From: Nostoc sp. TH1S01
Lineage (GTDB): Bacteria > Cyanobacteriota > Cyanobacteriia > Cyanobacteriales > Nostocaceae
Length of the DNA stretch: 32,588 nt
Reading direction: 5' to 3'
NCBI GenBank assembly: GCA_018993265.1
Contig: JAGKSW010000158.1
Location: 1-32,588, forward strand
Shown here one piece after another: positions 1 through 32,588 of this stretch. The position numbers were made by a program, and so were the translations under genes. The first letter of the stretch is position 1. Each line of letters opens with the position of its first letter. The notes beneath the pieces are model-generated. The model did no database searches. It was given only the letters and a program-made list of their open reading frames with translations, and had not been told where the DNA came from.

Positions 1-888
1 TTGCGTAAGTCCTGTTTAGATAGCACAGCAGTTTTAAAAGCAATTCAAGTAGAACAAGGAATTTTAGTCGAAAGGGTACGAGATGCCTATGCTTTTTCTC
101 ATCTGACGCTGCAAGAATATTTAACTGCTAAATATATTTGCGATTGGCAATTAATTGATGAGTTAGTTCCTCATTTAATAGATAGAAGCTGGAAGGAAGT
201 ATTTTTATTAACATCAGGTTTACTGCGTCCAAATGCAGATAAGTTGTTGCTGCAAATGGAAGAAGAAGCACAGAAATACATCAACACGCCGAAGTTAAAA
301 GCTTTAGTAAAATGGGCAGAGCGAGAAACAACCGGCTCACCAGGAGATATCAAACCTGTTGCTAAAAGAGCGATCGCCATCGCCAACGCCAACGCCAACG
401 CCAACGCCAACGCCAACGCCAACGCCAACGCCAACGCCAACGCCAACACCTACGCCATCGCCAACGCCAACGCCATCGCCAAAGCCTACGCCAACGCCAT
501 CGCCTACGGCATCGCCAACGCCTACGCCAACGCCTACGCCATCGAGCAAGTTATCAACACTACCCGCAATCTTGAAAAATTGCAAATTTTCAATAACTTA
601 AATTCTACGAATTTAATAGGGCAATTGCAAGAATTAAAGGCAGCAATTCCTGATGATAATCAATCACCAGATGTAAAGCGTAAGTTTGCTGACAAATTGC
701 TACAAACCTTACTTAAAGGCTTTAATTTAAATTTAGAAATGGTGAGTTTATCTAGAGAAGAATTAGAAGCTTGGAATAACTATCTATATGCCAATTATTT
801 AATCTTGCAGTGCAAACAAGCAGCAGTAATAGTATCGCCTCAAACTTGGGCAGAAATAGAAGATAGAATGCTGCGGCTTTCAGACTGA
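1..888 (+). CDS. C-terminal part of a NACHT/STAND-type NTPase with Ala-X dipeptide repeat (5' truncated)
   Basis: The frame is open at the left window edge, so the gene starts outside and residue 1 here is not the true N-terminus. Residues around 31-45 ([16 protein letters not shown]) match the short helical segment that follows the NTPase core in many cyanobacterial NACHT/STAND proteins. Residues about 124-182 are an Ala-X dipeptide run, with X mostly Asn and also Ile, Tyr, Lys or Thr. A Lys/Glu-rich helical tail follows (about 185-295). Full NACHT proteins are large sensors with an N-terminal effector, a P-loop ATPase and a C-terminal sensor; only the last part is visible. Some members are defence or programmed-death ATPases, but the effector is outside, so no role is assigned. 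It converges with the HAD gene, with a palindromic repeat between them. Confidence 0.7.
372..543 (+). repeat. Hexanucleotide tandem repeat (GCCAAC and variants) inside the NACHT gene
   Basis: About 28 six-base units. The first half (to about 447) is nearly pure GCCAAC; the second half alternates GCCAAC with GCCATC, GCCTAC and GCCAAA. In frame it gives Ala-Asn, Ala-Ile and Ala-Tyr dipeptides. The unit contains no stop in any frame, so all six frames stay open across it. Because the period is a multiple of three, gain or loss of units changes length but not frame. Confidence 0.95.
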
Positions 889-914
889 AGGGACATTTTT
901 CTGTTAAAGCCATT

Positions 915-1039
915 CCCGCCTAGAACTAAAGTTCTAGGCTCATAGCCAAAGTCCACTCAAGTGGACTGGAATAAATTATGCCTTGAGTCTTCATTTAGAG
1001 GACTTGCACTATGAGACTCGGAATTTATTCCGAGGCGGG
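915..1039. repeat. Cloverleaf-like palindromic intergenic repeat (REP/MITE-like)
   Basis: Outer arms CCCGCCT (915-921) and AGGCGGG (1033-1039) enclose three further inverted repeats: CCTAGAACT/AGTTCTAGG (919-938), AGTCCACT/AGTGGACT (950-967) and CTCGGAAT/ATTCCGAG (1017-1034). CTCATAG and CTATGAG form another long-range pair. The outer and first inner stems share bases, so alternative folds exist. It lies between convergent genes. It resembles nonautonomous palindromic elements dispersed in Nostoc-type genomes, and no coding sequence is present. Confidence 0.75.
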
Positions 1040-1054
1040 ACTTGATATGACAAA

Positions 1055-1738
1055 TCATGAAGAAGCGATCGCACTTAAATCTGGTTCAGTCGAAGAATTT
1101 AAAAACGTCCACAACTGCAAGTCGGTAAAATCAGGAATTGCCATAAATCCGCCGACTGTTTGCAGAATTTGTGGATCATGAGTGGAGGCGATACCAATGG
1201 TAGGAATCCCAGCCGCAACAGCCGAACGAATACCAGAAGGTGAATCTTCTAGGGCGATCGCTTTCTCTGCGTTAATCTTTAATTTGTTTAAAGCAGCTTG
1301 ATAAGGTGCAGGATCAGGTTTACCTGCGGTGCAATCCTCTGCCAAAATCACTGTATGAAAAGCTTCTTTAATCCCTAAAACTTCAAGCAAAAATTCTACA
1401 TTTAACCGAGGGGCGTTGGTAACTAATGCCCGCTTTAGCTGATGTGTCTCTGTCCAGGCTATGAGTTCAGCAAATCCACTCAACGGTTGTAGATGGGAAG
1501 CTAATTCACGAAACAATGCTTCTTTATCGTCAGCAAATTTCTGCCCTTCTGCTGGTGATAATTGCGGCAAAATATCTTTGACAATTTCTGGATTCAAGCG
1601 GCCACTAATCCGAGATTTGTAGAATTTTTCATCAATATTAATGTTGTAGTCTGCCAACATTTGCTGCCAAGCTTGGTAATGTATCGGGTCAGTATTGACA
1701 ATGGTGCCATCCAAGTCAAAGAGAACTGCTGCCAGCAT
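1055..1738 (-). CDS. HAD superfamily (subfamily IA) phosphatase, beta-phosphoglucomutase-like
   Basis: A 227-residue protein with all HAD motifs: motif I FDLDGT at residues 7-12 (nucleophile Asp8, acid/base Asp10), motif II VTNAP near 106, the Lys of GKPDPAPY near 140, and motif IV EDSPSG near 164. An alpha-helical cap lies between motifs I and II, as in the beta-phosphoglucomutase/phosphatase subfamily. It probably hydrolyses or isomerises a small phosphorylated metabolite in the cytoplasm; the substrate cannot be read from sequence. Length is normal for the family. It is divergent from the nagB-like gene, and sugar-phosphate work would fit that neighbour, but this is inference. The ATG start has no strong Shine-Dalgarno sequence. 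Confidence 0.85.
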   Translation of the reverse strand: MLAAVLFDLDGTIVNTDPIHYQAWQQMLADYNINIDEKFYKSRISGRLNPEIVKDILPQLSPAEGQKFADDKEALFRELASHLQPLSGFAELIAWTETHQLKRALVTNAPRLNVEFLLEVLGIKEAFHTVILAEDCTAGKPDPAPYQAALNKLKINAEKAIALEDSPSGIRSAVAAGIPTIGIASTHDPQILQTVGGFMAIPDFTDLQLWTFLNSSTEPDLSAIASS

Positions 1739-1789
1739 AATTTTTTAAGTGTAAATAAATATTAACTTTCTTTACACAGTTTACCTTAA

Positions 1790-2017
1790 GAAGTGTGAAG
1801 TCTGAAGTATGAAAGGAAGCAGTTTATTAGAAGTCTGAAGTCTGAAAAAAAGAAGTTTATATAATTAAGTAGGGTGAAGCACTGCTGAAAGGATGTTTTA
1901 ATCGTTATCGTGTTGGTAGGTGGTGCGTTACGGCAAATTTATACTTTGTGTCACGCTCAAATCCTAACATTGCCGTAACACACCCTACTAGACTTCATAC
2001 TTCACACTTCACACTTC
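1790..2017. repeat. Nested inverted repeats, MITE-like intergenic element
   Basis: Outer 24-base arms at 1790-1813 and 1994-2017 are inverted copies differing at one position (built of GAAGTNTGAA units). Inside, a sequence at about 1915-1934 (GTGCGTTACGGCA) pairs with TGCCGTAACACACC at 1971-1984, forming a second long hairpin, and GTAGGGTG (1869-1876) is complementary to CACCCTAC (1981-1988). The right arm ends three bases before the nagB ATG, so the element forms the whole leader of that gene. Confidence 0.75.
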
Positions 2018-2020
2018 AAA

Positions 2021-2791
2021 ATGGTTGCTGCCAAAAATTTTTTTCGTGTTGATGATTTACAAGTGCAAATTTACAATTCTGAGGCAGAAATGGCTGAGGA
2101 CGTTGCACAAATTACCAGCAAATATTTAAAAGATATCCTCGCAAAACAAGGTAAAGCTGCTGTTTTATTAGCAACTGGTAATTCTCAACTCAGATTTCTG
2201 GATGCGTTAATTAAGTTGGGTGGTGTAGATTGGTCAAAAATTACTTTATTTCACTTAGATGAATATTTAGGAATTACTGCTGATCATCCTGCGAGTTTTC
2301 GACGTTATCTGCGAGAACGGGTAGAAAATAAACTGACTCCACAGCAATTTCATTATATAAAAGGTGATACATTAGAGCCTGTAGCTGAATGCGATCGCTA
2401 CACGCAACTACTACAAGCACAGCCAATAGATTTATGTTGTCTAGGTATTGGCGAAAACGGACACTTAGCTTTTAACGATCCAGATGTCGCCAATTTTCAA
2501 GATCCTTATAGTGTCAAGTTGGTGAAATTAGATATAGTCAATCGTCAGCAACAAGTCAATACAGGTCACTTCCCAAATATTGACAGTGTGCCGCAATATG
2601 CTTTTACTGTCACTCTACCTTTAATTTGTTCAGCAAAAAAAATTATCTGCCTAGCACCAGAAAAACGCAAAGCTCAGGTAGTAAAACAGATGTTACAACA
2701 AACAATCAGTACCAATTGTCCAGCCTCTATTCTACGTCATCAATCACAAGCAACGTTATTTTTAGATATAAATTCTGCTAGTTTATTGTAG
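2021..2791 (+). CDS. nagB: Glucosamine-6-phosphate deaminase (NagB/SugP isomerase family)
   Basis: A 256-residue cytoplasmic protein of the NagB/6-phosphogluconolactonase family. Substrate-loop LATGNSQ is near residue 50, the active-site segment FHLDEYLG near 81, and the hallmark GIGENGHLAFNDP near 143-155, which holds the Asp-His pair of glucosamine-6-phosphate deaminases. The predicted reaction is glucosamine-6-phosphate plus water to fructose-6-phosphate plus ammonia. The HLDEYLG and GIGxNGHxAFNDP signature favours deaminase over phosphogluconolactonase. The ATG lies directly after an inverted-repeat arm and no Shine-Dalgarno is seen. The gene converges on the small Cys-rich gene on the minus strand. 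The N-acylglucosamine 2-epimerase at 25105-26286 could act in the same pathway but is far away. Confidence 0.85.
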   Translation: MVAAKNFFRVDDLQVQIYNSEAEMAEDVAQITSKYLKDILAKQGKAAVLLATGNSQLRFLDALIKLGGVDWSKITLFHLDEYLGITADHPASFRRYLRERVENKLTPQQFHYIKGDTLEPVAECDRYTQLLQAQPIDLCCLGIGENGHLAFNDPDVANFQDPYSVKLVKLDIVNRQQQVNTGHFPNIDSVPQYAFTVTLPLICSAKKIICLAPEKRKAQVVKQMLQQTISTNCPASILRHQSQATLFLDINSASLL

Positions 2792-2843
2792 GGAAAAGAG
2801 TTAGATTGAATCGTCAGCAAAAAAGTCCCTATACACCGATTCC

Positions 2844-3044
2844 CTACTCCCTACTCTCCAGCTTAATACTAGAAAAACAAGCCTCAAGATAAGGGCAATC
2901 TTCACATTTGAGTTCTTGGCCTGGATTAGCACAGCCACAAGGAGGAGAAATAAAGCATTCAGTCAGTTTTTTAGATGTTGAAGAATGTTTTAATATTATC
3001 TCAGCAGCAGCTTCTTGTAGGCAGAAAATTACATCACGCACCAT
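2844..3044 (-). CDS. Small cysteine-rich protein of unknown function
   Basis: A 66-residue protein not recognised as a named family. The second half has a compact Cys pattern, CGC at about 36-38, then CEDC around 47-50 and AC near 55, with an earlier Cys at 8 and 30. Such spacing suggests metal or Fe-S binding, but no partner is identified. Upstream of the ATG, AAAGG at about a 9-base spacing could act as ribosome binding site. It lies 33 bases downstream of the next minus-strand gene (3078-3347) and may be co-transcribed with it. The sense of the Cys cluster and the ribosome binding site support a real gene despite its size. Confidence 0.6.
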   Translation of the reverse strand: MVRDVIFCLQEAAAEIILKHSSTSKKLTECFISPPCGCANPGQELKCEDCPYLEACFSSIKLESRE

Positions 3045-3077
3045 AATATTTAACCTTTGGCTATCTATATCAACTAA

Positions 3078-3347
3078 TTATTCATTGGTCATTTGTACAA
3101 AATTCATACTGAATTTTGAGTGCTGACTACTAAATTTTAATTGGTAAATTTCAGTTGACCATTTTACCCATGCTGAAACTTGATCCTCGAATACAAATTC
3201 TCGTCTCTGAGAATTAGCAGTCTCAGCTACTAGCACTTTGAGAGTTACGGTTGGTGTATTATGATTAATAGTCTGCTGTCCGTAACCAATAACTTTTCCT
3301 AAATGACCTGTTTGTTGATTAAGCACATAATCACCAATGGTGAACAT
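3078..3347 (-). CDS. Small conserved-looking hypothetical protein with a beta-rich N-terminus
   Basis: An 89-residue protein. The opening FTIGDYVLNQQTGHLGKVIGYG, seen at residues 2-23, resembles SH3/KOW-like beta-barrel folds in which a turn (VxxxxTGxxGKVIGY) precedes a basic surface; the central part (VTLKVLV, RREFVFEDQ) also predicts beta strands. No catalytic residues are apparent and no family name can be given. It precedes the Cys-rich gene in the same direction with a 33-base gap. Upstream, TTGACAGT just before the ATG is too close to be its promoter. The function is unknown. Confidence 0.55.
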   Translation of the reverse strand: MFTIGDYVLNQQTGHLGKVIGYGQQTINHNTPTVTLKVLVAETANSQRREFVFEDQVSAWVKWSTEIYQLKFSSQHSKFSMNFVQMTNE

Positions 3348-3530
3348 AATGGCACTGTCAACGTATATAAATAAATGATTTTTTATTAATTGTCTATAAA
3401 TGATTCAAGAAAAACCTCATTCTTATAGGAGGATTTAATTTATGATGCCAAAATATATGTTATGACTATAGATAGATGTTAGCAAATAAAAATAAAAATT
3501 TATATAAAACATATTTTAGATAATAATTAA

Positions 3531-3573
3531 AAATCCCGATTCTTAGGCTGAATTTATACCTAAATCGGGATTT
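3531..3573 (-). terminator. Rho-independent terminator after the 107-residue gene
   Basis: AAATCCCGATTCTTAGG (3531-3547) and CCTAAATCGGGATTT (3559-3573) pair with a two-base bulge. Read on the minus strand the stem is followed by TTTTTAATTAT. It begins 27 bases past the stop of the minus-strand gene at 3600-3923. Confidence 0.75.
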
Positions 3574-3599
3574 TGTCTGTTGGTATTAAGAATTTATCT

Positions 3600-3923
3600 T
3601 CATCTATTCAATGCTAACTCTTTTTTTTGCTTCATGATGGTTAAATACTCACTACGAGTTCCATCTACACGGTAGTGGTCGCAGATGCGACAGAGTTTGA
3701 GAAGATCCAATCGACTAAATACTTTTTGGCGTTCAATTGCGTTATCGTTTCGCCAACGCCAAAAAGTTGTACGGTCAATGCGGCGATCGCTCTCAGGCCA
3801 TCTTCTGCGAGATAAAAAATTTACCAGTTCTTCTTCGTAAAATAAGTAGCCCCTTGGTAACTTCAAGAGTTCTTCTCTTAAATCATTTAGCGGGATGAGT
3901 GGATCTAGCTCAGATAGTCTCAT
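3600..3923 (-). CDS. Hypothetical protein with a possible helix-turn-helix segment
   Basis: A 107-residue basic protein not recognised as a named family. It is almost wholly helical by composition. The segment around residues 50-82 (DRTTFWRWRNDNAIERQKVFSRLDLL) resembles a helix-turn-helix with a tryptophan-rich recognition helix, so DNA binding is possible but unproven. AAGGG lies about 10 bases before the ATG. A strong terminator follows, so it is probably a single-gene unit. Similar size and pattern occur among small cyanobacterial regulatory or phage-related proteins, but this is only an impression. Confidence 0.55.
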   Translation of the reverse strand: MRLSELDPLIPLNDLREELLKLPRGYLFYEEELVNFLSRRRWPESDRRIDRTTFWRWRNDNAIERQKVFSRLDLLKLCRICDHYRVDGTRSEYLTIMKQKKELALNR

Positions 3924-4352
3924 GCCAGCAAGCCCTTATAGTTTCTTGTACATCAATTACACAGAACGCTTTTGCAACACGGTTTTATAACTTTCTGTTG
4001 AATTGAAATACTGCAACGTTAAGCCTTCATCGAGTAATTAAGATAGTAGGGCGAACAGATAAACATATATATTTATTCTTCATACCACCTCTTTTACCCG
4101 CTTTTCTCAACAAACAGTACAAATTTGCGTGATTTAATCAAACACAATAAACTGATTGATACTTAATTGCAACCCTCATGCAACAAATTTAATCTTGGAA
4201 ATTAGTAATTTTGTTTTTCAGCTATTTTAAATAATTCAAAAAATCTACTTTTGGATAGATGCAAAATTTATTTTAGATAAGTACTGAAGCGATCGCCTTT
4301 TATTTACTGCCGATGATGCAACTAGTAACAGTATAATAGGCGATCGCAAAAT
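3924..4352. other. Intergenic region without a recognisable gene
   Basis: It is AT-rich. The only structure seen is a pair of inverted HIP1-containing arms, GCGATCGCCT at 4289-4298 and AGGCGATCGC at 4338-4347, separated by 39 bases. They lie just beyond the lipoprotein stop and could form a weak terminator stem for it, but no T run follows on the minus strand. The rest should contain the promoter of the 107-residue gene. Confidence 0.6.
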
Positions 4353-5249
4353 TTAGACTACATTTACCCAAAAATCGGCTGTGTCAACTTTCCCATTGCG
4401 CTGGAACTGCATCCAAAGTTTATAAGTTCCTGGTTGAGGAAAGCTCGTGATAAATTCGATTTGTCCATCCGCACTCTTTTTGAGAGCATGGGCATGGATA
4501 TAATCAGATACTGTCAAGGGTGATGCACTTTTTAAAATCACTAAATGTCCTCTTTCGCCTAAATAAGGTTGTATATCCTTAATAGGCTGATTATTTGCTG
4601 CATCTTTGATATCAAAATTTAATGTGACTTCTTGACCGGATTGGATCTTTTTATTACCAACATTCAGATTAACTTTAGTATTAGATAGAACTTTAGTTTT
4701 CTCAAACTTTTCTAAATTTTTTGGTAGTGGAACTGAGCCAGGAATTTTGACTTGCATGAGCGATACTGTTTCTTTTTGCCCAGATGGTTTGTAATCACTA
4801 AATAAGCTATAGTCACCAGGAGTCGAAAAATTAGCACTTACTTCAAAACGTCCATTGCCTTTATAAGTTGGATGAATATGATCATAAGTAGCTAAGTCAT
4901 CTCTCACAACAATTAAATGCATGAGTTTTTCTTGAAACGTATCAAACTTGTCGATAGATTTACCCGCAGTATCTTGAACATTAATCACTAAATTAACTGA
5001 TTGATTTGGGGCGATATTTTTTGGTGTAGTCAGTTTAGCTTGGGTAGTAATTTTTGTATTAGCTTCATGATTTGTATGTTCCATTGAGTGTCCTTGATGA
5101 TCATGATCACTCGACATATTATGTGAAGCATCTGTATGATGTGATTCGTTACCAGATACCTGTGTTTCACCAGATTTTGTTAACGATGAGCAACCAGGTG
5201 CTATCAATAAACTAGTTAATACAATAATTCCAGTCAAAAAACGCTTCAT
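4353..5249 (-). CDS. Histidine-rich lipoprotein, probable metal-binding envelope protein
   Basis: A 298-residue secreted protein starting MKRFLTG. An upstream in-frame TTG would add six residues, but the Shine-Dalgarno GGAGG (5261-5265) lies between that codon and this ATG, 11 bases before it, which fixes the start. The signal peptide ends in a lipobox-like APGC, so it is probably lipidated at Cys20. Residues about 35-65 hold a dense His/Met/Asp cluster (HHTD, DHDHQGHSMEHTNHE), typical of copper- or other metal-binding extensions. Two beta-sandwich-like halves follow (about 70-170 and 185-298), each with a conserved-looking His segment (LMHLIVVRDD...HIHP; GHLVILK...YIHAHAL). The pattern resembles periplasmic proteins found with metal resistance genes, but no metal system is next to it. 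The metal is inferred. Confidence 0.7.
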   Translation of the reverse strand: MKRFLTGIIVLTSLLIAPGCSSLTKSGETQVSGNESHHTDASHNMSSDHDHQGHSMEHTNHEANTKITTQAKLTTPKNIAPNQSVNLVINVQDTAGKSIDKFDTFQEKLMHLIVVRDDLATYDHIHPTYKGNGRFEVSANFSTPGDYSLFSDYKPSGQKETVSLMQVKIPGSVPLPKNLEKFEKTKVLSNTKVNLNVGNKKIQSGQEVTLNFDIKDAANNQPIKDIQPYLGERGHLVILKSASPLTVSDYIHAHALKKSADGQIEFITSFPQPGTYKLWMQFQRNGKVDTADFWVNVV

Positions 5250-5661
5250 TTTGCTTTTATCCTCCAATTAAACCTAACCTTTCAATGAAACTGTAGCGTA
5301 CTGTTCACAACATGAGTAACCAAGCTGAAGCTTATTAGCATTTTTTAACCAGATACTAACATGACAATTTGGAGTAATCCCTAGTTAGTCATGCCTATTA
5401 CATACAAAATTTCTATCAAATTAGGTTATATTTGTTATCTAACATCAAATTAATTTCAGAATATTTACGGTAACACGCCAGTAATTTTTGAGATAACTTG
5501 ATGTCAATCAATATTTATTACATTACTTAGTTAAAAAGTTCATAATTATGCACTATGAAGAATATAAGTACTTTGTGGGTGTCTGCAAATTGAGAAGATA
5601 AAAAACTCTCTAGCAACTATGACGCTCCAGTAAAGACTTTTACAATATATAGGTTTTAAGG
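5250..5661. other. Divergent promoter region between lipoprotein and ethylene-receptor-like kinase
   Basis: No gene was found. The region carries promoters for both flanking genes. An inverted pair CATGAC (5360-5365) and GTCATG (5388-5393) could be an operator for either gene. No riboswitch or known metal-regulator box was recognised. Confidence 0.5.
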
Positions 5662-5744
5662 ATGGCGTTTTTAGATAATTTTTTTTTCCTAACCAGTTCA
5701 TTCCCCACGGACATTGCTATCTCTGGAAGCCAGGATTAGTCTGG
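5662..5744 (+). other. Out-of-frame N-terminal part of the ethylene-receptor-like kinase (T9 run)
   Basis: In the frame of the downstream kinase, bases 5679-5744 encode [17 protein letters not shown], the conserved opening of this receptor family, but that frame is closed by TAA at 5676-5678 and has no start codon before it. An ATG at 5662 reads MAFLDNFFF in another frame and meets a stop at 5735. The two frames would join if the nine-T run at 5679-5687 were one T longer. This is a sequencing indel, a mutation, or a slippage site. Confidence 0.8.
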
Positions 5745-7613
5745 TTGCACGTTGTTTCAGATGCACTAACTGCAATAGCTTATTATTCAATTCCAGTCAT
5801 GCTGGTTTATTTCGTCCGCAAACGAAAAGATGTGCCTTTCTACTGGATATTTTTAATGTTTGGCGCATTTATCATTGCTTGCGGTACAACTCATGTCATG
5901 GATGTATGGACATTATGGTATCCAACCTATTGGTTATCGGGATTCGTTAAAGCAATCACAGCCTTTATTTCGGTAACGACAGCCATACAACTTTTGCCAT
6001 TGATACCGCAAGCACTAGCTTTGCCTAGCCATGCACAACTAGAAGCAGCAAATGCTCAATTAGCAACAGAAATTGCCGAACGCAAACGTACAGAAGAAAT
6101 ACTGCGAGAAAGTGAAGAACGTTGGCAGTTAGCTTTGCGTGGTAATAATGATGGTATTTGGGATTGGAATATTAAAACAAATCAAGTTTTTTTCTCCTCT
6201 CGGTGGAAAGAAATACTTGGTTACGCAGATGATGAAATTAAAAATCATCTTCAAGAAATCTGGACACGCATTCACCCAGACGATTTAGATTCTGTGGTGA
6301 AAGCAGTTCAAGATCACTTTGCCAAAATTACGTCATTTTACGCTAAAGAATTTCGTGTTCTTTGTAAAGATGGAACGTATAAATGGATATTAGATCGAGG
6401 TCAAGCTTTATGGGATGAAACTGGTAATGTAGTCAGAATGGTAGGTTCTCATACTGATATTACTGAGCGTAAGCAAGCAGAAGAAACTCTCAGTCAAATA
6501 CTGATGCAACTAGAAAGCAAAGTAGAGGAACGGACAGCAGAGTTAAAAAAAATCAACGAATCGCTAGAAGCAGAAATTTCTAAACGGAAACAGATAGAAA
6601 AGGCATTGCGCGATAGTGAAGAGCGATTTCGTACGGCATTTCATCAAGCAGCCGTTGGCATTGCTCATGTAGGTTTAGATGGCAGATGGTTATTAGTTAA
6701 CCAAAGACTTTGCGATATTGTTGGTTATACAGCCGAAGAACTGGAATTACGCACTTTCCAAGAAATTACACACCCTGACGATTTAAGTGAATCGTTGAAA
6801 TATGTTGATCAAATATTATTAGGGAAGATTCAAACTTATACAATCGAAAAACGTTATTTTCGCAAAGATGCTTCTGTTGTCTGGATTAATCTCACGGTTT
6901 CTTTAACACACCATAATTCGGGAGAGCCAAAGTATTTTATTGCCGTTATTGAAGATATTAGCGATCGCAAACAATCTCAAGCACAAATTCAAGCATCATT
7001 ACTCGAAAAAGAAGTCTTACTTAAAGAAATTTACCACCGTGTCAAAAATAATTTACAGGTAATATCTAGTCTACTGAATTTACAATCTGAGTATATTCAA
7101 GACAAGCAAGACATGGCTATCTTTCAACAAAGTCAGCAGCGGATTGCTTCAATGGCCTTGATTCACGAAAAAATGTATCAATCTCCTGACCTAGCGCGAA
7201 TTGATTTTGGAGAATATATTCAAGATTTAGTCGCCAGTTTGTTTAGTTCTTATGAAGTTAATGAAGGCGCAATTTCTTTAAAATTTCATGCTGATGATCG
7301 GGTTTTACTCGGTTTAGATTTGGCGATTCCTTGTGGTTTAATTATTCATGAACTAGTTTCCAATTCTTTAAAATACGGTTTTCCTAACGGAGGAGAAGGA
7401 GAAATTTGTATTGTAATTACAGAAAATGTTGACCAGCAATTTACAATTACTGTTAGTGATAACGGTGTCGGCTTACCACCTAATTTCAATTTTAAAAATA
7501 CAGCCTCTTTGGGTTGGCAGTTGGTTGATGCTTTGACTCAACAAATCTCAGGTAAGATTAATATTAAAAGCCATGATGGTCTAGAGTTTCAGATAACATT
7601 TCCTTTAATATAG
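5745..7613 (+). CDS. Ethylene-receptor-like sensor histidine kinase (PAS-PAS-HisKA_2)
   Basis: Coordinates give the uninterrupted frame from the first TTG; the true N-terminus lies about 22 residues further upstream across a frameshift. Residues 1-87 form three membrane helices with the ethylene-site pattern: Asp6 in VVSDALTA, Tyr13, and CGTTH with Cys46 and His50 spaced like Cys65/His69 of plant ETR1, which bind copper and ethylene. A coiled coil (about 97-122) leads to PAS1 (about 123-245) and PAS2 (about 290-415). The phosphoacceptor is His431 in [11 protein letters not shown], the HisKA_2 type, followed by an HATPase domain with the N box ([12 protein letters not shown]) and G box (DNGVGLP). 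It would autophosphorylate in response to ethylene or a similar small ligand. The partner regulator is unknown; the next gene is a receiver-kinase hybrid. Confidence 0.85.
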
Positions 7614-7990
7614 CAATCCTATTGTATTCTATATTACTGGTTGAGATAGGGTGTAGGTAATGGTGAGACGGCGCTCTTGGTAGAGTTTCCCTCCGCAGGC
7701 GACTGCGTTAGCGACGTTAGGAGCGTCACCCGAAGGGGGTGTAGATTTGTTTGTAATTCCTAAGCGGACTGATATATAAATTCAATCACTCTTGAAAACT
7801 ATTAATTGGGAGGAGTCATACCGTTTCTTTATAAAGATGCAATTAATCAGTTGTTGTAGAGATGTTGCCTACAATGTCTCTACATGATTTATAGAGTGAC
7901 GCTTTTCATAGAATTTTTAATCAGATTGAATTGCTTTATTGCATATCTATTTTTATTTATGCTTGGTACTGAAGCTTATAATATACGTAC
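7614..7990. repeat. Intergenic region with dispersed palindromic repeats
   Basis: No gene was found. Bases 7681-7745 hold a GC-rich cyanobacterial dispersed repeat (GCAGGCGACTGCG, then CACCCGAAGGGGGTG) with short self-complementary arms. Bases 7855-7884 form an imperfect palindrome, TGTAGAGATGTTG opposite CAATGTCTCTACA. These could fold in RNA and insulate the two kinase genes, but neither is followed by a clear T run. The promoter of the second kinase should lie after 7890. Confidence 0.6.
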
Positions 7991-9523
7991 ATGACAGACG
8001 CAAATATTTTAGTTGTCGAAGACGAATCTATTGTTGCTAAAGACTTACAAAATAGACTCAGAAAATTTGGTTATACAGTGCAAGCTATTGCTTCTTCTGG
8101 ACAAGAAGCGATTAATAAAGCTGTAGAAATTAGCCCTGATTTGGTGTTGATGGACATAAGATTAAAGGGGCAAATGGATGGTATTCAAGCGGCGGAAGAA
8201 ATTCATAAATATTTGGATATTCCCATAATTTATTTGACAGCTTATGCGGATGAAAACACTTTAGAAAGAGCTAAAATTACTGAGCCTTTTGGTTATTTAC
8301 TCAAACCTTTTAAAGAAAGAGAACTAAAAACTAATATCGAAATTGCTCTGACTAAGCACAAACTAGAAAAAGAGTTAAAAAGAAATCAAAAATGGTTATC
8401 GACCCTACTTAATAGTATTAGCGATGGTGTGATATCTAGCGATCGCAATCAACGAATCACCTTTATGAATCCGGTAGCGGAAAATTTGACAGGATGGACA
8501 CAAGCAGAAGCTCTGGAAAAAAACATAGCAGAAGTATTTAAAATTATTGATATAAACACTCGTGAACCGTTAGAAAATCCGATAAAAATAGTTTTGCAAT
8601 CAGAGGCGATCGCACCTCTGGCGACCACAACTATACTAATTGCTCAAAACGGTACAGAAACACCAATTGATCCCAGCGCCGCACCCATCAAAGACGACAA
8701 AGATCATATTATCGGTGCAGTATTAGTGTTTCGGGATGTGACTGAACGGCTACAAGCAATGGAAGCGCGACAAAAGCAAATACAACAAGAGCAACTTGTA
8801 GCGCAATGGGAACAACTAAATCAACTCAAAAATGACTTTTTAAATTTAGTTTCCCATGAATTGCGATCGCCTCTTTTCCACATGAAAAGCATGATTCAAA
8901 TGTTACAGATGTCAACGGCTGTTCAAGAACAGCATTACTTTCTGAACATTTTGGAAGCAGAGTGCGATCGCGAAATGGAACTGATCAACGATTTATTAGA
9001 GTTACAACGTCTGGAAAATTCATCTAATCTGCTGCTGGCTCCTGATTTGTTAGTTTTGCAACAGTGGCTACCTTGGCTAATTGAGCCATTTCAAATTCGC
9101 ACTCAAGAACAGCAACAAACTTTGCAGCTAAATCTTCCTAACAATTTACCTTCTCTGTTTTCCGACCGTACTAGCTTAGAACGCATCTTAGTAGAATTGC
9201 TCAATAATGCTTGTAAATATACTCCTGGTGGTGGTGAAATTATTTTGAGTGTCAGCTATGAAACTACGGAAACGCCAGCCAAAATGATTGTTAGTATTAC
9301 TAACTCAGCAGAAATTCCCGCCACAGAATTACCCAGAATTTTTGAAAAATTCTACCGTATCCCTAATGCAGATATTTGGAACCAAGGTGGTACAGGCTTA
9401 GGTTTAGCGATCGTCCAGAAGTTAGTAGCACAACTGCAAGGTAGTATTCAAGTCACCAGTAATCAGGGATGGACGACGTTTACTTTAACATTGCGTGATT
9501 TAGAAATAAGCTCAAGAGACTAG
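7991..9523 (+). CDS. Hybrid response regulator-PAS-histidine kinase
   Basis: A 510-residue soluble protein with the order receiver, PAS, kinase. The receiver (about 4-120) has Glu10/Asp11, phosphoacceptor Asp55 in LMDIRL, Thr83 and Lys105, so it should be phosphorylatable. A PAS domain (about 130-250) ends in VFRDVTERLQ. A coiled-coil linker leads to the HisKA H box SHELRSPL with His289, and the HATPase domain has an N box (LLNNACKYTPGGGE) and a G box (GTGLGLAIV). No membrane segment is present. An N-terminal receiver on a kinase suggests an intermediate relay, with a signal from another kinase tuning this one's output; the preceding ethylene-type kinase is a plausible donor, but that is inference. 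The stop codon lies inside a heptad repeat shared with the convergent MATE gene. Confidence 0.88.
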   Translation: MTDANILVVEDESIVAKDLQNRLRKFGYTVQAIASSGQEAINKAVEISPDLVLMDIRLKGQMDGIQAAEEIHKYLDIPIIYLTAYADENTLERAKITEPFGYLLKPFKERELKTNIEIALTKHKLEKELKRNQKWLSTLLNSISDGVISSDRNQRITFMNPVAENLTGWTQAEALEKNIAEVFKIIDINTREPLENPIKIVLQSEAIAPLATTTILIAQNGTETPIDPSAAPIKDDKDHIIGAVLVFRDVTERLQAMEARQKQIQQEQLVAQWEQLNQLKNDFLNLVSHELRSPLFHMKSMIQMLQMSTAVQEQHYFLNILEAECDREMELINDLLELQRLENSSNLLLAPDLLVLQQWLPWLIEPFQIRTQEQQQTLQLNLPNNLPSLFSDRTSLERILVELLNNACKYTPGGGEIILSVSYETTETPAKMIVSITNSAEIPATELPRIFEKFYRIPNADIWNQGGTGLGLAIVQKLVAQLQGSIQVTSNQGWTTFTLTLRDLEISSRD

Positions 9524-9636
9524 GGGCTAGAGGCTAGGGATTAGGGATTGATATTTTTACTCAGCACTCATAACTTTTTCAGCCCAACTACTCACAGAAA
9601 AAACTTTCTTCTCTAGCCCCTAGCCTCTAGCCTCTC
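9521..9636. repeat. Inverted GGCTAGA-type heptad repeats between convergent genes
   Basis: Left TAGGGGCTAGAGGCTAGGGA (9521-9540) and right repeats (9611-9636, CTAGCCCCTAGCC and similar) share a complementary stretch of about 15 bases. They can form a long stem between the hybrid kinase and the MATE gene. The stop codons of both genes are TAG triplets lying in the repeat units (9521-9523 and the complement of 9627-9629). It may act as a weak bidirectional terminator. Confidence 0.7.
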
Positions 9637-11018
9637 TTTCCCCACTCAGATGACAAAATCCTAAACCGCCAAGTCAAAACTATAGCCGCACTTGCTAAAC
9701 CTATTGCTAACCCCCACCAAAGACCTATAGTTCCATAATCAAACCAAATTCCGAGTGCGTAACCAATCAATAAACCAACACACCAGTAAGCAAAAATCCC
9801 AATTAACATCGGGACGCGAGTATCTTTTAGCCCACGTAACGCCCCAGATGCGCTAACTTGTATACCATCAACAATCTGAAAAATCGCTGCTACTGCCAGT
9901 AATTTTTCAGCTAAATATACTACATTTTGATTGTTTGGATTGTCGATGTCTAGGTAAAGCGAAACAATCAATTTGGGAAATAACCAAAAGATTAGACCAG
10001 CGATCGCCATAGATAAAGCTCCCAAGGAAATTCCCACATATCCCGCCAGACCGACACCCTTCAAGTCTTGCTCTCCAGCTAACTGTCCAACACGTACTGT
10101 CGTCGCCAGAGAAATACCCAAGACCATCTGAAATGACATAGAGGCTGTTTGCAAAGCAATTTGATGGGCGGCCAGCGCAGTTGTGCCTAATTGCCCAATA
10201 ATAAAGGTGACAACTGTAAACAATCCCGCTTCTACAGCTATCAATCCGCCAATGGGTAAGCCAATTTGAAAAATCTCCCAAAAAATGCGGCGATTTTGTT
10301 GGCTGAAGTTGGAAATAGGTGAAAACTCAAAGATTTTGTAAACTGCAAAGCGACGTTGACTAAATATATAAATAGCCAAAGCAATAAACATACTCCACAG
10401 TGACAAAGTACTTGCCCAACCAATACCAGCTAGTCCGAGGGCGGGTAATCCCAATTTGCCAAACATTAAAACATAGTTAGCTGTAATATTGAATAGCGTA
10501 CCCAAGACAACAGTTACCATAATTAACTGTGGTTGTGAGAGAGCAGACAGAAAGCTTTTCAATACAGCAAAACCCAAACCAGGGATAAAACCCCAAGCGA
10601 TCGCTCTTAAATAAGTTTGCGCTAATGCGGCTGCATTCACATCCTGACCCAACATCACCAGCAAAGTACTGCCATACCAAAGTAATACTGTAATCGGTAT
10701 ACCTAACAGCAGAGATATCCCTATCCCTTGTCGCACAATCTTGCCAGCTTTTTCAGGCTTGCCGGCTCCGTATGCTTCCGCAGCTAAGGGACTGACAGCA
10801 GCAATAATACCTGTTGTAACCAGCAAACAAAAAGTAAATATTGCTGCACCCAAACCTCCAGATGCGATCGTTTGACTTCCTAACCAACCCATCATCACTG
10901 TATCTACAAAGCCAGTTGCTGATTGTGCTATTTGTGCTGCTGCTAATGGCACAGCTAACAGCAGACATTGTTTAACTTCAGAAATCAATCTGGAGCTACT
11001 GGTATTGTCCTTCATCAT
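9627..11018 (-). CDS. MATE family multidrug efflux transporter
   Basis: A 463-residue integral membrane protein with about 12 hydrophobic segments. It has the MATE/NorM opening (LLLAVPLAAAQIAQSATGFVDTVMMGW at about 18-44) and the two-fold internal symmetry expected of the family, with a second related half beginning near residue 250 (EIFQIGLPIGGLIAVEAGLFT). It would export drugs or metabolites coupled to Na+ or H+ entry. Length is normal. The start is the first of two adjacent ATGs; the second is equally possible. It converges on the hybrid kinase, and the DUF3134 gene lies upstream in the same direction across 206 bases, so the two are probably separate units. The substrate cannot be inferred. 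Confidence 0.88.
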   Translation of the reverse strand: MMKDNTSSSRLISEVKQCLLLAVPLAAAQIAQSATGFVDTVMMGWLGSQTIASGGLGAAIFTFCLLVTTGIIAAVSPLAAEAYGAGKPEKAGKIVRQGIGISLLLGIPITVLLWYGSTLLVMLGQDVNAAALAQTYLRAIAWGFIPGLGFAVLKSFLSALSQPQLIMVTVVLGTLFNITANYVLMFGKLGLPALGLAGIGWASTLSLWSMFIALAIYIFSQRRFAVYKIFEFSPISNFSQQNRRIFWEIFQIGLPIGGLIAVEAGLFTVVTFIIGQLGTTALAAHQIALQTASMSFQMVLGISLATTVRVGQLAGEQDLKGVGLAGYVGISLGALSMAIAGLIFWLFPKLIVSLYLDIDNPNNQNVVYLAEKLLAVAAIFQIVDGIQVSASGALRGLKDTRVPMLIGIFAYWCVGLLIGYALGIWFDYGTIGLWWGLAIGLASAAIVLTWRFRILSSEWGKRG

Positions 11019-11224
11019 TAAAACTGAAAATTACTTGGAAGATGGAAAAATCTGCCATCTCCTTGCAGAAGATGGCAAACATTAACTACAGCAGATTGCA
11101 AGTGAGTGAAGTACACAGCTTAGTTATCAAAACTAGATAGAGAGCCTATTGTCATTATGACTTCTGACTTCTAACTCTTGAATTCTGCTGCATCAACAGC
11201 AGTTTATGTTGTTACTAGTTAATT

Positions 11225-11452
11225 TCACTCCTCTAAATGGTCGATTTCCTCTGGTTCATATTCATACGGCTCTACCACTTCCTCCTCGTCGTCTTCCTCA
11301 TCTTCGTAATAGTGTTCCACAAATACGTAAGGTTCTAATCGACCAGTACTCGCTAACCAATCAAGTAAAGATTGCTCTTGCTTGAGTGGAATAATCGCTG
11401 CTGGCTGATAACGGGGTTCTTCGTGGAGAGCGGGGTTAGACAGCTTAACCAT
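11225..11452 (-). CDS. DUF3134 family cyanobacterial protein
   Basis: A 75-residue protein beginning MVKLSNPALHEEPRYQPA. An ATG seven codons earlier is possible, but GGGGG before this one fits as ribosome binding site and the family normally starts with a short stretch before NPxLxEEPRxQPA. Residues 1-40 carry the family motif AIIPLKQEQSLLDWLASTGRL, followed by a strongly acidic, Tyr-rich tail (EDEEDDEEEVVEPYEYE). The function of DUF3134 is unknown; it appears restricted to cyanobacteria. The neighbours are the MATE gene and psaM, and the spacing on both sides does not suggest an operon. Confidence 0.75.
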   Translation of the reverse strand: MVKLSNPALHEEPRYQPAAIIPLKQEQSLLDWLASTGRLEPYVFVEHYYEDEEDDEEEVVEPYEYEPEEIDHLEE

Positions 11453-11826
11453 TGTTGTTGACCCCCGAAGCATCTATCTGCATACCCAGTTGGTTTCAGC
11501 AATTGCAACTTGGTATGATTAACAGTTTGCTGTGTGTAATTTCAAAAACCTCTGACTTTTGGCAGATGTTTTTCTCTCCGCGAGAACGATTTGCGGGTTG
11601 ATTTTGTTAAGTAAATTGTTGCGTGCGATCGCCTACATTATCTGCTAGCTCTTGATGGGTGCAATGTAGACAAACTGATTTATCTGTCAAGTTCCTCTTT
11701 AATTTTTCCTGTTCCTGTTCCCTGTTCCCTCCCTACACATAAACACAACAACCAAGCAACGCCTGATTGTTGTGTAAGGGTGTGGCACTTACTGTTAAGC
11801 TCTGCTTAGGAAGTCAGAGCGAGGGC
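11453..11826. other. Intergenic region with heptad repeats and hairpins downstream of psaM
   Basis: No gene was found. Two minus-strand hairpins follow psaM: GCTCTG/CAGAGC (11799-11820), then ACACAACAA (11743-11751) with TTGTTGTGT (11767-11775). Either may end the psaM message, although T runs are weak. TTCCTGTTCCCTGTTCCC repeats at about 11708-11731 belong to the heptad family that also flanks the four-helix-bundle gene. A HIP1 octamer lies near 11626. The DUF3134 promoter should lie in the left part. Confidence 0.55.
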
Positions 11827-11922
11827 TTACTTGTAAAGTTCTGTCGCTAAACGCCAAGCCAGAACGCCTGGAATTAGCGCCACAACTAAAGCAATATAAA
11901 CTTGGGTATCTGAGATGGGCAT
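11827..11922 (-). CDS. psaM: Photosystem I reaction centre subunit XII (PsaM)
   Basis: A complete 31-residue single-membrane-helix protein, starting [18 protein letters not shown] and ending TELYK. It matches PsaM in length, sequence and the conserved ISDTQVY start. PsaM lies at the trimer interface region of photosystem I in cyanobacteria, next to PsaB and PsaI. A textbook Shine-Dalgarno, AGGAGG, sits nine bases before the ATG. It is divergent from the FGGY kinase, and the shared 158-base upstream region has an HLR1-like element and a palindrome. It is transcribed alone towards DUF3134. Confidence is high because the whole protein is readable. Confidence 0.96.
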
Positions 11923-12001
11923 GGTTGAAAACCTCCTAAGCTCAAATCGATTTTTGACAGTTCGTTTACTACTTTTCCTTGTTTTGCCAATTTTGGGGAA
12001 T

Positions 12002-12024
12002 ATCTTGTTACAAGATGCAACAAA
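12002..12024. promoter_or_regulatory. Palindrome and HLR1-like element in the psaM/FGGY divergent region
   Basis: ATCTTGTTACAAGAT (12002-12016) is a perfect 15-base palindrome. Overlapping it, GTTACAAG-AT-GCAACAAA (12007-12024) resembles the RpaB HLR1 direct repeat (KTTACAWW-NN-KTTACAWW) with a few mismatches. It lies about 85-100 bases upstream of the psaM ATG, a position consistent with a photosystem I gene promoter. This is inference. Confidence 0.4.
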
Positions 12025-12080
12025 AGCCCTGGTTAATCAGTAGTCTATAGTTATCTTTCATTATAAAAATTTATAAAAAT

Positions 12081-13322
12081 ATGGATTTTTATTTAGGGAT
12101 TGATTATGGTACCTCTGGCGCACGGGCGGTGGTAATTGATGACCAAGGGAAGATCCAAGCAGAGGTGCGCTATCCTGAGCAGAAGCAGGATGCTCAACAT
12201 TGGAAGAGAGCCTTATGCAGTCTATTAGCCGATATTCCTGAGCCATTGCGGCAACAAATCAAAGCGATCGCTATTAATGGGACTTCTTCTACTGTTCTGC
12301 TCTGCGATGGGGCTGGTGAGCCTGTGGATGAGCCTTTACTTTACAATGATGCACGGGGAGCAGTTGTACAAGAGCAACTAAGGGAAGTTGCACCGCCTCA
12401 CCATACAGTATTAAGTGCTACTTCTAGCCTCGCCAAACTTCTGTGGATGTCACAGCAACCATTTTTCTCAAAAGCTCAATATTTTCTGCATCAAGCCGAT
12501 TGGTTAGCCTTTCTTTTGCATGGAAAATTAGGTATTAGCGATTACCACAATGCTTTAAAGCTAGGCTATGACGTGGAAGCTTTGCAATATCCAGAATGGT
12601 TAAACCAGCTAGAAATACCGATTCAGTTACCGCAAGTTTTAGCACCAGGGACACCCATTGCCGAAATTCGCCCGGATATTGCGTCTCAATTCGGCTTACC
12701 GCTAGATTGCTTAGTATGTGCGGGTACAACTGATAGTATCGCCGCTTTTATCGCCAGTGGTGCAAAATTGCCAGGGGAGGCGGTGACATCTCTGGGTTCA
12801 ACCTTGGTACTCAAATTATTAAGTCATACCCGAATAGAAGATGCCAGATATGGAATTTACAGTCATCGGTTTGGTGACTTGTGGTTGACTGGTGGTGCGT
12901 CTAATACTGGCGGTGCAGTGCTGCGAGAATTTTTTACCAACGCAGAGTTAGAAAGTTTGAGTCGAGAAATTGATCCAGCCAAAGTCAGTAACTTAGATTA
13001 TTATCCTTTGTTGAAAGCAGGCGATCGCTTTCCAATTAATGACCCCAAATTACCACCACGACTTACACCACGCCCAGAAGAACCAAGAGAATTTTTACAC
13101 GGTTTACTAGAAAGTATTGCTCGGATAGAAGCACGGGGATATGAATTACTACAAAGCTTGGGTGCAAATCCAGTCAAACGAGTGTATACAGCAGGCGGTG
13201 GTGCAGCAAATTCTACTTGGGCTGCTATTCGTCAAAGGCATTTAAAAGTACCTGTAGTTGCTTCAGTTAACACCGAAGCCGCTTATGGCACAGCACTTTT
13301 AGCTAAGCTAAAACACATCTAA
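12081..13322 (+). CDS. FGGY-family carbohydrate kinase, D-ribulose-kinase type
   Basis: A 413-residue cytoplasmic sugar kinase. The N-terminal ATPase loop is LGIDYGTSGARAVVID (residues 5-20); the second nucleotide-binding region GTTDSIAAFI is near 215, and GGGAANSTW near 373 completes the FGGY fold. The catalytic Asp should be in CAGTTDS (about 217). The protein is shorter than xylulokinase (about 490) and resembles the short cyanobacterial/plant putative sugar kinases such as SePSK of Synechococcus elongatus and AtXK-1, for which D-ribulose phosphorylation is reported in the literature as I recall it. It would feed ribulose into the pentose phosphate/Calvin pool. It is divergent from psaM and does not form an operon with TerB (304-base gap). 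Confidence 0.85.
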   Translation: MDFYLGIDYGTSGARAVVIDDQGKIQAEVRYPEQKQDAQHWKRALCSLLADIPEPLRQQIKAIAINGTSSTVLLCDGAGEPVDEPLLYNDARGAVVQEQLREVAPPHHTVLSATSSLAKLLWMSQQPFFSKAQYFLHQADWLAFLLHGKLGISDYHNALKLGYDVEALQYPEWLNQLEIPIQLPQVLAPGTPIAEIRPDIASQFGLPLDCLVCAGTTDSIAAFIASGAKLPGEAVTSLGSTLVLKLLSHTRIEDARYGIYSHRFGDLWLTGGASNTGGAVLREFFTNAELESLSREIDPAKVSNLDYYPLLKAGDRFPINDPKLPPRLTPRPEEPREFLHGLLESIARIEARGYELLQSLGANPVKRVYTAGGGAANSTWAAIRQRHLKVPVVASVNTEAAYGTALLAKLKHI

Positions 13323-13626
13323 ATTCCATAACAACCTGTAAAAGCCGTCCTTGGTCATGGGTTATTAGTCATTTGTACAGCAATCCCGATGAAACAAATT
13401 CCACAAGCCTGACATGAGAGTAGTCTTTCCCTTACTCCCGACTCCCAATTCCCTATTCCCTACTTTTAAGTTAGGAGACAAAAACATTTTTATAGTGAAA
13501 AAAGTTTACATAACAAAATAATACTACCTGTGTTTTTTCGGATTTTTTTGGGAATGCTAACGAAGAGGCAATTTTCGGCAATAGAGATTGCTTTTTGACT
13601 CAGTATGAAACTTTTATAGGATTTTT
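13323..13626. other. Intergenic region with heptad-like repeats
   Basis: No gene was found. Bases 13430-13465 contain CTCCCGACTCCCAATTCCC-type pyrimidine-rich heptads of the same kind as elsewhere in the window. AT-rich sequence then precedes the TerB gene, which has ATAGGAT shortly before its ATG. No clear promoter hexamers were identified. Confidence 0.5.
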
Positions 13627-14115
13627 ATGTCTAGACGTTTGCCTAGAGGCCGTAGCGCCAGTTCAGTTGCTTTAGAACCAGAAGTTGCGATCGCTCTGAT
13701 TGGACTATTTTCCGCAGCATCTGATGGTGAAGGTGTTTCTCTGTCAGAAGAATATGCTTTGAGCGAAATGCTGGGCGAAATTGCTCAATTTGAAGATTAT
13801 TCTGAAGAAGATTTTGACGAATTAGGCGAAACCTTAACCAGCCTCCTAGAAGAAGAAGATCCAGAAGAATTAATTGTCAAAGCGATTGAATCCTTACCCA
13901 ACAGAGGTTATCGGGAAGCTGCATACATCACTGCCATTTTGGTAGTAGGTATTGATGAAGAAGTACCTGATAGCGAACAAAATTATATTTCTGAGTTGCA
14001 AGAAGCTTTGAATATTTCCAACGAACGCGCTCAAGAACTCATAGATGAAATATTTGGCGCAGACGAAGATGAGGAAGAATATGACGACGAAGAATGTGAA
14101 GATGACGAAGAATAA
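13627..14115 (+). CDS. TerB-like (tellurite resistance B family) acidic protein
   Basis: A 162-residue protein. Its basic N-terminus (MSRRLPRGRSAS) is followed by a helical domain at about 18-130 with the pattern ALIGLFSAASDGEGVSLSEEYALSEMLG, which has the acidic helix-turn-helix pairs of TerB/DjlA-like domains that bind divalent metals. The tail (about 142-162) is almost all Asp and Glu (GADEDEEEYDDEECEDDEE). TerB domains are associated with membrane stress and metal response, but their cyanobacterial function is not established. It is a single-gene unit, with a palindromic stem (14142-14164) just downstream. Confidence 0.7.
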   Translation: MSRRLPRGRSASSVALEPEVAIALIGLFSAASDGEGVSLSEEYALSEMLGEIAQFEDYSEEDFDELGETLTSLLEEEDPEELIVKAIESLPNRGYREAAYITAILVVGIDEEVPDSEQNYISELQEALNISNERAQELIDEIFGADEDEEEYDDEECEDDEE

Positions 14116-14141
14116 GTCTTAAATTTTAATTTAAACAGGGA

Positions 14142-14164
14142 TGGGTTAGGCGATCGCTAACCCA
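14142..14164 (+). terminator. Stem-loop downstream of the TerB-like gene
   Basis: TGGGTTAG (14142-14149) and CTAACCCA (14157-14164) pair around the HIP1-containing loop GCGATCG. It starts about 26 bases after the TAA and lacks a T run, so termination is a guess. Confidence 0.4.
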
Positions 14165-14744
14165 CCAAAAACAAAATTAAACTCCCATCACCCGCAACCT
14201 TCAGGGTACTTTCTACCATTTTCATAGCAGTTTTCAGTTAGGTACAAAGTCAACATAGTGACTAGAATGTTGACCTTAAATACCTTAATCCACAAAAATT
14301 CATTTAAAATATGTACTGCTGCTTTAGCTCCAATAAAAGTAGCATAAATAATTTTCTTACAACACATAAAGTCAATACCTTAGACGGCGCTGCATAAATA
14401 CGGGATGAATTAAGCCTTTTTAGCAAGGTTAACTATCGATTTTTTGCACCTTTGCGCCTACCCTGCGGGTAGGCCCTACCGCGCCTATGCGCGAAACAAA
14501 AAACATCCTGCTAATCAGCAATGCGCCTTAGACAATTTCTGCTTTGCAGACTTATCTGTAATAGATGGTGTGCAGAGATATTCAGCAAGTGTTGGTGTAA
14601 GGCTAATAAGCAAGAGGTCTATACAGTAAAGTGAAGAGTTTTTAAACAAGTGTTTAAAAAAAAATTGTTTTACGCTATCTTTAATACAAGTGTTTTAAAT
14701 TTAAACAAAACATCCCTGTATTTCGATGGAGTACAAAAGCTGTT
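14165..14744. other. AT-rich intergenic region with palindromes upstream of the MerR gene
   Basis: No gene is supported. At 14457-14492 a compact hairpin cluster is seen: CCTACCC-TGC-GGGTAGG (14457-14473), GGTAGG-C-CCTACC (14468-14480) and GCGC-CTAT-GCGC (14481-14492). It is a probable dispersed cyanobacterial palindrome. Beyond it (14560-14744) the sequence is AT-rich and holds two operator-like repeats. Region 14380-14425 may be a remnant of a mobile element, but this is only a guess. Confidence 0.55.
14641..14708 (+). promoter_or_regulatory. Operator-like repeats upstream of the MerR-like gene
   Basis: TTTAAACAAGTGTTTAAA (14641-14658) has eight-base arms TTTAAACA/TGTTTAAA. A second copy of ACAAGTGTTT(T)AAA lies at 14686-14699, followed by TTTAAACAA at 14700-14708, matching 14641-14649. 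The paired dyads 40 bases apart and 36-100 bases before the regulator's ATG suggest autoregulation. No -35/-10 pair is assigned. Confidence 0.5.
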
Positions 14745-15218
14745 ATGGCTAGTGGATTTACTAGACAAGAAACCCTCGCTTTAACTGGCATAAGCTCTGG
14801 CAGACTAAGCTACTTAGATAGAACTGGGTTGGTAGTGCCAGAAAAGTTTGGTAATCCTCAGCACCCTAAAGTCGTTTATAAATGGCAACAAATTCTAGAA
14901 ATCAAAACTATTGAAAGATTAAGACAGAAGCTTTCATTGCAAGAAATTAGAAAAGTTTTATACTTTTTACAATCAAGAAATTATGAATATTCTTTTTTTA
15001 AGCATCGTCTTGTTTTTGTTAATTCACAACTTTATTTAATTGAAGATATGCAAGATTTTGGTTTGATGGTTTTAGAAACATCTGGAAAAAATCAGGGACA
15101 AGTTGTAATTAATGAAATCGGAGAAATTGGAGATGTAATTACAGAATTAGCCAGAGAAGCAGAGAAACATCATGTTTTAGATTTTGATAAACGGACAGGA
15201 ATAGTTTTGAAGGGGTAA
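14745..15218 (+). CDS. MerR-like transcriptional regulator of the methylase-nuclease cassette
   Basis: A 157-residue protein. The N-terminal 70 residues are a winged helix-turn-helix of MerR type (FTRQETLALTGISSGRLSYLDRTGLVVPEK), and the wing and following helix (IKTIERLRQKLSLQEIRKVL) match MerR dimer helices. The C-terminal half (about 80-157) is not a recognisable ligand or metal domain and has no paired cysteines, so metal sensing is unlikely. No strong Shine-Dalgarno precedes the ATG. It is 37 bases upstream of the methylase, and two operator-like repeats precede it, so it probably controls the methylase and nuclease genes, much as controller proteins do in restriction-modification systems. 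That role is inferred from position. Confidence 0.72.
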   Translation: MASGFTRQETLALTGISSGRLSYLDRTGLVVPEKFGNPQHPKVVYKWQQILEIKTIERLRQKLSLQEIRKVLYFLQSRNYEYSFFKHRLVFVNSQLYLIEDMQDFGLMVLETSGKNQGQVVINEIGEIGDVITELAREAEKHHVLDFDKRTGIVLKG

Positions 15219-15255
15219 GAGAAATACAGACAAGAATCACAAGGAGCAACCAGTA

Positions 15256-18200
15256 ATGAGTTCTAATTTAGCTGTAAATGAAATATACCAGCGAGTAATG
15301 GCACATACTGGCTTCTATCGTGATGGTGTGCCGACTACAGGAGTTACAGAAGCGGAAGATATTCGCAATAATAACCAGTATTTAGAAAAGCGCATTAAAT
15401 ATAGTGCTGTAATTGATACAGAACAAATTAATTCTACAGCAATCTATGAATTGTCTGGTTCACCTTGTATTTATTTTACTCAATTAGATGAACCTAACCC
15501 TAGAAAGTTAGCTAAACTACATAAACTGTCTTGGAATCATGGTTTAGCTCCGATGTTGTGGGTGATTACACCTGATGAGGTATTACTTTATAATTGTTAT
15601 TCTCAACCCACAAAACAAGATGAAAATGATCCAAATCGACATTTAATCGAGAGCTTTGAAACTACTGAAAGCGACTTGAGCCGTATGAATCAATTCGCTA
15701 GTCGTCTGCAAATTGAATCAGGTGAGTTTTGGCAGTGGGAAAAAGCAAAGCAAATTGATCGTCAGCAAAGAGTAGATTCAGTTCTTGTCAAAGATTTGAA
15801 TGAAGCTGAAGAAAAATTAACAAAAGAAAAAAAATTAGACCGTCAATTTGCTCATGCTCTATTAATACGTTCTGTTTTTGTTGCTTATCTGCAAGATAGA
15901 GGAATTTTCAATCAAGAATTTTTCAATAATCGTTTTGGAGTAGATTCATTTTATAAACTGCTAAATAATAAATTTGCAACTTATGAGTTATTTGAGTGGT
16001 TGCAAACAATTTTTAATGGTGATTTATTTCCTATTTATCCACAAGAAAAGGGCGCTGTAGATCAAAAGCATCTTGAAGTTGTACAAAGTTTAATAGGTGG
16101 TGTAGAAGAAATAGCAACAGGTCAACAACGTCTATGGCGGGCTTATGATTTCAAAGTCATACCTATAGAATTGATTAGTTCAATTTATGAAAGTTTTATT
16201 TATGCTACTGATTCCAAATCAGCAAAAGAAAATAGTACCCACTATACACCTATAAATTTAGTAGATTTGGTACTTTCTGAAGTATTTAAAGAACTCGATG
16301 GTAATGCTAAAATACTAGATTTAGCTTGTGGTTCAGGCGTGTTTCTAGTTGAATCTTTGCGGAGATTAGTCGTTAAGCGTTGGGCTAATGGAGAATCACC
16401 AACTCGCCATCTAATTCGTGAAACTCTTTATAATCAAATTTATGGTGTAGATATTAATCCTGAAGCAGTTCAGATTGCGGCTTTTAGTCTTTACCTTACT
16501 GCTTTGGAATTAGATTACGAATTAGAGCAACATCGTCAATTAACAGATGATTTAAAATTTCAAAAGCTGATAGGTAAGAATTTATTTGCCACTGACGCAT
16601 TTGAGGAAAAAGCAGAATTTAATCAAATAGAACAATTTGCACATAAACAATTTAGCGCAATCGTTGGTAATCCACCTTGGACAAAACCTAAATCTAATAA
16701 ATCAGCAGAAGAATATTGTCAGCGTAAGCGTCCTGATTCGTGTTATCCAGATGGATATCCTACAGCTTATGGTACACCTCCAGACCAAGCATTTTTATGG
16801 CGTATTGGCGACTTTGCTAATGATAAAACTTGCATTGGTTTAATTTTGCATGGTAAGCCTTTCTTTAGCAATGACACAGCAGCTAAAAAAGCAAAAGAAT
16901 CTCTCTTTATGAGGTTTAAACCGAAAGTTATTGTTAATTTATCTAAACTGCGTAGAGAGCATATTTTTCCTAATTCTGAAGCTCCAGCAATGATTTTAAT
17001 AGCAGAAGGTAAATATTCAGAACAGCGAGATACTTTTTATTTTGTATGCCCAGAACGTTCTATAGATTTCCGACGACATGGTATTGTTGAAATCGGAGCC
17101 GAGCATATTAAGAAACTTCCGGTTTTTAGCACAGCTTTCGATTCAGATATGCTCAAAGTTGCTACTTGGGGTAGTTCTAGAGATATATATTTGATTCAAA
17201 AATTAAGGTCTCTTCCAAAAATTGAAGAAATAGCCGGAAATTCGCCTAAGAGTGGCTTTAAAGTTGGAAATCAGAAATATGCTGTTCCAGAAGAAATACT
17301 AGGTAAAAAATTGCTACCTTCTGGTAAAATGCCCAGATACGAAATTGATACGACAGAATTAGATATTTTGTCATATACAAGATTAGAATCTTCCAGAAAT
17401 CCTCAAATATATAAAGCACCTTTGATTATTATTCCAGAAAAAGTAGAGTCTGATGGTATTTGTGCTGCATTTAGTGCGGAAGATATTGTTTATACAATAA
17501 GTTATTCAGGAATATCAATACCAAGTAATTTAATGTATTTAGCTCATTATTTGAATGGATTGATTAATTCATCAATTGCGAGCTACTTTATTTTTATGAC
17601 TGCTTCTTCATGGGGAGTAGAACGTAATAAAATTATGACACAGGATTTAGTAAGGCTTCCTGTTCCTGAACCTAATAGAGAAAATGAAGAATTTATTAAT
17701 CAAATTATCGAAATAGAAGGTAGATTGCGTAAATGTTCCAGTAAATCTGTTGAAGGAGATTTGAAAAGACAACTTGATAAAGCTGTATTTAATCTTTACG
17801 GTTTAGACGATGATGAACGTATTTTAGTTGAAGATACTACGCAAATCACGATTGATCTGTATATGAATCGTGAGAAATCGACAGCATTAAAAAGACCATT
17901 AGCTACTGATTTAGAAGCGTATGCTGTACAATTTATCAGTGTGATTGAACCATTTTTTGAGATTCTGAGAGAAAGAAGTATAGTTGCGGATATATTTAGT
18001 ATTGCTAAGACACCATTGCAGGTAGTTAAGTTTAGTATCGTACCATATCCAGGCCGTAAGCAAGTTATTCAAACTATCCTGGCTGAGAATTTGATAAATG
18101 TGCTAAAAAGCATTGCGAAACAACTACCGGCAAAATTTGCTGATCGTATTTTTACAAGACGCAACTTAAAAGTCTATGTCGGTGAAGATATATACATTAT

Positions 18201-18300
18201 TAAACCCTGCCAACTACGTTATTGGAGTCGTTCTGCTGGATTGAATGATGTAAATGATATTATTTCTGAACAACTAAAAAAACAGCCTGATAAAATTTAA
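15256..18300 (+). CDS. Large Eco57I-like N6-adenine DNA methyltransferase
   Basis: A 1014-residue protein. N-terminal residues 1-190 have no clear PD-(D/E)XK triad. A helical region (about 190-330) leads to the methylase core: the motif before the fold is HYTP near 327, SAM motif I DLACGSGVF at 355-363, and catalytic motif IV NPPW at 472-475, the N6-adenine signature. A target-recognition-like region (about 650-860) contains SSWGVERNKIMTQDLVRLPVPEPN. The last 130 residues end in YIIKPCQLRYWSRSAGLNDVNDII, of no recognised function. AAGGAG sits nine bases before the ATG. Its stop overlaps the nuclease start by one base (TAATG). The size suggests an Eco57I/type IIG-like methylase that modifies host DNA; its own nuclease seems absent and is supplied by the next gene. 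Confidence 0.85.
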   Translation: MSSNLAVNEIYQRVMAHTGFYRDGVPTTGVTEAEDIRNNNQYLEKRIKYSAVIDTEQINSTAIYELSGSPCIYFTQLDEPNPRKLAKLHKLSWNHGLAPMLWVITPDEVLLYNCYSQPTKQDENDPNRHLIESFETTESDLSRMNQFASRLQIESGEFWQWEKAKQIDRQQRVDSVLVKDLNEAEEKLTKEKKLDRQFAHALLIRSVFVAYLQDRGIFNQEFFNNRFGVDSFYKLLNNKFATYELFEWLQTIFNGDLFPIYPQEKGAVDQKHLEVVQSLIGGVEEIATGQQRLWRAYDFKVIPIELISSIYESFIYATDSKSAKENSTHYTPINLVDLVLSEVFKELDGNAKILDLACGSGVFLVESLRRLVVKRWANGESPTRHLIRETLYNQIYGVDINPEAVQIAAFSLYLTALELDYELEQHRQLTDDLKFQKLIGKNLFATDAFEEKAEFNQIEQFAHKQFSAIVGNPPWTKPKSNKSAEEYCQRKRPDSCYPDGYPTAYGTPPDQAFLWRIGDFANDKTCIGLILHGKPFFSNDTAAKKAKESLFMRFKPKVIVNLSKLRREHIFPNSEAPAMILIAEGKYSEQRDTFYFVCPERSIDFRRHGIVEIGAEHIKKLPVFSTAFDSDMLKVATWGSSRDIYLIQKLRSLPKIEEIAGNSPKSGFKVGNQKYAVPEEILGKKLLPSGKMPRYEIDTTELDILSYTRLESSRNPQIYKAPLIIIPEKVESDGICAAFSAEDIVYTISYSGISIPSNLMYLAHYLNGLINSSIASYFIFMTASSWGVERNKIMTQDLVRLPVPEPNRENEEFINQIIEIEGRLRKCSSKSVEGDLKRQLDKAVFNLYGLDDDERILVEDTTQITIDLYMNREKSTALKRPLATDLEAYAVQFISVIEPFFEILRERSIVADIFSIAKTPLQVVKFSIVPYPGRKQVIQTILAENLINVLKSIAKQLPAKFADRIFTRRNLKVYVGEDIYIIKPCQLRYWSRSAGLNDVNDIISEQLKKQPDKI

Positions 18301-18962
18301 TGACTATAGAATTTGATGACAAGAATATTATTCAATATTCTGCTGTATATTTACCAAGAGACATAATAGCCGTAGTTTTTGATATTACTATTACTGCCTG
18401 GTCAAAAGTGATAGCTAATAAAGAAATCAATATTAATTGTTATGAACCTATTATTGCTGGTTGCCTTAGTAAAGCTATGAAACAAGAAAAAAATAGTCGT
18501 CCTAAATTAAAAAATAAAATCCGAATTGAGGAAGAAGTAGGCACTAGAGCATCTCCTAATTCAGCTAAAGCTGAAGGACGTATTGATATAAAAATTATTT
18601 ATAGTTACAATGAAAATGAATACTTTGGAATGGAATGTAAGAAAATAAGCAGTACGAAACCAGATAGAGATTTAGCAACAAAATACGTTTTAGAAGGTGT
18701 AAAAAGATTTGTTGTAGGAACTTACAGCATAGGTCATGACTATGCAGCAATGCTAGGTTTTGTGATTGATGGTAAGGTTCCTGAGTGTATTGATTTGATT
18801 TGCGATCGCCTGAATAAATATAGAAATGATATCTCTTTAAAAGAAGATTGGATTGATGAAACAGGTTTCGGAACAAAACAAAATATATATCGTACTCGTC
18901 ATCTTCAAGACGGGCAAAATGATTTAATGACCATTCTCCATTTATTTCTCGTAGTTAATTAA
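18300..18962 (+). CDS. PD-(D/E)XK nuclease-like protein, translationally coupled to the methylase
   Basis: A 220-residue protein. A PD-(D/E)XK-type core is readable: GRID with Asp96, a beta strand IKIIY, then YFGMECKKI with Glu112 and Lys114, so the motif is D96-x15-E112-x-K114. Glu49 in a preceding helix (YEPIIAGCL) could be the extra acidic residue. No other domain is seen. Its ATG overlaps the methylase stop by one base, so the proteins are probably made together in fixed ratio. With the upstream methylase it would form a restriction-modification pair. Alternatively it may be a modification-dependent nuclease or a regulator subunit. Function rests on motifs only. Confidence 0.68.
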   Translation: MTIEFDDKNIIQYSAVYLPRDIIAVVFDITITAWSKVIANKEININCYEPIIAGCLSKAMKQEKNSRPKLKNKIRIEEEVGTRASPNSAKAEGRIDIKIIYSYNENEYFGMECKKISSTKPDRDLATKYVLEGVKRFVVGTYSIGHDYAAMLGFVIDGKVPECIDLICDRLNKYRNDISLKEDWIDETGFGTKQNIYRTRHLQDGQNDLMTILHLFLVVN

Positions 18963-19015
18963 GCTGATAAGACTGATACAACTGGCAAAGTGAATAAACT
19001 CTAGGGTTGTCAACC

Positions 19016-19086
19016 GTCAATGGTAAATAATCAGAAGTCAGCTTTTCTTAACTATCGACTATAGTCTAGATCGTTTTACCATTGAC
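19016..19086. repeat. Inverted repeat at a convergent junction
   Basis: GTCAATGGTAAA (19016-19027) and TTTACCATTGAC (19075-19086) are perfect 12-base inverted copies 47 bases apart, with the palindrome GACTATAGTC between them. It lies between the nuclease stop and the end of the mrp operon and may act as a bidirectional terminator or mark a junction. Confidence 0.7.
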
Positions 19087-19109
19087 TAACATCAATCTGT
19101 AACTCTATT

Positions 19110-19775
19110 TCACAACAATCCTCGATAACGAATAAAAATCAAAATCACCGCCCACGAACCCAAAGCAACTTTGACTGCAACTAAGAGATTGAGTATGGGG
19201 ATAAAACCGCCACTAATCAGTGCGCCCATCTCCCCGTGCGGTAATTCAACTCCAGACAAATTAATTACCGCCAGAATCACAAAAACTAATACCGAAACCT
19301 TCTCCCATGTGGCGGCTTGCCAGCGTTGGTAAATTGCTTGCATCCACTCTGGGGATGAGGTAATTGCCACTAGCCCAATTGCTGTTCCACCCGCCACCCC
19401 GGCAGCAAAACCACCACCAGGGCTGAGATGTCCGCGAATCCCTAGTTCGATACTGACTAAAGCAGCGATAGTCGCACCCAACCTGGCCAATACAATCGAT
19501 GGTTGATCGGTGAAACGATAGACTGTGGTGGAGGGTTTTTCATTCGCCAGTAAAAAATTAGCTCCCATGATGGCGATTGTAAATACCACCACTTCAAAAA
19601 TAGTGTCATACAGGCGATTGCGAAAAATAATCCCTGACACGGCATTTGGTATGCCACTATCTTGAACAACCACTTCCAAGATTGAGATATCTGGTAAATC
19701 CAAGGTAGGGTTAGCAATAAACAGAAATTTGCCAAACAGGGCGATTCCGGCAACAATGTAGAGCCATTTCATCAT
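19110..19775 (-). CDS. mrpB: Mrp/Mnh antiporter subunit B (MnhB domain protein)
   Basis: A 221-residue membrane protein, last gene of the mrp operon. The first half has two or three hydrophobic segments; the second half holds the MnhB signature, RLGATIAALVSIELGIRGHLSPGGGFAAGVAGG (about 98-130), followed by three more segments. MnhB is a small membrane subunit of the Na+(Li+)/H+ antiporter complex, related to the complex I antiporter-type modules. The start overlaps the preceding gene by four bases (19772-19775), so the two are coupled. Extra N-terminal segments compared with stand-alone MnhB fit the fused MbhE/MnhB arrangement known in some species. Assignment is by motif and operon position. 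Confidence 0.8.
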   Translation of the reverse strand: MMKWLYIVAGIALFGKFLFIANPTLDLPDISILEVVVQDSGIPNAVSGIIFRNRLYDTIFEVVVFTIAIMGANFLLANEKPSTTVYRFTDQPSIVLARLGATIAALVSIELGIRGHLSPGGGFAAGVAGGTAIGLVAITSSPEWMQAIYQRWQAATWEKVSVLVFVILAVINLSGVELPHGEMGALISGGFIPILNLLVAVKVALGSWAVILIFIRYRGLL

Positions 19776-20362
19776 GAATGCTCTCCCAAAACAGGTGTTT
19801 TTAAATCTGGTGTATTGGTTTGTGATGCACTGACATAGCTCAAACTGGTGATTGGTGATGTCAGTTGAGTTTGCACAATGTCATAAATGCGGCGGATTCT
19901 GGTGATGGTGTGATATGGTTGCGTTTCTTCGTCTTGAGGATCATGTTTTGTCTGTGGCAGACAAATTGCATGGACTTCTTTGTTATTTAATGCCTGATGC
20001 AAAGTTTCTATATCTGTGTATGGAACTAGTTCCAGACGCAGATAATAACGTTTGCTAAAAACTGCTCGGAAACTATCAATCAGTGGCTTAAAGTCTGAAT
20101 TTTCATCCTCTTGAAGTAATCCCAGACGCAGAACTAGTGATGAACGTACTGCGATCGCATATAAAGTAATCGCCAACATTGTACCCACCAAAGCCTCGGT
20201 TAAGGCCACATCTGCCGCCCCCAAGACTGTATAGATAAATGCGGCCATTGCTCCCAAGATTCCCCGTATGACTAAAGCATGGTAGGGATTGGATTGAAAG
20301 ATCACCATAGACGCAGCTAAGGGCAGCAGAGGAATGATCACATAGATATAGTTATCAGTCAT
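19772..20362 (-). CDS. mrpA: Mrp antiporter A-type subunit, DUF4040/MbhD-like
   Basis: A 196-residue protein read from the ATG at 20362, which has GAGG seven bases upstream; a longer in-frame start exists but lacks this. Residues 1-90 are membrane segments with LGAADVALTEALVGTMLAITLYAIAVR (about 47-73), the DUF4040/MbhD signature normally at the C-terminus of MrpA. The rest (about 90-196) is soluble and has no recognised domain. Only this C-terminal module exists here, with no ND5-like antiporter half, which is about 500 residues longer in Bacillus MrpA. It overlaps mrpG by eight bases and mrpB by four. Proton and cation transport therefore relies on MrpD. Confidence 0.75.
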   Translation of the reverse strand: MTDNYIYVIIPLLPLAASMVIFQSNPYHALVIRGILGAMAAFIYTVLGAADVALTEALVGTMLAITLYAIAVRSSLVLRLGLLQEDENSDFKPLIDSFRAVFSKRYYLRLELVPYTDIETLHQALNNKEVHAICLPQTKHDPQDEETQPYHTITRIRRIYDIVQTQLTSPITSLSYVSASQTNTPDLKTPVLGEHS

Positions 20363-20633
20363 GGCTTTCCTCACTACTGGAACAATAAGCCAACACATAT
20401 CCCAGCATGGTGTTCCACATTGCTAAGGAAATAATCGCCAGAATCAGTAGCGGCCATTCGCTGGGTATCTTCAGTAACAATCCGACAACGATACTCATCG
20501 AGCCGAGGGTATCTGCTACCGTCAGACTATGCAGTTTGAATAATACCGAGCGATCGCCCAATAAGGGAAAAGTCCCCCAAAACCAAAAGACAATTCCTAA
20601 ACCAATGCAGAAATAACTCAGTGCGTTGATCAT
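20355..20633 (-). CDS. mrpG: Mrp/Mnh antiporter subunit G
   Basis: A 92-residue protein with three hydrophobic segments. The central pattern GTFPLLGDRSVLFKLHSLTVADTLGSMSIVVGLLL matches the MnhG/PhaG family, in which a conserved Arg/His-containing loop between helices 1 and 2 is typical (RxxxLHSxTxxDTLG). It is a small structural subunit of the Mrp complex. It is separated from mrpF by three bases and overlaps the DUF4040 gene by eight, showing a tight operon. Confidence 0.85.
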   Translation of the reverse strand: MINALSYFCIGLGIVFWFWGTFPLLGDRSVLFKLHSLTVADTLGSMSIVVGLLLKIPSEWPLLILAIISLAMWNTMLGYVLAYCSSSEESHD

Positions 20634-20636
20634 AAT

Positions 20637-20903
20637 TCACTCTTGCAAAACATCACTCATACGTTTGATGACTTGGGCTAACAGCATCAAGGCCGCATTT
20701 CCCACACTCAGGATAATCACCCCCACCACACCAATCATCCAATCATCACGCAAGACAGATACAACTAAAATCATGATGGCTGCTTTGGTGGAAATACTGG
20801 CAAATGCCAACATTTTTTGCCAAATATCATCATCCTGCCAAGCCTCATACATGGGGATGAGTAGTGCGGCAATCATGGCAAACAGTAGCAGATTCAAAAT
20901 CAT
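20637..20903 (-). CDS. mrpF: Mrp/Mnh antiporter subunit F
   Basis: An 88-residue membrane protein with three hydrophobic stretches (about 3-19, 35-50, 58-76). The DDIWQKMLAFASISTKAAIMILVVSVL region resembles the MnhF/PhaF family, where the first loop carries acidic residues. It would assemble with MrpG and MrpE. Its ATG overlaps the mrpE stop by four bases, the standard overlap of this operon, and mrpG follows after three bases. Confidence 0.8.
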   Translation of the reverse strand: MILNLLLFAMIAALLIPMYEAWQDDDIWQKMLAFASISTKAAIMILVVSVLRDDWMIGVVGVIILSVGNAALMLLAQVIKRMSDVLQE

Positions 20904-21289
20904 ACCTTTTTCCTCCGGCGTACCCAGTGAACTTCATACCAGCCTGCTTCGTGATATTTCAAAACAATGGTTTTGGGTGTAAAGGTAATCAAAAAGATGT
21001 CGAGGAATATTAGTCCGGGAGTGCGGCGTGGTTTGACTTGTTCGAGTGTTACTTCTTCGTAGTTATGGGGACGGAAGATAATTTCCAAGGCTTCTATATA
21101 AGCTTGGGGAATGGCGACGATGATTTCCCATAGCACACGTAGCCAATCTTTTAACGTGCCTGAGACTTTAGGCAAACCGGGCAGTAACAGGGCGATGCTT
21201 ACGCCAATGATGATATTTGCCAGACTGAAGTTAGCAGTCAGCAAAAACCAAATCGCCAATCGCAATATCAGATTTAGATAGGCAACCAT
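20900..21289 (-). CDS. mrpE: Mrp/Mnh antiporter subunit E
   Basis: A 129-residue protein with an N-terminal pair of membrane helices (about 5-38) and a soluble C-terminal half. The family features are IWFLLTANFSLANIIIGVSIALLL and a TPGLIFLDIFLITFTPKTIVL segment (about 88-110), as in MnhE, whose soluble domain contacts the other small subunits. The start overlaps mrpD by 16 bases, so it depends on mrpD translation. It is an accessory subunit needed for complex assembly in other bacteria. Confidence 0.82.
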   Translation of the reverse strand: MVAYLNLILRLAIWFLLTANFSLANIIIGVSIALLLPGLPKVSGTLKDWLRVLWEIIVAIPQAYIEALEIIFRPHNYEEVTLEQVKPRRTPGLIFLDIFLITFTPKTIVLKYHEAGWYEVHWVRRRKKV

Positions 21290-22710
21290 GCAAATCCCTT
21301 CCAGAACAGCAGCATTAACACTAAACTCATCACACCAATTAGATGATCAAATTGCTCCAGTACACGCGGTAGCTTAATTACTAAGCGTTTAAAAATTAAC
21401 AGGTAAGCTAACCAGCCAATCCCAATGGTTACGAGGGGTTTGATGATGTTCTCAACGGTGTAAGCCTCGTAATAGGCAATGTTGGCGATAAACAGCCCAC
21501 CAATTAATAAACTCATAGCTGCCCAAAAACTGGCTTTTGTCTTGCCTTCTCCTCCAAAGGGCAGAAAAATGAATTTGGCAAAGGAGATTGCTGTTCCGAG
21601 GGCGGCTAGATTCATAGCGATCGCTTGCCAAGGTAAGAGATTTTTCGTTGTCAATACCTTCGCCCCAAACCCAGACAACAAGGGAAAGCCAGAAATCGAG
21701 AAACTAGCAATTACTAAAGCAATCCACACCGCCGTATTGATTGGTCTATTTTGCAGTTCCTTGAAGTTGCGACTGGGTAAGCTACCTGTAATCAAAAACA
21801 ATGCCGATTTCACCAGTCCGTGAGTCAGGGCATAAAAGCCACCGACAATTGGCGCTGCTAGAATAAAACCCAACTGGGAAACTGTGTGAAACGCCAGCAT
21901 TCGCTTAGTATCTTTTTCAAAGACGGCATAAAACACTCCCAAAAGTGCAGTACCAACGCCAAATATTCTCACTATCGGGTCAACTTCTGCCACCATCAGC
22001 GCACATCGCACCAAGGGATAGACGGCAGCTTTCACGACAACTCCCGACATCAATGCCGATACTGGTGTTTCTGATTCCGAATGAGTTAATGGCAACCACA
22101 AGCCTGATACAAAAATTCCGCCTTTTGTCAAGAGTCCCAAAAATATCAATGCCAGTGCTTCTGGCGGTGCGACTCGCAAACCAGCAAAACTAAAGGAATG
22201 ATGCGCCTGATAGACTAACACCGCACCGATGAGATAAAACAGCATTGCCACGTTGCTGACAAACAAATAGCGCAAGCCCACCCAAATCGAACGATCAGTC
22301 CGGGGATAGGCAATCAACAGAAACGCCGCAATGCCACTTACCTCTAAAGCTACGTATAAACTAATCAAATCTGAACCGACAAAAGCAGCATTTACACTAC
22401 CATGCAAAATGATTGTCTGGGCATAAAAAAAAGCTGTTTTGTCGCTTTGCCAACAATAAAGAATGACGGCGGCTGTTACCAAAGCATTGGTCAAAATAAA
22501 GTAGCCGCTTAATTGGTCTACTGTTAAGGTTACGCCAAAATTATCTAGTAACTTGAGAGTTATGGGCGGTGTGATAAATAGCTGTAAGGCATATCCCGCC
22601 GAAGCCAAAGCCATACCCAAGGCGAGATAGCGGTCAAGTTTGGGTAGGAGATAAATCACGAACCCAATAAAAAATGGTAAGCCAATCCAGGCGATCGTTA
22701 TTGTATTCAT
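21274..22710 (-). CDS. mrpD: Mrp/Mnh antiporter subunit D (proton-conducting, ND2/ND4-like)
   Basis: A 478-residue protein with about 14 membrane helices, of the complex I antiporter-type family. Conserved ionisable residues are readable: Glu123 in LYVALEVSG, Lys196 in LLTKGGIFVSG, His210 in LTHSESETPVSAL, Lys227 in GVVVKAAVY, and the FEKDTKRMLAFHTVSQLG loop. These are the residues that form the proton path in related MrpD/NuoL proteins. Because the operon lacks the large N-terminal half of MrpA, this subunit appears to be its only antiporter-type module. It overlaps mrpC and mrpE by four and sixteen bases. Confidence 0.88.
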   Translation of the reverse strand: MNTITIAWIGLPFFIGFVIYLLPKLDRYLALGMALASAGYALQLFITPPITLKLLDNFGVTLTVDQLSGYFILTNALVTAAVILYCWQSDKTAFFYAQTIILHGSVNAAFVGSDLISLYVALEVSGIAAFLLIAYPRTDRSIWVGLRYLFVSNVAMLFYLIGAVLVYQAHHSFSFAGLRVAPPEALALIFLGLLTKGGIFVSGLWLPLTHSESETPVSALMSGVVVKAAVYPLVRCALMVAEVDPIVRIFGVGTALLGVFYAVFEKDTKRMLAFHTVSQLGFILAAPIVGGFYALTHGLVKSALFLITGSLPSRNFKELQNRPINTAVWIALVIASFSISGFPLLSGFGAKVLTTKNLLPWQAIAMNLAALGTAISFAKFIFLPFGGEGKTKASFWAAMSLLIGGLFIANIAYYEAYTVENIIKPLVTIGIGWLAYLLIFKRLVIKLPRVLEQFDHLIGVMSLVLMLLFWKGFAWLPI

Positions 22711-23042
22711 GGGGTGTTGTTATTCTCGATTTCATTACTTTCCAACGTTGGGTTATCGCGTGCTAGTTTCATAACACCAACCAGCATTAAGGCTTGAATC
22801 GAAAAGCCAATCACGATCGCAGTTAATATCACGGCTTGCGGAACCGGATCAGCATAAGCCCTTTGTTTAACATCGGAAAGAATTGGCGTAAACAAACCAT
22901 CCCGTGAAGCAATCAGCACGTAATAAGCAATCACCCCTGTACTCATCACATCCATCGAGATGATTTTCATTACCAAATTTTTTTTGAAAATTATGCCGAA
23001 AAATCCGCAAAAAATGGTTGCGAGTATACATGCTTCTAACAC
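22707..23042 (-). CDS. mrpC: Mrp/Mnh antiporter subunit C (NuoK-like)
   Basis: A 111-residue protein with three membrane helices, related to NuoK/NdhE. The key region VKQRAYADPVPQAVILTAIVIGFSIQALMLV (about 58-88) matches MnhC, in which DPLPQALVLTAIVI is the family hallmark. The start codon is GTG (MLEACILAT), with AGG about nine bases upstream; no ATG is nearby in frame. It is the first gene of the operon, so the operon promoter should lie in 23043-23200. mrpD follows with a four-base overlap. Confidence 0.85.
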   Translation of the reverse strand: MLEACILATIFCGFFGIIFKKNLVMKIISMDVMSTGVIAYYVLIASRDGLFTPILSDVKQRAYADPVPQAVILTAIVIGFSIQALMLVGVMKLARDNPTLESNEIENNNTP

Positions 23043-23398
23043 GATAATTGCCTGTGGTGTGAGAGTTGAATGTAATTTCTTTTTTGAAAATTAACTATAT
23101 GATGTGTATTTAATTGGTTTTTGTTCTCAACAGAAAATCAATTGCATATAGAACAATTGAAGTATGCAGAATTTTGCATACTCCACAATTCTCCCTAAAC
23201 AGGAGGTGGTTGAGAACATGATTTTCCATAGACTCTGCTCAACCGTGAATTTACAATTTAATTCACTTTCAATAAGCATTTTCGCTTATTTTGGCATTTC
23301 TTTGTCAGAAATTACCATCTCAATTTTTAATAGATAGCCATTGATATATCTATATATCAATGGCACATCATTATATTAATAATATAGAAATAAGAAAG
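23043..23398. other. Promoter region of the mrp operon with hairpins and a possible small gene
   Basis: Holds AGTATGCA-GAATTT-TGCATACT (23161-23182), GGTTGAG/CTCAACC (23208-23244) and an 11-base perfect stem CCATTGATATA-TCTA-TATATCAATGG (23338-23363). The last lies just left of the stop of the minus-strand secreted-protein gene and could end its transcript, although no T run follows. A short plus-strand frame with good Shine-Dalgarno spans 23218-23337. Confidence 0.6.
23218..23337 (+). CDS. Possible 39-residue small protein
   Basis: ATG at 23218 is preceded by AGGAGG (23201-23206, spacing 11) and gives a 39-residue frame beginning MIFHRLCSTVN and ending at TAG. The stop is followed directly by an 11-base perfect hairpin. 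No family is recognised and its composition is mildly hydrophobic. It is antisense to nothing known and lies upstream of mrpC in the opposite direction. The ribosome binding site is the main support, so it may be chance. Confidence 0.3.
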   Translation: MIFHRLCSTVNLQFNSLSISIFAYFGISLSEITISIFNR

Positions 23399-23896
23399 TT
23401 ATTTCGCTGATTGAGTAGCGGAAGGTTGAGAACGTTGCTGCTGATAAAAAGCCACAACTTTTCGGACGTAAGCAGCAGTAAAACCGCTATTACAACCTGT
23501 ATAGTTCCCAGTCATCCACCAACAAGCTACACCATTAACCGCCGCAGTTTCATTATTTTTAGTGGCGCTTAGTTGTTTATCTAACTCACGGCGTGTGATG
23601 CAAGAAATAATTTGGCGAGCAGTTGCTGGATTATTTTCAAACTGTGTTGGTGTCAGTTCTTTTTTCAGACAAAATTTTGACCAAGCTTTGACTGTACCAG
23701 GTTGAACTTGCCAGTCGCTATACAGTCCATCGTTGACTTTACCTGTTTGGGGTGCAGCTTTTCGCAATGCTTCTACCATTGCTGCGACTTGAGTTTCAGA
23801 AACTGACTGTTGTGCGGGAACAGGTAATGCAGACAGCCCAAGGCTAACACCGGCAACTAATGTACTAATTAACAATCGCATCAACTTTTTCCTCAT
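23399..23896 (-). CDS. Secreted four-cysteine protein of unknown function
   Basis: A protein of about 165 residues with a signal peptide: MRKKLMRLLISTLVAGVSLGLSALPVPA, cleaved before QQ. The ATG at 23896 is taken as start, but a GTG just before it and an ATG at 23884 (GAGG nine bases upstream) are also possible. The mature part has four Cys, in FCLKKEL, SCITRREL, ACWWMTG and GCNSGF, which could make two disulphides, and no catalytic motif is seen. It ends in a Gln/Ser-rich tail. It is probably periplasmic or exported. It is divergent from the psb34-like gene and shares the spacer with its promoter. Not recognised as a named family. Confidence 0.6.
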   Translation of the reverse strand: MRKKLMRLLISTLVAGVSLGLSALPVPAQQSVSETQVAAMVEALRKAAPQTGKVNDGLYSDWQVQPGTVKAWSKFCLKKELTPTQFENNPATARQIISCITRRELDKQLSATKNNETAAVNGVACWWMTGNYTGCNSGFTAAYVRKVVAFYQQQRSQPSATQSAK

Positions 23897-24054
23897 CACT
23901 CCAGATTTCAGTTTAGTACCAGACGCACAAAAGTTGTCTGTGAAGAATGGGTGTGAGGGTGTCCAAACCCTTGATTCTTCGTCTTACTGCGTCAGTCCTA
24001 AAGTTAATAAGTCAGTGTAATGAAAAGAATAAAATTTTTTTTGTCAAGTCTAGT

Positions 24055-24102
24055 TGACGGTTTGTAACAATTTTGTTAAATTTATTTACATAAGTTAACA
24101 AG
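24055..24102 (+). promoter_or_regulatory. Promoter and HLR1-like element of the psb34-like gene
   Basis: A -35-like TTGACG (24055-24060) and a -10-like TAAATT (24077-24082) are spaced 16 bases. TTTACATA-AG-TTAACAAG (24085-24102) resembles HLR1 (KTTACAWW-NN-KTTACAWW): the first half-site is perfect and the second has three mismatches. It would cover the transcription start, fitting repression. GTCAA-GTCTAG-TTGAC (24044-24059) overlaps the -35. Confidence 0.5.
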
Positions 24103-24116
24103 CAAGGAAAACAACT

Positions 24117-24287
24117 ATGTATACCACCGTTAATGAAGATGGCGTTTTAAATAACTATGCAACCGAACCCAAGATGTACTACGCTGAGTACCCAGCAATT
24201 TGGGAACAGCGTCGTTATGTTATCCAAGGCGCAGTTGCAAGTTTGTTTGTAACAGGTTTAGTATTATTTGGTTTTGCAGTTAGCTAA
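24117..24287 (+). CDS. psb34: ssl1498-family light-harvesting-like protein (Psb34-like)
   Basis: A 56-residue protein, too short for a standard long-frame search. It begins MYTTVNEDGVLNNYATEPKMYYAEYPA and ends with one membrane helix (about 37-55, GAVASLFVTGLVLFGFAVS). The NTPKMY-like EPKMYYAEYP segment and a single C-terminal helix match the ssl1498/Psb34 family, small proteins that join photosystem II assembly intermediates and resemble high-light-inducible proteins. AGGA lies eight bases before the ATG. An HLR1-like element and promoter precede it, and a rho-independent terminator follows, so it is a single-gene unit. Family assignment is by remembered pattern; the assembly role is from the family. 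Confidence 0.72.
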   Translation: MYTTVNEDGVLNNYATEPKMYYAEYPAIWEQRRYVIQGAVASLFVTGLVLFGFAVS

Positions 24288-24341
24288 GAGTTTTAGACTT
24301 CGGTATCGGTATCTGTCATCGACATTCAGACCTTCTCCCTT

Positions 24342-24370
24342 GACCTCGGTTAGTTTCGCCGGGGTTTTTT
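24342..24370 (+). terminator. Rho-independent terminator of psb34-like gene
   Basis: ACCTCGG and CCGGGGT form a seven-pair stem with one T-G wobble, followed by six Ts (24365-24370). It lies about 55 bases after the stop. Confidence 0.75.
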
Positions 24371-24474
24371 GTTATCAAAAAGAATTCAGAAGTCAGGAGT
24401 CAGAATTCAGAAAATTCCGTGTGACACTTCGACAAGTTTCCTTAGACAAGCTCAGGACATCGCTCCTAAATTCG

Positions 24475-25062
24475 TCAATCACTGATAACCGTAGGAAAAA
24501 TTCGATTCAAGTCCAAGACGATATCTTCAAACCCAGGAATTGCAACGGACTGATGGGGTAAGGAAATTTGTTTGCTGAGATAGTTAAATTTACCTTGAGC
24601 ATTTTGATAGGGTTGATTGTAACGCTCAAGCTGACGCGCATTTAAATTGACAATCCAATAATGAGAAATTCTGGCTTCTGCGTAGATTTCTAGTTTTGTG
24701 GTTTGGTCGTAATCTAAGGTTGTGTCTGAGATTTCAATCACCAAAAAAATATCTTCGGGATAGGGATGATGACTGAGATAATCTTCATCCATTCCGTGTG
24801 CGATCGCTACATCTGGTTCAGGTTCACTTTGATTTGGTAAAGTAATTGGATCTTGGCCGCGAATGACTGCTTGATCACCAAGCAATCGATCTAGTTGCCG
24901 ACATAAGATAGAACCACAAACTGTATGCGGCGTTCCCTTGGCTACCATTTGGATCAATTCTCCGCGAATTAATTCAATGCGATCGTTCTCCTGCAAAAAT
25001 CCCAATTCAATTAGACGATGATATTCATCAATAGAGAATCGCTTGGTTGTCACAACATTCAT
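24475..25062 (-). CDS. Uma2 family PD-(D/E)XK protein
   Basis: A 195-residue protein of the Uma2 (DUF820) family, very numerous in cyanobacteria. The N-terminal signature FSIDEYHRLIELGFLQENDRIELIRGELIQM (residues 9-39) is followed by the nuclease-like core EPEPDVAIA near 82 and LVIEISDTTLDYDQTTK near 106-122, with candidate active-site residues Asp84, Glu109 and Lys122. C-terminal beta strands (ARISHYWIVNLNARQLERY) are typical of the family. The family is annotated as endonucleases by fold, but activity is rarely shown and many copies sit alone. Nothing in its surroundings suggests a partner. The epimerase lies upstream in the same direction after about 40 bases. Confidence 0.85.
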   Translation of the reverse strand: MNVVTTKRFSIDEYHRLIELGFLQENDRIELIRGELIQMVAKGTPHTVCGSILCRQLDRLLGDQAVIRGQDPITLPNQSEPEPDVAIAHGMDEDYLSHHPYPEDIFLVIEISDTTLDYDQTTKLEIYAEARISHYWIVNLNARQLERYNQPYQNAQGKFNYLSKQISLPHQSVAIPGFEDIVLDLNRIFPTVISD

Positions 25063-25104
25063 GGCACATCACTAATGTTAGTGTTACTTGTACCCTAGCT
25101 CAGA

Positions 25105-26286
25105 TTAAACAGACTCAGAACTCAAAGCCGCAAATTGTTGCCAACATAGATATAAAGCGCGGGGTACATGAAAACATCCCTTCCATTTACCGCCTTTGAG
25201 ATTTAATAATACTTCTCCACGCCGATTAAGATAGCCGAACCACTCCCCATATTCGGGATCTGCAAAGTGCTTCCAGGCGTAATCGTGCATTTTTTGATAC
25301 CATTCCCAGCAAGCTGCACGTTTTGTCAGGCGATAGCCCATTGCTAATGCAACTAACGATTCTAGATGTACCCACCACAACTTTTGATCCCATTCCAATT
25401 GTTGTGGCGGATGTCCATCTGCATCCATAAAGTAATACAAGCCGCCGTATTCTTCATCCCAAGCAAAATTCAAGATATTCAATACCACATCAACAGCTTG
25501 GTTAATTGTTTGAAGATCATTTTTCCGGCGGGCGATGTCCATAATAAACCACATCGCTTCGATACCGTGACCGGGGTTAATTAACCTACCTTCAAAACAA
25601 TTGATGTGGGAACCATCGGGAGCAACATTTTCATACATGAGTCCTCGTTCTTGGTCGAGGAAATCATTCATCACTTCCTTAACGGTTGTTGCTAAAACAC
25701 TCTCTAAAGTTTCACTAGAAAGTAACCATTCCATTTCGAGAGTCAGGTTAGCTAAAATCATCGGCACAGCCAAAGCTTTCATTGGGCGTGTGCCTGGATA
25801 AGTTTTGTTATATTTACCTTTGGGATTATCTTTGCGACGCAACACATTGTTGTAAGCTTGTATTGCCACATCTTTTGCCCACTCTTCACCAGAGGCTAAG
25901 GCATATTGACTAAATGCCATCGCCGCAAAGCAATCAGAAAAAATATTGTAAGGCTGTACTAGGGGTTGGCCTTGACGATTCAGGGCAAAATACCAATTTC
26001 CTTCGTCATCTCTGCCATGTTGGGCGAGAAACTTCGCACCATGACTAGCTATTTTCAGCCAGTTTTCGCGTTTTTCTAACTGGTTGCACAACATCGAAAA
26101 AGTCCAGACTTGGCGGTTTTGCAACCAAATAAATTTGTCGGTTTCGTAAACTTGGCCTTCACGATTCAAGCAGGTGAAGTAACCGCCTTGTTCTATATCC
26201 AAAGAGTGCTGTTCCCAAAATGGAAGTACGTCATTGAGAAGTGCGTTTTTGTAAATTTCCGCCAGTGCTTTGCAGTCGTTTCCCAT
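25105..26286 (-). CDS. N-acylglucosamine 2-epimerase (AGE family)
   Basis: A 393-residue alpha/alpha-barrel protein, length close to the 388-residue Anabaena sp. CH1 enzyme. It contains the AGE signature residues: [10 protein letters not shown] with His240 and FHVPRAL with His373, which correspond by position to the catalytic His239 and His372 reported for the Anabaena enzyme, and Arg58 in [10 protein letters not shown]. It would interconvert N-acetylglucosamine and N-acetylmannosamine. No signal peptide is present, so it is cytoplasmic. It is unlinked to nagB but in a compatible pathway. It could instead be a related cellobiose epimerase or mannose isomerase, since families overlap; the conserved His pair and close length favour GlcNAc 2-epimerase. 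Confidence 0.82.
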
Positions 26287-26669
26287 GAACTTTTACCCTT
26301 GTGTAGCAACACCACTCTCATCCAAATAATTTTAATAACATAAATTTATATAAAATTAATACTTCATACTTATTCATTATTACTGCTTATACCTAGCTTA
26401 ACTGTCTTATCTGACCTTGCATTGTGATACAAAATCTGAGATGTTCAAAATCGGTAGTGTGGTGCATTCTCGGCTATTTACAAGTGATAACTCTAACAAT
26501 CAACAACCTTATTTATATATACCAACGGTAGCAAGCACGGAGGGATATGCACGAATCATTGTTAGAGCAAGTTTTCTCTGGTCAATGATTTGCTTAACGA
26601 CGAAATTATATGATATATGGCAGTATTTTAGATATTTTGGTCTCAAAATTACTCAAGGGTAAACCAATA
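26287..26669. other. Intergenic region without a supported gene
   Basis: AT-rich sequence. A plus-strand frame at 26417-26662 has no recognisable domain and no ribosome binding site and is not accepted. It probably holds promoters for the haemagglutinin-like gene (plus) and the epimerase (minus). No strong hairpin or riboswitch was seen. Confidence 0.5.
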
Positions 26670-29174
26670 ATGCGTTGGCATCGGCTGGGAGTGATAACAA
26701 GCAGTGGTGTCATCGCCTATACTTTGAACTTCACTACAATTGCTATGGCTCAAATTGTTCCTGATAACAGTTTGGGAACCGAACATTCAATTGTTACGCC
26801 GAAAGTGCAGTACCAAAATGGTTTGATAGAGCGCATAGATGGTGGAGCGATTCGGGGTAGCAATCTGTTTCACAGTTTTCAAGATTTTAACGTTGGGAAT
26901 CAACAACAGGTTTATTTTAGTAACCCTACTGGCATTACCAATATCCTGGGACGAGTCACAGGAAATCAAGCATCTCAAATTTTGGGTAGGTTGGGAGTTT
27001 TAGGTAGTGCAAATTTGTACTTAATGAATCCCAACGGAATTATTTTTGGTAGAAATGCAAGATTAGATGTTTCTGGTTCCTTTTTTGCTAGCACTAGCAA
27101 CAGCCTGCTTTTAGATAACGGTTATATATTTAGTACCCAAAACCAAGAAGCGCCACCCTTGCTAACTATTAATCTGCGTCCAGGGTTAGAAAGTTGGTCA
27201 TCTCCCCAAGGTGCGATCGCTAATCGTGGTAATTTATCCACAGGGCAGAACTTATTTTTACTAGGTAAAAACCTCGACTTGCAAGGACAGTTGCGAGCAG
27301 GTGGTAATTTAACTTTGCAAGCTACCGATAGTTTGACAGGACGTGGAAATTTAGCGAGTACTGGCGCTACTTTAATTAGAGCCAAGGGAGATGTTAATTT
27401 TAATAACTATCAAGGAGCTTCCCTGCAAATTTTTGCTGGTGGCAAGATAAGCATTAATAATATTAATCTCAACAATCGTAATTTAATTAATGCAATTGCT
27501 GAAACAGTTACTCTTTCTGATGGAGTAAGTCAAGTTTCACTCAATAGTCAAACTCAACCAATTGTTGATATTCGATCTGGCGTTAGCAATATCAATCTAC
27601 CAGGAGATAGTACTAATTCTATTTTACCCATATCTAGTACAAATAGTAGATTAACAAGTGCAGATATTACTATCAATCAAATTACTAATCAAGGCGGATT
27701 AGTTTTCTTAACCAATCAATATCAACCTAATCCTGCTCTATCTGGCAATATTACAGTTAATTCTAGACTGAGTGTATTTGGTGGCGCTACGAGTGGCGGT
27801 GATATTGTTATTGATTCACGAGGAAAAATTATTACTCCTGCATCTTTAACAAGTTTTGGGATTGATACTTCTACATTCACATTTTCCCAGCCTGGGGGCA
27901 ATATCACACTTTTAGCTCAGGGGGATATTGTCATACCGCCATCGTCGCGGATTATTTCTTATGGTACTACTGGCGGCAATATTACTCTTAAAAGTCAATC
28001 GGCGATTATTCAACAGTCGGCTCCTCCTGGCAATTCATTGATTGAGAGTGCTTCTTTTAATGGTGGACAAGGCGGTGATGTCACACTAAATGCACCATTG
28101 ATTTTATTGAGTAACAATGTGCAAAGTAGCCTTTATGGAAGTGCAACCGGAACAACTGGAAGGCTCATCATTAATGCTAACTATTTAGAAGCTAACCAAG
28201 CTCAATTATCTACCTTTGCCGATGGGGGTAATGCTGGCAATATTATTATTAATGCTGATGCAATTCTATTAAATAATAGTCAAATATTTTCTCAAACAGA
28301 AGGTGCTGGTGATGCTGGCAATATTACAATTTTGGGAAACAAATTAACTCTGGACAATCAATCACTAATTTCTACACAAACAACCAGCACTGAAGGCGGT
28401 AATATTAATCTACGGTTAAGAGATTCGTTATCCTTACGCCGAGGAAGTACTATTTCGGCGATCGCAGGTAATGAAACTACAGGCGCAAATGGTGCTAATA
28501 TCACCATCAATACAGGTTTGCTTTTCGCCGTTCCCGAAGAAAACAGTGACATCATCGCCAATGCTTTCTCTGGTAGTGGTGGTAATGTCAATATTAGGGC
28601 TAGAGAGATTCAAGGAATTGGTATTTCTGACACACCTAACTCATCTAGTAATATTACCTCCAGCGGTAGAGGTTCACAAATTATCACTCCGCCGTTAGAA
28701 GTTCCCACTCCGCCATTAGAGGTTCCCACTCCGCCGTTAGAGGTTCCAATTCCACCTTTAGAAAATCCAATTCCTATTGTCGAGATATCTGAAATTGGCT
28801 CATTTAACGAACAACAAACCAATCCAACATCAGTTTCTGTAGAATTACCAAATTCCCAACGCGATCGCAACAATCAAATTATTCCTAATAGTTGTCGAGC
28901 TACGGATGGTAATTCTTTTACTATCACTGGTAGAGGTGGTTTACCCACAGATCCCACAGCAACTATTCGCAGTGAAACTTTCTTGTCAGATATGCGAGAT
29001 TTTACAAGTATAGGCAACCGTAATCAAGTTAATAATGTCAATGCAAATTCGACAGCCAAAGCGTCAATTGTGGCAGCTACAGGTTGGATAATTAATGCTC
29101 AAGGACAAGTGAAATTAGTAGCTGCATTACCTCAAGAAGGCTTTTTACAGCAAGATAGTAATTGTAATAAATAG
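26670..29174 (+). CDS. Filamentous-haemagglutinin-like exoprotein (TPS family)
   Basis: An 834-residue secreted protein. The ATG at 26670 (AAGGG about ten bases before) gives a proper signal peptide, MRWHRLGVITSSG...IAMA, cleaved near AMA-QIV; an earlier in-frame ATG would put 20 odd residues before it. Residues about 25-160 carry the two-partner secretion domain with its marks, FHSFQDFNVG, VYFSNPTGITNILGRVTG and LMNPNGIIFGRNARLDVSGSFFAST. The middle is a beta-helix of GGN(I/V)x repeats (GGNITL, GGNIN, GGDVTL). Residues about 680-700 hold a PPLEVPT repeat. The C-terminus ends SCRATDGNSFTITGRGGLPTDPT, seen in many cyanobacterial exoproteins. A TpsB outer-membrane transporter would export it but is not in this window. 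Confidence 0.85.
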   Translation: MRWHRLGVITSSGVIAYTLNFTTIAMAQIVPDNSLGTEHSIVTPKVQYQNGLIERIDGGAIRGSNLFHSFQDFNVGNQQQVYFSNPTGITNILGRVTGNQASQILGRLGVLGSANLYLMNPNGIIFGRNARLDVSGSFFASTSNSLLLDNGYIFSTQNQEAPPLLTINLRPGLESWSSPQGAIANRGNLSTGQNLFLLGKNLDLQGQLRAGGNLTLQATDSLTGRGNLASTGATLIRAKGDVNFNNYQGASLQIFAGGKISINNINLNNRNLINAIAETVTLSDGVSQVSLNSQTQPIVDIRSGVSNINLPGDSTNSILPISSTNSRLTSADITINQITNQGGLVFLTNQYQPNPALSGNITVNSRLSVFGGATSGGDIVIDSRGKIITPASLTSFGIDTSTFTFSQPGGNITLLAQGDIVIPPSSRIISYGTTGGNITLKSQSAIIQQSAPPGNSLIESASFNGGQGGDVTLNAPLILLSNNVQSSLYGSATGTTGRLIINANYLEANQAQLSTFADGGNAGNIIINADAILLNNSQIFSQTEGAGDAGNITILGNKLTLDNQSLISTQTTSTEGGNINLRLRDSLSLRRGSTISAIAGNETTGANGANITINTGLLFAVPEENSDIIANAFSGSGGNVNIRAREIQGIGISDTPNSSSNITSSGRGSQIITPPLEVPTPPLEVPTPPLEVPIPPLENPIPIVEISEIGSFNEQQTNPTSVSVELPNSQRDRNNQIIPNSCRATDGNSFTITGRGGLPTDPTATIRSETFLSDMRDFTSIGNRNQVNNVNANSTAKASIVAATGWIINAQGQVKLVAALPQEGFLQQDSNCNK
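28687..28770 (+). repeat. 21-base tandem repeat coding PPLEVPT in the exoprotein gene
   Basis: Four consecutive 21-base units (28687-28707, 28708-28728, 28729-28749, 28750-28770), the last degenerate, each coding a Pro-rich heptapeptide of type TPPLEVP. Three or more almost identical copies suggest unequal exchange. The repeat joins the beta-helix and the C-terminal part and may be a flexible stalk. Confidence 0.85.
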
Positions 29175-29260
29175 TTGGGTGTAACGATTAGGGATAGTGA
29201 TGACTACATTAATGAGGTACAGGAAAAGAATTAACCGCAGATGGAAGAGGATAAACGCAG

Positions 29261-31906
29261 ATGAACGCAGATAAATTTGTCCGGAAGCAGATTACTCGAC
29301 GCTATCAGGAAAAGATATTGCGGTTTTGTTTAAGAATAAAATTATATTTTGCATATATCATTAGCAAACACTATTTTTTCGGAATTTGTTTAATATCAAC
29401 TTTATTATTAGTTGTTATCAGTCATCCTGCTGTTGCTCATCAGCCTAAAATTGTAGAGTCAAATTTCCTAGCGCAACAAGTAGATAATAATTCTGAATTA
29501 TTACAGCAAGGTAAAAACTATTATCAAGTTGGACAATATACAGAAGCGGCTAGATTTTGGCAAGATGCGCTGAAAATTTATGAAGCAGAAAGAGCCACTA
29601 TTAGCCAAGTGCAAGTTTTAAATTATTTAGCCTTAGCATATAAAGAATTAGGGAAAATTCCTCAAGCACAAACTGCGATCGCTCAAAGTATTAATATCAT
29701 CAAAAGCTTCAAAAATCTCGATACTAAAAGTAACTTACTATTAGCACAGGCATTAAATACCCAAGGAAATCTACAAATATTACAAGGCAAAACAGAAGCT
29801 GCTCTAGATACTTGGCAACAAGCAGCAGTTATATATAAAAATGCAGGTGATCAAACAGGTAAACTGATCAGCCAAATTAATCTGTCTCAGAGTTTGCAAG
29901 CATTAGGACAATATCGCCGCGCCAAAACTTTGTTAGAAGAACTGATTACAGAATTGCAAAATCAACCGGATAGTCTCTTAAAAGCTCAAGGGTTGCGGAG
30001 TTTAGGAATTGCTTTGCAAACTGTTGGTGATTTAAAACAATCTAAATCAATCCTCGAAAAAAGTTGGGAAATTAGTCAGCAATTTAACTCACCATCTGAT
30101 GTGAGTGCAGCACTGTTTAGTATTGGTAATGTCGCTAGAGATTTAGAAGCTTATGATGTTGCTTGGACATATTATCAAGAAGCAGTAAATTTGGCTCCAG
30201 AAACACAAGCAAAATTAGAAGCGCAATTAAATCAATTGAGCTTGTTAGTGAAACTGCAAAACTGGGAAACAGCACAAACATTAATTCCCGAAATCGAAAC
30301 TAACCTCAACCCACTTCCGGCTAGTCGTCCTGCTATTTACGCTAGGATAAACTTTGCAGAAAGTTTGATGGCATTAGCAAAAAATAAGAGTAACCCTAGC
30401 AAAATTGCTCAATTATTAGCAACCGCCATTCAACAAGCTCAAGAAATTCAAGATGCAAGAGCCGAAGCTAACTCTTTGAACCAACTAGGTAAACTGTATC
30501 AAGAAAACGGCCAGTTAGCAGATGCAGAAAAATTGACAAAACAAGCACTCACAATAGCACAAGACATCAAGGCTACTGATTTAGTAGCACGTGCGGCGGG
30601 ACAATTGGGTGCAATTGCTCAAAAACAAAAAAATCTTGATAGTGCGATCGCTGCCTATGAAATCGCGTTTAATAGTTATCAAGCTCTACGCAGCGATTTA
30701 GTGGCGATTAATAAAGATGTTCAATTTAATTTCAAGGAAAGTATTGAACCAATCTATCGAGATTATGTCAGTCTGTTATTGCAAAAAGACAATCAAAGCA
30801 ACATCAAAAAAGCTCTGGAAGTTATAGAAGCATTGCAAATAGCTGAATTAGATAACTTTTTTCGAGATGCTTGTTTAGATAATACCAAACCTGTAGTGTT
30901 AGAAAAAATTGACTTGCAAGCAGCGGTGATTCATCCGATAATTTTACGCGATCGCTTGGAAGTTATTCTCGTAGTTCCCAATCAACCTCTACAACACTAC
31001 AGCACTCAACTCTCAAAACCGCAAGTTGAAGCTACTTTAAAACAACTTTATTCTTCCTTATCTCCTGGTTATCCCAATAACGAGCGTTTGCGACTTTCCC
31101 AAGAAGTTTATAACTGGCTGGTTACACCCGCTCAAGCAACACTCCAAAAAGGTAATATCAAAACATTAGTTTTTATCCCAGATGGGTTGCTGCGAAATTT
31201 ACCAATGGCTGTTTTGTATGATGGCAAAAAATATTTAATCGAAAATTATAGTATTGCTCTGAGTCCTGGGTTAAAACTATTTCCCCAAGGATTGCAACGC
31301 CAAAAACTCAGCGTGTTAGCGGCTGGACTGACAGAAGCACGCCAAGGCTTTAATCCCTTACCGGGAGTGACAGGAGAAATTGAACAAGTCACAACACAAA
31401 TTAATTCGCAAGTATTATTCAATCAAAAGTTTAACAAAGACAATTTAAAAACAGCGATCGCTAGTCATTCTTTCCCCATAGTTCACCTAGCGACTCACGG
31501 TCAATTTAGCTCTGACCCAGACGAAACCTTTTTGTTGACATGGAGCGATCGCATTTCCATTCAAGACTTTGATAGTTTATTTCAAAATCGCAGGCAAAAC
31601 AATAACCAACCCATTGAATTATTAGTCATGAGTGCTTGTCAAACCGCCGTTGGTGATAACCGTGCAACCTTGGGTTTAGCTGGATTTGCCTTGCGTTCTG
31701 GTGCTAAAAGTACCGTTGCGAGTTTGTGGTCAGTTAGTGATGAATCTACTTCCCAATTAATGAAAGAATTTTATCACCAATTAAGTAATCCCAAACTCAA
31801 CAAAGCCGAGGCATTGCAACAAGCACAACTCAAACTTATGGCTAATCCTTTATACAAACATCCTTATTTCTGGTCTTCTTTTGTTCTTGTCGGTAACTGG
31901 TTATAA
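29261..31906 (+). CDS. Secreted TPR-CHAT domain protein
   Basis: An 881-residue protein. N-terminal residues 30-57 form a hydrophobic signal or anchor segment ending AVA before HQ, so it is exported or membrane-anchored. Residues about 70-500 are TPR-like helical repeats (QVGQYTEAARFWQDAL, LAYKELGKIPQAQTAI, NQLGKLYQENGQLADAE). The CHAT caspase-like domain (about 600-881) has catalytic His746 in HLATHGQF and Cys793 in MSACQTAVGD, and ends in HPYFWSSFVLVGNW, all typical. It would be a cysteine peptidase with a TPR scaffold. It follows the haemagglutinin-like exoprotein by 86 bases and precedes a DUF928 gene, a combination seen in cyanobacteria. The start ATG falls within a repeat sequence (CGCAGATGAACGCAGAT) with GAGGA nine bases upstream, so the start may be further down. 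Confidence 0.85.
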   Translation: MNADKFVRKQITRRYQEKILRFCLRIKLYFAYIISKHYFFGICLISTLLLVVISHPAVAHQPKIVESNFLAQQVDNNSELLQQGKNYYQVGQYTEAARFWQDALKIYEAERATISQVQVLNYLALAYKELGKIPQAQTAIAQSINIIKSFKNLDTKSNLLLAQALNTQGNLQILQGKTEAALDTWQQAAVIYKNAGDQTGKLISQINLSQSLQALGQYRRAKTLLEELITELQNQPDSLLKAQGLRSLGIALQTVGDLKQSKSILEKSWEISQQFNSPSDVSAALFSIGNVARDLEAYDVAWTYYQEAVNLAPETQAKLEAQLNQLSLLVKLQNWETAQTLIPEIETNLNPLPASRPAIYARINFAESLMALAKNKSNPSKIAQLLATAIQQAQEIQDARAEANSLNQLGKLYQENGQLADAEKLTKQALTIAQDIKATDLVARAAGQLGAIAQKQKNLDSAIAAYEIAFNSYQALRSDLVAINKDVQFNFKESIEPIYRDYVSLLLQKDNQSNIKKALEVIEALQIAELDNFFRDACLDNTKPVVLEKIDLQAAVIHPIILRDRLEVILVVPNQPLQHYSTQLSKPQVEATLKQLYSSLSPGYPNNERLRLSQEVYNWLVTPAQATLQKGNIKTLVFIPDGLLRNLPMAVLYDGKKYLIENYSIALSPGLKLFPQGLQRQKLSVLAAGLTEARQGFNPLPGVTGEIEQVTTQINSQVLFNQKFNKDNLKTAIASHSFPIVHLATHGQFSSDPDETFLLTWSDRISIQDFDSLFQNRRQNNNQPIELLVMSACQTAVGDNRATLGLAGFALRSGAKSTVASLWSVSDESTSQLMKEFYHQLSNPKLNKAEALQQAQLKLMANPLYKHPYFWSSFVLVGNWL

Positions 31907-31942
31907 ACATAATTATGATAATTCTTACGTACCTGGGTTGAA

Positions 31943-31977
31943 AGGAGGGAACAGGGAACAGGGAACAGAGAACAGAT
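31943..31977. repeat. Left heptad repeat array (GGGAACA) next to the four-helix-bundle gene
   Basis: GAGGGAACAGGGAACAGGGA and following GAACAGAGAACAGA units, four to five copies of a seven-base unit. It is complementary to the array at 32363-32393, so the two form long inverted arms. Confidence 0.8.
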
Positions 31978-31998
31978 GAATAAATTAAGGGTTGTTAA

Positions 31999-32361
31999 AT
32001 GCCAGAAATTAATGATTTTAAAGACTTAAAAATTTGGACAAAAGGTATGGATATAGCCGAAAAAAGTTATTTATTAACTAAAATTTTTCCTAAAGATGAG
32101 TTGTATGGAATGGTACAACAAATCAGGAGAGCTTCGGCATCTATTCCAGCTAACATAGCAGAAGGTTATGGAAGAAGATCAACGGCTGAGTATATCAGAT
32201 TTCTTAATATTGCCCAAGGCTCAATTAACGAATTAGAAACACACATTATTTTATCTCAGAGAGTAGGATTATGTAGCCAAACGAATATCGAACCGATTAT
32301 TTCTTTACTCCGAGAAGAAAATCGTATGATTATTGCTCTTATTAAAAAACTACAACAATGA
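31999..32361 (+). CDS. Four-helix-bundle protein (23S rRNA-intervening-sequence family)
   Basis: A 120-residue protein of the TIGR02436 four-helix bundle family. It starts at ATG and reads MPEINDFKDLKIWTKGMDIAEKSY. Diagnostic stretches are FKDLKIWTKGM (about 6-16) and LYGMVQQIRRASASIPANIAEGYGRRSTAEYIRFLNIAQGS (about 36-76), matching the family that includes Leptospira rRNA intervening-sequence proteins and is distantly like the Avd protein of diversity-generating retroelements. No reverse transcriptase is nearby. Its molecular function is not established. It stands alone between inverted GGGAACA repeats, which suggests it is a mobile cassette rather than part of the CHAT cluster. Base composition is not obviously different from its neighbours. 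Confidence 0.85.
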   Translation: MPEINDFKDLKIWTKGMDIAEKSYLLTKIFPKDELYGMVQQIRRASASIPANIAEGYGRRSTAEYIRFLNIAQGSINELETHIILSQRVGLCSQTNIEPIISLLREENRMIIALIKKLQQ

Positions 32362-32362
32362 T

Positions 32363-32393
32363 TTCTGTTCCCTGTTCCCCGTTCCCTGTTCCC
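32363..32393. repeat. Right inverted heptad repeat array after the four-helix-bundle gene
   Basis: TCTGTTCCCTGTTCCC and following units read as the complement of the left array at 31943-31977. It begins one base after the stop codon. The pair encloses the gene with arms of about 30 bases. Confidence 0.8.
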
Positions 32394-32428
32394 TCTGTAG
32401 AATCACAGGTATACTAACTAGAAAACTT

Positions 32429-32588
32429 ATGAATACATACCACAAATTTTTATATTTAACTGTTTGCACTACCTTAGTCTTAACTGGCAATGCTACATTA
32501 GCCAGTCCTTTGCCACAAAAAATTCTCGTCAGTGTGGAATTTAAGCTTCCCAAAGATGCAGCACCTAGAACCAGCGTCGGTGGTGGAA
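32429..32588 (+). CDS. DUF928-like secreted protein (3' truncated by window end)
   Basis: The visible 53 residues read MNTYHKFLYLTVCTTLVLTG, then NATLASPLPQK with a cleavage site after LAS, then VSVEFKLPKDAAPRTSVGGG. The last part fits the opening of DUF928 domains, where a proline-rich stretch leads to a conserved TxGGGSR motif. The gene continues past the window. It is a likely periplasmic or outer-membrane-associated protein. It lies downstream of the CHAT gene and inverted repeat; DUF928 genes often accompany CHAT and haemagglutinin-like genes in cyanobacteria. No strong Shine-Dalgarno is seen, so the start is provisional. Confidence 0.62.
   Translation, partial: MNTYHKFLYLTVCTTLVLTGNATLASPLPQKILVSVEFKLPKDAAPRTSVGGG

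Follow-up and report, generated by a model that had tools for sequence, protein, structure and literature searches.

A cassette of about 4.9 kb in the cyanobacterium Nostoc sp. TH1S01 is quite probably a mobile restriction-modification system of a split, Type IIG-like kind, in which the methylase is accompanied by a separate PD-(D/E)XK nuclease. The DNA analysed, here called the window, comprises positions 1 to 32,588 of the forward strand of contig JAGKSW010000158.1 (assembly GCA_018993265.1), and all coordinates refer to this stretch of 32,588 nucleotides. Gene order, protein families, predicted catalytic residues, a near-obligate pairing of methylase and nuclease and a recent insertion can be read from the sequence itself, and methylation, cutting, defence and regulation are the activities that the cassette would be expected to carry out. 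The 1014-residue methylase would recognise a DNA site and methylate an adenine there, by which self DNA would be marked, and the separate 220-residue nuclease would cut unmodified DNA. The original prediction of a split restriction-modification system holds at the level of sequence, supported by the catalytic residues, the fold order, the near-obligate pairing and the lack of an N-terminal (D/E)xK in the methylase.

The inserted cassette and its regulator

Three open reading frames, all on the + strand, encode a MerR-type regulator (14745-15218, 157 residues), a gamma-class N6-adenine DNA methylase (15256-18300, 1014 residues) and a PD-(D/E)XK-type nuclease (18300-18962, 220 residues). The predicted succession of these genes in one direction is borne out by the open reading frames, Pfam matches and motifs; DLACGSGVF and NPPW were located in the methylase and D96-x15-E112-x-K114 in the 220-residue protein. 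The TAATG described at the junction of the two enzymes lies at 18298-18302, where the methylase stop codon TAA (18298-18300) and the nuclease ATG (18300-18302) overlap by one base. The borders of the cassette (14224-19102, unstranded, about 4.88 kb) were drawn from three genomes of the same genus without it, in which the left homology stops at 14222-14224 and the right homology resumes at 19096-19108. At these empty sites the flanks are separated by 60 bp in L171 and by 3 bp in L173, and in L172 foreign DNA of about 1 kb lies between them. This comparison makes the cassette a recent insertion of 4.9 kb, for which unoccupied sites exist in the same genus. In Stutzerimonas degradans (L081), the cassette is surrounded by conjugative-element genes.

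The 157-residue protein carries a MerR helix-turn-helix domain (Pfam MerR_1, 26.3 bits against a cut-off of 21.6). The region before its gene (14564-14744, + strand) is partly conserved with other cassettes, as seen in an alignment of 13 upstream regions and in blastn comparisons with 11 loci, whose matching pieces begin between 14564 and 14639, and it is probably a promoter/operator. Both dyads reported before the regulator are present: the first (14639-14660, unstranded) consists of two 10-nt arms in exact inverted repetition around a 2-nt spacer, and the second (14680-14699, unstranded), which begins 40 nt further on, is an imperfect copy, 85% identical over 20 nt. With at most one mismatch, the decamer ACAAGTGTTT is seen four times against 4.3 expected, and at least four times in 60 of 100 shuffles; it is not rarer than chance, and what gives it weight is where it stands and that it is partly conserved. 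Orthologous MerR upstream regions were obtained from 12 of 16 relatives tried, and the exact decamer occurs in five of these regions, the perfect TTTAAACA..TGTTTAAA form being missing from all 12. The MerR-type protein would probably bind the dyads before its own gene and so set expression; the MerR control and self-regulation of the original prediction are in this sense putative.

An HMM whose seeds were P0001, L015 and 18 of the 80 loci finds MerR-like genes upstream of the methylase, close by and mostly on the same strand, in 53 of 80 relatives, and 42 of 61 upstream proteins are MerR-type; by these matches MerR genes are common there, not universal. It is unlikely that the MerR gene is a mere neighbour with no part in controlling the system, as might be argued from its absence by HMM in 27 of the 80 relatives, from four upstream open reading frames with Cro/Xre-type HTH domains instead and from the opposite orientation of the MerR-like gene in L008 and L009; its closeness and mostly shared strand in the 53 relatives, an overlap of four bases between it and the methylase in many loci of proteobacteria and its place within the inserted unit of the window speak against that reading. 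Relatives with a missing or replaced MerR were also counted against the restriction-modification reading as a whole. The controller (C) proteins of restriction systems are generally Xre-like. The cassette resembles such systems in the small HTH gene ahead of the enzymes, and in four relatives even in its Cro/Xre type, but the usual regulator in this family is MerR-type. No paper on a MerR-type regulator paired with such a restriction system was recognised in a literature search.

The methylase and its partner nuclease

The 1014-residue protein matches Pfam Eco57I with 69.1 bits (cut-off 25.3) and the PADLOC model PDLC03603 ('Type IIG') with an E value of 3.7e-73. Its structure model (pLDDT 86.9) has CamA, BrxX, BseCI, BpuSI, DrdV and MmeI as Foldseek neighbours. 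Compared with the methylase of L027, identity falls from 0.95-1.00 per block (residues 281-640) to 0.50-0.56 in residues 641-760 (17176-17535, + strand), a variable stretch that we take as the target-recognition region; a weak TaqI_C match at residues 694-803 (E 0.0047) stays under the Pfam cut-off. Motif order, the Eco57I match, the model and this variable stretch identify a gamma-class N6-adenine methylase with its recognition region behind the core. In alignment A4, for which 49 of 80 methylases were used, no conserved (D/E)xK was found in the N-terminus (residues 1-345) among 50 aligned methylases. A degenerate nuclease domain in this N-terminus, hinted at only by the order of helices and strands, is not claimed because hhalign gave probabilities of 0.2 against HSDR_N_2 and 0.2 against the nuclease profile. 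The C-terminal motif YWSRSAGLNDVNDII, unrecognised in the original prediction, lies at the end of a conserved region (residues 831-1005; 17746-18270, + strand), in which R988 and D998 are kept in all 50 aligned methylases, K983 in 49 and W990 in 48. A search for the methylase in phage records found nothing at E 1e-20.

A Pfam scan of the 220-residue protein gave nothing over the cut-off, and its family is absent from Pfam, PADLOC and NCBIfam. The predicted catalytic residues D96, E112 and K114 (codons D96 to K114, 18585-18641, + strand) are invariant in 16 order-level homologues (alignment A2, from which L003, L016, L017 and L019 of 20 loci were dropped) and in 60 aligned wider homologues (alignment A3, with 59 of 78 nucleases after removal of 13 near-identical ones and six with unsure starts). 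Because of this invariance the motif is more than chance, and it has the D...(D/E)xK form of the PD-(D/E)XK superfamily. The profile aligns with HSDR_N_2 (nine of 11 fetched loci used, two having given empty extractions) on D...ExK with an hhalign probability of 81.4, compared with 0.1-0.2 for controls. The predicted fold is compatible with a confident model (pLDDT 89.7, pTM 0.86), in which the element order fits the PD-(D/E)XK alpha-beta core and E112-x-K114 lies inside strand 108-116, but Foldseek returned no significant solved structure for it, with acetyl-CoA carboxylase on top (E 0.12 and 0.15) and EcoRV next (E 0.18). This lack of a significant structural match was counted against the restriction-modification reading. 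Among cyanobacteria, the N-half of the nuclease (residues 1-95; 18300-18584, + strand) occurs in two types.

The methylase and nuclease form, as judged by homology, a widespread two-gene unit with near-obligate pairing across phyla. A nuclease-family open reading frame lies immediately downstream of the methylase in 78 of 80 relatives by HMM. Two of these 80, L033 and L036, have contigs as long as those of seed loci of the HMM and are apparently identical with them. The HMM was built from A2, so that 16 of the 20 order-level loci that it hits match by construction. In the two misses, the methylase reaches the contig edge (L049) or is followed by 588 nt without a nuclease match (L097); the latter was counted against the restriction-modification reading. 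The PADLOC Type IIG model found 11 loci in 292 genomes, all 11 with the nuclease, one of them broken; in G154 the methylase frame is intact and the nuclease is broken, as can occur in restriction systems. Methylase and nuclease distances correlate (0.955 over 47 loci). On viral contigs, seven of 11 methylase loci have a nuclease HMM match, a number to be read with the contigs of L185 and L186, both among the seven, being equally long, L191 ending with the methylase, the L190 contig being as long as that of L097, and L194 and L195 being weak relatives. Hits of PDLC03604, a PADLOC model sought for Type IIG enzymes with an N-terminal nuclease, in three places in 80 genomes were set aside.

Source of the target specificity

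The nuclease might be guided by the recognition region of the methylase, making the cassette a Type IIG enzyme divided in two proteins, a serious possibility that we place somewhat short of even. There is also an appreciable chance that the system is of the orthodox Type II, with a nuclease that finds the shared site on its own, without help from the methylase; the separate, adjacent genes and a nuclease similar in length to EcoRV, whose chains in the Foldseek list have 229-245 residues, would suit it. In cyanobacteria, however, the distances of recognition region and nuclease do not co-vary (partial correlation -0.14 in 13 loci and -0.06 in 10), and the nucleases of L029 and L035 are 0.96 identical in the N-half while their recognition regions are only 0.43 identical. 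This independent variation suggests, short of proof, that the nuclease borrows its specificity from the methylase. Outside cyanobacteria, nuclease distance does track the recognition region when the core is controlled for (0.47 and 0.59, 0 of 1000 permutations), as a self-sufficient nuclease would predict, and this was counted against guidance by the methylase; in a closer non-cyanobacterial set the value is 0.16 (51 of 1000), and the permutations, here and below, leave shared ancestry in. The mainly proteobacterial set is less clear on the independence of the two. Nuclease distance also follows that of the methylase C-terminal region, more strongly outside cyanobacteria (0.70 in 38 loci and 0.33 in 20, 0 of 1000 permutations each) than within, where the association is moderate in nine loci (0.32, 44 of 1000) and not seen in 13 (0.11, 532 of 2000). 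From these distance correlations one may speculate that residues 831-1005 contact the nuclease.

That the cassette is not a restriction system at all, its methylase being epigenetic or BREX-like and the second protein an accessory with another function, is very improbable. BrxX/PglX is among the structural neighbours of the methylase and is matched weakly in NCBIfam, but at 49.4 bits the match is far under the family cut-off of 400, a PADLOC scan of the 10 other window proteins found no BREX partner, and all 60 sequences aligned keep the nuclease residues unchanged. Within the restriction-modification reading we hypothesize, tentatively, a class of helicase-free two-subunit restriction enzymes, in which the recognition region would direct methylation and also a PD-(D/E)XK nuclease acting in trans, partly interchangeable and possibly docked on the methylase C-terminal region. 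Were the methylase to supply the target of the nuclease, the pair would amount to a simple enzyme in two parts, retargeted by changes in a single protein, and would connect Type IIG with the multi-subunit designs of Types I and III; replacing just the recognition region could then shift specificity, and one nuclease module could give way to another with the target unchanged.

Relation to known systems

PADLOC files the methylase as an enzyme complete in one protein, and the nuclease next to it belongs to a family absent from the libraries searched here; such systems are therefore probably mis-typed in surveys. According to one survey of restriction systems in cyanobacteria, the size of the protein is enough to tell Type IIG enzymes from other methyltransferases (PMC8262939); judged in that way, the present methylase would count as Type IIG, even with its nuclease encoded by another gene. 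The search of defence collections foreseen in the original prediction recovers the methylase and not its partner. The 'new architecture' proposed there stands in so far as the cassette departs from the Type IIG definition and from the libraries searched, and gives way in that the arrangement is widespread and the methylase already in PADLOC.

With orthodox Type II systems, for which EcoRV served as the yardstick, the cassette shares two adjacent genes and a small PD-(D/E)XK-type nuclease, EcoRV being the first nuclease in the Foldseek list, but that match is not significant and the methylase is large and Type IIG-like. In Haloferax volcanii, separate genes for a PD-(D/E)XK protein (HVO_A0006) and a Type IIG-like methylase (HVO_A0237) have been proposed to form one enzyme, and the nuclease is described as a fragment with homology to the N-terminus of Type IIG enzymes, encoded beside transposition genes and away from the methylase gene (PMC4389544). 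As far as that account goes, the two systems share this separation of genes, whereas the cassette nuclease is a distinct family, lies directly behind a methylase that keeps its N-terminal region and recurs across phyla. Type IIG enzymes such as Eco57I, BpuSI, MmeI and DrdV are resembled in the gamma-class methylase of about 1000 residues, in which a variable stretch follows the catalytic core, as well as in the Eco57I, PADLOC and Foldseek matches. Cutting by Type IIG enzymes is stimulated by AdoMet and takes place at a fixed distance from the site. However, Type IIG is defined, in the available text of two reviews, by a cleavage domain at the N-terminus of the same chain (PMC3874165, PMC4081073), and the cassette differs from this one-chain design in carrying its nuclease as a separate gene, behind a methylase whose N-terminus has no conserved (D/E)xK.

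The methylase and its predicted nuclease partner

The cassette carries three genes on the forward strand, as the original prediction had claimed, namely a MerR-type regulator gene (14745-15218), a methylase gene (15256-18300) and a nuclease gene (18300-18962), and the motifs named in the methylase and the nuclease are found in those proteins. The first two genes are separated by 37 nt, and the expected overlap of methylase stop and nuclease start amounts to one shared base. The assignments of the regulator and the methylase are borne out by Pfam matches above cut-off to MerR_1 and Eco57I, respectively; the third protein has no Pfam family above cut-off. When the window proteins were searched against the PADLOC defence-gene collection, the methylase was labelled 'Type IIG restriction enzyme-methyltransferase' (E 3.7e-73) and the nuclease had no match. 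Elsewhere in the window, a 195-aa protein (24475-25062, reverse strand) matches the PADLOC candidate defence family PDC-S03 (E 2.6e-15), and an 881-aa protein (29261-31906, forward strand) has tetratricopeptide repeats and a C-terminal CHAT protease domain.

Within the order (243 genomes, own genome included), methylase relatives with E 1e-30 or better occur in 17 genomes at 20 places, and the ORF behind the methylase matches the nuclease HMM, built from 16 of these same 20 loci, in 19 of them; at L017 and L019 this ORF runs past the fetched piece. At the remaining locus, L003, the nuclease is present only as a piece interrupted by a stop. In a wider scan, limited to a single genome for each species, 326 stretches matched, and 266 of them were confirmed as methylase relatives. 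Among named records, the closest relatives are from Nostocales, and the best 80 of the 266, which were kept, belong by record title to cyanobacteria, planctomycetes, alpha-, beta- and gammaproteobacteria, Chloroflexi, Bryobacterales, Gemmatimonadota, KSB1 and others. In 78 of these 80 loci, the ORF that follows the methylase matches the nuclease HMM; in one of the two misses (L049) the methylase extends to the contig end, and in the other (L097) the 588 nt after the methylase give no match to the nuclease HMM. Run on 292 genomes of the phylum, the PADLOC Type IIG model PDLC03603 finds 11 places in 10 genomes with E 1e-60 or better, six of these places already in the order-level set, and the nuclease family is present at all 11 (once as a broken 57-aa piece and three times cut off by the locus edge). 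So constant a pairing speaks for a two-gene system of which the methylase forms one half.

Damaged nucleases also occur. In G154 (L003/L025/L178) the methylase frame is intact, while a stop interrupts the nuclease that follows; restriction may have been lost in this relative. L024, in G210, is a nuclease remnant (residues 130-219 matched, 74% identity) in a genome without a methylase match at E 1e-30.

Fold of the putative nuclease

Residues E79, D96, E112, K114, Y129, Y142, M151, H201 and H214 are invariant in the 16 order-level nucleases, and D96, E112, K114, Y129, G133, R136 and Y142 in 60 wider members. The original prediction of a PD-(D/E)XK fold is partly upheld by an AlphaFold model from the 60-sequence alignment (pLDDT 89.7, pTM 0.86): its helix 49-65, strands 75-77, 91-93, 97-100 and 108-116, helix 122-138 and strand 148-155 follow an order that fits the PD-(D/E)XK core, with E112-x-K114 within strand 108-116, but Foldseek returned no match to the PDB at E 0.001. 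The top two Foldseek rows are acetyl-CoA carboxylase (E 0.12 and 0.15), and EcoRV is third (E 0.18) and occupies many of the 50 rows listed. The nuclease profile found no PDB sequence at E 10. Against HSDR_N_2 domains it gave a 32-column alignment on D...ExK, with probability 81.4 and E 1.2e-5, and control profiles of four methylase stretches reached a probability of 0.1-0.2. The 60 members were also scanned against Pfam, PADLOC and NCBIfam at E 0.05. PDDEXK_9 matched one member (E 0.0053), and this agrees, if only faintly, with the fold expected. The other sporadic matches, to TfoX_C (one member), Dsr1 (three members each in PADLOC, E 0.0062, and NCBIfam) and four further NCBIfam families (one each), were taken as chance.

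Mosaic loci and the source of specificity

Methylase and nuclease distances across 47 loci correlate at 0.955 (0/2000 permutations), so the two genes are for the most part inherited as a pair. At close range, methylase and nuclease are mosaics. The window's methylase shares 94% identity with that of L027 over residues 1-480 and 0.95-1.00 per block over 281-640, and only 0.50-0.56 over the presumed recognition region (641-760). The nuclease N-half (residues 1-95) is of two types in the ten closest cyanobacterial loci, one in the window, L030 and L032 and the other in the remaining seven, with identities of 0.36-0.41 between types and 0.73-0.96 within (C-half 0.59-0.96). The N-half type does not track the recognition region: L029 and L035 are 0.96 identical in the N-half and 0.43 in the recognition region, and L028 and L030 are 0.37 and 0.71.

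Once methylase residues 1-480 are controlled for, nuclease and recognition region show a partial correlation of -0.14 across 13 cyanobacteria and -0.06 across 10. For 20 mainly proteobacterial loci (L062 among them is titled Bryobacterales), the nuclease's partial correlation is 0.16 with the recognition region (51/1000 permutations) and 0.33 with the methylase C-terminal region (0/1000); the corresponding figures for 38 non-cyanobacterial loci are 0.47-0.59 and 0.70 (0/1000 each). The cyanobacterial result favours a nuclease that would not itself be the source of specificity, but this reading is suggestive only, since recognition regions of low identity could still share a target and the data sets conflict.

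Regulation, mobility and relation to known enzymes

At 60 of the 80 loci a same-strand ORF ends close to the methylase start, at most 110 nt before it or 50 nt inside it. MerR_1 matches 42 of 61 upstream proteins (those 60 and the window's own) at E 0.01, and Cro/Xre-type HTH models match four, by eye those at L041, L043, L045 and L047. A MerR HMM run over the 1.2 kb upstream of the methylase matched 53/80 loci, and 8/20 at order level, window included. Many proteobacterial loci have a four-base overlap of regulator and methylase, and therefore the two genes are likely one operon there. Autoregulation by the MerR-type protein is putative and inferred only. Among the loci matched by the MerR HMM, L008 and L009 each have a distant methylase relative preceded by a MerR-like gene that resembles the window's and is encoded on the opposite strand.

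In G361 and G339, genomes of the same genus, DNA left of ~14224 runs directly into DNA right of ~19103, with 60 and 3 bp between. GC per kilobase is 0.32-0.36 in the cassette versus 0.40-0.44 in adjoining DNA. A search for 9-mers common to the two cassette ends gave a single short direct match, which lies within the insert; none was inverted. At L172 (G265, same genus), ~1 kb of other DNA lies between the flanks, where the window carries the cassette, and the site may be a recurrent target of insertions. L081 shares its surroundings with ten records, including Stutzerimonas, Thauera, Pseudomonas, Burkholderiales and Propionivibrio; of the nine compared with it, six match across 13.2-14.9 kb at 96.9-98.2%, and the other three match at 95-99.7% over shorter stretches. 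At L081, the locus examined for this, the neighbours are the TIGR03744 conjugative ATPase and the integrating-conjugative-element proteins TIGR03756 and TIGR03755. Distant relatives (<60% identity) occur in 21 plasmid records. L174 and L175, in two small genomes (~2 Mb) of the same phylum, each have a cassette relative behind a 422-residue open frame, which by eye looks like an integrase.

Among the papers searched, no description of the methylase-nuclease pair or of MerR-controlled restriction came up, and REBASE may have a putative entry. The 50 aligned methylases have no conserved (D/E)xK in residues 1-345; a lysine at position 75 is found in 0.80 of sequences, with no conserved acid two places before it. 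The segment that the original prediction did not recognise is the end of the conserved C-terminal region (831-1005). The AlphaFold model of the methylase (50 sequences; pLDDT 86.9, pTM 0.88) has CamA, BrxX/PglX, M.BseCI, BpuSI, MmeI and DrdV as its Foldseek neighbours.
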